Shown in pieces: positions 1 through 64,000 of a stretch of 64,000 nt of DNA. Below the pieces are notes generated by a model. It saw nothing but the letters and a program-made list of their open reading frames with translations, was not told the DNA's origin and ran no database searches. This DNA comes from Trachythela sp. YZ-2020. Its lineage: Eukaryota > Cnidaria > Anthozoa > Malacalcyonacea > Clavulariidae. Positions within the stretch are counted from its first letter, which is position 1. Every line of letters starts with the position of its first letter. A program made the position numbers and the translations under genes. The stretch covers positions 6,962,001-7,026,000 of the forward strand of contig JADLSH010000369.1 in assembly GCA_016169945.1 (NCBI GenBank), given 5' to 3'.

Positions 1-1458
1 GTCGCTGCATGAGGCTAGACATAAAAATAGGTCTTTTTTATCTATGAAAATAAAGCAATCTGATTGGCTAGCGAGCGTTTCAGAGCGGTCCGGATTTTTG
101 CATCCGGCCCGCTCTGAAACTCATCCCGTCATCCGGCCCAGGGTTGCCAGTTTGGCTTTTTTAAAGCCAAATAACTCGAATTTGGCTTCTTTTTATAACG
201 TTTGGCTTGGAAAAATTTCATTTGGCTTGAAACTATTTTGTAGCTTTTTTTTTGGCTTTTTTTCTAAAAAAATGAAAAATAGTTGGTCTTTTCACCAAAT
301 TTTAGTTTCTCACCAGTTAAAATTTGCCGCTTTCTTGTTCAGATAGATTATTTGTTGATTAAATCTCGGTATAGACCCCCAGAGTAGTAAAAATTATCTG
401 AGTTTAAAGTTAGATAAGCATGGGATAACTATCAACCAATAGAGACGAATTCTAAATTTATAAATTAGAACATCATTCATGCTACTGTCTTCGCAGAGGT
501 CCGCCCGCATTCAACATTTCAACCAATCATAATTCAAGAATTTTGATCCTTTGAAAAAGCAAAAGGGTATAAAAGCTAATAAGATATTTTAGCTCTTAAA
601 AACAAGCAAATTTTGAGTTGGATTTATGAGTTTTTATGTCAGATAAAGTAATAAACCGATTATTTATGTAACCTGAGAGTCAGGCCCTTTTCTCCATTTG
701 CCCGGTTCGCCCGCGTTATGACATACTTACATAATAATTGTGCAATTATCACTAAGGCCCAGTCCCCTGCCTCGATATTAGAGTTTGGCTTTTTTTGAAC
801 GTGCGTTTGGCTTTTTTTGGCCCAGAGAATCTGGCAACCCTGAATATTCCGGCCCGCTCTGAAACTCACCCGGCCCGCTCTGGATTACGCGACAAAACAC
901 AGGAGTGAAACAATTTTTAGATTAAAAAATCTACCCAAAAAGTTCAAAAAGCTAGCCTAACGATAGTTAGAGTACAAAAATAAATTGCATCAACTCCAAA
1001 GGCTTCATACTAACTACTAAGCACGATACGTCGAGAAAACTAATACATTTGTTTTAAATGCTCGTGTATTAAAACTAATACATTTGTTTTATTGCTCATG
1101 TATTTCAGTATTTGGCCACATAAAAGTTAAAAAAATACAGTTTAAACAGATATCATAGAAGAAAAAACTTTTCTCCATACATAAAACTTAAAAATATGGA
1201 CCAACTGTAGTGAAAACATGATTTTTCTGCCCATTTGTTAAAGTACTTTTCGTATACATATTGTAAACAAAAAAAATTAAAGCCTTGGCAAACAAAGTTG
1301 AGGCTATATGTTTTTTTTTACCGTGAAATGACTAGAAAAAAATTACAGCATACCTTGTTCATCGTCCAGTTTTAGTAGAAAGCGTTGATCGAAGTCAAAA
1401 CACATGCATTCACTGCATGATTCACTTTATGAGTTTTTTTATGGCCAAAACGCAAGTA
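1..1458. other. Non-coding, repeat-rich left edge
   Basis: No convincing gene is seen here. Short inverted copies of a 'cccgctctgaaactc' motif lie near 80-115 and again at 853-890, and a MITE-like element occupies 139-842. The remainder is AT-rich single-copy-looking DNA up to the transposon that starts at 1459. Confidence 0.6.
139..842. mobile_element. hAT-like MITE (old copy)
   Basis: The segment begins CAGGGTTGCCAG and ends with the exact reverse complement CTGGCAACCCTG. Inside both ends are runs of the 'ttggctttttt' motif in opposite orientation. The same 12-bp terminus bounds the well-formed MITE at 12933-13403, which has an 8-bp target duplication. Here the flanks (atccggcc and aatattcc) do not match, so this copy is older or rearranged. 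It has no coding capacity. Confidence 0.6.
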
Positions 1459-1503
1459 TGTACCACGTGATAGCAAATGTTTACGCCACGGGATGAAAAT
1501 TTT
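1459..1503 (+). repeat. Left terminal inverted repeat
   Basis: About 45 bp starting TGTACCACGTGATAG, preceded by TA at 1457-1458. It matches the inverted sequence at 13437-13481 with about four substitutions. It ends just upstream of the transposase start and may also carry its promoter. Confidence 0.75.
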
Positions 1504-1514
1504 TGAAGGCGGGC

Positions 1515-2594
1515 ATGCAATATATGTCGTTCAGCTCGAAAGGTAGATTTTTTACTCGAGGCATGTGTCTTGAGGAATCTGTAAGGGGCGAAATTATTGA
1601 TGACATATTATTAAATGGTGGGGATAGTGAGACAGGGTATTTTCCTGGACTGTGGTCTACAATTGGTGCCAAGCACAAAGTTCATGGGAAAACTGTGAAA
1701 GACATTTGGGGAAAATTTACGAGCAGTGGGTCTGTTAGCCCAAGGAAACGTATCTCGGGAAATCCCAGTAAATTAGCAGTGGGTGAGTTACAGCTTGTCG
1801 AAGCTATGAAGACCCAAAAGCCTTCAATTTCCTATAAACATGTTAAAAACAACCTACTAGAACATGGCAATTTGCCTGGAGGAACCTCGATCTCAGCTGT
1901 TGGGCGCGCTGTTCGAAATTCGATGAGCGGGGGAGTTTGGACATGGCGACGGATGTGCCGAAGTATTAAAAACAAATTTTACGATGCTAATGTAAACTAT
2001 TCTCAAGACTACTTGAATTTTATCAGCCAAATCGATCCGTATAGGCTAAAGTTTTTTGACGAGATGGGCGTATCATTGTATGACAGCAACAAACGCTACG
2101 GCCATTCTCTCAAAAACACACCGTGTGTTGAAGTAGGTCGATTTACCAATTCTCCAAACATGACAGTGAATTTACTTGCCGGTCTAGACGGTGTTATGTA
2201 TGTCAACACTGTGGACGGTTCGTCTGATACTGTTGAATTTTTGAACTTCTTCGGTGAAGCTAGCAGATGTTTTCAGGAAAATGGCAACCCTGTTTTAATG
2301 GCTGGAGATATAATTGTACTAGATAACTGTGCTACGCATCATAACGCAGGAGGATTTGCATTGGGAGAATCGCTCGATGATATGGGAATCGATGTGGTCT
2401 ATTTGCCGACCTACTCACCTGAAATGAATCCTGTGGAACTAGTTTTTCAGAAATTAAAGATCATATTGAAGAGAGAAGAATTCGAGCCACTTGTAAACGC
2501 TAATATGCATGCAGCTATTTATTGTGCTATTGACGAAATTTCGCCAAACGACATGCATGGATTTTTTAGACACACAGACTACATATTCGTTTGA
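1515..2594 (+). CDS. DD37E Tc1/mariner (IS630-like) transposase
   Basis: This is a cut-and-paste DDE transposase of about 360 residues, the usual size for the superfamily, with no internal stop. The open frame reaches back to 1503; the first ATG is at 1515. The N-terminal third looks like paired helix-turn-helix DNA binding (GEIIDDILLNGG..., then a basic SPRKR hinge). The catalytic core follows: first Asp in FFDEMGV, second Asp in IVLDNCATHH, then YLPTYSPEMNPVE with the catalytic Glu. There are 37 residues between the second Asp and the Glu, hence DD37E rather than the DD34E of classical Tc1. The ORF lies immediately inside the left inverted repeat. It appears intact and could be active; there is no direct evidence for that. 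Confidence 0.88.
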   Translation: MQYMSFSSKGRFFTRGMCLEESVRGEIIDDILLNGGDSETGYFPGLWSTIGAKHKVHGKTVKDIWGKFTSSGSVSPRKRISGNPSKLAVGELQLVEAMKTQKPSISYKHVKNNLLEHGNLPGGTSISAVGRAVRNSMSGGVWTWRRMCRSIKNKFYDANVNYSQDYLNFISQIDPYRLKFFDEMGVSLYDSNKRYGHSLKNTPCVEVGRFTNSPNMTVNLLAGLDGVMYVNTVDGSSDTVEFLNFFGEASRCFQENGNPVLMAGDIIVLDNCATHHNAGGFALGESLDDMGIDVVYLPTYSPEMNPVELVFQKLKIILKREEFEPLVNANMHAAIYCAIDEISPNDMHGFFRHTDYIFV

Positions 2595-2943
2595 AAATAT
2601 TTATTTACTTTGTAGAAAGACAGCAATATTTTAAAGTTTAAATAATATACTCGTGTAATATAAAAGTTTATAAAGTTGAACAATATAACTTATAAGTCTC
2701 GTATATTAAGACCACGTTGACTTTAATAACAGGTTAATATTAAAACAGTACAACAAAAATTCAACTGTATCTGTGTGATATGAAAAATGATACTATAGGA
2801 GTATAGCGATCGCATGCATGCGAAATATAAAAACTTCGGCATAGGACATAGTCCATGCATACCAACAGCCGTGAACAGGCAACAATGTGAATGTCAACAA
2901 ATATGAACTACTAAAAATCGTTTTTTATAGCAACCAAAGATAA
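2595..2943. other. Short convergent intergenic spacer of the transposon
   Basis: AT-rich spacer between the plus-strand transposase stop and the minus-strand accessory ORF stop. No further feature is seen. Confidence 0.5.
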
Positions 2944-3441
2944 TTATTCATTATCAATCATTTCTAACTCTTCTAAAGCAGCTTCAGCGAGGGTGTACAA
3001 ATTTAGACTGTAGTTCCTACGATTTTCTGTCACGCTTGCTATCGGCGGTGCAAGGGCTTCGACGGCTTCGCGTTCGATATTTTTAGCAATGTCACTCTGA
3101 TCAGGCGGATTTTGTTGTGTCTCGTCTGAGTCAAAATCGCTTTCGATATTCGTTTCAAAGGCTTCTAGATCAAAGGAATTCGGCAATGTTTCTAAACTAT
3201 TTTGCATCCCTAAAGCCAGATTGAAGTCGTCACAACTTGGGCCTGCGAACGCCGCCTTTTTCCGTTGTGGGGAGCGAAGTGTGTTGTCAATTTCATCACA
3301 GTCACGCGAACTAGTTGCACTGCTACTGCTTCGAGAAATGTCATGCGACTTGGGCCACGAAACTCCTTGCGATTCCCATAGCTTTTTATACGGATTGTGG
3401 ACAGATGTTTTCCCAGCTTTTTGCTGCCGAAGGCAGCACAC
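2944..3441 (-). CDS. Acidic/Ser-rich C-terminal part of the transposon accessory gene (putative)
   Basis: A 165-codon minus-strand frame ends at 2944. The frame stays open well upstream of 3441 on the minus strand and has no ATG at its apparent start, so it looks like the 3' part of a longer gene. The product is hydrophilic: a basic start (LRQQKAGKTSVHNPYKKLWE), a Ser-rich stretch, an acidic middle (ESDFDSDETQQ) and an acidic tail (EALEELEMIDNE). No enzyme motif is recognised. It may be the far end of the SAM/zinc-knuckle gene at 11838-12916, separated from it by the Helitron: same strand, same element, and the Helitron lies exactly between. That connection is inference; it could also be an independent ORF. 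Confidence 0.45.
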   Translation of the reverse strand: MCCLRQQKAGKTSVHNPYKKLWESQGVSWPKSHDISRSSSSATSSRDCDEIDNTLRSPQRKKAAFAGPSCDDFNLALGMQNSLETLPNSFDLEAFETNIESDFDSDETQQNPPDQSDIAKNIEREAVEALAPPIASVTENRRNYSLNLYTLAEAALEELEMIDNE

Positions 3442-3678
3442 TATTCTTGACGTGCTAAGGTTTCTCCAGAGTTCACTTGCCCCAGTCTTTTGCGCCGACC
3501 TATGTATAGTCGAGATCGAGATCTTGCGTCTGTCGCCTCTGTCAGTTGTCGTAATTCCGGGCAGAAAGTCGAGCTCAAGGAGAATTTTTAAAATGGGGGG
3601 AGAGGGCGAGAAAAATATTGTATTGCGCGCGCATGTTTTGTTCCATGTGCTTTAATTTGCAAGTTCTCAACTCTCTAG

Positions 3679-5688
3679 ATGCAAAATATACAAACATTTC
3701 TCGAAGAAACACAGGTAAGTATGGCTTTATTTCTTTCTGCCGATATTCATCAAGATGATGAACTGTTTAGTGTTAATTCTAGAGGAAAGCAATGTGCTTT
3801 TATGAGTTTATCGGCGCTTCTTTCAGCACGAAATATTCCATTGGCCGCGTGGTCGAAAACAACATTTAATAATGTCTTAATACAAGGAGACAAAATGTAT
3901 TTAAAAGCTTTGAGTAATGGCTTATTAGTGCTAGACCCTGGTGTAGAATATTTGTGTATAGATAACTTACCAACAATTGTTAGTGTTAATTCATGTACGA
4001 TGACAAATAATATTAATCTACCTGTGGAGGTAGCACAAAATATCAATCTACCCGTGGAGGTAGCACAAAATAACAATCTACCCGTGGAGGTAGCACAAAA
4101 TATCAATCTACCCGTGGAGGTAGCACAAAATATCAATCTACCCGTCGAGGTAGCACGAAATATCAATCTACCCGTGGAGGTAGCACAAAATAACAATCTA
4201 CCCGTGGAGGTAGCACAAAATATCAATCTACCTGTGGAGGTAGAGCCCATTGAGGCACAAAATAACATTGATCTACCCATTGTGGTAGGAGCACAAAATG
4301 CCGAAAATGTAAACCAAATTTGGTTTATGACTTATGGAAAAGAGCTTCAAGGGCTTGTTATAACTGACCAGGAAATTGAGTCTCACTACTATGATATTCA
4401 TACAGCACTTTTGAATATTTTTTTGAATGACAGTTATGCTATTTTAATATTAGAAGGCTATATGATGGCTTTAATAAAGCAAATGGATTCTTTCTATCTA
4501 TTTGACTCACATGCCAGAGACTTCACTGGCAGGCCTGATCCTAATGGCACTGCTGTTGTCATGAAGTTTACTAATATTCTAGAGTTGGAGCAATATTTGT
4601 ATTCTCTGTCAATAGAACTACATACCAACTTTTTTGAAATTGTACCTGTGCAATTAAATAAATATATAGCTTCCAAAAGCAAAGCCAAATGTTCCGAAGA
4701 TAGAGAATATCAGAAAAAGAGGCGTTCAGTAGAAACAGCAAGGGAAAAGCAAGCTAGGCTTGATTATAAAATGAGAAAGCAGTCAGAGGAAACTGACAGT
4801 GAAACAAAAATCAGACTTCAAAAACAAAGTGAGTCTATAAAACGAAAACGGTCAGAAGAAACTGACAATGTGACACAAATTAGACTTGAGAAAGATAGAC
4901 TTTATCAAAAACAAAAGCGGGCCAAAAGAAGGTCACAAACTCATCAGGAAATAAGCCAACAGGATTATTTAAATATGTTTGACATCACCAATAATGGTGT
5001 TATTGAAGAGCAATGTTGGGCAAAAGGTAACATTAATAAATTTCATAAATCTATGCAATATATTGTCAGTAAGTGTACTGTTTGTCAGGAGGCATGGCCC
5101 TTGAAATCTAAACCAAGGTCACCGTATGTGTGTTTACGATGCTCTAGAGATAAAAAATCTCCAAAAAAATTTTCGTGTGAAAATTCAATGATACCTTCAT
5201 CTGTTCCACTCGAGTTGCAAAATTTGACTCAGATTGAGGAAATGTTAATTGCTCGTGCTTTGCCAATCATGAGAGTTTATATTAAACCTGGCGGTCAGCG
5301 AGGTTATTCAGGGCATTGTATTAACTTACCACAAAATGTAACAGAACTTGCAACATCTTTGCCAAGATATCCTAAAGACTTGGCTGTGATTATTGTCAAA
5401 GTTAAAGGTAAAGACAACACATTTAGAGATGTGACATTGCGAAAACAAAATGTGCACAATGCCTTAATGTGGCTTATAAACCATAATCCACATTATTCTC
5501 AATTAACAATTAATGAAGATGCATTGAATTCATTACCTGAAAATGGTGTTCCATCAGATCTGATGACTGTTGAGACTGATAATGATATAGTCTCAGATGA
5601 TAATTGTTCTCCTGATTTGGGTCCTCCTACTGATAACCCCTCAGAGGATATTGTTTATAATGACTCTACTGAAATGAGTAGTTTTTAG
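3679..5688 (+). CDS. Helitron N-terminal protein: cysteine-protease-like domain plus Cys-cluster domain
   Basis: 669 codons. Residues near 30-50 carry [12 protein letters not shown] with Cys39, and near residue 275 there is [17 protein letters not shown] with Asp276 and His278. This Cys ... Asp-x-His layout is like herpesvirus-tegument-type (peptidase C76-like) cysteine proteases, which accompany some animal Helitrons. Between them sits an in-frame array of a 10-residue repeat ([10 protein letters not shown]). A highly charged stretch (about 340-430) precedes a cysteine cluster (CTVCQ ... CLRC) of the type found ahead of Helitron Rep domains. The stop falls inside a motif (STEMSSF) that seems to continue at 7198, so this ORF was probably fused to the Rep-helicase before an insertion separated them. 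The protease assignment rests on motifs only. Confidence 0.7.
4009..4248 (+). repeat. In-frame 30-bp minisatellite, 8 units
   Basis: Eight consecutive 30-bp units encode [10 protein letters not shown] with minor changes (NNN, VAR). The period is a multiple of three and there are no stops, so the repeat has expanded without breaking the protein. It lies between the two halves of the putative protease active site. Confidence 0.9.
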
Positions 5689-7161
5689 TGCAAAGTTTTT
5701 AACTTTGCAGTATTGTGATGAGGGGCGAAAATTCACACGAGATATCATAGTGTAAACTTTCCGGGGGGTGTTTGCGAAGATTCTCTATTAATACCGTATC
5801 TGTTAAACTTTGGGGTTGAAACTTTTTTAAGCACTTTCAAGTTATCTTATAGCTCAATTCGGTTGTATTCATGCAGTGTTTAATTAGATTTACGAACAAC
5901 ATTTGTGGTATTAAACGTCTACATCATAACAATCGTTTTATATATAATATTGGGTTGCTAAATCCCCCGGTAGCTATGAACACGTGCGTTCAAGTCCACT
6001 GATCTAATAATATCACGAAATTTCGAAATATTTACCGCACAATGGTGATAGCTGGGAGTGGGAATGTGATGGAAATACAATCAAATTTATAAATAAACGT
6101 TTTCATTTTGGCCTTTTGGATTAGTAGTGCGTTTTGTCATTTATATATTCAATAGACAATACTGAATGGGTCGAATATTCATTATTGCATAATTCCGAAG
6201 CGTAAGTTGCGCCTCAAACATGTCACATATTTTGGACTTGGTAGTTGGTGGCTTGGTGCTGGTTATATATAAAAAAATTCAAATACAAGATTCAAGACCC
6301 GATGAGATCCCTTTGGCCTTACCGTAAATATCGAATATGTTAGTTATAGTAAACAGCATTGGATTTTACCAGCGATCTAAGGTAAGTCGACTTGCGTACA
6401 ATTTATACACATTAATACGGCTACTGTATTGTTTCTGGCGAATTTTATAGATAGTAGAAGTTGCTATACTCCCGGTATACTCTGTCCGTAGACTCGTAGA
6501 GTGTAATTTGTAGAGTAGTAGAGTGTAGTATGAACTGCATAAGTTTGAAATTTGAAATTTGTTATGCAATATTAATAGAACACATCTCTGTTGACGGGGC
6601 AGTTGTTTACAAATGCGAATGGCATTTTGGTGAGGATGCGTCTATATATATAACTATGATGTATGATGCATTCTATATACTTTCTAGTTTTGCTTAGCCT
6701 TTATTTTAGTAGTCTGTGTACAACCGTACTCTCGAAATTTTATATACACGATGAAATAATAAATAAATAAAATTTGAAATAATCGAAGTTGAGTTGACAT
6801 ATTTGTAATTAGTTGAATAAAACTAATCAAATATTGCAACCCTAAACAAAAGACAATTTTATCTGCTTACTATTATATATTGGCAAAAACATAAATCACT
6901 CATCACGAATTTAGAATTACGAATGATGAAATATTACAAGCTTTTCATTGACAAGTGTACTTGTTGAAAAACTGGCATGCTAGCTTTTCAAAAGCTTGTC
7001 ACATTTCATCAATTTTCAAGGGCAAATAAAAATAGTAAAGGTAAAAATAATTGCCAAATAAAAATTGCTCGTGCAAATACGTAATATGCAAATATCAACA
7101 CAACACAACATGGATGCACAACAATTACGTACGCACTATAAACCATGTAACAACATAGCAT
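5689..7161. other. Probable insertion separating the two Helitron coding blocks
   Basis: No gene is seen. The upstream protein ends at ATGAGTAGTTTT and the downstream homology resumes at ACTAGTTTACCTGTTGG (about 7193), so both sides share AGTTT. This is what an insertion with a short target duplication would leave. The inner ends also share an inverted TAGTGCAAA / TTTGCACTA pair (near 5687 and 7165). The inserted family is not recognised. Confidence 0.45.
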
Positions 7162-10100
7162 TTGTCTTTTAAAATTTTGCACTATCCTTGGATCACTAGT
7201 TTACCTGTTGGTGAACAACAAAAACAGGAAATTGAAGCTATTAGAAATCAGCTTTCTGAAAATGAGCCAATGCAATGGCCCTCAGTTCAAAATGAACCAT
7301 TAAATGAGTATCAGATATCACATCTGGCCACAATGGCTTTCCCTACGTTATTTCCAGATGGAAAAGGTGATCCTACTAATCAAGGACTTCTACGTGATGT
7401 CCCTCTTCAGGAACGAATAAAGCATCTTTTAAAATTTGCTGAAATTATTGATGGTAAATGGATCTACCGTTTTGCCAACCATCCCAGATTTTCTTACTGG
7501 GCTTTTAATATGATTCAAAGAAAACGAATCTTACAGCAAAGTGGAATATTCCTTAGACAAAACCCAGGTGAAGCACATCTCACCATTGATGAACTGCGAG
7601 AAATGGCTGCCAGTAACAATGCTAATCTATTTATGTCTAAGGTGTCTAGATATGTCGGCAATATTGCTGGTACTAATGCTTACTGGAATAGAGTAAGAGA
7701 GGAACTCAAGGCTATAGTAACTAGTGTTGGAGCACCAACATTATTTTTTACTTTTTCCTCTGCAGATATGCATTGGCCTGAATTACATGCTTTATTTAAA
7801 GCTGGTACTGATGGAGAAACTGGTAATTCTACCAGTGATGTAAGACGACAAAATGTTATTAACAGTCCCCATATTGTAGATTGGTTTTTACCCAAAGATT
7901 GGAAAGCTTTGTAAAACACTGGCTATATGAAACACTTGGTGCAAAATGGCACTGGTTTAGATATGAATACCAAGGTAGAGGTAGTATCCATTGTCATGGC
8001 ACTGCTAAACTAAACAATGACCCAGGTTTGTGTCAACTAACTCAGACTGCTTTGAAAGGTTTCCTAGCTCAAAAATTTAAAGATGAGAATGATTTTTCTG
8101 ATACAACAGAACTAGACGATGATATTGAAGCTGGCCAGAAAGCTGCTGAAACAGTATGTCAGTATGTTGATTGGCTATTATCAACTGTCAATCCAAATCC
8201 ACCAGATGAGGACATGTGGATAAGACCTGAAACTCATCCATGTCAAAGAAGTCATAGTGACATTCCTGAACATGCATATGAGAAACAATCAGATTATATA
8301 GATCTGTTAAATATGGTTCAACGACACACTCGTTGTAGTACAAGCTATTGTCTTAGAAAAAAATCAAATGAAACAGAGTTGAAATGTAGATTTCATTTCC
8401 CTTTTGATCATTGTCCTCAGACAAAATTAGAATTTGAAAAAATTCACACTTCAGGTGATAATGAACATTATAGAGCTAAAATTGTGACTAAACGAAATGA
8501 TTCTAGGTTAAATAACCACCAACATCTTCAAATCCAAGGATGGAGAGCTAACTGTGATATTCAAGTTTGTTATTGATCACTACGCTTGTGTTGAATATCT
8601 CACAAAATATGCAGCTAAAGGTGAACCAAGGTCACCTATGTTAACACAGGCATTTAACTCTATTGTGCAAAATGTTGACAGTAATACTGACCCTCGCAGA
8701 GCTATTAAGAAAGTAGTTATGAAATCTCTTGGCGAAAGAGATTATGCAGCTCAAGAGACAATGCATCATTTGTTGTCTTTGAAACTCCATAGCTCATCAT
8801 TTAAAGTGATGCCAGTAAGTCTAAATGGTTCACGTAGAGTACGGGATACAACATGTATTGAAGACGGTGAATCATGCACCGATTACTCGCTTCTTGATGT
8901 GTATGCTAATCGTGAGCAATATGACAATTCACATGATATAATGAACATGAACTTTGTTCAGTTTGCTACAACATACAAAGTTGTTAACAATGAACTGACA
9001 AAATTGCCAGAGAATATTATACCAAGAATATTCCCAACATATTCTCCTAATCACAAAGGTCCAAATTTTGGCCTATATTGTAAATATCAACTTTTAAGGT
9101 ATAAACCCTGGAGAACAACCCAAAACAATGCATGGGGTGACCAAGAACCTACTGACGAAATCCTAATTAATTCTTGGCAAGAATTCTTGCAAACACCTTA
9201 CGGACAATCTAATGTCCCAGACTGGTTTGACAAATTACAAGCTGTCATTCAGAGTCAAGAACCAGAAGATGAACCTTCTGAAGAACAGGAGAGAACTCGA
9301 GAAGAGTGGATGATATTGTCAGACCTCCACACTCCATTTGACAACTCTGAGCAAACGCCAGAGTCAACTCATGACTGGCATCTTGACAGAACCAGTTATT
9401 CAGAACAACAAATCCATGAAATGCCCACATGGATAAAAACAAACAAAGAAGAATACACTATTCATGAGCAATATGACATTGTTGATGTCAACAGTTTTAG
9501 TGAAATGCAAAAACTTGCTTATGACATTGTTAAATCTCATTTTGAGGATATATCGACAGAGAGAGACCCATTATGTCTAATTATAAATGGTGTTGCAGGA
9601 ACTGGTAAAAGTTACCTTATTAATGCTATCAGAAACCTTTTACAAAGTAAATGTGCTGTTACTGCTACTACAGGTAAAGCAGCTTATAACATTAGAGGTG
9701 TAACTGTGCATTCTCTATTAAAGTTACCTATAGGATCAAGAGGTAATAAAGACCTGACAGGACAAAGTTTGTGTAGATTACAAGAGAGTCTTAATGACAT
9801 TGACTACATCATCATTGATGAATACTCCATGCTTGGCCAAGTTAACTTTGGTTGGATAGACAAGCGTTGCAAACAAGCAACTGGTTGTAATGACAGAGTA
9901 TTTGGAGGAAAATCTCTGATTTTAACTGGTGATCCAGGTCAATTACCACCTGTAGCAGACAAGCCTCTTTACCATGCTAAACCATCAAACGCTGTTGGTG
10001 AACAAGGTTATCAAGCATATCGTATGTTTGACAAAGTTGTTAAACTCACTGTAAATCAACGAGTGCAAGGTATGACATCTGAACAAGTCAATTTCAGAAA

Positions 10101-10895
10101 CTTATTATTGCGACTTCGAAAGGTGACTCAACAGTCAATGACTGGGAATTACTTCTGACACGTCAACCATCCAATGTCATTAACTTATGTGACTTTGAAG
10201 ATTCTACTAGACTGTTTTATAGTAATGAACAAGTCGCTAATTACAACCATGAACAGCTAATGAAACTCGAGCATCCAATTGCTCATATTAATGCTCGCCA
10301 TTCATCTGCATTGGCCAAAAAGATATCCTCAGATGATATGTCTGGCTTAGAACCTGTTGTGTTTCTAGCAAAAGGTGCTAGAGTCCTGTTAACCATGAAT
10401 TTGTGGTCAAGTGTTGGCCTTTGTAATGGGGCTACTGGAACAGTTGTTGATATCATCTATCAGAACAATCATCAACCACCTGACTTACCTATTGGGGTAA
10501 TAGTAGAATTTGAGAACTATAGAGGTCCTGTATTTAATGAAAACCAACCATTGTACATTCCAATATGTCCAATCACTGTCTCGTCACAGACAGAAATAGG
10601 TTTCCATGAAAGACAACAGTTACCTTTAAGGCTTGCTTGGGCTCTTACAATACACAAGAGCCAGGGACTCACACTTCCAAAAGCATGGATTGATATTGGA
10701 AAATCTGAAAGAACCGCAGGAGTATCCTATGTTGCTATTAGCAGGGCAAAAACACTTGCATCTTGTGTCATAGAACCTATGACATATGAACGATTAACAA
10801 GCTTGAAATCATCAGCTAATTTACATTATAGGCTTGAAGAAGAAAACAGGCTAGATCAGTTAGCACAGACTACAAACAGCAGTGCATTTAGATAA
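7162..10895 (+). pseudogene. Helitron Rep-helicase, frameshifted
   Basis: Rolling-circle replication initiator fused to a PIF1-family helicase. The Helitron-like N-terminal domain is at 7162-7914 (SDxHWPELH near 7770). The HUH motif GSIHCHG is at 7980-8000 with His codons at 7989 and 7995. The two catalytic tyrosines are in YLTKYAAK (8596 and 8608). The helicase has Walker A GVAGTGKS (about 9590), Walker B IIDEYSM, GDPGQLPPV, and the C-terminal motif HKSQGLTL ... GVSYVAISRA (10645-10750). The frame changes at about 7905, 8570 and 10122, so no single protein can be made. All hallmark residues are still present, which points to fairly recent decay or to assembly errors. Confidence 0.9.
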
Positions 10896-11837
10896 ACAAA
10901 CCACTGAGTTTGAATAAGACGGGATTGTAAACATGGATCCCTATTAAATAATGGTATGTATTGCAAGTACAAATACTCCCTATTTCATTTTTAAATGAAT
11001 TTTATTCATCTATTTTAATCAATTTACTCTTTATTATCACTGTATGTATGAAAATGATTCTTGGCAACATAAAATGGTAAGTTTTGTTCTTTAAAATACT
11101 CTTTATCCCCCCCCCCTCCCCTTCACGCACAGGTCCTTTTCATGTACTAATTATTCCTTTTTTATTATAGTTTTGGAATTCTGATTGAGTTTAATGTTAC
11201 CATAATTATTATACTAACTGGTGCCATCTCAGAAATGTATATTTACTTGAACAAAATGGTTACAAAATAATATGGATATATTACATCATCTGTAATGGAA
11301 TGGAATCTGCGATATAAAGAATGATATATTTTACCAACATATGTAATGTGGATCCCTGTTTACAGTTTTGGAGAGAGATACTATGTTGGTTTGCTGTATA
11401 ATTATGTATTTTGACAATTCACTGGACAGTACAGATGAACACTGATGGAAACCAAATGTTAAATAAATATGAAATTAAATATCTACAGATTGGGAACAAA
11501 TCTTGACTGTTGTGACATGTTTGTTTAGCACATGGCAAGTGCAGTATCAATATCTTATGAACACAGACAACATGCAATTGACAGTTTGAAGTATAATAGA
11601 ATGTTGGTACCAAGAATTCCATTGACAATAGTCTGAACACTCTGACGTGTGGCTTTGAAAACCACAAGTGTACTTCTTATATATTATTATTTACAATAAT
11701 CACAGTGTTGTAATCACACTGTTGTAATCTCATCGTTTGGGCAACAAAATAAATCTATACATACAGTGTGCCATTAGCAATATAAATACGTTCAATATTA
11801 CTAATTGCGTGAAGGAATTTTGCATGCAGTTTGGGCG
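10896..11837. other. Non-coding DNA containing the Helitron 3' end
   Basis: AT-rich with a poly-C tract near 11108-11120. A short hairpin (tgtgg...ccaca at 11648-11666) and several CTAA/CTAG sites are present, but none forms the expected hairpin-then-CTRR terminus convincingly. The Helitron end and the return of Tc1-like element sequence must lie in this stretch. Confidence 0.4.
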
Positions 11838-12916
11838 TCAAGGCAGCACTTTCCTTGCGATAGTAACTCCTAGTTTAATATTAATCTGACTGTCAAACGC
11901 CGCTATGGTATTTTTTGCTTCCTCGGCAGAAGGAATTTTATGTTTGAAATGCTTCTCGAGTATGTTGCTGTCTTTGTTTAGCAAACGCCAGTTCTCAATA
12001 GATTTTCCGTCTATTTCTCTGATGTATTTATCAGGATCACTATCAATTAAAGTATCCTTAATTCGAGCTACGTAGCGATTGCTAACACTTGCACACGAAG
12101 TCTCCCGATTTTTAAGCTCCTCTTTCATCTTCGACAATAGTTTACGCTCTTCGTTGAGTTTCTTGTCCAACTCTTTTACCGTTTGCTTGTCTTCGGAGTG
12201 TTTTTCAATGTTTTTGCAATACGTTGACGAGGAACAAGCATTTGGATAGGGGCAATTTAAGCGGTTATGTCCTTCTTTCAAGTGACACTTGCCACACGTG
12301 GGAAGGGTAGACTTGAAGTGTTGCTTCGGGGTTCTTTCCTGCATGAAATTATCACGCTCGTTTTTGACAGTGCACACGCTTTTCTCCTGACCTTCGATCA
12401 TATTCTTTTGTTTTAAAATATACGACTGAAGAGGACTAACAGTTGATCGAACTTTACAGCTTGGGTATGTAAGTTCTTTTCTGGTTGGTGTAACCCCAAT
12501 CACTTTGCTAGTAGTTGTCGAAACGACCTTGTGAGCTGCAAACTCAGCTTCTCGCTCGACTGACCACGAATTACCACATTCCTAAGTATAAAATATCAGT
12601 GTGAATTACTGCATTGCAATAAGAGGAGGAAATGTCGAAGAGAACCGTTTTTCAAGTAGCGAGAAAAAGAATTTATCACTATATAAAAACTTGGCAAAAA
12701 ACTTACCTTCGTTTTCAACATACGAATTTGCTGCTCCAGCAATCTACGCTCCCCGAGCTTGAGTCCATTTGGTTGGAAAATAACTTCGACATCGCCTGGA
12801 TCCATTGCTATAATTGCTCCTACAGTTTCAAAACCATTGCTTTCAAACACTTCAGCTAAGTGTTCTAAACTAATATGTTTTAGCCATTCTTTTGTTGGCG
12901 TTTTTCGAACGTCCAT
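11838..12916 (-). CDS. SAM-domain/zinc-knuckle accessory gene of the Tc1-like element (two exons)
   Basis: Exon 1 is 12707-12916 (70 codons, ATG at 12914-12916, donor GTAAGT). Exon 2 is 11838-12581 (acceptor TTATACTTAG). The joined frame gives about 317 residues. Residues 8-70 form a sterile-alpha-motif-like domain (WLKHISLEHLAEVFESNGF ... GERRLLEQQIRMLK), usually a protein-protein interaction module. In exon 2, CGKCHLKEGHNRLNC is a CX2CX5HX4C zinc knuckle followed by more cysteines (CPYPNACSSSTYC). A coiled coil follows (DKKLNEERKLLSKMKEELKN), then a conserved-looking tail (NILEKHFKHKIPSAEEA). The stop at 11838 may be created by the Helitron junction, with the original C-terminus now at 2944-3441. 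Function unknown; a transposition cofactor is a guess. A MITE sits 17 bp upstream of the start codon. Confidence 0.7.
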
Positions 12917-12932
12917 TTTGCACACTCCCGGC

Positions 12933-13403
12933 CAGGGTTGCCAACTGTAATTGTGTGAAATTCCCAACTAAGCTTCCCAAATATCCCGAGATTCCCCCAA
13001 AAATCCCAATGTTCCCACTTTCGTTCCCAGTCCCCAAAGACCCCAACCTGCGAACGGGCATACTCTGAAAAAGAGCATTAGAGATCGCGCCGGTTTCTCG
13101 AAATATGCGTAATACTTCATGTTGTATAAATGAAACATACTTCAGTTGGATAAACTGATCTAGTATAACATTTGTAACATAAAGTTCAATAGGATGCCAG
13201 CAGACGAACGCTGGATTTTTTGAAAATTGTTATTATATTATTGTTTATTTTAATTTAAAATACTTTTACAAAAAAATCAATTTTTAATTCTCGAACTTTC
13301 TGTTCTCAAAAATCCCCAAAAAATCCCGAGCATGAATTTTTAAAACAAAAATCCCAAAAAGTTCCCAACTGCTTTTTAAAATCCCGAGAACTTGGCAACC
13401 CTG
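12933..13403. mobile_element. hAT-type MITE with 8-bp target duplication
   Basis: It starts CAGGGTTGCCAA and ends TTGGCAACCCTG. It is flanked by a perfect direct repeat CTCCCGGC (12925-12932 and 13404-13411), the 8-bp signature of hAT transposition. It contains repeated 'attccc' and 'aaatccc' words and no ORF. It is inserted between the accessory gene and its presumed promoter. Confidence 0.88.
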
Positions 13404-13436
13404 CTCCCGGCTTCAATAAAGAAACCCCCTCGATGC

Positions 13437-13481
13437 AAAATTTTCATCACGCGGCGTAAAAATTTCCTATCACGTGGTACA
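13437..13481 (-). repeat. Right terminal inverted repeat of the Tc1-like element
   Basis: Reverse complement of the left end with about four mismatches, followed by TA at 13482-13483. It lies upstream of the accessory gene, mirroring the layout at the left end. Confidence 0.75.
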
Positions 13482-13546
13482 TAAAAACGAGCCTTCGACG
13501 TTCGATTCCGATGCGACAATTAACCACTCTAGTGATTTCGATAATA

Positions 13547-13747
13547 TATGGTTTTTTGTGTCAAGTTTTGTCAGCCTCGCTTTGAATTCACAATTGCACT
13601 GATCTCAAATTATTTCGCTACACTGGAATTTTCAATTTTAATAAATTCTTTACCTAAATTGAAAATTCCAGTGTAGCGAAATAATTTGAGATCAGTGCAA
13701 TTGTGAATTCAAAGCGAGGCTGACAAAACTTGACACAAAAAACCATA
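13547..13747. repeat. Perfect long palindrome, 92-bp arms
   Basis: Arms 13547-13638 and 13656-13747 are reverse complements with a 17-bp spacer. A transcript would fold into a very long hairpin. No terminal target duplication or coding sequence was identified. It lies just outside the right end of the Tc1-like element. Confidence 0.85.
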
Positions 13748-15148
13748 GTTTCTGTAAAAATGTACACGGTAAATAACATATATGTATTTTTTTATGTTTG
13801 ATTATGTTCTTCGGATAACCACCGTAGTAAGTTGTCGGCAAATCTCCAACCCTCGAATTACAAATTAAAAACACTTGAAAATGTAGGGAATGGTATTTTC
13901 ATGACCAAACGAATTGCAAATGTTTTTTAAGGAGATGGGGGGTGGGGCGGGGATGACTGCGACCTTCTGTATTTCTCTGCAGGATGTATAAAAAAAACGG
14001 AGTCCATACATGTATAACGTGATTTGGGTCTTATTTTAAAGCCTGTTCTTTTCTCTTTCGAACAAGTCATCATTGGTGTCCTTAGATCCGGTTTAGACGC
14101 CGTGCTTTTCATGATCCGAACTTAATTCATATTTTAGTCGACTAAAATATACGTACTTGCGACTACAAACTTGTGACAATAGCATCATTGGTCATTGTTT
14201 ATTACTGAAAAGCGCAAACATGACTGAACTGTACCGCCTCAAATTGCCAGTAGGGTCAAACATGTTTCACAAAAATTATAAGAGCGAATTTGTATGATAA
14301 TTTATGTTTGGATAGCGTTGCACATCATGTAATATTCATGTTTACCTCGGAGTACAAACAGTCACAGATTCACTAAATTCTTCCAAAATATCGTATGTAC
14401 AATCTTCATTTGACCAACATTAGGAAGCTAATTTTACGCACTTTTTAAAAACTTGTAATTTATTTTACTTGTAATTTGTTTTGCTTGCAAGATTTTGCCT
14501 TCCTTAACTGAAGAACAAATGAACTGTTATTGACTTGCATTGCTGGCGCATTGACAACGCCCCCCCCGGTTTATTAAGCTTTGGGCGTGGCTTTTGGCAG
14601 AGGTTTCCGAACCCATAAACTCTTCGTCTCCAGGGAAACCTCTGCGGAGGAGAGAGTCTGCGAGATGTCGTATTCATTATTCTTTTTAAATAAAACTGCT
14701 GGCAAGAAACAATTCACGGCATTTATCATGAAACAGTATATTTTGAGAAAAATGAAAGGTTAAATTTAATACCATACTTATATATACTATATACGATAAA
14801 AAACAAAGTCAAAACATAAAAAATAGAGAATAAACATGATCTGGGGGTCGACAAAAGCCGTTGCTCTTGGTTTTGTCCACGTTTTTAGAAATTTGTGTAC
14901 TTTCATGCACGGCGAATGATCGCATTGTTTCTTGATCATTCAATATCAACCTTAGTCTTCAATTGCTCAATCATAATAATTGAATATTATATAAGTAAAA
15001 AAGGTTGTGCACCTTCAGGTCCTTTACAGACCCTGTTAAACCCCTGGAAGCTCACCGGCCTTACCATCTATGTGTATTTTCTATTAACTATGGTCCAAAT
15101 TATCCATCACTCACAGGGTCTACTTCGTGGGTCTCGCAGTTCAACATA
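13748..15148. other. Non-coding DNA downstream of separase
   Basis: No coding region is supported. It should contain the separase 3' UTR and polyadenylation site; an AATAAA in minus orientation occurs near 14571, which may be too distant to be the real signal. Confidence 0.4.
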
Positions 15149-15359
15149 TTACTTGGCAGTTCGTGTAAACACAGGCATACCATAGACTATTTGCGCCGCG
15201 CCATTGATATACTTCATGCTACAAACATGACGAGATTGTACAACACATTGCGTGAGAGACAGTTTAGGAGTTTGATTAAACCACAAGCGCAGCACGTTTG
15301 CAGTCAATTTATCAATATCAATATCTGTGACGTCCCAAAGATTTCCAACCACGGCTGGA
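15149..15359 (-). CDS. ESPL1: Separase exon 30 (C-terminus)
   Basis: Encodes PAVVGNLWDVTDIDID ... YINGAAQIVYGMPV and ends TAA at 15149-15151. GNLWDVTD(x)DID and the final AAxxYGxPV are hallmarks of the separase protease domain. The exon starts after CAG with one base completing a Ser codon. Confidence 0.95.
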
Positions 15360-18300
15360 CTGTAAGGAAATATGAAAAATTATTATCATCAAATAGGGGA
15401 ATGAATAAACTTAAAATAGCAATTTTTGGGTTGAGTCCTGCTTAAATTTCCTGGTTATTTTATTCATACCGTTGAACAGGTCTAACCAGGAATTTGGGTT
15501 AACCAGGCTATAATCTACTACTCACCTCCCAGACAATAAATAATTAAGCGCCATTCCTCTTGCGTCGCACTGACCTTCAACCTGAAAAAAAATTCGTTAT
15601 CATTATACATGTAAGTCCATCTACACAACCAATAATATACTTATATTAAACAAAGATTTATGCAGTATTTGCTGGTCCCTTACAATCAGTTTTCCACTAC
15701 TACACCCCATGATCAAAGCAACAGCCTCACAATACAATCTCGTAATTTCGTCTCCTTTAAGAAATTCACGACCATTTCCATGTCCCATATATCTGTTGTA
15801 AAGTGAAAAAAAAATGAAACAAAAACGGAATGGCAAATGTTGAAAACATATAAATGTATATTAAATTCAGATTTTCTTAAACTTTACTTTCCATTCAAGG
15901 ATTATACAAAGCACAAAGGTAAAGATAAATTGGTAACCTTGTACAAAGGTAAAGATTTATTCAAAAATAGATTCATTTGTAGATAAATTTATACCTTTGT
16001 ATAATCCTGGAATGAAAAGTAAAGTTTAAGAAAAATGTGAATATAACATTATGAACAAGAGTGAAAGTTTTAGAAGAAAAATTAAATGTTAATGACCCAA
16101 GCTGTTGATATAAAACCATTTTCATAAAAACACAATTCAACACAACTTATTTTTGTGGGAGAAGGGGTTCTGGGGTGTGAAGACTCATATTATGGCAAAC
16201 ATCATCCCTACTCACATCAGAACCCTAAGCTGCACTGATTCTGAATGCACGTATGTTGAGGCTATAGGCCTGAAGTGGACATTTTGGAAACGTTGTTTTT
16301 TAACTAAATACATACTAAAGTAAATGCATTGTCTAGCAGCAATATTGTTTGTGTCTCTTTGCAAAATGTCCTTCCTCGAGTCTTGGATCCAGTATATGGT
16401 GTTGGAGACTGTTGATGATATTTGTATAATAGCTGTTATTTCCATAATATTATATATCCATTATATATCGATAAATGTACAATTTTGAACACATTGAAGG
16501 TAACTCTAAGTTAGAGCAAACGTCAGGCTGAACGGCCGAAGAGGTGGGTGGGTGGGAAATTCTTTCAGTAACTTGAGTAAGCGAACATATGATCTCGATA
16601 TGATCTCGTTTAGCATCCTGCAAGTTATGCGCTAATTAACTTGTATTGTACTGCGCCTTATGATTGGTCAATTTGTTAGTAGGAAGTGATTGTAAGTATT
16701 CTATTGGTTCACCATGAAATATCATGGGCTGCCCACGTGAAAGCATGCCCAATTATGAAATTAATCATTGAACTATCTGTCAATAAGTAAGACTAAACAA
16801 TGCGTTCCTTGAGGCTTGGACGGAAATAATAACCTCTTTTGAAACATATCGCTTATCTGATGCCTTGCTTAGCACACTAGCTTCAACGCGTTGTCTCATT
16901 AACTTAAATTTATATTGTCTATAAATTTGCTTAAATGTATTATATATAAACAATCTTTAGTGATATTCAGCCTGAAGACAAAAACACGTGAGAAAGACGT
17001 GATACTTACATAAAGAGCTGATGATTTGCCAAGGCTTCTTTGAACTCAACAGTAGAAGGTGCACGTCCAACCACTCCTTTCCATCCTTTCTCACTAAAAT
17101 AAGATTGACCAGAAAATACAATACAAACAGAAAATAGGCAAGTATTACCAACACTGCGGATGGTTCCTCTCGCCCGAAATAATGTGTCACATTTTCGCGT
17201 CAAAAATTCAGGGATGCGACATCGATTCGTCTGCGGGAAATTATGCTGAAACTGACCGATCAGATAGTGAACGGCAATCGGCCGATGGCCGATTATGTTA
17301 AAAAGTAGCCGTTAATCGGCTCTGGCGATGCTTTGCCGATGTTTTGCCGATGTTTTGCCGATGTTTTGCCGATGTTTTGCCGATGTTTTGCCGATGTTTT
17401 GCCGATGTTTTGCCGATGTTTTGCCGATGTTTTGCCGATGATCGGCTCATCTCCAATTTACACCTACACCTACGGTTCTGTTGTCAAGAATAAAGTCCAT
17501 ACAATACTCCGATATCAAAAATATATTAAAGATAATCAAAATGACGTCACTTACGATGAGAACCAACGAGAAAACCACTTCTCGGTACTCGGAAGATTAT
17601 CTTGTGGGTTTAGAACATAAAACGTTTGTCTGGTATCCACTCTTGACATCTGTGGTGAAATACAACAACAATAAACCTTAACGTTTGTAAGTCCAAGACT
17701 GTAAGAAAATGAGTACCTCGAACAAACTATTTTTACGACCCAATGTTTCGACATTGATAGATAGATAGATATTTTAATAGTTGTTCCCTACAGGGCTTTT
17801 CAACAACCATTTACATTACGACTACAGAGACATTACACAGACATGAACAGACATTCCAGTCTATTATAAATTACTATTGGTTATTATCTATTTAATGTCG
17901 CATACACAGGGTGTGTTTGTCCAAATAACCTGAGCCAGAGGGAGGAAAACCGGGGGACCGGGAGAATACCCTCGAAGCACAGGGAAAAACCAACCAAACT
18001 CTACCCTCGAGGTACTACTATATAGCAGGTAGAGTAGGCAGCGTGTCCACGGCACCCGTACTTCCCACATCTAGTGTCTTCATTACAGGTAATCTATTAT
18101 GTAAGGAGACTCAGGCTAATAAATAAGAAACTTACCGTAATTTTTTGCAAACTCAGATGAGCATTGATAAATTGAAGTGAAGGCATTCTTGAAACTTCTT
18201 GATCACGAAGGATTGGCATGGCCTCAATTGGAAGATGTTGTATGGCCTAAAACAAGGAAGGTCTTAACATATTTTACAACACAGATAACGGACAGAGGAA

Positions 18301-21300
18301 AGACGTCTATTAACACCCACATTCCATGATATCGTTTACAATAGAACTGATTGATATCACTTTATATAATTGTGCCAGGAAACAGACCGACCTTATCTAA
18401 GACTAAAACCACTGGACCTCTTGTAACACCAGCTGCGTTGTCATCTCTAAAACCAAAACCAAAAATATATGGTGAAATATATGCACACCTACAACGGCAA
18501 TCACTTGGCAAACACTGCAATTGTATTTGAAAAGTAACGTTAAGTTAAAGGTGATGTAAAGTCCCGATGTGAACAAACCGGCAGCGTCCGTTTTTTTACA
18601 TTTTCAACAAGCTATATTTAAAAAAATATGATGTGTTCTGGTTCGCTATGCTTTAAATAAATACAGATTCGAATTTCTGATTTAGAAGATGTCGAATTTT
18701 TGTCGAAACAACGCGAAATTTGGGCATTGTTTACATCGCGGGACCCCCCATAGCACATGCGCAGAATGGACTTTACATGGTCTTTAAGTATCATCGACTA
18801 ATGCAGTTGAAAAAAATTACAGTCGAGGAGTGAGAGCCAGAAAAATCTGAACCCCTGTACAAGATAAGGCTAGATCCGACCCTGGTTCTGGCTTCTAACA
18901 ATCGAAAGAAAATTACAATACCTTTCATTGTCGTCAAGGAAATTTGATAACGCCTTGGAGAACTAGAAAATATAGAAATGTATCCCTGAAAACCACTCGT
19001 GAATTTGTTGAGTTGCAGTAAAATATGATTGACTTCGAATTACCTAATATATTTGTTGGATTGTATGAAACAATCATACACAATATGCCCTTGTAATATG
19101 CAATAATAAGTCAAAACAATGAGTGACTGGATGGAATATTGAATAGTGAGTTTCAAAACAATGAAAAGACAATGAAACATTCCTCTTTGACTATTATTAT
19201 GCAAGGATATTATGCGAAGAACCCATGCATTGGTGTGACCAAGAAATACATTACAACCTGCTTGTAGTCATACATGAATTACTCACTTTAATAAGTTGTT
19301 TACAGTTTTGTTGCATTCCTGTGAGATCTGCCAAGGCTTTCATCACCTCATTTAGTTGAAGATGAGAGAAGCTGTCTGTAAAAATCTGAAAATAAATCTG
19401 TTATTCAGATGACTTTGCGAGTGATGTGCGTTTTAGATTGTAAAAAATGGTTTCGATAAACCTCCATGATTTGTGTCCGAAATGATTAAAAACATTTAGA
19501 CTTTTCGAGCGAAGGTCCTTCGTCACGAGGTAAATCAGCTAAAATATCAGTTATGATATTACTTTCCTAATCTTCCATTGTTTTGCATGTTTTAAATGGG
19601 TAAATCAAATCGGACGGGATCTTTTAGCTGAGTGATACTCCATTCAACTGAAAATGTTAACAAAAAGTATAGCTATAGGAAGTCTAGAGTAGCTATAGGT
19701 AGGTATAGAGTAGCTATAGGTAGGTATAGAGTAGCTATAGGTAGGTATAGTATTCTACAATAAACTGTCGTGGTTTTGGTTAGAACTACCTGAAAAAAGA
19801 CATTCGACGTTTCGAGTTGAAGTAAGAGACTATAACTTCCAGACGAACGGCTTTTACTGAAAACGTCAAAGTTTCCGTGAAGGTTGTTCGGACTAAAACT
19901 GACTCTTTGTCTATTCCATACCTGCAGTAACTGTTCGTTCTGTATTCGTCTTCCCAATATCTTGATTGCCATTTGTTGAATCTCCTCTACATAGGAGTGC
20001 AGTCTAGAACGGTCTACCTCGTCCAGACGTCGTCCATTGAGAATACCGCGCCATCTTCCAAACCAAGTCTCCTCCATTCTCTGTACAAACCTCTAGAAAT
20101 AATAGCAGGAAACATGGCTGAACGAATAAAGGAAGAAATATGGTAGTAGAAGGTATTCTCCTAGTGGGTAATAATTATATTCTCCTAGTAGAAATATGAC
20201 TAAAAGGAAAAACTTTAACCAGTCTTAAGTTATCGAACACACATTGTATATAGGCCAGTTTCAACTAATAATAATAATAATAATAATGCAAACTTTAATA
20301 ATAATAATAATGAATTTATTGAAGCATATCCACAGTGTAGCTCTACATCTTCAATAGTTTATATAAAAAGTAAATTATTATAGTTATTAATCATTAGATA
20401 ATAAAATAGGTTAAAATATTTATATATATATATATATTATGTTAACAAAAAGTATAGCTATAGGAAGTCTAGAGTAGCTATAGGTAGGTATAGAGTAGCT
20501 ATAGGTAGGTATAGAGTAGCTATAGGTAGGTATAGTATTCTACAATAAACTGTCGTGGTTTTGGTTAGAACTACCTGAAAAAAGACATTCGACGTTTCGA
20601 GTTGAAGTAAGAGACTATAACTTCCAGACGAACGGCTTTTACTGAAAACGTCAAAGTTTCCGTGACTGCACTGACGAGCAGTTTCCTGCACTGACGAGCC
20701 GTTGAACGGCGAAACATGCATGTCTGCAGATTTGACTATATATGCTCCTTCGCTTGTGTTGTTGAGCACTCTGTGAGGTTAATTGGTGGCTATAAGCTAT
20801 AATGCAAAAGCTCACTTCCCTTGTGGTCGTTTGAGCACTCTGGCCCCAAGACACTTCACGCATGTCTGGATGCGCATGTGTCTGAGTATTGTACCACATG
20901 CGCTTGGTGAGGGCAAGAGTATGGTGTATATATACGAAGTCACTCGCATCTAGACTGCATTACAAGCTGCACTGACGAGCCGTTGAACGGCGAAACATGC
21001 ATGTCTGCAGATTTGACTATATATGCTCCTTCGCTTGTGTTGTTGAGCACTCTGTGAGGTTAATTGGTGGCTATAAGCTATAATGCAAAGCTCCGACTTC
21101 CCTTGTGGTCGTTTGAGCACTCTGGCCCCAAGACACTTCACGCATGTCTGGATGCGCATGTGTCTGAGTATTGTACCACATGCGCTTGGTGAGGGCAAGA
21201 GTATGGTGTATATATACGAAGTCACTCGCATCTAGACTGCGTTACAAGCTGCACTGACGAGCCGTTGAACGGCGAAACATGCATGTCTGCAGATTTGACT

Positions 21301-24300
21301 ATATATGCTCCTTCGCTTGTGTTGTTGAGCACTCTGTGAGGTTAATTGGTGGCTATAAGCTATAATGCAAAAGCTCACTTCCCTTGTGGTCGTTTGAGCA
21401 CTCTGGCCCCAAGACACTTCACGCATGTCTGGATGCGCATGTGTCTGAGTATTGTACCACATGCGCTTGGTGAGGGCAAGAGTATGGTGTATATATACGA
21501 AGTCACTCGCATCTAGACTGCGTTACAAGCTGCACTGACGAGCCGTTGAACGGCGAAACATGCATGTCTGCAGATTTGACTATATATGCTCCTTCGCTTG
21601 TGTTGTTGAGCACTCTGTGAGGTTAATTGGTGGCTATAAGCTATAATGCAAAAGCTCACTTCCCTTGTGGTCGTTTGAGCACTCTGGCCCCAAGACACTT
21701 CACGCATGTCTGGATGCGCATGTGTCTGAGTATTGTACCACATGCGCTTGGTGAGGGCAAGAGTATGGTGTATATATACGAAGTCACTCGCATCTAGACT
21801 GCGTTACAAGCTGCACTGACGAGCCGTTGAACGGCGAAACATGCATGTCTGCAGATTTGACTATATATGCTCCTTCGCTTGTGTTGTTGAGCACTCTGTG
21901 AGGTTAATTGGTGGCTATAAGCTATAATGCAAAAGCTCACTTCCCTTGTGGTCGTTTGAGCACTCTGGCCCCAAGACACTTCACGCATGTCTGGATGCGC
22001 ATGTGTCTGAGTATTGTACCACATGCGCTTGGTGAGGGCAAGAGTATGGTGTATATATACGAAGTCACTCGCATCTAGACTGCGTTACAAGCTGCACTGA
22101 CGAGCCGTTGAACGGCGAAACATGCATGTCTGCAGATTTGACTATATATGCTCCTTCGCTTGTGTTGTTGAGCACTCTGTGAGGTTAATTGGTGGCTATA
22201 AGCTATAATGCAAAAGCTCACTTCCCTTGTGGTCGTTTGAGCACTCTGGCCCCAAGACACTTCACGCATGTCTGGATGCGCATGTGTCTGAGTGTACCAC
22301 ATGCGCTTGGTGAGGGCAAGAGTATGGTGTATATATACGAAGTCACTCGCATCTAGACTGCGTTACAAGCTGCACTGACGAGCCGTTGAACGGCGAAACA
22401 TGCATGTCTGCAGATTTGACTATATATGCTCCTTCGCTTGTGTTGTTGAGCACTCTGTGAGGTTAATTGGTGGCTATAAGCTATAATGCAAAAGCTCACT
22501 TCCCTTGTGGTCGTTTGAGCACTCTGGCCCCAAGACACTTCACGCATGTCTGGATGCGCATGTGTCTGAGTATTGTACCACATGCGCTTGGTGAGGGCAA
22601 GAGTATGGTGTATATATACGAAGTCACTCGCATCTAGACTGCGTTACAAGCTGCACTGACGAGCCGTTGAACGGCGAAACATGCATGTCTGCAGATTTGA
22701 CTATATATATATATATATATATATTAATAAGGTTCGGAGTCTTTAAATTCTTGGTTGATTCATTTATTACTCTACAATATTGTTTCGTGAGGTTCAAAGA
22801 CCTCACTCGTCAGGAGTGATTACTGAATCACTCACTTCAGTAATCACTCCTGACGAGTGAGGTCTTTGAACCTCACGAAACAATATTGTAGAGTAATAAA
22901 TGAATCAACCAAGAATTTAAAGACTCCGAACCTTATTAATATCACCGCTCTACAATAGTATTGAGCACTGTCTGATAGAAATTATCGAAGTACTAATTTA
23001 TTTATATATATATATATATTTATTATTTATTTAAAATAATTCATGGCTTCTGATTGGCTAATAGCCATGTGTGAAATCGTCATGTCCAACTAGTGACGTC
23101 ATAACGTGGGATACGACTTAAAAAGTCGTATCTCACGTTATGACGTCATGCCAATGATGACGACATCAACTTCCGAAGGAGCGGGAATGTGAAACAAAAC
23201 AAATGGCTTCCTCAAGGGAAAGGTTCGCCAACCTTGAGGAAGCTGAAATTCAAAAACTACTTGAAGACAAAGATTCGCACAATACAAAAAGATCAACGAA
23301 AGCTTGTAGATGATTTTTGAAGATTATTTAAAAGCAAAGAATGTAAATTTCCCACAAAATAGCGAAGAACTTGCCGAGATTCGGTTTTCACATGATATAA
23401 CGACAAACTTCGGCTTGATAATTCTTTATATCATGCTCAACCTCATTCAATAATTGTTAAATATACAATGGATATTGCCTAAAAATTATATGAACCTAAT
23501 CATGAGAAGAGATGTAGGCGCTAAGCACTATTATGCAGTAGATGGTAGGCCCTTCCCGATTGTTCTAGTAAAAGTGGCACATTATGCACATAGCAATGCC
23601 TGTTTTTTCCCAAAATTATGCTCAAATTTATGCTCATTTTTCAAAATTATGCTCGTTTGGTTGAAAAAAATGCTTGGCTTTATACGTTATATTTGCATGA
23701 AGCTTTAGTTAACGAAAAGCACATGTTGTGCCATATGTTGATGTGTTTCTTACACATCAACATATGGCACAACATGTGCTTTTCGTTTACTAATGCTTCA
23801 TGCAAATATAACGTTAACTTTAAAATGTTAAATGTAAGTTATTTGGTGACGCCATCTTGTTTTTTTTTCAATTAGCCAGTGCTTCCACTTTCAGATTTGT
23901 ATTTCCGTATGACCGTATCGGATTATCAGATAATAAAATGAGTAAAACGTACCTTATTTTGGCTTTATGGGGAAATAAAAGATGAAATATAGTTTTCCTA
24001 AACTCACTAAAACTGCATGAACACCATAAATATGAAAAGTTTTGCTTTTTAACACCCAAAATTCAGATGAATTAGCGAAAAATTACTAAATTATGCTAGC
24101 AATTCTTTTCTTGAAAAAATGCAAAAAATATGCTCGAGAAGCTAAATTATGCTGAAAATTATGCTAGCACAATCGGGAAGGGCCTAGTAGATGGTGGTCA
24201 AGCGATAGTTATCCGGCAGAGTGAGGAACGGATTTAAATTATTTTCATCAATTATATTTAGTATAGTCTTGTACTTGGTTGCCAGGAAATAGAATTAAAG

Positions 24301-27300
24301 ATGTAGTTTAATTTTCTTGCTCCTCAACATTTCTGAAGTTGACGATCATCTTCTGCTCGGCAACGTTTGTTGCATAAACCCAGCAACAGAATATGCATGT
24401 ACTTATGAAATGCTCCACATAATAATGACTAAGCATAAACTCTGTAATATGGAAGACGAATATGATATTTATTCTAAACTGAACTCAAACTAAACTACCT
24501 TTATTGGACTAACCAACTCAATTTACTCATGGATATAGCTCTGTCAATACTATATAAACTGTTTTTCCTAGATGTCCAGTAAAGAACATCCCTATACGTT
24601 TAATACAGTTTAATAATTCTTGGGAGGAAACCAGAGCGCCCCCTCCCCGCGCCACCAAAAAAGGACATGCAGTGTTTGGTAGTAAGCAACTAAATCACAC
24701 TTCTGGATTTATATATACCGTCATCCTGGTTGATTTTTAACCTCATTAACTATGACTTTGGTTAAGTTAAACGAAGGGTTTGCCTAAGTGAATAAAAAAC
24801 TTCCAAGGGCAAAAAAACTGTTGAAATTGTCTGAAATTGTCGTCAATTTGATATTTGAAATAGTCAGGTTTTGGGACCATATTGACAAGATGCTTTAATC
24901 CACCTTGTGACATAACATGCATGATTAACATCCACAATAATATAAGATGGCAGAGAACAGAGTTATTTCAAATAAGGCGAAAAATTTTATCGCCATCTCC
25001 ATTTAAACAAACATAATAGGTTGTTGTTAATTTGTAGGATATTGGCTGCGAAAATATTCATTATAGCAAGCCAAGGACTGGACGGAAATTAGCAGACCTG
25101 CAAACAGTATGAGCAAGCACCTATAAATCTGGCTGTATATACACTGTTCTGCACATGTGTCAGAAAGCGTATCTCAAGATGTCTGCATTATTGACAAGTA
25201 TACTGAAGTTTACTATCGGGATATTATTTAAGAAATTACGTGATCAAGCCGCTAGACGTCTCATTGGAGATCCAACAGATGAAACATTTCGAAAACTTCT
25301 TTCACGAGAATTGAATGAAATCAAATCAAAACTTGATGCATTGATACGGAAAGATCTTCTGAGTAGTGTTGAATTTCTTCAAGACGGTATCTGTCATCTT
25401 CAAATGTCTATTTCAAGAGATGGGTCAAGTGGTGAAGAATGTGATACCTTTACGTCAGATTCTGATGAGAGTTTTTCTTTGGCCAGTGTAGGACTGGCTA
25501 CAGCTACAGCTACAGCTACAGCTACAGCTACAGCTACAGCTACAGGAATGTATGTGATAACTTCAGAAGAACGATTTGAAAGGGCACAAGAATGTTTTAA
25601 AATTGCTGGACAAGAAGCGACTAGAGCGTTCAGCAATCCAGCTTTAGAAATTGAAGACAGGATCCTTGCAACCAAATTGCGAATAACGGCTCGAATTTTG
25701 GAAGGAATAAAAGACTTGGAGTATAAGTAAGTAAGTAAGCAGGGGTGCTTATTATCCTTACTTGCAGCTGAGAGCTAAGCTGAATTGCGAAGGACACAGC
25801 TCAACGTGACCAAGTCGAAGGCTTTCTAGGGCGCATATAGCAGCCACCTTTTGCTCGCCATCACGGAGCACAGCTACGATGGAAGGGCCAGTTAGGGGTT
25901 AAACCCAACCCACCCTGTCAACATTCCCTGTGGGAGGAAACCGGAGTACCCGGAGAAAACCCACGACTTTCGGCAGAGCGTTGACTAACTCTTTTCACAT
26001 GGCTATCATAAGTCGTCCCCAACGGGACTTGAACCCACGATGTCAGAGGTGAAAGGCGCGTGCTCTAACGATTGCGCCACCAAGCCGATTGCGCCACCGA
26101 AAATATGCGGTAAATGCTGCAATAATGTACCTTGAAAGTCTTCATGAACTTCCAGCAATGCAAGAGGCATTCTCAGTTTATTTAGATGGAAGTGTGAAAT
26201 CAATTTTTAACAAAACAGAACGGCTACAAATTATACAAAATGTAACCATGATTAACTTGGTTCTGTTTGGTTTTACAAAACGGTTCACCCGCCTACCTCG
26301 AGACTTGTTTAGGTGGCCGAGTATAAAACTAGAGAAGCGAACATATCAACCTGTCTTGCGAGATGAGAGTATTTCACTCAAAGAATTTGATGTTCATGAA
26401 GTAGGACCGTTTCAATTCCAGTTTAATAAAGGCATTGGAATATGTAATATTGGTAGCGCGGCAATGGATAACAAGGGGAATATAATAGCAGAAACCAAAG
26501 AAGGAACTCTGGGTGTTATCAACACAGTTACAGGAAAAGCTGAAATACTCCACAGTTTTTGCAAGCAAGATACCACACTCTTAGAGTGCAGAATAGATTC
26601 GGTTGCCATTGACAACGAAGATAATGTATACGTCATTACATGTTCCAGATATCAGATGTCTTACAAATTATGGGTGTTTGACTCATCTGGAGAAATTAAA
26701 TATGATTGTAAATTAGAGTTTCTTAGTTCAAGACATATTGTTGGAATCACAGCACAAATTAAAGCGAGTAAGAAGATGGTGTTAATAAAGAAAGCGGAAG
26801 ACGAACATTTGTATATCTGCGACAACAACGGGAAATTAAAATTCAGCTTTGCTTTGACAGAGAGATTTGGACAAGTTTTTCTAAGCAATTCAGATGAAAA
26901 TGAAATCCTTGTAGGGCATGGACAAACTGTCTGTGTTTACACTTACAGAGGAAATTTGATAAAAACAATTAAACTACCTGAAGGCCACAAAATATATGGT
27001 CTGGCATTTAATGAAATTATTAAGAACATCATTGTTCTTACCAAGACATCGAATTACATGCATTTGTTGAGTTATCATAAAACAAACAACATGCAAAATC
27101 TATCTTTAGGTTTAGATATTTGGACCTGCAATCTTATTTCTCATCCAAGAGGTCTCGTTGCTCTGATTGACAAAAATGGAGGACTCTTTATTTAATTAAA
27201 TGGCAAGGTACGAAATATTGTAACTGTACTATAGAGTATACTGTACGAAATATTGTAACTGTACTATAGAGTATACTGTGCAAAATTGGATAGCAATCAT

Positions 27301-30300
27301 TTTGTAAATATGTATGTACTGGGCAAGTTGGATCAAGTTAACTTATCTCAGTAATGAAAATAAAAAAATTGGCGGGAATTTTGCAAGTAATTTCTCTATT
27401 TGGTTCAAAAATAGCACAGCTATGCAACACAATGGTTGCAATGCTTTATCAGCACTGATCTGGAAATAATACTGGATTGAGTATCTGTTCTGTTAAGAAT
27501 GAAGCCGGAAGTCAGCCATTACTAAGCAACCAACGGCATAACTTTCTACCGGATGTGAGAAATTCGATACTTGAGAATATTACATGGTTGCGCGGAAATA
27601 TGGAATTTATTTCGAGTGTTGAAGAGAATATTGCTCACGAGTGAGCGTAGGAACGAGTGAGCAATATTGTCTTCAACACGAGAAATAAATTCCATATTTC
27701 CAAACAACCATGTACTATTCTGTTTATTTTATAAACAAATTATAAACAAACGACAATTCATATAGAAACTCAAAACAAATATGTAAATAGTACACAAATA
27801 GTAATAGGTTTTTGATTGGCTCGTAAAAATGATATTTTCAAACGTAAATATTTTTTACGTGTGTTTAAATACGATTTTTCTCAGTGGCATAAGTGGCATC
27901 TCTATATAACACTTATGTTTATATAATATATTTAAGACAATAAATTTACCTCGAGTTGGTTGTCCATGTTCTGCCTTCTGCTCCACCATTCACGTTTACA
28001 CTTGATTTCAATACTTTCATTCAACTCTCGCATAATTGCAGCGAAATCACTGAGGGTATTTCTGCGGAATATTGATGAAAGGTCGCGAACCACGGAATCA
28101 CTAGTCTACAACACAATGTTGAGCTAGAGTAAATTATACTGCGGTATGCGTGACTTGTGAAGGTATACTTTTGGATTATTGAAAAGGCAGAAACATTTTA
28201 GTGACAGTTTGTGTGTACATGCATGCAGCAAACTCAATGTCACTTCTTAAAGCAGACAGTGGACCAAAAAAAAACGATGATACAAAATCTAGTACTGCGA
28301 AAAACATAATGGGCTTACATATAAATGTGTAATAGGGTCGTTGAAGATGCGTTGTGTAAAAATAGGACATATGAATGTCTATTGTGATTTCGCGCTTAGC
28401 ATGTAAAGGTTTGTGGTTTTGACATTGAGACAACATTTTAATTGAACTAGCTTTATATAGAGAACCAAGATGTGCAGTGTGTTGAAAACGTTACTGATTG
28501 TGCAAAGGTCAAAGCATAAACTATTCCACGAAGTGCGCCTTTATTTGTCAGTCAGTAACGGTCCCGTCAACAAAGTGTTTATTAATAAGCCTGATAGAGC
28601 GATACCTGAAATTCTTTCTCCATACAGTCACCTTCATCATCTTCATTTGGTAAGGTTAATTTTAAAACTAGAGATTCATTATTCTTCCTTAACCTCGACA
28701 TCACAAGATGTTTCACGTTCTCTCTGTCAGGTGCTTGCACAATCGACAATGTACATACAGTTAAATCTACAAACATCAAGTAGTTATCAATGTAGACATT
28801 TAGTACGGACTACAAAATATTGCCAAAATATTAAAATACAAATCAAATGACTTTTCAATCAACTGCTTCGCTTATTAATCAATTCCGGTTTACTGTACCC
28901 CTATACATATAGTATACTGAAAGCAATATTTTCCTCATGGCAACCTTAAATGAAAACTCAGCCTGCAGCTTTGCTCCGCAAAATCAGAATTTTCACCTTG
29001 GGCGTTAATTTACACCGTGATAAGTTACCTTCTGGCATTAAGTCAATGGTGTTTTTAAAACATTCCAGAACATCACCAGCAGATATCGTAAAACCAACTG
29101 TATTCTTGATGGTTTGCAATTGCAACATTTGATTGATACTCTTTCTCTCTTCGTTATCCAACGTTACTGATTCCAATAACTTCAGCAGTTCATCCTCATG
29201 ATTGGTCTATATGAGAATATAGAGAACACTGGATGAAGGAAAAAATATTCTTGCAAGGTTCTCCTGAAATTAGGAAAATTGGACAGTTTTCATTTCTTCC
29301 AGCAAGTTCCCCACTCAACTGGAAATAACTAATTCGTGACACATATGGAAAGATCAATGAAAAAGGAGAATAAATATATTTATTATATAAGTATATAGAG
29401 AGATTAGAGAGTATATATAAGTATGTAGAGATTTCCGTGCAGTATAGAAAGGTGAAATAAAAATCGTATCATCACGGCGGACTAGGTGAAATTTATCGTC
29501 TCTGCGGATTGGTCGGACGATTTTTGTCACATGCGTTTTGATTGGCTAGTGTTTTCGCGCTCAAAATTGTAAACATGGCGCCCGGTTTTAGCGAAAACAC
29601 TGGAGAGTTTTATTGCGTTTTTCGCTAAAAAAGCCACCATATTACCATCAAGGAAAACTTTCAAAGCTAAAAATACTTAAAATAAACCTCTTTGGTTGGA
29701 ATTTCAGCATGAAATCTGTTTTTGAGGTTAGATATACTTCGTTTGCGAGTTGCTCGCTGTGACTGTGAGTCTGTCAGTGTCACATATTTATCTCTAAAAT
29801 TATATTTTAAACAAATTACTTCATGGTTGGTTCGTTTCTATGATTATTTACTCGTTGTGAAGGATCACTAAACTCACTCGTTCGCTGGGCACACTCGTTC
29901 GTTTAAAGCGATCCTTCACAACTCATAAATACAAATCGTACGCACTCACCAACCATGAAGTAATCTATATATCAAGAAAAAAGAAAAATCAAAGACTTTG
30001 TCTTTACGTTTTTTAATTAATATTGTTTGTGTATTGCTCGTTTCCAGTTTAGCCGTGTGGGAGTTTACCGGAAATCAGCGGTGAAAAAGTATCGAAATCT
30101 AGTTCCCAGAAATATTTTTGGATCTGAACTTTTGCAGGAAAATTTTCACGGAAATTTCTAAAGTTAATAATTAACTGATGAGCAATAACAAAACTAGAGT
30201 ATGCCCTAGTCCAGACTAGTAATTGTAATGCATTTTGTATTCACTATATCAAATTGGACACCACTGAATATCAAGAAACAATACTCCAATCAGTCCAATG

Positions 30301-33300
30301 TCAAAATCAATCAAAGATCATCGAGTCTGAAACCCAGGTTCCCAGAAAGAAAAAAACTTTTTCATTCATTTCATTCCTCTGCCGGAAATAGAACTTACTT
30401 CTCCATCATTTATTTGTTTATCCTTTTCTTTCCTAAAAATAATAATGAATGTTGTATCGTCACATGACTCACATCAATCATAGAGATATTTACCATTGAA
30501 AGAGGTGCAGAAGTAATGTAATGAGAGACGATGAGAGGGACATATAAAATAAAGGGTTGAGAAATAGTGTGGGTACCCTATAATTTTGATTGGATTGTAT
30601 TTTGTATAGCTATTGGTTACCCGATCTTTTTGGTAGAACGACCCAAATGCTTATAACTGAAAATTTAAGTCATATTTTCAACATCGAATAAGGGAGGGAA
30701 AGGGGGGATAGTTTTCCTCTTTACAATGAAGACTGCCATTGGTTTGGGAAAAACCTTTTCCAAGTAGTTCAGACCCAAACCGCGGCAGATTATTGTAAAG
30801 TAGAATACTGCCTACATTGGACTCCACGTTTAAAAATACAACATGAGAAACACTGGATAGCCTCACACTTCTGACCTGCATTGTATCATGAAGACTGCCA
30901 CTGGTTTGGGAAAAAAATTTTTCAAGTAGTTCAGACCCAAACCGCGGCAGATTATTGTAATGTAAAATACTGCCTACATTGGACCTCACGTTTAAAAATA
31001 CAACATGAGAAAGAGCCTCACACTTCTGATCTGCATTGTATAAGTTACCTGATCTTTTTCGTAGAACGATTCAGGGTTTGGTGGTGTAAAGTGGTAGCCA
31101 TTGCCATATTCTGATAGACAGCTGCTTTCTCAGGAGATTTTAAACCATAACACAAAACAAGAGCATGACAAATCCGAGTTAACAATATTGGATTGTAACA
31201 AGGATGAAGATACGTCAAAGATGAATTGAATGAATCCAAAGCGTTCGTCATATCTTTGTCTAAATAAACAGCACAAAAAATCACAGTACTTTATATTTAC
31301 ACTACGTACTGTTTGCTACTGTCAGTATGTTCTCTTTTACTTAAAAACAATACGAGTAGGATCCATACTTTAACGGGTCGCGTTTATTAGGGGGATGTTT
31401 ATTCTCACATATGGAAGTTTTCTGCTTCTTAAACAACAATTTCCATTTCTTGTCTATATATAGACATGGGAATACCAACAAAACCAAATGCGACAGTCAT
31501 AGCTCTGTATAGTCGTAAGGCTCTTTTCCACTCGTCGCAAAAACCAACTCGCAAGCTCGCTGCGAGTACTTTCATCCAATCACAATGCTCGACGATGCAA
31601 GAACTCGCAGCGAGTTTGCGAGTTGGTTTTGCGATGAGTGGAAAAGAGCCTTAGTTTACACTTCACCACACTTACGCTCCAACTTAATCCAATTAGCGGG
31701 CGTTTATTGGATTATTAGTTGTGTAATCTATCGACTACGCTTACCTTCCTCAATTATAGGTTCCATTCCATTGCGTTGATCAAGTTCTTCTTCATTTTCA
31801 TTATACTGTTCAATCAAATCACGCGACGATTTCTTGCACTTTCTACTACTATGTATTTCTTTCCTCTCTTCTTCTTTACATTTATCTCTTTGAGTTTCCG
31901 AATCGTCACACAATATATTCCTTTTAGCATTTCGCCTAGATTTTGTTGAACTTTTAGGTAAAGTTTCTTTGGTGTTCTTCCTGCAAGAACGACTGTGTTT
32001 CTTTGTAATTCCCAGCTCTCTTTCAGTCGGTATATCCTCAGAGTCTTTCAGTGTCTCTGATGCAAGCGGAGTTTGTGGTATGCTATTCAGTACCTTTCTG
32101 GAAGCAGATGTTCTCTTTGACCGTGCGACTGATGATGGTTCTGTAGTTAATTTCTGTCCACCACGGCCTCTGGTCTTAGTCTTGTTCTCCACTGGGGTGG
32201 GATGTGATGGAATTATATCTACATGATCTCTCTGATCAGTCAGGTAATCTTCATCGAATGAATCATCGCAAAATTCTTTCTTACCATTAATCACCCCCCT
32301 TCTGGACTTCCTTGTTGTACCTTTCTCAGCTGTCAAGGACAGATCTAACCTTGACATTACCTCAGATATATCAGCACCGTTTACTTTATTTGTACCCGGG
32401 GATGGGGCATACCCCGCCACTCGCCAAGAGTCAAATCCATCCTTGCTCGCTAACATGTGTGCGACTCCTTGGAGGTAGTGAAGCAGTGAAGTTGACATCA
32501 GGTCTAACAAAAATGGATTACTCACAATGCCTTGAGCCCACTGCACCATGTCTAATCCTGCTTGCACGTTTGAGAGCAGACGAGGGTAATCACCTTCGTT
32601 TAAGGCATTATCGCCGTCTAACGCATGGGTTTTTAAACAACTTTCAAGAAACAGAAGAGAAGCAATATCAGCTTTACAAGGAATGAATTCTGAGGTTTCT
32701 CTCCCACTTCGCTTTGTTGTAGTTTTACCACGTCTGCCTTTAGCTTTCGCGTTTCTCTTCCCAGTAGTACTTGGTAGTTGTTGATCAGCCGACTGGTCAT
32801 GTTTAGTTCCAAATGCCACTGCAAACATGCGCTCCAGATTATCAAGTGTATGTCTGTATTGTTCAACTGAGCTCTGACGTAGATCGTGTGACAACGAAAT
32901 GACTTTTTTAACATCAGAACCGTTTCCCGTCAATTTCAAATACTGGCAGTAACAATGGAGCAGCTTGATTTGAAGTTGGGCGGATGAAATGCTCTTGAAG
33001 TCACCAAATATAGAGTCCTCTCTATGTTTTTCCAAGTCAAACACTTTTGGTTTATCCACAATGTCAGACAAAGACATATCAGGGTTCACGACACTTATAG
33101 CATCTTCCAAGTATGCTTTACACTTTTCAGCGTTATCCAAAACAATATTTAACTCTGCCAATTCAAGAGTGAACTGTGAAAATCTAAAAAGATTCCGCAC
33201 GTTTAACTATTTGTCTGTTTGTTTGTGACAAAATGTTGCATATAAAAACGTAATGGAGCAAATGTACTTTATCACGACTTAAAGGCTGACTTCCAAAACC

Positions 33301-36300
33301 CAATTGCTACTCTTAGCTCCTCCCCAGGCAACGCCTAGGAACGAGGTTGAATTCTGTGTCAAACGTCGAAATTCTCAAGATATTGGGAATTACAATCTTG
33401 GACATAACTGGTTGAGACCAAGTTTCTCTTTATACACAAAATTCGCGCGTGCTCCTTTGATAAATTGCCTGTTACAACATGTTGCACTTTTTAAACACCC
33501 AAGGGGTCATTGTACGACTTGTCAATGTACAATAAATTTGAAATATTTCATGCGATGTTCTCAACTGTTCTGTCCAAGATTATTATAGTAATAAGGGGAG
33601 GGGAGAAAGACTGGCATCCTCGTCCCATGCTGAATGTTTAACTCACCTTTTTGCAGACAAAAATCGTCTTGTGATCTCCCTACCCTCTCGAAGAAAATGT
33701 TTAGCCTCTCTTACAGCTCCTTGAAGCAAATAAACTTTGCCGATTTCCACATAACAACAAGACAGTTCACTTAACAGAGACCAATGGGATAAGTAAGCTG
33801 CACGTTCTTTCTTTTGATTGTTCAGGCCAGCAACTGATAGGAGAAAAAATCAATTCATAAAATTGTTTTAAATAATTAAATAAATAAAATAATTAAAATT
33901 GAAAAACAACCATCTTCATACTGGAAAATTTTACTCCAGGCTTTCCAGGAATTGGTGTGCAGTTCTAGGATTTCTCTAATAGTTACCAGGTACAAGGACC
34001 ACTACTGTTATATATATTATAAGGAAATCCTATGACAAGAATTACAATTATAAGTTTAACATAAAGCTGTATACTTGATCGTATGAAGTCGAGCCATTGT
34101 GGATCAAATTGTAATTCAGTGAAGCCAAAAGCTATACTAATTGCAGGGATGTAAAGTCCTAGGTAAAAGACTACAGACTTAAACTTCAAGGTTTCATTAC
34201 TTAGGTTTTACACTAGATTTTATCCTAAGGTTTTAATCTGAAGATGACTTTTAATAAAAAATGAAGTAACTTAATTTTACATAGATTTAGTTTTTCACCT
34301 AATAGGATACATTTTATACCATAGTTTTTGGCCGCACTCGATTGAACTAATTAAGTAGCTGAAAGTTCAATGATTGGGATATGTTTGAGTTTGATTAAAC
34401 TGAATTTACTGTATAGTGAGCGAAAAAAACTGCAAATTTAAGACTCTTACATTCAATCCCTGCGCCATTTTCGACAAAATGTTTCACTAAAGCCTCAGCG
34501 TATTTTGTTGAATCCGACAAATAATCAAAATAGTTGGAACCATCGGTATCTTGAGAAGAAAAACACGACAATTTAAGTTACACATTTATATGGTCAGATC
34601 GGTCAGATTTTAGAGGTTGGCACTGGTGTAACCGGGAAACTTGGATGAAATAAGGAGGAGTTGACCCAGATCATTGCATCAACAGAAAGAATTGAAACTT
34701 GGATGAAATAAGGAGGAGTTGACCCAGATCATTCCATCAACAGAAAGAATTGAAACTTGGATGAAATAAGGAGGAGTTGACCCAGATCATTGCATCAACA
34801 GAAATAATTGAAACTTGGATGAAATAAGGAGGAGTTGACACAGATCATTCCATCAACAGAAATAATTGTTTTGAAGGAAGAAACACCTTCACATTATAAA
34901 ATCATTTTAGATGATGAAAGTCTGAAAAATCGCATTGCGTTATGTTGCTAGCTGCTTACTAAATTCCCTTCATATTGGTGGATCTCAATAAGCGTTGCCG
35001 GGCAGCAGATGGTGGTCAACTTCAGACCTGTTGATACAAATTAAACTACATCTCTCAATTTTGTACAATTCCTTCAAACAGAACATTATTATATACAGTG
35101 AAAAGAATTAACATTATTTTCTAACCCTGATGCATGACTATCTGTTAACCATCTGCTGTACGATCATGCTTAGTGAAACCCACCTATTAAAACATTGGAG
35201 TTCTAAGACAAGTCAACAGTTGGCGACCTAATCTTAAACTGCATCGCGTGAATTACACTGCGACAAAGACAGGTTAAAATACTGTCTAAAGTCGTAAAGA
35301 TCTTAAAGGGGAAGTCAAGTCCGTTCTGCGCATCTTTTCTGCGCATTATGTGAGGGCCCTCACCATTGGAATTTTAATTGAATAACGCATGCGCATTTCG
35401 TGCATTTCGCATGTGATTATGTATTCAAAAAACAACATGGAGGAAGGCGAAAGCCATCCCGAAATGTTGTTAGCGGCGAAATTGAGGGAATTAGTGTTGT
35501 ATCCAACGAAGATAAAAAGGCCAAACGAAAAAAATATTTAGCGGGAAGGGATGCGACAAAGATATGTCTTTATCAGGAGCAATTTATGCGATGGCGACAG
35601 TTAAAAGACGAGCTAAAAGTAAAAAGTCAAGACGGACAAAGAATTAGTAGCTAGGCAGCTAGCGCCTGCTAGCCTTGCTTCTTGACAATTATATTTCAAA
35701 CACGAAGCAACTCCTAACAACAAGGTAAGAAATATAGATTGTAGTTTAACGAATAATGGATAAAAGCAGTGTTTTTATAGAGATCTACAGTGTCTGTTTA
35801 TATTATAATTTTGTAGTGACGCGGAAACCCAGAAGTTGAAACTTGCAGCAGCTGATCCATGAAGGATTGCAACCAATATTGCTCTAGAGCCCAAACCTTA
35901 AAAGGAAGAGCTGTTTGTAAGACATCAATCAAGATTTACAAACTGATTTATGGTTTTGCGTAATGTCTTGACAACCAATTGGCTCCATCAAACCATATAT
36001 TGATACATTTCTGTCTTCTATACACTATTATGCACTAGTCAATTGAAACCCTGACTCCCCGAGAATATGCAGGGATATTTTAACAATCCCGGCCTAAAAT
36101 TTTGTCCATTTAAATTACCCCACTTTCCAAAGTCTAGCTTTCCATGTAGTGTTCTGATCAACCATTATTAATATCAAAATGTGCTGTAAGTTACCGGAAG
36201 CTGACACAGAAGAAAGTCGTACATTAAATATCAGGCTATGCAAGCGTTAATTCCCAGCCTTTGAGCCTAGCCTTTGTGTCAGTGTTAAAACCCCCGATAG

Positions 36301-39300
36301 CAGAATAGCAACGCTTATTAAAACTCTCTATTTCCCCCTGCAAAATCATGTTAAAACCCTACATATGCCTGAGGGTGGTGGTGGGTTTTCAATTGACTAG
36401 TGCATTATGGTGCTGTACAGATTCTGGGGTTCTTGATGTATGGTCAGATAATCAATAAATCAGGGATTATCCACAATTTTTCAACATTTTAAAAAGTAAC
36501 CAAAGCGAGAGAAAGCGGGAGATGGGAAGGGGGGGTTGATGGACTATTTACTCTATTCAAAATTTATAAGAGAAAATGTGAGTTATTATCATTCAGTGGT
36601 GATTCACCCTTCCCTGATCAAAGGTCACTCCCTGCTTCATGACCAAAGCCTACTTAGCACCTCCTTATCAAACCAAGCTGGATCCACTCCAGGGCATATT
36701 TTAAGGATTTCTAAGTGGGGGGCCATTTGTGAAAAAGGGCCCTTAATCTGAGTGCTGAAGGCGCGAGCCCTGTAGGGGTCAGGGGGAGTTTTTTCCAGGG
36801 AAAGTTTTGAAATCTGGAGCTCTGAAATTGCCAAGCCAATAGTATTTCAATGTTTTAACTAAAACTTTAAAAATGTCTAACTATATAAGCCATAAAAACA
36901 ATATTTCATTAAACACAGACAAATCATTTACTCTGTAAACGACCCAATGTATAAAGGGCCCAGGGAGTGGGGGGCCAATTTTGTGTGAGTGGGGGGCCAA
37001 TTTTGTGTGAGTGGGGGGCCATCAAGAGGCCTAACAAGTATATATGTTAAAATATGCCTTGATCCACTCCTGCTGGCAAGTAAAATTGTATGGTGTTAGA
37101 CAGAATAAAATACTAAAGTAGGGCGTACCTGGGTGCATTGCCAGCTAATGGGTTAACAAGAGACGCTCAGTCTGGCAGATAGTTTTGTTAACCCATTAAC
37201 TGGCAGTACCCTAGCACTGGCAAGTCAAATCGTCTGGTATTAGACAGAATAAAGTACTAAAGTATGGCATATCTGGGTACATTGCCAGCTAATGGGTTAA
37301 ATTTCATTGAAGAGGTTTTGCAATTGTAAAAAGTCAAGCACTATTCAACAACCTATAATTTTCACACCAGAGGATCAACATTTAAATGTATGCTTTGTGA
37401 GGGGGAGAGAGTTGCAAAAATCTATGTTTTGTATGCTTTTGAAAATTTTGGTGATTGCATATGTAGCATATTTTTATAATCTAATCTAATTATACAAACA
37501 AATTTGTTCCAAATAGTTAAATGAACTGATAATTTTTTATGTGTAAATATATTATATGTAATAATTAAAATATATATGATTCTGTCTTTAACAAAAAGAA
37601 ATTGTTGAACCAGAATTTACTAAATACATTATACAAGTCATTTATTGTGTATTGCCAATAACACTAAAGTGTAGCTGGCCGGAAACCTGTATAAACTCCA
37701 TTGGGACTTGGGAGAAGGATACCTTGCTCTTATTGCAAGAACACAGCAACTTGTCACCACTACTCTGTTGCCCCTTCCCAAACGCCCATGCTGCCATAGA
37801 ACAAACTGTCTATATGCAGAATGCCTAAAGTGTTCATTGTTTCTGGGGTGTTCCATAACTAGAATGTCCTCTCTATACCTCATTGCAATGTCCTCTCTAT
37901 ACCTCATTGCAATGTCCAAAACATTTGCATCCAGGACAAGCTGGTTGAACAAAGGGTTTGTTGTCACACAAGGCATAACTCTTTTTGAACAAGGTTTGTT
38001 TTCATCTTGGGTGGGCATTGGTGCTAATGGCCACAAAAACACCATTCTGGACTTGTGATGGAGGGTCTGGTTGGGATGATTCATCCTGTCCTTACCAACA
38101 CACCCTATAAACATTAAAATACATGTACAGACTGGGGATCTTACACCATCAATTTGATCAGTGGGTATAGAGTGTGTTTACACAGCGAGTAGACACAATC
38201 ACTTGAAACAAAACTATATACTGTAGTGGAAAAATGATATACAACTATTAAAAGTGCCATCTCAACAAAATACTATGTTATCTTCAACACATATATATGC
38301 ATATATTGAAATTAATCACATGTACAAGTACAGATACATTGCCAATTTATAAACTGTAGCTACTAAATTAGGGGGAAAAATGGATGATTTGAAAATATAT
38401 ATGCTACCTGCAGATGCTGCTCGTGGGTCAGTAGACGTTTTTTCGGCGTTTTCCTCCACACACAATCTCCCATCACCTCTGGCTCTTGGTCCACCACGTC
38501 CCCTGGTTGTTTCTGTCGCATTTCCACAGTTGCAAGAAGATGCTTTGCCAGTTTTTCTCTGACCGCGTGCACACGACCTCTCGCTTGCTTTGCACTTGGT
38601 TCTGGGCTATCCATCTCGTCGCTGTACTGTCTTGTAGATTCCGTCGATTTAAACACGAACTTCTGTCTGGGAGGCAAACGGAAGAGCAATACTGCCCTTT
38701 TCCATGACATGAACATACTGCCATGTTTATATCCACATTGGGAACTTGTGCAATGTCCTCGATTTGACTGCGCTCGATTTCATCTACTGTGCTTCGACTT
38801 TCGTCCATTGTTATATAATGCGGCGTGGCTTTTTTGTGTTTAGCGAGGAAAGGTGGCATTTCGTTTTACTTCCCATGAAGCAGGTAAAAAAATACTGTAA
38901 GTATTGTAAAAGGACCACACACAAAGTCACTAAAATCCAGGTGAGAACAACAAGAGGCAAAAGGCTTCATGTAAGACAGTTATAGTGTATCAAAATAAAG
39001 GATGTAAACAATGCGCAGAACAGATGCGCAGAACGGACTTGACTTCCACTTTAATGATCAACCATTAATATAAAAGTGCTCTTGGCCGATAGAAGATAAA
39101 TTGATAAAACAATAAAAATAATAGACTGAAGATGTGGTTTTGGTCGAAACTACCTGAAAATGATTAAGAAAACGTCAACTGACGTTTCCAGCGAAGGTAA
39201 GTAGTCAACCTCGTTCCCAGGCTCTTTACCTACGCTCACCCCCGCTGCGGAAAAGACCCTGGTTCAGGCTGGTCACGTGACACCTTCCACAGCTTTGTCC

Positions 39301-42300
39301 CGTGGGAGGGTAGGCTAAGACGCGTAAAGCGCAAAAGTCATTTCCGGTAGAAATAAGCGTGTTCAAAGGAGCGGTAAAATTGCAAATAAAGGCTATAAAT
39401 CAACAAAAAATCGCTTTTAAAGATGTAAAAGGGCTCTAAATTGAGTTCTAAATTGAGTTTATAAAATAGCACAGAAGCCTAAAGTAACAGTAACAGTAAC
39501 AATAGTCCATAACAATTTTTTTGCCACAAGAAATTAATAAACAAAGCAACTACAGTATAAACTATTGGGCAACCTTACATGAACAGTATAACAGTCAAAA
39601 CTGGAGTAAAAACAATTCCTAACTCAAACTTATTAGTCGAAAAGATACTTATATATTGTAGAATATAGAATTACAAGTTTGATATTAAATAATTTAAAAT
39701 TTGTTTTGTCTTTTGAAACGAGCGAAGCGCCGAAGAGATTGCGGTTTGAAATTTCTCTTCTACAAATGAAGTAACACTGACTGACCTAAACCTTGTTACA
39801 GACGAGCAAGTTTTCATACGACAAGTTTTATTTACTCGTCTGTATGCATGGGCAAAAGTGCACTTCGCCACTTGTCATTGAGAAAAAATTGGCAAAATTT
39901 AGTACCCAAACAAACGAGCAAGTAAAACTTGTCATATGAAAACTTGTCATAAAACTTGCTCGTCTGTAACCAGCTTAACTAGTTCAATCAAATAAAAAAT
40001 CTACCTTGTCAGTTTAATCATAGGTTTAATGCACTGAAAACCAATAGCGAAAAATAAATTGACCAACGTTTATGTTACAATTAATGTCAATGGCAACATG
40101 ATTCGAACATTATATGTACAAAATAAAATGCCGATACAGCTAAGTAAACATTGGCAAACGCGTAAAAAGCTTTTTCACGTCTATTCTATTGTTCTCGAAA
40201 TTGACATAATTTGTAACAAGCCAAAGAGTAAACATGATATATTCAAAATAAACTATAATTTACCCCCGTGTTAGCATCGCTATGGACAATATAAAATTGC
40301 GCACGGAACAACTCAGCAAAAACTGATATGCATTTATAAAGCTTTTCCTTTTTTTTCAAATGACAATTAAGTAAACTGTACAATTATAATTTACCTCCGT
40401 GTTAGCGCCACTGTCGGCCACTAAAATTGTATTAATGCGCTGCAAAAAACTCAACTCATGGCATCGTTTGAACATTATGACGCTGTTAATCAAACATAAC
40501 GGAGCGATCTTCTTTTCCGTGTTGTAGTTGAACTCCAACAATTCAGATAGAATTCTGAATACTATACAGGATACTCGTCCACGATATAGCCTCCAAAGAG
40601 AACGAACTCATTCCTTCAAAATTTATTTTACGAAGAACGGACTTCGTGTCTCTAACTGCCACATTTCTCAGTTCGTCATTGACGGTATTTAGGACATCCG
40701 TAAACGGGACGGAATCATACGACGCGGTTTTGGAAACAGGATCGTTGACAACCTGTAGTGTATACGAGATATTTAGAACCTTTTATTGTCTTTTAAACTT
40801 TACTCTTTAGAGTTCAGTGTATACCGCAAATGAAATTGGAAATCTACACATAAATTATAGTATAGAATATCTCATTACATAAATGATGAATCATATAACA
40901 AATATAACATACCTCGAATTGTATAGTTTCTTTGTTGGATGAAAATGACAGGCTTCGGGAGTTCGGGTTGATCGCACTTTGCCTTCCAGACTAGTTCTTG
41001 CCCTTTTCTCCTCCGTGATTCGCGTTGAAGGCGAAATATCAATACATCTCTTTGTTTGCATCATAGTTTTTTGGTTCCCACATATCATGCTTTGGAATTT
41101 TCCAGAATTATCCAGTCGTCTTTCACCAGGTCGGCACACAAGACGAGGAAGGGAGTTCTCTCACCATAGACCGCTTCAGCAAAGGCCAGTAGTTTGACAT
41201 TTGCTTTATTGTATAGGTTTTTTGTATATTTTGGCTCATATATACCGCAACAAAGTCGACACATAGACTCGGAGTTTGAAATTAATTTTCCGTATATCCT
41301 TTTCGGTGTTTCCTTAAGTTGAGCCATTGCTAATCTGGACAGGTGAGCCCATGTTTTTGTATTTATTACGCCATTATTCACTCATACATGAATGTAAAAT
41401 TGACATGTTTACTCAACCACCCCTCCCTCAGTGTTTTCAAAGCGCTAATTAAAAACACCCCAGATTCTGGGGTGTCACGTGACCAGTCTGAACTAGGGTC
41501 TTTTCCGCAGCGGGGGTGAGCGTAGGTAAAGAGCCTGGGAACGAGGTTGGGTAAGTAGTTTCATTAATGATAATCAGGTCGTTCCGATGAAACCTGAACA
41601 GCTTATTGTGGAATACTATCTACATTGGACCTCCACATTTGAGATACAAAAGAGAATGTACTGTACATTATAAGGTACAAACCTTCAACTTTGCACAGGG
41701 AGGTCGGAAGTGATAAATATCTAACACACAATAGTTTAGCTTTCACAAGCACAAACTCTATTGTGGTTCCCACATTTCCTTTTGCCTCATCAATAACAGC
41801 TTTAACAAGTTGCCATCCTTCGTCATACTGAAAAAATCAGAATTTCATCCGATGATGAATATTTTAACTTCACTATACTTTAAACATTATACAAACAAAA
41901 CGTCCAGAAGAAAAAACAATTGTTTTCATTATTCTGTAGAAGATTTAAAAAACAAAGGGTTTTCAAACAATGGCAGAGGTCCAGTTTCTACGTTGATACA
42001 AATACCTGAGTGTACAAGCATACATAATATATATGAACAAATTAATCGTATATACAGTACACTGTAATTAGTGACAAATGTAACTGAAAAAATGAAAAAT
42101 ATAATGAATAAAACGTGAGATAATATTTTACATCTTACCAATCCTTTGCACAGAAACAGCTGACTCTTGGCAAGAGAAAATGTATATCTGGTGATCGCTC
42201 GACAATCTTCACCAATTCTTGATATGATCTCCTCACACTTGTTGTGCAGCAGTTCAGCAGCAGGGATATTTCCTTCTTCACACAAAGCTTGTATAGCCAG

Positions 42301-45300
42301 GGAATTAGCAACAACCACAGTTTGTAAACTTTCATTATCTCCACAGCGAGTTGCAAACGTCGTCAAAACAAGCAAAGTGTGAATCCTAATGAGGGGCTGA
42401 GAAATGAACAATTCTAAAATTAATATTTAGTGAAGGGCTTTACATTTTATAAGAAAGGTTTAGATCCAGTGGAGGTATTAATAATACGTGTAAAAGTTCT
42501 CCAACAGGGCGTAGTTGTCAGAGCAATCATCTTCATCTCTAAGATCGGAAGGTTTTATTCTGGCTGTACACTATATTCGTGAAGAGAAACATGCAGTCAA
42601 CGCTCTGTAGAAAATGGTTAACTTGGTTTTCTTCACAGGCACTCCAGTTTCTTCCCACGGACAAGGTTGGCCATTGGGTTTGGGTTTAGTTTATTGTGTT
42701 TACCACTCTGAGGTGGACGGGAAGCCTTAACAGGTTTTGCAACCCAATTGACAAAGGTTCCGAGGGTTAGTTAGTGGTTAGTGCCTAAGAGTTCGTTTTT
42801 AGCAAGGGAAGAAAACCGGAGTACCCGGAGAAAAAACCCTCGTAGCACAGGAGAGAACCAACCAATCTCAACTTACACGAGTTTATCAAGCACACTGACG
42901 TCACCCAACCTGAGTAAATCCGTGCCCTTGACCTGCTGTATAGCCGGCTTAACTCAGAGGTAAGGGCAGCGCGCTGACCGCATCTGCCAACCGTGCTTCC
43001 CATAGTACAATATTAGTACATTATTATTAGTACATTATTATTAGTACATTATTATTAGTACATTATTATTAGTACATTATTATTAGTACATTATTATTAG
43101 TACATTATTATTAGTACATTATTAGTACATTATTATCATTATCATTATCATGATCATTATTATTATCATTATTATTATTATACACTCAATTATTATTATA
43201 TAACACTTCAGCAATAGCGAACTGTTATCAATGTGTATCCTGGGCTAATAAAACCTAAATTATAAAACTCATTAAGAATTAACAAAATAATATATTTACA
43301 AGGGGGCTCTATATATATCTGGAGTTAGAATTTCTGATGTTCGGCTTATGTGAAAAGTGCACTGGAAAAGTGAAGCCAATATGGCGGAAGTTGACGTCCA
43401 AAATCTGTGAAGGTCGTAAACAGTTTCATACCATTTTCCCCGAAGTCAAAACACGAAATTTTGGATCACTCCCTGCAGCCTTGTGACAACCGCGCAAACA
43501 AAAACAATAGAAAGGGACTGGTACTGGACGTCAATTTCTCACTGATTTCAAATGGCAGGTCATTGTAAACTTTTGCTCTCATCAAAAATTATTTCCTCGC
43601 GTTCTCAGTTCTAATATTTGGGAGTCGTAAAAGTACTATCACAACTGTCGTAAAATTAAATAGCCTAGACATTGACAAGAAATTGCAATAGCAACATGAG
43701 CCCGTGTAGCGAGTGTTTCCACACGATTTTGAGTTCGCCCGACATATAAACCATGAATCATATTGACATTACCTACCATGTTAAGAAAACCATATACAGA
43801 AGAAACGATCTGTAACATCCAACATGTCTCACTTTGAGAATAAATATCAAGCTGTTGAGAAAACAAATGTCAGGTTTTAGAAGACATTTTGAACAATGAA
43901 CACGCACGCAGGAATAATTTTCATAGTCACTAGATATTGTGGCAGTAAATGTCGCCAATCTTTTTTCAAATTACAAGAAATCAAAGATTTGGATGCAAGC
44001 AGTGGAATCCCGTTGGTAAACTTGCTACAAATTAGCAGCTGAAAGAGCTACCCTGAATTTATTTTAAATAAAGATTTTCATTCATTTTCATTCATTCAAT
44101 TTGTAGAACAATAAATACCTTTTTGTTTGCTTTGACTACTTCGGTTACCAACTCAGTCCATTCGTTCACCGCCAAGTGTAAGGAAAGCAAGAAGTCCGGA
44201 GTTAAGCTCAAGAAATGTACCTAATTTGGGAAATCAGTTTAAATAACTTCAAAATGGATAAGAGTAGAATAGAAACCGTATTGGAGTCAACGGAAGAAAG
44301 AAACGTTGACCAGGTGTTTTCGCTAAACTGTGCGTTATTTAACAATGACATAATAATCTGAGTTCAATCTACCTTTTCATTGGTCGATGACGCACGGATG
44401 ACGCCACTTCAGTGACGTAATATTTTAAACCAATCACAGCCTCTCAAAAGCATCATGAACCAATGACGGGCGTCGTCCAGTATATATCATGGATCACGTC
44501 AAATGGCGTGCAAATTTCATTCCGTCGCGCTTCAAAGCCCCAAAATGTTTCGGTACGAGCTTAGTTTAGCGAATTTTCCAACTTATTTAATATATAAAAC
44601 AAATAGATAACATTTTGCCATTTTTTGTTCAGTTATAGATACACGGAGGACGTCATAACGTGGTAAGAACATCAGTGACTCACTCGCCCTATTAGCGCCA
44701 GGTTTTTGAACTAACTGAACAGACAACGGCAAAATGTTATCTATTTGTCATGAATCGTGGCTCTCGCCCTTTGAAAATGCACAATGATCTTATATTATTA
44801 TATAAATACCTGAGCAGTGACATCAGAGCTAGCTGGCTCTTCTTCCTCACACAAATCATTAGTGCATTCCTTAATCTCTTCCTTCGTTTGTTGTACAGCT
44901 ATTGAATATTGTAGAATAAACCGCCAGAAATAAGATGAAGCTAAGATATCTTTAACCATGATTAATTCCGATTGTTCATGTAGCATTTCAGTGACATCTG
45001 TGATAAGGTCTTCACAAATGTGTAAGCCATCACTGCAAGTAATCAAATATACAATGGAATAAATGTAAGCATACTAGGTATAACGAATGCATAGTAATGA
45101 AAAGTACGGGTGATAATTAGAATCCATATTCTATTTTGCCATAATTTTAAAATGGCATCTGTGGTAATATTGTAAATTGTTCATCGCAGGAGCAATGTCA
45201 TCTGAATACTTGTTTTTATCTATTTTTTGTATAACACAATTTCACTTTTTACTCACTCGTACGTGCCTTATAAACTGAGTTTTTACCTTGATGTGAACCT

Positions 45301-48300
45301 ATCATTCGTTGCATGGTCCAACTATAGACTACAGCTACAGGTGACTTACCTTACACTTGAACCAGCATCATTCAATTGCATCGCCATATGATACATTACT
45401 TTCACTTTCTCCAACCTCATAAGGAAAGCGTTTGTCACATCTTCACGCCGCGTGTAAAGATTGAATAGTTTTTCGACTACACAAAGTTGATCAGAAGGTG
45501 TACAGTACCTAGAACAGCACAACATACGAGTAGTAAGATGTTGCGCTCAATAGAGATTATTCTTAAACATTTTCCTTTATTTTTCAGAATTGGGTGCATT
45601 GAAATGATCTGCCATTGTTGATAACATTTCCTTGTTGCATGTTGTTAATAAATGAAGCCTGGTTTTCATTAGCAATACAAGTGCAAGCACAGGAAAAGAC
45701 AAAACAAAGAGATACAATGAGGTGTGCAACGTAAGCTTCGACATAAGCGCAAGCATAAGCGTAAAAAGCCATGTTACACGAGGTAATTTTTGGTTTTTAC
45801 GCACGATAGCATTGGACGGTTTCATCCATTAAATTACATGCAGTAAAAACTCTATATCGCAGCGAAACTCACCCGACGTGTAAACATGTAGGTCGGGTAA
45901 AAGACAGATGCACGTCTACCACAGTGACTACTGTATATAGATTGAAATCATGTATGAACATGCAAAGGAATACAATGGAATTATGTATTACCCTTTTTTC
46001 TTGTAACATTCCAATTCCATTTTAAGAAGCAAACAGATTTGTTCTTCGTTAAGATTTGGACCCTTAAGATCTCTGCAGTTATCATCAAGGTTGCTTAAAA
46101 TGTGCGATAACAATTATATTAGAACATATTCTTCCAACAGTCTACTCTAAACTTAGGAAGAATGCAATCAACAACGTAGAGGTTTGTACAACTAACTCAT
46201 GTTATTGATTCATCTCCAGTTAGTCGTACTGTAGACGTTTTTGTACAATTGGACCATGCCTCAATAAGAGGTGTGGGATAGGTTAGGTATTGTTTTGGAC
46301 TGTATTCCATGTCGTCTGTCATGTTGATCCTGTTGTAAGGTTGGTTTACATTCTCCAAGTTTCTGTTATCACAGTGCCGTCACCTTGCCTAATAAATCCT
46401 TGGCCAAACGACTCCTCAACTAACTTGTTTTAAATTTCTTTTGACGTCTTTGAGATAAACTGTACTTTGATCAAACTATACTTCATTCAAAAAATGTTGA
46501 TAGTGTAAACAAGCCCCAAAGAGAATAACACAAATAGAAAAAAATTACCATCTTTGAATTTTATGTACATCCTTTTCATCATTTAGTTGCTTGATAGCGT
46601 TATGTTTTCTACTTGACCATATCATCACATAGTCTAATTCCTTTACATCAACGAAATCGTCTATAGACAATACATAGTACTGACAGCAGAGACTCATAGT
46701 ACGTACAGATTCCAACCAATGACCTTGCTTTGACAAACAGCCTGACAACAGCTCGTACCTTTTATACAATGCCACCTATCAAGCAAATATTTAATTATGA
46801 AATAAATGGACTATTATTATTATTATCTAGAGCAAACATCACAGTAGTACAGCGCATCACTGTTATATATTTATTATGTATTGCTACAAAGATTTACCAC
46901 CTACATTTTACTGCCTTCATCGCGCCTGCGGTTGTGTCCAAGTGCGACCGTCCTGTGGGCACCATGCGCGTAAAGTGCGTATCCGTTCTGCTGGGAGTCT
47001 CGCATCTGCGACAGTCGGACGCAGACAATAAAAACCTACATTTTTGTGGAAGGTAATCGCCAGAACGTGTACATATCAATTCTCGGCAGTCAGCACGCGT
47101 ACCAAACGAAAGCGTTAGCAGGGCGTATACTTGTACATTACAATAAACAACCAACCTTAGTGATCGCGTTACTTTCATCATACTTTGCAAGATACCACTT
47201 GCTACCAGCCTCACACGACAGACGCGCAAGAGATGTAGCGTCATTGATTTGACCACAGTTGAAAAGCATTAAGCCAATATTAAATGCATTACAAGCATAA
47301 TGAATATATTGATCTAATGCTGCTGGGACTTCTTGAACTACGCCATCTAACATCTTCATTCCTTCGACCATAATGGCAACATAGTCACGCTTTGTTGCAG
47401 CTTTCCTAAAATCAGAAGAAAAAATGCTGTTTATTCATAAAACGAAGCAAGCAAGAGGATGTTCGGGTTGTCTGCTTTATATTTATAGCTGCCGGTTATT
47501 AAATATAGCTGCCGGTTATTTTATATAGCTGCCGGTTATTTTATATAGCTGCCGGTTATTAAATATACCATGAGTTGGATTGTTAGGTCTGTTGGCTTGC
47601 TGCCCATCCAGCTTTAATACTTTTCGTCCCACCCACCCACCTCATTGGGTACATTCTAGGGTGCTGTAACTGCAGGGTTGCTTACATTAGCATAGTGTTT
47701 CTTTGTTGCTGTCAACCGATAGCGGTATGCATTGCAAGTGTTTATCGGTTGCTGTAAACTGATTGTTAGTGTTATTGGTTACCGGTACTTAAACCGGTGA
47801 GGGTATGCTTTGGAAACAACTTCAACCAAAACAAGATTTGAAAGATGTGTAATATAATTTGGTATTTTACCTGCCATTTTGCGACGTCTTTACAGTTCCA
47901 GTGTTCAATATCTTGAGAACGACAGTACTAATAAGATATAGCATGGCAAGTTTTGGTTGCACAATCGTTTCCCAGGTATTGCAGGTTGAAATATACTGAT
48001 CAGATGTCATCTTAGATTTAACATGACTTTGAATACTGTAGCACACCAACAGAAAATCATAGAGAGCAGACATAACTTCTGCAGGGATCTTGACCAAATT
48101 ATCCGACGTTTTTTCTGATGTTCTGAAAATCTTATTGAAGATGCATCTCAGGTAGTTAACCGCAAGAAGAATCTGACTTTCCATATACAGGTTTGAATCC
48201 AAGTTTCTCAACGCTTCAGATGTGCTAGCTAACCGTTTTTGAATCGCACTCCATTTCAAATCGAGATCATACTGGTGGTTATCCAGCTCCTTTTCTTCTT

Positions 48301-51300
48301 TCAAACGAAAGCATAAAGCAAATAAAAGGATTTGAATGATACATTGAAAAACACTGAATCTTCTTTGAGGACTCACACTGTTCTTCATGTCTTTCCTGAC
48401 AAGACGATTAAAACTTCTCAACAGTTCATGAACATGAGATGGGATAACAGACAATTTACAACAGGTAATACACAAATCCTCCAATCTGGAATGTAGTTGC
48501 ACACTCTCGTGAAGCTGACCATCAAGTAATGTAACGACTTTGCTTAAAAGACTCAGTAGAAAGATTTGTCCTTCCCGTCTTTCAGACGAGCCAGTTACTT
48601 CAACCTGAAACTGCTTTCCTGCTTGCAAACCACGTTCGATGATAACACGTACGTCTTGTTTAGCAACAGCTAACAAATCAATGGAGTTTTCTCTCAAAGA
48701 CAATGCAAGAAGAGCCCTCTGCTGTTTATCCATCGTCTTAGGCAGTTTAATAGCAGCATTCCATAAATGATCTGATATTTGTTTGCATAATCCTGTTGAA
48801 TCCTTATCTTGTCCTGATTTCATAGCTGTTCGTGTCATATTAACAAGAGAACGAGTAATAGGAAGTAAATGACTGACGCTGTTCTCCTTCAAGGCATTAA
48901 TGATTAGATGGAAGAACAGTTTAATAATGCCAGAAATTGAGATTTCAGATGGTAATGTTATACCACTTGTAATCAATTTCGACAACATATCGGCACCTGG
49001 AAAATAAGTGACAAAAATTATTTGCCGTACAAACCACACTATCCCCATTTCTTTTCCGCATGTTAATATAACATTTAATGAGTGATCTTGTAATCAGTTT
49101 TACCGACACAATAAATTGAGATTGAACAGTAATCATTACCAACTGCATGAATTTTAATAGCCTGGGAGATTATTAACTATACTTTGTAGTCGAATAACAA
49201 GCGGTAATAAAGCGCGGGCAAACGGCAAAATAAGTTAAATAATAATTTCTTAATGCTGTTATCTCCAAGTCTCACCCACAAATATTACCATTACGGTGTC
49301 ACTTAGACTTGCTCCAATTCTGTCTCTTAAAGGGGTTTTTATTGGGGAGTTATAAAGGATTGGGGAGTTATAAAGGATTGGGGAGTTATGAAGGATTGGG
49401 GAGTTATAAAGGATTGGGGAGTTATAAAGGATTGGGGAGTTATAAAGGATTGGGGAGTTATAAAGGATTGGGGAGTTATAAAGGATTGGGGAGTTATAAA
49501 GGATTGGGGAGTTATAAAGGCGGGCGAAAATGCGGGCGGGAGAAAATTAAGGCGGGCGGAGGGCGAGCGGGAGGCGAGAAAATTGGGAGAGGAGAGACAG
49601 TCTTGTTTCCCTTGCAGCGCGCCAAATTTACCGGTTGATTTTTCCACCGGAGGCGGGGCCAGTAACCTGCTGCTCATTCGGAAATAGATTAAATCATAGT
49701 TATGATTAAATATGCGCTGTCATAATTATGTAGCTTCAGTAGTGAGAAAATAATCACAGCTGCTTGTGTATGGAGCGACAAAATGCGGCCAGAGATATCA
49801 GCAAAGGCAAGTGGCAAGTGGCTCTGCCTACCGGGACAACTAGCTTTCGCGCCGAATTTATAATCGGATTCAAATTCCTGCAAAGGAAACAAGTCTGTCT
49901 CTCCTCTCCCAATTTTCTCCCTCCCCCCGCTACCCGCCTTAATTTCCTCCCTCCCGCATTTGCGTGAGCCCTTTATAACTCCCCAATCCTTTATAACCTA
50001 TATCTATGTTTATGAGCAACTCTAGGTGGGACTCAACAATTGCTGGAAGCTGTCTACAAGTAATTTGGTAATTACTTGGTACATGTACATCATTCATTAG
50101 ATAGCGGTTTTAATGTCATACACTAAAGTACTATGTATGTATATATACTCGTTTCCAGAGCAAGTGAGCTAAGCAGGGTCTTAGCTAGGCCGTGTTACCA
50201 CGGCCAAAAATGGAAAAACACGGCAAAGTATAGCGAACGCGGCTTGATTATTAATCTAAAGACGTGTCAAATTATAAAATACTTACAACAGACAGAATTT
50301 TCTCCTATTTATGTCGTAAGAAAGTTTGTAAAATCTAGTTTGTGGAAATTGTTAAAGTGATCCGTGATGTTTTCGATCATGTTCAGGTGGATATATGTAA
50401 TGGCAACCGTATTTGTGTCAAAATAGTCTTAACTGCCAAGAGTCCTCCCTAAAATAACTCATTGTAATGTCAGTGTGACGTATGAGCGTATGCTGGTCTT
50501 GTATTTGCTCGTAACGCGCGCATAACTGGAACCGTGCTTTTGGCTAATCTGGGAAATTGGCAGGTACATGGTCAGGAAATTTAGACACACGTCCAAACTC
50601 TAAAATCCTAGCTAAGACCCTGGAGCTAAGTCAAGTATTACTGAAGAAAATATTAGTTACTAAGATACCAGGGCGAACTTTAGGTCTTTAGACTTGGAGA
50701 ATCTATCCCCAGCTACCGGCACAGGCGGCTCTAACCTGAAATGTCAGGCGTCCTCCCGCTCAAGGAGGGCGAACTTTACGTCTTTAGACTTGGAGAATCT
50801 ATCCCCAGTTACCGGCACAGGCGGCTCTAACCTGAAATGTCAGGCGTCCTCCCGCTCAAAGGCTCTAACGTATTGCATCTCGCTCAACAGAACAGAATGT
50901 TAAATTAAATGGTTTGTGATACATGGATCGAAATTTTGAGCGAAAAACTATAAAGTACATATTATGAATTATTTAAGACCTTACCAGGAGCAGACCCTGC
51001 TTAGTTAACTTAACCAGAGAGATCATTGACAAGTGAGATCATTGAAAACATTGATGTGGCGGATTGTTCTCACTTTAGGGTTGTAAATAATAACCAGTGA
51101 GTATGTGAGTAACCAATGGACCGGTGACTGTGAGAGTAACTATATATTCAATATTTGTAGAATATTTTTTAATATATTTCAAATAATTAGTAAACAAACG
51201 GCCTCTTGAAAAACAGCATTTACGCTGAAGGGCTACCGTTTTAAATAAATTGTATAAATAAATAAATAAAAAAAAGTTGCAAAAAATGCAACTAAAGGCC

Positions 51301-54223
51301 CTGCAGCATGAATCGAATCTGCAGCGCTGTGATTCTGTTAAGGAATACACATTTATTTAAACTCTGAACTTTACTTAAACTGAGTAACAGTTAAATGAGC
51401 AGTCCAGTTTACACTCTTTGACCATTTTAGCATTTACTCAATGAAAATAGACAATGGTCACTATGGCTTGCAGCAATTTACCTTCTTTTAGAACTTTCTA
51501 GTATTTTCATTTCAACTATATGATTTGATGTTATGACAATTAAGGTCCCTTTGCATTTTAGATCTTCACAGAATGGGTCGTTCCAGAAAATATCAACACT
51601 CCAGAAAATTCCTGCTGTCCAGGGAGGGAAGGGGGTAAAATCTACTTCTGATAATAGTAAAATGTATTAGGACATCCAAAGTGGGCCAGGGTGGAGTAGG
51701 GTTAACTTCCCCATTTACTCTGTGGGGGAGTGTGGATGTTTTCTGGAATGACCCAATGCACCCACAAGTTTATCAACTACAGTATCTAGTACATATCTAT
51801 CTATCTATTTACCCTGGCCAAGATGCATTCTGTGAACAGAAATTTGAAAATATCTGGCGTGGAGTTATGACACAAAGTAGGAAACAAACTCTGAATAAAG
51901 TTCCATCTACTTCTATTCAGAGTTTGTTTCCTACTTTATTTCATGAGTTATTAAAATGAGTATTTACATGAGTAAATTAAAGTGGAAAGTTCATGTAACT
52001 GAACTAACTAGGTCATTCGCACAAAAACTTAATCTTTTAAAGTCCCTTTATTTTTTACCAATTAAGGCAAAGGCAGACTTTTACTTTAAAGTTATACTAC
52101 CCTCAATCACATATGGGCTCGTAATATGGGAATCATGAGGAAAAACCCTATTCGATGAACTAGAGCGTATACATGTACGGGCGGCCAAACTGATTTACAA
52201 GTTGGATTTGCAAACACCAACAGAGGAAGTTCTGGCTCAAACAAATTGGAAACCTCTGGAGAAGTTATACTCTCAGAGATTGTTATTTTTAGCACAAAAT
52301 TGTTATTATGGTCATTCCCCTATTCCACTACAGTCATTATTTTAAAAATATTTTAGTAATTATAATTTAAGATCGCTCTTCCAAAGCCGAAGACTGATTT
52401 TCTAAAGAAATCAATTCCGTACCAAGCAGCAGTTATATGGAACTCCCTAGATAACAATACAAGAGCAATAGATGACACTAAAAGGTTTAAACTAGTAATT
52501 AAGAAACTGTCATCATAAGCGATATAGCAACTGTAAGATATTTATTATTGTAGAATAGGATATTATAATGTAAAGTATTATTATAGTGATAGTTAAATGG
52601 TACAGTTTGTGTACAGATATGTTAACTATGTAAATGCACGACCACATCAGCTATGCTCATTGCTGTCAATTTAATCGTGTTGAAATAAATGCTTTTATTA
52701 TTATAATTATTAGTTATGATACATCTCAAGTGGCATTAGCCTTCTTTGAAGACAGATGTGTGGCAAATGGCAGAATGGCCATTATATGCCTGTAGATTTT
52801 ATTTTAATTTGTGGAGGTAGCCAATCTTTGAATGGAGCTAGACTATGCTGGTGCAGCCGTGGAGTTCTGGGGTCCACTAAGCCAGCCAGAACTAGTAGCC
52901 TAAGGACAAGAATGGGTCCTGAAACAAAACTCCAGGTGACTCAGGGGCAGTTTACGAGTTTATGTAATATTTAAGTTGATGAGTTTAGTTGATGAGTTTA
53001 TGTAATATTTAACAGCCAAATATTACATAATTTTGCTGTTTGCCACAGTGTTTCCTATGAAAAAGAATGGCTGAGAATAGTAGCACGACAGACCTCATTC
53101 TTCATTAAGTTCAAGCAATTAGGAATATAGCTAAAAAATGCTACAGTATTTTAAGTGACAAAGCAAATTGTTGACTTTCATGTTATAACTACCTAATTCG
53201 TTCACATATTTACTAGGTAATTATATTTGCACTCCCGAATGATGAAAGTAGGCTGTGATTTGAAAAATAGGCACAAGTTGGATAAAATAACGTCTGGGCA
53301 GCACAAGATTCTATTCACAGCCAGTCTGGCATACATCTGTGGCAGAAGATTGGTTTGGTTGGGGGGCTAGACAAACTTTGACCAAGGGGGGTACAGGGGC
53401 ACAGTCCCCCATAAAATTATGAAATATGGAATCTCTTAAATGGCATTTCCTGCATTCTGGGGAAGATTATATATTTAGAAACCTGGTGATTTTGCAAGAA
53501 TCTGACACCTTCAAATTAAGTTCTAGGGAGCTCCCACTCTGATCTTTTATGGGGGGGGCTTACACTCACCCAAAACAGCACATTTGTAGCAATCCTCTTG
53601 AATTTGGTTTCCATTTCCCTGTTTCTTTCCCTTGGATAAAGCTTCAACACAGTATCTTAACAATTTCATACAGAAAGCACCATACTTGCACAATTTTTCA
53701 TATTCAGTAGGCTTCTTTCCAATATATTTCAAAATATCACAGCCTAAGATTTTCTCAAAAGGGGCTGTATAATTCTGCAAAAGAATTTAGCAAATATTTA
53801 TAAAATATAGATATTTAAGGGCCGTTCAAACCATTCCAAATTATTGGATGAAAATTTTGAATGAAGTCAACGTGATCGAACATCAACAAAATGTTGCATC
53901 AAAAAATGTTGGATGATGTTGAAACAACTTAACAACATGCTAGACTGGTTTGAACGAGCCTTAAGATGGCATCCTACAGATATCTTGGGCCTTAAGATGG
54001 CATCCTACAGATACCTTGGGCCTTAAGATGGCATCCTACAGATATCTTGGGCCTTAAGATGGCATCCTACAAATATCTTGGGGCTATTTATACTAAAATT
54101 TAATAGTGAACGAAACTCGACAGTCGACATGACGACATGAATATTCAAAATACGAACCTTCAAATCTTGCAATTGCCGAGCCTCTCCCTTCAAAATCTTT
54201 TGTAGTATTCTTTCTCCCTCCAT
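15149..54223 (-). CDS. ESPL1: Separase (separin), complete 30-exon gene
   Basis: Cysteine protease that cleaves the cohesin kleisin RAD21/SCC1 to release sister chromatids; held inactive by securin and CDK1-cyclin B. Exons, 5' to 3' on the minus strand: 54158-54223, 53570-53774, 47871-48996, 47156-47405, 46549-46775, 45992-46093, 45350-45508, 44810-45032, 44119-44220, 43777-43851, 42139-42396, 41683-41827, 34451-34549, 33647-33833, 31745-33183, 31049-31259, 30399-30432, 29038-29206, 28606-28766, 27950-28105, 19922-20092, 19287-19385, 18922-18962, 18392-18446, 18136-18246, 17555-17649, 17010-17093, 15684-15792, 15526-15581, 15149-15359. Every junction is GT-AG with matching phase; the sum is 6426 nt (2141 aa), close to human separase. 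Layout: N-terminal helical repeats, disordered linker (exon 15), then the caspase-like domain with YMGHGNG and MGCSS. The first exon is the least certain. Confidence 0.92.
15526..15581 (-). CDS. ESPL1: Separase exon 29
   Basis: A 56-bp exon encoding VEGQCDARGMALNYLLSG, between the catalytic Cys and the GNLWDVTD motif. Acceptor TTTTTTCAG, donor GTGAGT. It starts in phase 0 and ends with two bases of a split Ser codon. It aligns with the helix after the catalytic Cys in other separases. Confidence 0.93.
15684..15792 (-). CDS. ESPL1: Separase exon 28: catalytic His and Cys
   Basis: A 109-bp exon carrying both members of the catalytic dyad: His in YMGHGNG (codon 15780-15782, about residue 2021) and Cys in MGCSSG (codon 15702-15704, about residue 2047). 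The 26-residue spacing matches known separases. Acceptor TTACAACAG, donor GTAAGG. The intact dyad argues for an active protease. Confidence 0.96.
15873..16030. repeat. Inverted-repeat MITE in a separase intron
   Basis: Termini TTCTTAAACTTTACTTTCCA (15873) and their near-exact complement ending at about 16030, with a shared inner word (ggattatacaaag/ctttgtataatcc). No coding capacity. Confidence 0.65.
17010..17649 (-). CDS. ESPL1: Separase exons 26-27 (start of active protease domain)
   Basis: Exon 26 (17555-17649) encodes MSRVDTRQTFYVLNPQDNLPSTEK; exon 27 (17010-17093) encodes SEKGWKGVVGRAPSTVEFKE. TFYVLNP and GWxGVVG are signature motifs of the separase family. Junctions are TC|T and AT|A split codons with GTAAGT donors. 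Confidence 0.95.
17085..17445. mobile_element. 5'-truncated copy of the 58.6-kb hAT MITE with expanded satellite
   Basis: The sequence from 'aatacaatacaaacag' to 'gatcggctcatctc' matches the full-length element at 58574-59023, but the left terminus is missing because similarity starts inside it. Near the right end a 12-bp unit (gatgttttgccg) is repeated about nine times (17328-17438) versus two in the 58.6-kb copy. Its left edge overlaps the acceptor of separase exon 27. Confidence 0.7.
17757..18070 (-). mobile_element. SINE copy B
   Basis: Minus-orientated copy of the same SINE family as 42676-43012: it shares GGTTGGTT...CCTGTGCT.CGAGGGT and a CCGGTTTTCCTCCC core, and ends in a GATA microsatellite tail at 17757-17770. 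The core resembles the V-type conserved central domain of several animal SINEs. Confidence 0.65.
18549..18782. mobile_element. TTAA-flanked MITE
   Basis: Bounded by TTAA at 18545-18548 and 18783-18786, with inverted ends AGGTGATGTAAAGTCC / GGACTTTACATGGTCT. TTAA duplication suggests a Kolobok- or piggyBac-type transposase in trans. A 'tgcgcat' word near its right end is shared with the larger TTAA element at 35307-39050. Confidence 0.75.
19654..19881. repeat. Direct repeat copy 1 flanking separase exon 21
   Basis: About 228 bp, essentially identical to 20439-20665. It includes a three-unit 'agtagctataggtaggtatag' minisatellite and a 'tattctacaataaactg' motif recurring elsewhere in the window. 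Confidence 0.85.
20439..20665. repeat. Direct repeat copy 2 flanking separase exon 21
   Basis: Second copy of the 228-bp repeat, offset 785 bp. It leads directly into the ribozyme array at 20666. Exon 21 (19922-20092) lies between the two copies. Confidence 0.85.
20686..20729 (+). ncRNA. Hammerhead ribozyme 1
   Basis: Stem I CTGCA/TGCAG, core CTGACGA, stem II GCCG-TTGAA-CGGC, core GAAA, minimal stem III in the palindrome ACATGCATGT, cleavage after C20724. A partial duplicate of the 5' core (CTGCACTGACGAG) precedes it at 20667. Confidence 0.93.
20967..21010 (+). ncRNA. Hammerhead ribozyme 2
   Basis: Same sequence as ribozyme 1; predicted cleavage after C21005. Confidence 0.93.
21249..21292 (+). 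ncRNA. Hammerhead ribozyme 3
   Basis: Same core; predicted cleavage after C21287. The preceding unit is 282 bp because of a small change near 21088. Confidence 0.93.
21530..21573 (+). ncRNA. Hammerhead ribozyme 4
   Basis: Same core; predicted cleavage after C21568. Confidence 0.93.
21811..21854 (+). ncRNA. Hammerhead ribozyme 5
   Basis: Same core; predicted cleavage after C21849. Confidence 0.93.
22092..22135 (+). ncRNA. Hammerhead ribozyme 6
   Basis: Same core; predicted cleavage after C22130. Confidence 0.93.
22370..22413 (+). ncRNA. Hammerhead ribozyme 7
   Basis: Same core; predicted cleavage after C22408. The preceding unit is 278 bp (a 3-bp deletion near 22293). Confidence 0.93.
22651..22694 (+). 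ncRNA. Hammerhead ribozyme 8 (array end)
   Basis: Same core; predicted cleavage after C22689. The following unit is cut off after ATTTGACTATA by a TA repeat. Confidence 0.93.
22769..22817 (-). ncRNA. Hammerhead ribozyme, second type, minus strand
   Basis: Mirror image of the plus-strand ribozyme in the left palindrome arm (core at 22807-22813 read on the minus strand, cleavage near 22773). This orientation is the same as separase, so it would be present in separase intron 20 RNA, though paired with the other arm unless it folds first. Confidence 0.8.
22846..22894 (+). ncRNA. Hammerhead ribozyme, second type, plus strand
   Basis: Core CTGACGA (22850-22856), stem II GTGAGGT-CTTTGA-ACCTCAC, core GAAA (22877-22880), minimal stem III in ACAATATTGT, cleavage expected after A22890 (GUA site). 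Stem I has at least four pairs (ACTC/GAGT). Every invariant core position is present. Confidence 0.85.
23095..23147. repeat. Short palindrome with CRE-like ends
   Basis: gacgtcataacgtg(g)gatacgac followed by its complement about an AAAA-like centre; both ends contain TGACGTCA-type sites. It precedes a decayed gene start at 23213 and may be an element terminus or a promoter. Confidence 0.5.
23213..23400 (+). pseudogene. Remnant of a ZMYM2/QRICH1-like (Crypton-type) N-terminus
   Basis: The ATG at 23213 opens MASSRERFANLEEAEIQKLL, then EDKDSHNTKRSTKA; after a frameshift near 23310 a second frame gives FEDYLKAKNVNFPQNSEEL. An 'xxDxxNTKkaTK' stretch followed by 'F..YL..K' is typical of the N-terminal region of tyrosine-recombinase-derived ZMYM2/QRICH1-like proteins amplified in many invertebrates. 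No catalytic part is present, as a MITE interrupts downstream. Identification is from motif memory only. Confidence 0.4.
23546..24186. mobile_element. hAT-type MITE with nested palindrome
   Basis: Ends TAGGCCCTTCCCGATTGT / ACAATCGGGAAGGGCCTA; 8-bp direct repeats GTAGATGG at 23538-23545 and 24187-24194. Many 'aaattatgct' words occur inside. A separate palindrome (about 23682-23816) sits within it, probably a later insertion. Confidence 0.85.
23682..23816. repeat. Palindrome nested in the MITE
   Basis: The arm from 'cgttatatttgcatgaag' to 'gatgtgt' and its near-perfect complement, split by about 6 bp. The arms differ by a few bases (agctttagttaacg versus cgtttactaatgct). Confidence 0.75.
25155..25730 (+). 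pseudogene. N-terminal part of a beta-propeller-like gene split by a SINE
   Basis: A frame of 191 codons. The second ATG (25179, MSALLTSILKFTIGILFKKL) is the more likely start. Residues 10-110 are predicted helical (RDQAARRLIGDPTDETFRKL, LNEIKSKLDALIRKDLLSSV), then an acidic/Ser stretch and an in-frame TACAGC microsatellite giving alternating Ala-Thr (about 25499-25545). The end (RILEGIKDLEYK) would continue naturally into KYAVNAAIMYLESLHELP at about 26098. The stop at 25728 is created by the SINE's repeated tail. This looks like one of the single-exon helical-plus-propeller genes amplified in cnidarians; function unknown. It is nested, in opposite orientation, in separase intron 20. Confidence 0.65.
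25728..26095 (-). mobile_element. tRNA-derived SINE (copy A) interrupting the gene
   Basis: Read on the minus strand it has a tRNA-like head with box A (TGGCGCAATCGTTAGAGC, 26062-26079) and box B (GGTTCAAGTCC, 26025-26035). Then comes a core with TTCTCCGGGTACTCCGGTTT like V-type SINE domains, then a unique body and a (CTTA)n tail at 25727-25739. A 17-bp duplication sits at the head (26071-26095). The insertion is in coding sequence. Confidence 0.88.
26096..27195 (+). pseudogene. C-terminal beta-propeller-like part of the SINE-split gene
   Basis: An open frame of about 365 codons starting at the SINE edge and ending TAA at 27193-27195. It begins helical (AVNAAIMYLESLHELPAMQEAF), then shows repeated blade-like segments: NIGSAAMDNKGNIIAETKEG, DSVAIDNEDNVYVITC, HLYICDNNGKLKFSFAL, ILVGHGQTVCVYTYRGNLIK, GLVALIDKNGGLFI. 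The 'xxAxDxxGNI' pattern resembles NHL/SMP-30-type propellers. No stop occurs within, so the SINE insertion is likely recent; the intact allele would encode about 560 residues. Confidence 0.65.
27205..27281. repeat. 38-bp tandem duplication
   Basis: Two copies of 'tacgaaatattgtaactg...' directly after the propeller gene stop codon. Confidence 0.8.
27581..27714. repeat. Palindrome in a separase intron
   Basis: Arms of about 60 bp (tacatggttg...gagtgagc and the complement) with a few mismatches; contains 'gaatattgctcacgagtgag'. No target duplication recognised. Confidence 0.75.
29815..29963. repeat. Imperfect palindrome in a separase intron
   Basis: Ends 'attacttcatggttggt' and 'accaaccatgaagtaat' with an inner 'ttgtgaaggatc / gatccttcacaa' pair; MITE-like. 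Confidence 0.7.
30399..30432 (-). CDS. ESPL1: Separase exon 17, 34-bp micro-exon
   Basis: Acceptor ATTATTTTTAG and donor GTAAGT bracket 34 nt encoding KEKDKQINDGE. It is required: without it exon 16 (ends phase 2) cannot join exon 18 (starts phase 0). With it the frame is restored exactly. Confidence 0.85.
30726..31043. repeat. Tandem duplication of about 160 bp beside separase exon 16
   Basis: Units 30726-30886 and 30887-31043 are about 90% alike (tgaagactgcca.tggtttggg... to ...ctgcattgtat). The second ends 4 bp from the exon 16 donor. They contain the 'cggcagattattgtaa' motif also seen at 19.7 and 20.5 kb. Confidence 0.8.
31516..31655. mobile_element. Inverted-repeat MITE in separase intron 15
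   Basis: Ends TAAGGCTCTTTTCCACTCGT and its near-perfect complement; arms of about 50 bp continue through 'accaactcgcaagctcgctgcg'. Intron 15 is 485 bp, so this element makes up nearly a third of it. Confidence 0.8.
31745..33183 (-). CDS. ESPL1: Separase exon 15: helical repeats plus disordered linker
   Basis: A 1439-bp exon, the largest of the gene. The first half is helical (FSQFTLELAELNIVLDNAEK ..., YPRLLSNVQAGLDMVQWAQG). The second half is Lys/Arg/Ser-rich and low complexity, as expected for the unstructured linker between the superhelix and the protease domain. It includes DSETQR at 31887-31904, matching the (S/D)xExxR separase cleavage consensus. The phase requires the acceptor TTTTTAG at 33184-33185 rather than the nearby TTCACAG. 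Confidence 0.92.
34635..34868. repeat. Tandem repeat, 58-59 bp x 4
   Basis: Four units beginning 'gaaacttggatgaaataagg' in the intron upstream of exon 13; differences are single bases (gcatc/ccatc). Confidence 0.9.
35400..35654 (+). CDS. Small basic ORF in the TTAA element
   Basis: The frame has no ATG near the element start; an overlapping frame begins MEEGESHPEM at about 35437, so a frameshift may separate the true start from the conserved-looking part (EDKKAKRKKYLAGRDATKIC, then LYQEQFMRWRQLKDELKVKS). The latter looks like a short DNA- or protein-binding helix segment. Function unknown. Confidence 0.4.
   Translation: MHFACDYVFKKQHGGRRKPSRNVVSGEIEGISVVSNEDKKAKRKKYLAGRDATKICLYQEQFMRWRQLKDELKVKSQDGQRISS
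37638..38114 (-). pseudogene. P2X7 C-terminal-like domain, frameshifted
   Basis: Contains NPLFNQLVLDANVLDIAMRY ... [30 protein letters not shown], strongly reminiscent of the cytoplasmic 'ballast' domain of P2X7 receptors (xYRHxAYRQFxxWxxGxLGRxxRxVIPxC). Here it is free-standing, with no channel segments. A 21-bp tandem duplication repeats REDIAMRY (37862-37910). A 7-bp duplication near 37712 shifts the frame so that the expected ending (PSPNGVYTGF-like) is lost. Such free-standing copies are common in cnidarian genomes; their role is unknown. Confidence 0.7.
38363..38859 (-). pseudogene. Cys-containing N-terminal region of the P2X7-like cargo gene
   Basis: Two overlapping minus-strand frames carry complementary parts: MDESRSTVDEIERSQIEDIA ... 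CSCHGKGQYC in one, then SPEPSAKQARGRVHAVREKL ... TPKKRLLTHEQHLQ in the other. This suggests one gene broken by a frameshift near 38640-38690. The second frame ends at a GT donor (about 38408), consistent with splicing toward 38114. No enzyme motif is seen. Confidence 0.45.
39795..39971. repeat. Inverted-repeat insert inside the 2.3-kb element
   Basis: Ends 'gttacagacgagcaagtttt' and complement near 39952-39971; arms of about 50 bp around a short centre. Confidence 0.7.
40543..41327 (-). pseudogene. ZAD-like zinc-finger gene carried by the 2.3-kb element (two exons)
   Basis: Exon A 40913-41327 starts MAQLKETPKRIYGKL and has CRLCC ... NLYNKANVKLLAFAEAVYGE followed, in the next frame, by LPRLVCRPGERRLDNSGKF. 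The CxxC ... CxxC layout is ZAD-like, but the last Cys is Gly here. One extra base near 41160 breaks the frame, and exon A has 415 bp instead of a multiple of three. Donor GTATGT. Exon B 40543-40752 (acceptor CACTACAG) is in frame: VVNDPVSKTASYDSVPFTDV ... ISWTSILYSIQNSI, 69 codons plus TGA. Probably a decayed copy of a gene family that moves with this transposon; the role is unknown. Confidence 0.6.
42676..43012 (-). mobile_element. SINE copy C
   Basis: Minus-strand copy sharing the head (GGGAAGCACGGTTGGC...), the GGTTGGTTCTCTCCTGTGCT block and the CTCCGGGTACTCCGGTTTTC core with copies A/B. It is preceded (genomically followed) by a microsatellite. A tRNA origin of its head is possible but the boxes are weaker than in copy A. 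Confidence 0.65.
43010..43140. repeat. TACATTATTATTAG-type microsatellite
   Basis: About eight copies of 'tacattattattag' grading into ATT/ATC repeats to about 43190. Confidence 0.9.
44604..44748. repeat. Inverted repeat in a separase intron
   Basis: 'aaatagataacattttgcc' and 'ggcaaaatgttatctattt' about 105 bp apart; likely MITE termini. Confidence 0.6.
47483..47567. repeat. 20-bp tandem repeat x 4
   Basis: Four copies of 'tatagctgccggttattaaa' with T/A variants in intron 3. Confidence 0.9.
47871..48996 (-). CDS. ESPL1: Separase exon 3: N-terminal helical repeat region
   Basis: A 1126-bp exon encoding about 375 residues of alternating amphipathic helices (for example SGIIKLFFHLIINALKENS and AMLYLISTVVLKILNTG), consistent with the separase HEAT/TPR-like superhelix that binds securin. 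Acceptor TATTTTCCAG, donor GTAAAA; both phases agree with exons 2 and 4. Assignment to separase rests on phase continuity and placement, as this region is poorly conserved. Confidence 0.85.
49326..49997. mobile_element. Fold-back element with terminal 18-bp satellite
   Basis: The left arm has about ten copies of 'ggagttataaaggattgg', then 'gcgggcgaaaatgcgggc...gagaggagagacag'. The right arm (about 49885-49997) is the inverse with only two satellite copies. Arms exceed 100 bp. GC-rich arms stand out from the AT-rich surroundings. The reading frames through the satellite are by-products. Confidence 0.75.
50174..50622. mobile_element. hAT-type MITE
   Basis: Ends CAGGGTCTTAGCTAGG / CCTAGCTAAGACCCTG; 8-bp direct repeats GAGCTAAG at 50166-50173 and 50623-50630. 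Confidence 0.9.
50671..50862. repeat. 96-bp tandem duplication
   Basis: Two copies of 'gggcgaacttta(g/c)gtctttag...cgtcctcccgctcaa', nearly identical. Confidence 0.85.
51575..51754. mobile_element. MITE, family shared with 57573-57699
   Basis: Ends GGGTCGTTCCAGAAAA / TTTTCTGGAATGACCC; inner 'ctgctgtcc(a/g)g.gagg' and 'ggtaaaatc.acttctgataat' words are common to both copies. Confidence 0.75.
51866..51937. repeat. Short palindrome beside the LINE fragment
   Basis: 'aaagtaggaaacaaactctg' and its complement around 'aataaagttccatctacttctatt'. Confidence 0.75.
51956..52519 (+). pseudogene. LINE (non-LTR retrotransposon) ORF2 C-terminal fragment
   Basis: The translation resembles the region after the reverse transcriptase in non-LTR elements: KAKADFYFKVILPSITYGLV, then LFDELERIHVRAAKLIYKL, TPTEEVLAQTNWKPLEKLYS and SIPYQAAVIWNSL. 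There is a TGA near 52136 and at least one frameshift near 52345-52385. Only the 3' part is present, as expected of a 5'-truncated insertion. A host role is unlikely. Confidence 0.8.
53959..54082. repeat. 31-bp tandem repeat x 4 in separase intron 1
   Basis: Four copies of 'ccttaagatggcatcctaca' plus 11 bp, in the first separase intron. Confidence 0.9.
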
Positions 54224-56250
54224 TTCATCCCACTTTTGGCAACAAGATTATCACATTTTAGGTTTAAAACAGTACATTTAAAACAAACAAAATTGGACTC
54301 AGAAGGCCGCCATATTTCTATTTTTCAAGATTGGCGCCAGTGCTTCCAGTATTCCTTCATTTCCTTGCCACTAGTTCTGAAATTCCTTAATATTCCTTTA
54401 AATTTCTTAAAATATATTTTAAAGCCAGATGTTCATCCATTTAGTTTTCTTAGCATCCTCCGCAATGTAAAACGTTGAAAGTTTCTCTAATATTATATTG
54501 TTTCTCTAATATTATATTGGATTAGTTTTTTAAAACATTTCGTCGGATTTGCATGAAAAAAACAGTTAGGTCTACGTATCCAGTCAATACTTTTCTTCAT
54601 ATTTGCGGGACTGGAACGGAGAGTATTGTGGATTTCAAAAGATTTCAACAAATTTAGCCGGAATTTTCCACTATCGTCGTGAATGGGCATTTGACAATCT
54701 CATTAGAAAATGCAACAAAAACTGTCCTGATAAGTACTACGAATTTCTTCGAGTTTTCCTAATTTTTCCTCTACTTTCATCAAATTTCAACGGATGTACG
54801 AGGTTGACGTGCAAGACAGACAAAAATTATCAGTCAATTAAAAATTATAAATAACAATTTTATTAAGTATTCTTTATAAATACAATTGTTTAATATCTCC
54901 ATGACTAAGAATCTCGAGGTTTATTTCCATGACCAACTTTGCCAGGAGGAACGAAGACGGGAGAAACTGGATGTATTGAAGTATAAAGTCACCAAAATCA
55001 TTACCTCTCTCCCGGCAAAGCAAGACCATATAAACAGGCCCGAAATATACATAGATAAAATTATTCTTGTTGTGTTGCTTAGTTCGCAGCTTGAAAGTAA
55101 CTATTAAGTTGTTTGTTTTCCTAGTAAAAGTTTTCCCAGGAAAACAACTTCGTACCCAGAACTTTTGCTTCCCGCGGTTGGAGGTAAAATATTCCTCATT
55201 CCCATTTGAGCCTCTACTCGTTTTAACCTGCAATACTGACAGCTTAATTCTCTTTCTACAACTAATATACCTACAAAATTTCATATCATCTGATAAAATT
55301 TAAAATAAACTTCGTAATATAGATATCTGGCATACTTAAATCTTTTGTAACGTGCGCCCAGGGGAGCACTCCTGCATATCATATGCCGACTGGGAGGTGC
55401 GAATTAATGTGGGAAGTTGTTAGATACAAATCTTAACCTATGAAATTAGAAAGCCAATCACACTTTTAATGAACTCAAAAAAGTCCTTGCCAAAATTTCT
55501 AACACAAATGAAGTAGCTATAAAGTCCGCCTATTTCATATAGCAAAAAGAGCTTCGCACCTCCAGGTCATCAATATATACTGGAGTACACAAACCTGGCA
55601 AGGTGCGAGGTGTATATCTCCGTAATTTAAAATGGCCCTTGTGTTCTATACTATATCGTGCTATACTGATCACCCTATACCACATAACCAATGGAATGCT
55701 GCAGCAAAAAATCTGCTTATTGCTGTACCCTTACAATTGTTGTAACGTTATAAGAACCAGGGAACTTAAATTCTAAAAATCTTATGAAATAGCAGTGTTC
55801 AATTAAATATATTATTTACATATACTTAAAACAAATATACTCCGTGATCGTGGTCCAAGCAAAATTGCAATTTGATAGGGAATTATGATGTACTAGTTAT
55901 TTATAATCTAAATATTCCCATTTTAGTTTTCATTGCACTACATCTACAGTCACTGTCATTCAGAGCATTAGGTTGCAACACTATAATTATTATTTGTTAG
56001 TTTGTGTGATGTTCGTACTTATACAATAATGTACATACATACTAAGCAACATAGTAAAGACTAAAGGTGACCGACCTTTGATACCCATAAGCATAGTCGA
56101 AGCTAAAATATAACTAATCACACACTAACAAATAAAAATAAGGTAAAATCGTTCCAAGAAAGGCGGTAACTGGCTTAAAAAAGTCGTAGCTTGATGTCAA
56201 CTTACACCAGTAATGGCTAATGCACTATATACTACAATATCTTAGTAACC
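54224..56250. other. Intergenic region between the DLGAP and separase genes
   Basis: 2 kb between the DLGAP stop (56251) and the predicted separase start (54223), same strand. Frames here are low complexity with no splice-consistent coding exon. It should contain the DLGAP 3' end and the separase promoter. If separase has an additional 5' exon it would be here. Confidence 0.5.
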
Positions 56251-59200
56251 TTAAGATATTGATTTTCTTGGTGGAGTAGAGCAAATAATAACGTCTCCAT
56301 CATCATTAGGAGGACTTTGTACAAGTCTTTTCCTGGCTGCTTTTTTAGCTTCAGCCAAACGCTTTCTTGCTTCTTGTCTTTTCTTAGCTTCATCTTCTTT
56401 TGAAGATTTCTTTGCGGAGTTAGACGATGTACTTGTTTTGGTTTTAGAACTCTTTCTCTTCGGAGAAATTTTGCCGTCTTTTGGCGTGGGACTTTTTGTA
56501 GTCTATATCATAAATTATTTCCGAAATTAGATGTTAGCAAGAAGATATCTTATACGTGCACGAGGGTCCAGTTTGTTTGGTATTCTATTCTACAATAAAC
56601 TGACATTGTTTTGATCGGTTTTCTCAATATTTTTCATGTAGTTCCGACAAACACCAAGGCAGTTTATTGGAAATAGGATACTCTAACAAAAGTCATTGGA
56701 CTTTTTAAACTGATTTCTAGGATTTTCAAACGACTACAAATCTCTGGTGATCAATATATATTGTATGAAGGCCGGATAGCGCTCACTAGATATTGGTTTT
56801 TACAATTTTCTAAAATTAGTCGTTGGTTATTTATTTGTGGGGTCTATATCACAGACAGTGTATGTAGTTTCTCAGCTTTTTAGGCACTTTTGCAAAGGTA
56901 TTAAAAAATCACTTTTCAGTTTTGTCAATCTTACTCTTCTTGACTATACATACCTTAGTGTGGTCAACTTCAGGTTCTACTTCAATCCAATTATTTTTTC
57001 GCAATTTTTCAATCTTTGCAAAATGAGAGTCAACATCTACAACCTAAAAGGATTCATGCTTTATTACTATGTAAAACGTAAAAAAGGGCAAAAGCATTGG
57101 CCACAAAATTGCACATGAAAATAATGTGGAACTTAATGAATTGGCTAGTATAGTATAGTATAGTATAGGGCAGGCTAGTATAGTATAGGGCAGGCTAGAG
57201 TTTGAAACCAACCTGCAGCATAACTAGATCCCAAAATCCTTCCAAATCAGTTTTAGTCGGTATTTTTCCATCATCAGAAGTTATTATTAGATCCTTTAAT
57301 AAAGAAAATACAAATCCTATTAGTATATAACAGACTGAGCTGATGGGTCAATTTTTCAAAACGTTTTTAACCAAAATAAAAGATGTGTACAGTGGTTATT
57401 TGGGTAAATTTAGAAAAAGGTTTACTTACTGCATTCAGGTCACATAAATCTTTAAATTGTTTAAATTTGCTTGACAAAAGAAGTCTAGCTTTTCCAGTCG
57501 CAGCTCTTATTTTACCCTTCACTGAATAAAAACAAGAAAATATGCACTGAGTATGCTGCCCCATGTTGTACTGGGTCATTCCAGAAAACTCCTACTACAG
57601 AGGAAGTTTCTGCTGTCCGGAAGGGGAGGGGGTAAAATCCACTTCTGATAATTCCAATTTCCTCCATGGGGGAATTGTGGATGTTTTCTGGAATGGCCCA
57701 TTTCAATAAGTCTATGGGTTGTACCCTGGTATTCCCAGTCAGGGAAGTAAATTGATAAAACCATACAGTTCTTACAGCTAATTCAGGTGAAGCGTTCCTA
57801 TTTTCAGTTCCTAATTCATTTGCAATTTTCCTAATTACATTTGGAACCTTGAAAAATCCTTTTGCAAATCCCTTTACGAACTTTGCAAAGTTCCTCACTT
57901 CCTGTTTGAATGCCCTCAAGCGCAAATAAGTTGCTTATTTTGTTGAATTTGAAGTTGAGACTTGAGAGACGTTTTATTTGCATGTAAATATCCTTACCAA
58001 GCAATATTTCCATTCATAAATCGATATAAAAGCTGAAAGTCCCAAAAATAATGACTTTCGGTTTTAACTATTTTTACACTGTAACAGGAAGTCACAATTT
58101 TGCAGTTCAATGGCTTCCCTTCACTTAACCACTAATACAACGTCTCTCAACTTCGAATTCAACAAAACCAGCGACTTTTTGCACTCAAATTGTTAACAGG
58201 AAGTGAGGGGATTCAAACAGGAAGTGAGGGGATTCAAACAGGAAGTGAGGAACTTTGAACACGAAGTGAGGAACTTTTAATTGGTTTAGGAACTTTGCAA
58301 AGTTCGTAAAGGGATTCACAAAAGGGTTTTTCAAAATTGCAAATGTAATTAGGAAAATTGCAAATGAATTAGGAACTGAAAAGAGGAACGCTTAACCTGG
58401 ATTAGCTGTAATGTGAAATATAAAATTAATATTATGTACATGGTCAGTGGCTGAAAGATAGCAAGTTACAAAAGAAACTAAATCGTAACAAGGCATTTTC
58501 AACCACAAAAGCCTGATATCATTTTAATTGGGGTAAATTATCAATCATCAAATTCCAGCCATACAGTAAAAGGTAGAGATGAGCCGATATTAAAAAGAGC
58601 TGATTTCCGATACCGATTGTTCAAGAGCCGATACATGCCCACCATCGGTCCAAAAAATCAGAAAAACTGATGATTGGTTTACCTGATGCTCATGTTTTGT
58701 CGAATTGTCATTTTAGTGTTTTGCTCGACTTAACTTGCAAATTTTGCAATGATCTATTTTTGAGCACGACAAAAGTACAATACAAACAGAAAATAGGCAA
58801 GTATTACCAACACTGCGGATGCTTCCTCTCCCCCAAAATAACGTGTCACGTTTTCACATCAAAAATTCATGGATTCGATTGGTCCACGGGAACTTATTCT
58901 GAGACTGACCAATCAGATACTGAACAGCAATCAGCCGATGGCCAATTGTGATAAAAAGTAGCTGTTAATCAGCTCTGCTGATGTTTTGCCGCTGATGTTT
59001 TGCCGATGATCGGCTCATCTCTAGTAAAAGGTTTGAGAACTGAAATTTGCAACAACAAGAGGGTCAGCGGTCAAAGTGTCGGGCACTGTACAGGGTCTTT
59101 TGTGTCACCCATTTTGCTTATTGATGTGCAATAAATACCATGGGTTTGCTATCACATGCATCACTGTAACATGCAACTCCTTTTAATGTGGCTAATCTTC

Positions 59201-61021
59201 GTTCCATCTTGTTGTAGTTAGCTGAAGGTTTGCAAACACTACATAATGTCTTATAACAGCAACCATTTATAAAGTATAATACACTCTGTGCATGACCAGA
59301 TCCAAGTCAATAGCTTAATACAGACAGCTGCAATTTTTGATCTTGTTGATGGACATTGGAGAGAGTGTTAAAGTATGTAAGTGGTCAAGTTGCCAAGAGA
59401 CTGGCCACATTTTAAAAAGTATTTTTATTTTTTTGTCAAGCAATTGTTGCATTAGACAATAGGGCTTAAAAATTGTGTGGATTTTTCAAAAATATGATCT
59501 TGAATGCTGTTAAAATAGGTTTTTCAATCATGAAAACATGGTAGAGTCAAAAATACTTTGTGAAAACAAATTAGCAGCTGCAACAGAAAGGGGGGTAATA
59601 GGTTGGGACTTGGGAACTCAAATTTGCACACACAAAATATTGCAGTGTCTGCCCACACAATACACAACTTTGTAGAATATGATCCATTACTTTAATATGC
59701 ATGTAACTACATGCCTGAAACACACACAGTTCTCTGCATAAAAATGTGTGACTCAAAGCCTAAATTGGAACCATGGTATATTTTCAGTGCAAAAACATTT
59801 TTAATAGAAACAAATTATATTACTTTGGGCATTATTGACCATTTGCAAACTTACTAGAAGTAACTTAACACTGCAGTTCACGTGTGCTGTGTGTGTGGGT
59901 AGCGGCTGCGCTGTGTGCGGTTTGGGGGTGCGGTTTGTGCGGTAATCACACCACAAACAGAAAAACCACTGTGTGTGACCTGCGGTTAACCGCGTATTTG
60001 TGTTAAGTCACTTCTAGGCAGTACTGTATATGTAAACCTTGACTTTATTCTTAAAAGAAAGTTGAGGTTATGATATAATAGTACGCTCATGTCATTTTGC
60101 AATTAGTCAATACTTTGCGAATGTCTTGAGAAATTATTGACATTTTACTGAACTATTTAACTGACCTCCTAATGATTAAGTCTAGACCATACCTTCTTCG
60201 GGGGGGCTGTTCTCCCACATTTGTAATTGAACTGCAAAACATAATTTTGATATTCTTTGTTCTTCTTCGTCAAGTTTTCTTGCAAAATAAACGCCACTAC
60301 TTTCTTCTCCTATATAATTGTCTAAATCTCCATTACATAGAGATGTATTGCTGTTCTTTGGCGGTGTCTTTAAAATCCTTGATCTCACAGAGAACATTTC
60401 GTCTCGGCTAGGTGAATGCTCAACGCCATTCGGAATAGATGATGTATCATCCTGTTTCTTGGCCATTGGATACAATGGATTTCTGTTTAATACGTCTTGA
60501 CCATGAACACAGACACAGCCATTCATGACAATTCCCCAATTACTTTCTAAAGAGCTACAAATTGCGACCAATTTCAACGCTGAACACCGATGGAGTCAAG
60601 GACTTTTAATACTGAATTTGAATAAATTGAATACCGTATATTTGCCTGATTTCCTAAGTATATAAAGGGAGTACCCAACTACAAATTGCTTTTGATCTCA
60701 ATGAACGACTTTCAACACGTAAGTGTTTGTTCCTTTCGTGCGAGAAAATGATCCCAAAAAGCTGGAAAGGAAACAGAAATATAATCAATTCATGCTCTAG
60801 CCTGAAGTGGCACGAGTCATTGTCAGTTGCATTTTAAAATCACAATTATGACGAATACATATTACACAAATAAATGAAATAAAGAAAAATAATACCAAAA
60901 ACGTATGCTAAATATTTTAAACATCAGTCTAAAAACTCAATATCTTATTTCATTATGTATTTTTGTTAAAACAACATACTCACCGGTGTTTTTCTGATTC
61001 TGTCTCGTTAGACGCGATCAT
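56251..61021 (-). CDS. DLGAP5: DLGAP/HURP-family protein (six exons, 304 aa)
   Basis: Exons, 5' to 3': 60984-61021, 60193-60554, 57430-57521, 57213-57293, 56954-57043, 56251-56502; 915 nt including TAA, with all phases compatible. The GKAP domain is clear: SGVYFARKLDEEEQRISKLC, then VKGKIRAATGKARLLLSSKF KQFKDLCDL, then KIPTKTDLEGFWDLVMLQV and VDSHFAKIEKLRKNNW. The C-terminal exon is a basic helix (KKRQEARKRLAEAKKAARKR) followed by a short acidic tail, as in GKAP proteins. Vertebrate DLGAP5/HURP stabilises kinetochore microtubules; DLGAP1-4 are postsynaptic scaffolds. The short length and lack of synaptic-type repeats favour the HURP/mars type, but the gene symbol is tentative. The ATG lies about 280 bp from a divergent exon at 61303. 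Confidence 0.85.
57573..57699. mobile_element. MITE in DLGAP intron 2
   Basis: Ends GGGTCATTCCAGAAAA / TTTTCTGGAATGGCCC; same family as 51575-51754. Confidence 0.75.
57772..58411. mobile_element. Long-inverted-repeat MITE in DLGAP intron 2
   Basis: The termini begin TTACAGCTAATTCAGGTGAA and match the right end inverted over 27 bp with two mismatches. Both arms continue with 'ttcctaattcatttgcaatt' and 'aaagttcctcacttcctgt' words; the right arm has 'aaacaggaagtgagggg' expanded in tandem. Confidence 0.8.
58574..59023. mobile_element. hAT-type MITE in DLGAP intron 2
   Basis: Ends TAGAGATGAGCCGAT / ATCGGCTCATCTCTA; 8-bp direct repeats GTAAAAGG at 58566-58573 and 59024-59031. Related copy at 17085-17445. 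Confidence 0.9.
59024..60192. other. Remainder of DLGAP intron 2
   Basis: No exon with consistent splice sites and phase was found. Joining 60193-60554 directly to 57430-57521 preserves frame. The stretch near 59880-59990 is rich in 'gtgtg' and 'gcggtt' words. Confidence 0.5.
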
Positions 61022-61302
61022 GAAGCTCGTTCAAAATATTGTATTTGAAACTCAATTAAATATTATCACAAGATAGAAAGGCCTAGAATCTAAGAAGAAT
61101 TTCTTTGTTTAAGGATTAAAAATAATAAAATATAGCTTGTATAAATGTGTACAGAAGCTAAAATAAAATGAACAACGATGACCACACAAAATATACACAC
61201 ACACTTCCAATTTTGTTCGAGTGAATGTCGAGTGACTCGAGTCACGATCGTTCCCCTCCCGACTGGGCACGTCATTACCCGAGTAAACAAAGAATTGTCG
61301 TA

Positions 61303-61454
61303 ATGTCGTGGGCGGGAAAAGGCGTCTTTGTTTCCGAATTCGCTTCCGGAAAACGCAAGAATCTTCAACAATATAAAAACTTTCTCGACAACTCAGAAAC
61401 GTGTATTACAATGATAATCTACGCAGAACGGCAGAAACAATTATTACACTCTAG
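61303..61454 (+). CDS. Possible first coding exon of an unidentified divergent gene
   Basis: From an ATG at 61303 (in frame with an earlier one at 61225) 50 codons run to a GTAAAT donor: MSWAGKGVFVSEFASGKRKN ... ITMIIYAERQKQLLHS, ending in a split Arg codon. It starts about 280 bp from the DLGAP start on the opposite strand, a typical bidirectional-promoter spacing. No downstream exon was identified in the window and the product is not recognised. Low confidence. Confidence 0.35.
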
Positions 61455-62526
61455 GTAAATTTTTGACACCCCCACCCCAAATTCAGATGCTTCGTTTCAA
61501 ATATGTTCCTGTTTGTGGCGTGACAAAATATAGGAAATTTGTATTTAATTAATCCAGTCATAAACTGTTTCTGTAATATAGATGTTCAAATTAAGTTAAT
61601 TACTATAGACAACACAAACATTTAATTAGTCATTAGACTTTGCTTACGTCTTCTCGGTGTGGCCAACTTCTAAATAATTAAGGCATGCGCAAACGGAGAT
61701 TTTTGGAGCAAGACGAACACAGCGTAATATTGTAAAATACAGTGTAACTGGTATTAAAGATAAGAATTACTTAGCAGGTCCACAATCCACAACTCCGTGC
61801 TGATATTTTACAATCCAGCATTCCAGCACTTTCTCCGAGGATTTTTCTCATCACCACGACTTCTAAGTTCTTAAAATCCCAAATGCTTCCACAATCGTTG
61901 CGTCGCGCAAGAACTGTTGGGTATTATGGAACATCATTTTATTCATTTAGACGCATACATCTATCTCCGTTCCGATTCATTATCTTTGCAAAGCCCGTTT
62001 TAATATTCCTAATCCCCTCTGTCTTATTGTGTCATAACATTTGAAATAGCTCGACATCAACCCGAATATATCTATATCAGTTGCTCGTATTCCCGTCCTA
62101 AGTAACTTAAGTACGTCAGTAGTAATGAGAGGGACTATACGTCACTTTCTAAAAATCCAATTCCAAATATGCCATTTTCAAAAGTGACGCCAAATGCCAC
62201 CATTTTCATTTTCCACAAATTTTCAAAATTTCCCAAATTTCATTTTCCACAAATTTTCAAAATCACAAATTTTCAAATTTTCATTTTCCACAAATTTTCA
62301 AATTTTCATTTTCAAAATTCTTAAATTTAATTTTTCCAAAATATTCTCAAACCCTTCCCAAAAATATTTTCACAAATTTTCCCAAATATTTTCCAAAAAT
62401 TTTCCCACCAAAAATCCTTCCAAAATTTTCCCAAACCCTTCCAAAAAATATTCCCAAAAACCTAAATATGGAATTCCACCTTTCACCTTTTCAAGACCTT
62501 AAATAAAACAACCTTTAATATAAAGT
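61455..62526. other. Non-coding region with a G-depleted tract
   Basis: No gene is supported. 62190-62500 is almost free of G on the plus strand and is made of degenerate 'tttccacaaattttcaaa' words. Confidence 0.6.
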
Positions 62527-62757
62527 ATGGACTGTCTATGTAAAGAGTTTTTACTATTAAAAATTAACAAACCACCTTATAAATGCTGTGACAATCCAAT
62601 ATTGGATGACTATAATGCTGTGATATTTTGTGTTAATTGTGGCGAAGAAAATGGAGAAAGAGTCCCATATAAAATGGGTGGAGGATACTCTGTTATAGGA
62701 AGACTGCCAAAAACAAAGAAAGTTAAAATTGAGAAAAAAATTTATCCACAAAAATAA
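62527..62757 (+). CDS. Small Cys-rich (zinc-ribbon-like) ORF
   Basis: A 76-codon ORF with paired cysteines (KCCDNPILDDYNAVIFCVNC, i.e. CC ... CxxC spacing) and a lysine-rich tail. No family is recognised with certainty. It lies 0.3 kb from a protein-primed DNA polymerase fragment and, with the next ORF, may belong to the same Polinton-like element. Confidence 0.4.
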   Translation: MDCLCKEFLLLKINKPPYKCCDNPILDDYNAVIFCVNCGEENGERVPYKMGGGYSVIGRLPKTKKVKIEKKIYPQK

Positions 62758-62766
62758 AAATATAAT

Positions 62767-62979
62767 ATGAGTAACTGTAATATTGGGGTTACACTTTTTA
62801 TGTGTACTAGGTGTGATTGGAGTGGTCTAAAACTGGTTATAAATTACATTTAAAAGCAAGTCATAACATTTCGTTGTTAAAAACAAAAGCCTATTGATAT
62901 TGGCATTTGTGACACCTGCGGATATAAAACAAGCAATATCACAGACATGGGAAAACATATTAAAAAACACATAAAATAA
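62767..62979 (+). pseudogene. Two-finger C2H2 ORF, frameshifted
   Basis: The first frame opens MSNCNIGVTLFMCTRCDWSG. After a one-base shift near 62824 it continues KTGYKLHLKASH, completing a CX2C...HX4H-like finger. A second finger, CDTCGYKTSNITDMGKHIKKH, follows in a later frame and ends TAA at 62977-62979. Broken by at least one frameshift. Confidence 0.45.
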
Positions 62980-63022
62980 CTATTAATTTTCTAATCCAAA
63001 AATGGATTAGAAAGACAAAGAT

Positions 63023-63358
63023 TTAATAACCATAAGGTAATGTGTCGAAATTATCTAAAACAACTCGTTTGTTGTAATCTAATTTAAATTTCTTTTCCTC
63101 ATACTTATTAACAATTTCTAAATTACTATTCCTTATGAATGCAGTTCTTGAGGTTGTGATATTTTCTTTTGACTTATTGACTATTTCTAACATACTTTCT
63201 TGATTAATTTTCTTTCTATTTTTATCATTTAATGCGAAACCTTTCACCTTACAAACTTTAGTACCACCTTTTGTTCCCCAGGCATATGATTTAGGTCCTG
63301 ATGCAACCCATTTTGTGATAACATCACCATCTAACTCAAAAGGGAGAAAAACGGCCAT
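63023..63358 (-). pseudogene. C-terminal fragment of a protein-primed DNA polymerase B (Polinton/Maverick-like)
   Basis: 111 codons, no upstream polymerase motifs. TKWVASGPKSYAW, VCKVKGFALN and 'IN.ESMLEIV' match the conserved tail of protein-primed family B polymerases in Polintons and related animal elements (a '(V/S)SGPKxYxY ... CKVKGFxL' pattern). It is annotated as a truncated relic because the polymerase, exonuclease and other element genes are not seen; the element may have continued beyond the window. Confidence 0.6.
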
Positions 63359-63575
63359 GTCTGTACTATTTTCATTGCCAAATGGCTATAAAAATAGTAA
63401 GGGTTTTTGGGTAAAATAGGGCTCCCCGGGTTTGCTAAAATATTGTGTAAGTTTTTTAAAAACAGTTTTTGTCCCGAGTAGCAAGTTTGCCCTCCCCGGG
63501 TTTGTGTAAGATATTAGGTCCCGCGCAGCAAGATGTTATGTAAAAATATTGTATAAGTTTTGTATAAAATATTGT

Positions 63576-63728
63576 GTAAGATGGTGTCGTAAAACCCGAC
63601 ACCCTAAGATATAAGGTACAAGGGCTTTGCTTCGCTCGCATGGTGTCGTAAAACTCGACACCCTAGGATATACGGTATAAGGGTTTCGCTTCGCTCGCGT
63701 GGTGTCGTAAAACTCGACACCCTAAGAT
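63576..63728. repeat. About 60-bp repeats each with a GGTGTCG hairpin
   Basis: Three copies of 'ggtgtcgtaaaactcgacacc' (stem GGTGTCG/CGACACC) separated by about 60 bp, with 'gcttcgctcgc' between. Related 'cccgcg.agcaag' words recur at 63521 and 63788. Confidence 0.75.
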
Positions 63729-64000
63729 GTTATTTTGTGTAATTAAAAAATAATTACATAAAATATTGTTAGGAAAGATGTTAGGTCCCGCGTAGCAAGA
63801 TATTTTAAAATATTGTTTTGGAAAAGTTGTAGTAAAACTTTGGGTTACCAATTTACAAGATTACCACCTATTGTACTATATTCCGATTGCCCAGATGTTG
63901 TGTTTTCTATAACAAGCCCTTCCAACCACTTTCGAAGATTCCAGGAGGCTTCGTAAACATTTTTTAACACAGAGGTTTGTTTAATTTTAAGATCGGTGCT

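Follow-up and report, generated by a model that had tools for sequence, protein, structure and literature searches.

An array of hammerhead ribozymes in the genome of the anthozoan Trachythela sp. YZ-2020 is, judging from its sequence, a young copy of a small parasitic element whose RNA probably cuts itself into rings. The kind is already known, as the element is a metazoan non-LTR retrozyme. We consider it likely that the array represents one insertion of such a retrozyme by way of cutting, circle formation and TA-primed rolling copying, with a Penelope-like enzyme as the likely agent. The window, i.e., the whole stretch of DNA analysed here, comprises 64,000 nucleotides of contig JADLSH010000369.1 (positions 6,962,001 to 7,026,000), and all coordinates below refer to it. 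Tandem Repeats Finder, run on the window, places the array at 20686-22708 with a period of 281, 7.2 copies and 99% matches; we number the unit such that position 1 is at CTGCACTGACG.

20686..22708, plus strand: retrozyme array, seven units of 278-282 bp and 58 bp of an eighth; its 3′ end is unit position 58.
20686..20729, plus strand: first complete hammerhead, unit positions 1-44; predicted cut after 20724.
Starts at 20967, 21249, 21530, 21811, 22092, 22370 and 22651, plus strand: hammerheads 2-8; predicted cut after the 39th base of each.

The units start where these hammerheads start, from 20686 through 22651, and the full ones measure, in array order, 281, 282, 281, 281, 281, 278 and 281 bp, followed by the 58-bp partial copy; the GC content of the 281-bp unit is 48.0%. 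The initial annotation had described eight hammerheads complete with core, stems I and II and a 10-nt palindromic stem III, and all eight are indeed there, identical over unit positions 1-58. Its bounds, 20666..22694, do enclose an array but need shifting: 20666 is the start of a 20-bp truncated stub, whereas the first complete hammerhead begins at 20686 and the array ends at 22708. The hammerhead is of type I, with stem I (CUGCA/UGCAG), CUGACGA, stem II (GCCGU-UGA-ACGGC), GAAA and a C at the cleavage site, and stem III is the palindrome ACAUGCAUGU. Stem I has 5 bp, one bulged A and 4 further possible pairs, with no clear canonical loop-loop contacts. Applied to both strands of the window, a descriptor of the core and stems finds 10 sites, 8 in the array and 2 in a neighbouring palindrome, and none in 60 order-1 random windows. 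In the Rfam search that had been suggested as a check, no match in the window reached a gathering threshold; an E-value search returned sub-threshold matches to HH9 (29.4 vs a threshold of 52, the first copy of the array only), RAGATH-1 (19.4-22.7 vs 56.3) and Hammerhead_3 (19.2-20.4 vs 48.5). For the isolated 54-nt motif, the minimum-energy fold is not the hammerhead (-15.0 vs -12.5 kcal/mol), so that a monomer may cut poorly; by analogy with the axolotl, as described in PMC7229834, the 10-nt palindromic stem III would permit dimeric action. Three singleton events distinguish the window units: unit 1 carries a substitution, unit 2 a small complex change and unit 6 a 3-bp deletion.

The surrounding gene encodes separase, with catalytic motifs at 17.6-15.3 kb of the window on the minus strand. 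The protein closest to the joined query comes from an octocoral, Dendronephthya gigantea, with 63% identity across 35% of the query, followed by that of the sea anemone Nematostella (50% over 15%), which points to an anthozoan host, probably an octocoral. Nematostella residues 1689-1739 map to 28102-27950 and residues 1742-1772 to 20086-19994, both on the minus strand; as the two stretches of residues are nearly contiguous, apparently no separase exon is missing between the exons that flank the array:

19922..20092, minus strand: separase exon 3′ (in the sense of the gene) of the array intron, with splice sites TTTCTAG/AGG and CTGCAG/GTATGG.
27950..28105, minus strand: separase exon preceding the array intron, read at its donor end (CTCGAG/GTAAAT after 27950); 28105 is the start of the match.

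The intron bounded by these splice sites, 27949-20093 (7.9 kb), contains the array, as had been claimed. However, the ribozymes are on the plus strand and separase is on the minus strand, so that the array is antisense to the gene: its ribozymes are absent from the separase pre-mRNA and would have to come from a different transcript. The two ends of the insertion involve the following features:

19654..19880, plus strand: X, the source of the duplicated 227 bp, within the next separase intron (19921-19386, 536 bp).
20421..20438, no strand: left TA tract of the insertion (X′ and array); X′ begins at this tract.
20439..20665, plus strand: X′, an exact duplicate of the 227 bp at 19654-19880, which adjoins the array on its 5′ side and fills the space between it and the TA tract.
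20666..20685, plus strand: 20-bp stutter at the 5′ junction of the array, made of a truncated hammerhead start, CTGCACTGACGAGC, and AGTTTC.
22702..22725, no strand: TA tract in which the 3′ end of the array meets a Penelope-like tail, overlapping the ends of both.

The left end of the array is thus abnormal in that it does not abut TA directly, X′ and the stutter intervening, and we take both to have arisen by a switch of template when the 5′ side of the insertion was made. Because X and X′ are identical over 227 bp and the array is nearly unmutated, the whole fits one recent event, which agrees with the recent origin originally proposed. The position of the array within the separase intron, ~590 bp from the next acceptor, could be taken to mean that antisense ribozyme RNA or circles regulate separase. 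We find such a host function barely credible, given the antisense orientation, the very young age of an insertion in which X and X′ have yet to diverge, and the 3,517 matches of the ribozyme pattern across the 578-Mb genome (396 contigs; 0 in the reversed control).

The dispersed copies that the initial annotation had recommended looking for are abundant: in addition to the pattern matches, a first look for the unit in the genome gave 412 candidates. The best-scoring 40 of the 412 were scored, and 38 first loci and 20 longer versions were fetched from among them, so that the first loci are biased towards young copies. Together with the type I hammerhead, its short palindromic stem III, the 281-bp units and their GC content, this dispersal upholds the assignment to retrozymes. 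Local alignment of 36 stretches, window included, yielded 43 segments of 0.2 to 23 units; one locus, L078, is a duplicate of L077. The 3′ end falls at unit position 58 in 35 segments, at 57 in one, at 53 in one, at 29 in two and elsewhere in four, and short arrays of 1.25-1.9 units carry the same 3′ end. Among the four odd-ended segments, that of L062 is broken by ~370 bp, after which the unit sequence continues as far as position 58; the two of L076 and the one of L056 appear rearranged. The 5′ ends (40 determined) are scattered, with some clustering at 97-125 (12 of 39, reached by 1.3% of random sets), and one of 39 lies within 3 nt of the predicted cut. Among the 32 standard-end segments, (TA)4 or longer lies no more than 20 bp away on the left side in 16 and on the right side in 26, against a background of 0.6% of window 20-mers; as this is a simple repeat, target duplications cannot be delimited.

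For an unselected check, the 3′ side was read for every array listed on contigs C2-C8 among the pattern matches, 39 fragments in all. Three of these continue into the unit, the neighbouring ribozyme departing from the pattern, and each of the 36 remaining junctions leaves the unit at about position 50-58, with a TA run of at least 6 within 20 nt beyond position 58 in 33 of them (all but L133, L136 and L148). Within the same set, L134 and L138 have one common flank. The common 3′ end sits 19 nt past the predicted cut (39|40), and none of the 36 unselected junctions or the 43 segments has its 3′ end at the cut itself. A cut linear monomer cannot produce such an end, whereas a circle or an uncut multimer can. 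Furthermore, the reverse-strand translation of the unit matches eight predicted proteins in ENA records. In two of them (P0121 and P0122), inspection by eye shows the same 3′ end next to a run of Ile-Tyr, the expected translation of TA repeats, so that probably neither the 3′ end nor the TA target is peculiar to the Trachythela genome.

The arrays are, in the main, internally uniform. In the 140 units of the 21 arrays that have at least three full units (L078 excluded), 7.0% of the variance at seven diagnostic sites lies within arrays (93% between), compared with 85% within after permutation. Among the 164 full units, four variants are each private to one array, where they occur in 4/4 (L067), 4/5 (L069), 7/8 (L070) and 15/15 (L075) units. 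The exceptions are a mosaic array, L059, with 67A in 5 of 8 scorable units; one odd unit each in L077, L070 and L073; and 17 partly shared variants in 9 of the 14 arrays with four or more units, for instance, 34T in 4/7 units of L063 and 277T in 5/7 units of L073, a count made without L078, without deletions and away from run-length or gap-prone sequence. Some of the partly shared variants sit in neighbouring units (L064, L068 and L074). Derivation of each array from one circle predicts the main uniform pattern but not the mosaic, the odd units or the partly shared variants, which would be explained by a change of template during copying, by multimers that had not been cut or by conversion at a later time.

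The template could also have been linear RNA transcribed from an array already in place, still multimeric and uncut, with internal priming at the TA site and no need for circles. Priming at the same site would leave an identical 3′ end, the mosaic L059 and the 17 partly shared variants would follow directly, and the Penelope-like enzyme of Anolis, as described in PMC11167929, starts inside its RNA, with ribozyme cutting dispensable in vitro. However, array-private variants found in every unit, or in every unit save one, call for a one-unit bottleneck or an already uniform source array, and the scored core positions are unmutated in 162 of the 164 full units, window included, albeit in a set chosen for similarity; we judge copying from such a multimer to be distinctly improbable. 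Alternatively, the array might be an ordinary satellite, its growth and homogenisation at the DNA level being due to unequal crossing-over or gene conversion and its hammerheads being relics. The near-identical tandem units are what a satellite would show, as are the partly shared variants in 9 of the 14 longer arrays, some in adjacent units, but it would have to produce one 3′ end at loci that are unlinked, differ in their flanks and have TA targets, including arrays of 1.25-1.9 units, while keeping the hammerhead cores intact, and all three variants of the window array are singletons. A satellite origin thus appears very improbable. Later DNA-level exchange within arrays is, in itself, quite compatible with insertion by reverse transcription. 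The fixed 3′ end, the scattered 5′ ends, the TA targets and the largely uniform arrays argue for reverse transcription of one circle rather than homogenisation at the DNA level; the initial annotation had spoken of recent amplification or homogenisation, of which the recency stands and the choice narrows to one-circle reverse transcription.

As to the enzyme, the 3′ neighbour of the array offers a candidate:

22721..22827, minus strand: Penelope-like tail, short end, with the second hammerhead type; left arm of a perfect palindrome, core from 22813.
22836..22942, plus strand: second copy of the Penelope-like tail, right arm; hammerhead core from 22850.
22943..23003, plus strand: long-end extension of the right Penelope-like tail, followed by a TA tract to about 23020.

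The palindrome thus consists of two outward-facing hammerhead tails, with core and stems on both strands. Among tail loci fetched with 0.2-3.1 kb around them, 32 of 37 tails end in TA repeats and 5 are without a TA run, and five tails adjoin a retrozyme. In L087 and L085, coding sequence, a stop, a common 3′ region and the tail follow in this order. Reverse transcriptase and GIY-YIG endonuclease domains were found on a related protein, P0129 (model mean pLDDT 71), which shares no more than 43-46% identity with the coding pieces that precede the tail in L085 and L087; the L087 frame is internally deleted, and a Pfam search returned no domain in support. Beyond the core, the retrozyme and Penelope-like hammerheads show no significant likeness (48.5 vs a shuffle maximum of 56), and the link between the two elements rests on the common target, the neighbourhood and a hammerhead near the end. 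Given that the tails adjoin retrozymes and have the TA target in common with them, the Penelope-like element is a candidate mobiliser, and a likely one, as its tail, which contains a hammerhead and in most cases terminates in TA repeats, adjoins the window array. The mobiliser could also be another retrotransposon, of the LINE type with TA-repeat specificity, the Penelope-like tails merely sharing a hot spot. TA tracts draw other insertions too, and the dissimilarity of the two hammerheads outside the core would fit such an unrelated agent, but it is a Penelope-like enzyme that is known, from PMC11167929, for an AT-rich preference, an internal start near the hammerhead and the use of both strands, and the tails here form outward-facing pairs; a LINE-type mobiliser therefore seems unlikely to us. 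Returning to the Penelope-like element, we tentatively raise the possibility that the retrozyme is to it what a SINE is to a LINE, such that its protein would dock on the shared hammerhead fold, begin at a set, short distance 3′ of it on a circle made by the ribozyme, and copy round that circle from a nicked TA tract serving as primer, each array being the record of one circle.

The cycle that we favour would begin with transcription of an array on the ribozyme strand. The hammerheads, given their intact cores, would cut the transcript into monomers of about 281 nt, which a host RNA ligase would close into circles, as in published relatives. An endonuclease would then nick the target within TA repeats, exposing a TA end that would anneal to UAUAUAU at unit positions 52-58, where the fixed end is observed, 19 nt beyond the cut/ligation junction. 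The reverse transcriptase would circle several times and stop variably, leaving a mostly one-haplotype array with a fixed 3′ and a scattered 5′ end. Finally, the 5′ end would be joined by microhomology or template switching, here presumably with the copying of 227 bp of the neighbouring intron and then the stutter. Both the reverse transcriptase and the GIY-YIG endonuclease would be supplied by a Penelope-like element of the same genome. In this scheme, self-cleavage is deduced from the sequence, and the circles and the identity of the enzyme are likewise deductions.

As far as our searches show, the new findings are this family, its candidate mobiliser and the junctions that speak for rolling-circle copying primed at the target; in the titles and abstract openings of open-licence papers, the literature search found no report of these junction patterns. 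The clues at the junctions are the fixed start 19 nt past the cut, the TA target in common with one Penelope-like family and the largely one-haplotype arrays, and junction maps of this kind turn the proposed cycle of ribozyme, circle and multi-round reverse transcription into predictions for which one enzyme, one RNA circle and one target DNA would suffice as a test.

Among the closest known systems, the metazoan non-LTR retrozymes described by Cervera and de la Pena (2020; PMC7229834) have units of about 150-450 bp with GC below 50%, for example, the repeats of 220-245 bp in the coral Acropora millepora; they are described as being without LTRs, a primer binding site or a polypurine tract, with target site duplications that, when present, are longer than 4 bp. 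The Trachythela family resembles them in its type I hammerhead with a short stem III, in its tandem units of ~300 bp with GC below 50%, too short for a reverse transcriptase and dispersed in short to long arrays, and in a host genome that also has Penelope-like elements. Unlike the retrozymes described there, it has a 3′ end mapped to one fixed position beyond the cut, targets made of TA repeats, largely one-haplotype arrays and a Penelope-like neighbour with the same target. Canonical contacts between loops 1 and 2 exist in some metazoan retrozymes and are mostly absent in mussel; stem I here has a single bulged A and no clear contacts of this type. The hammerhead satellites of newt and axolotl (PMC7229834), which we set beside the array by description only, likewise have a very short palindromic stem III suggestive of dimeric action but differ in their 330-350-bp units and vertebrate hosts. 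Plant LTR retrozymes (PMC7761336) are also non-autonomous, with a hammerhead-flanked unit and a circular RNA intermediate, the latter presumed for our family, and differ in their type III hammerhead, LTRs, primer binding site and 4-bp target duplications. Finally, the Poseidon element PAc of Anolis (PMC11167929) shares the internal start of reverse transcription near the hammerhead, the AT-rich target, the cutting and extension of both target strands and two alternative tail ends. However, PAc is autonomous, and there is no homology between its start site and its target; the retrozyme, by contrast, has TATATAT at its end and TA repeats as its target.

The palindrome at 22721-22942, with perfect 107-bp arms and one complete hammerhead on each strand, is a pair of Penelope-like tails, the hammerhead-bearing ends of such elements, which face outward as if priming had taken place on both target strands. 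In separase pre-mRNA, this stretch would fold into a long hairpin with one of the hammerheads in sense orientation. Elsewhere in the genome, the long ends of Penelope-like tails at 3 loci (L106, L109, and L114) run on into a common non-TA sequence, acctaacgctcctagcttgttgagcac, which is perhaps a further form of the tail or a tandem copy. Other elements of the window are the following.

1497-2594, DDE_3 transposase domain
3679-10895, Helitron-like element with Helitron_like_N and PIF1 helicase domains, frames split
19654-19880 and 20439-20665, exact direct duplication of 227 bp flanking a separase exon on both sides
23684-23814, second near-perfect hairpin, with 63-bp arms

This second hairpin gives microRNA matches below threshold.

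Among the retrozyme arrays, only one, at locus L059 (1836-4653; 9.9 units), is clearly mosaic. Of 39 retrozyme 5′ ends, 12 cluster within 29 nt, at unit positions 97-125; pausing or microhomology at this site (CTATAAGCTATAATG) may be the cause. Retrozymes are often paired tail to tail with a single short TA tract between them (L115, L118, L120, L139, L142, L060, and L068), an arrangement suggesting that the same tract was hit repeatedly, from both strands. Furthermore, in L057, L128, L146, L147, and L153, retrozymes adjoin or occupy the TA center of a palindromic repeat whose arms resemble GTTTTGAGGTAAGCGAAAA and TTTTCGCTTACCTCAAAAC; the setting of the retrozyme in L048 is similar.
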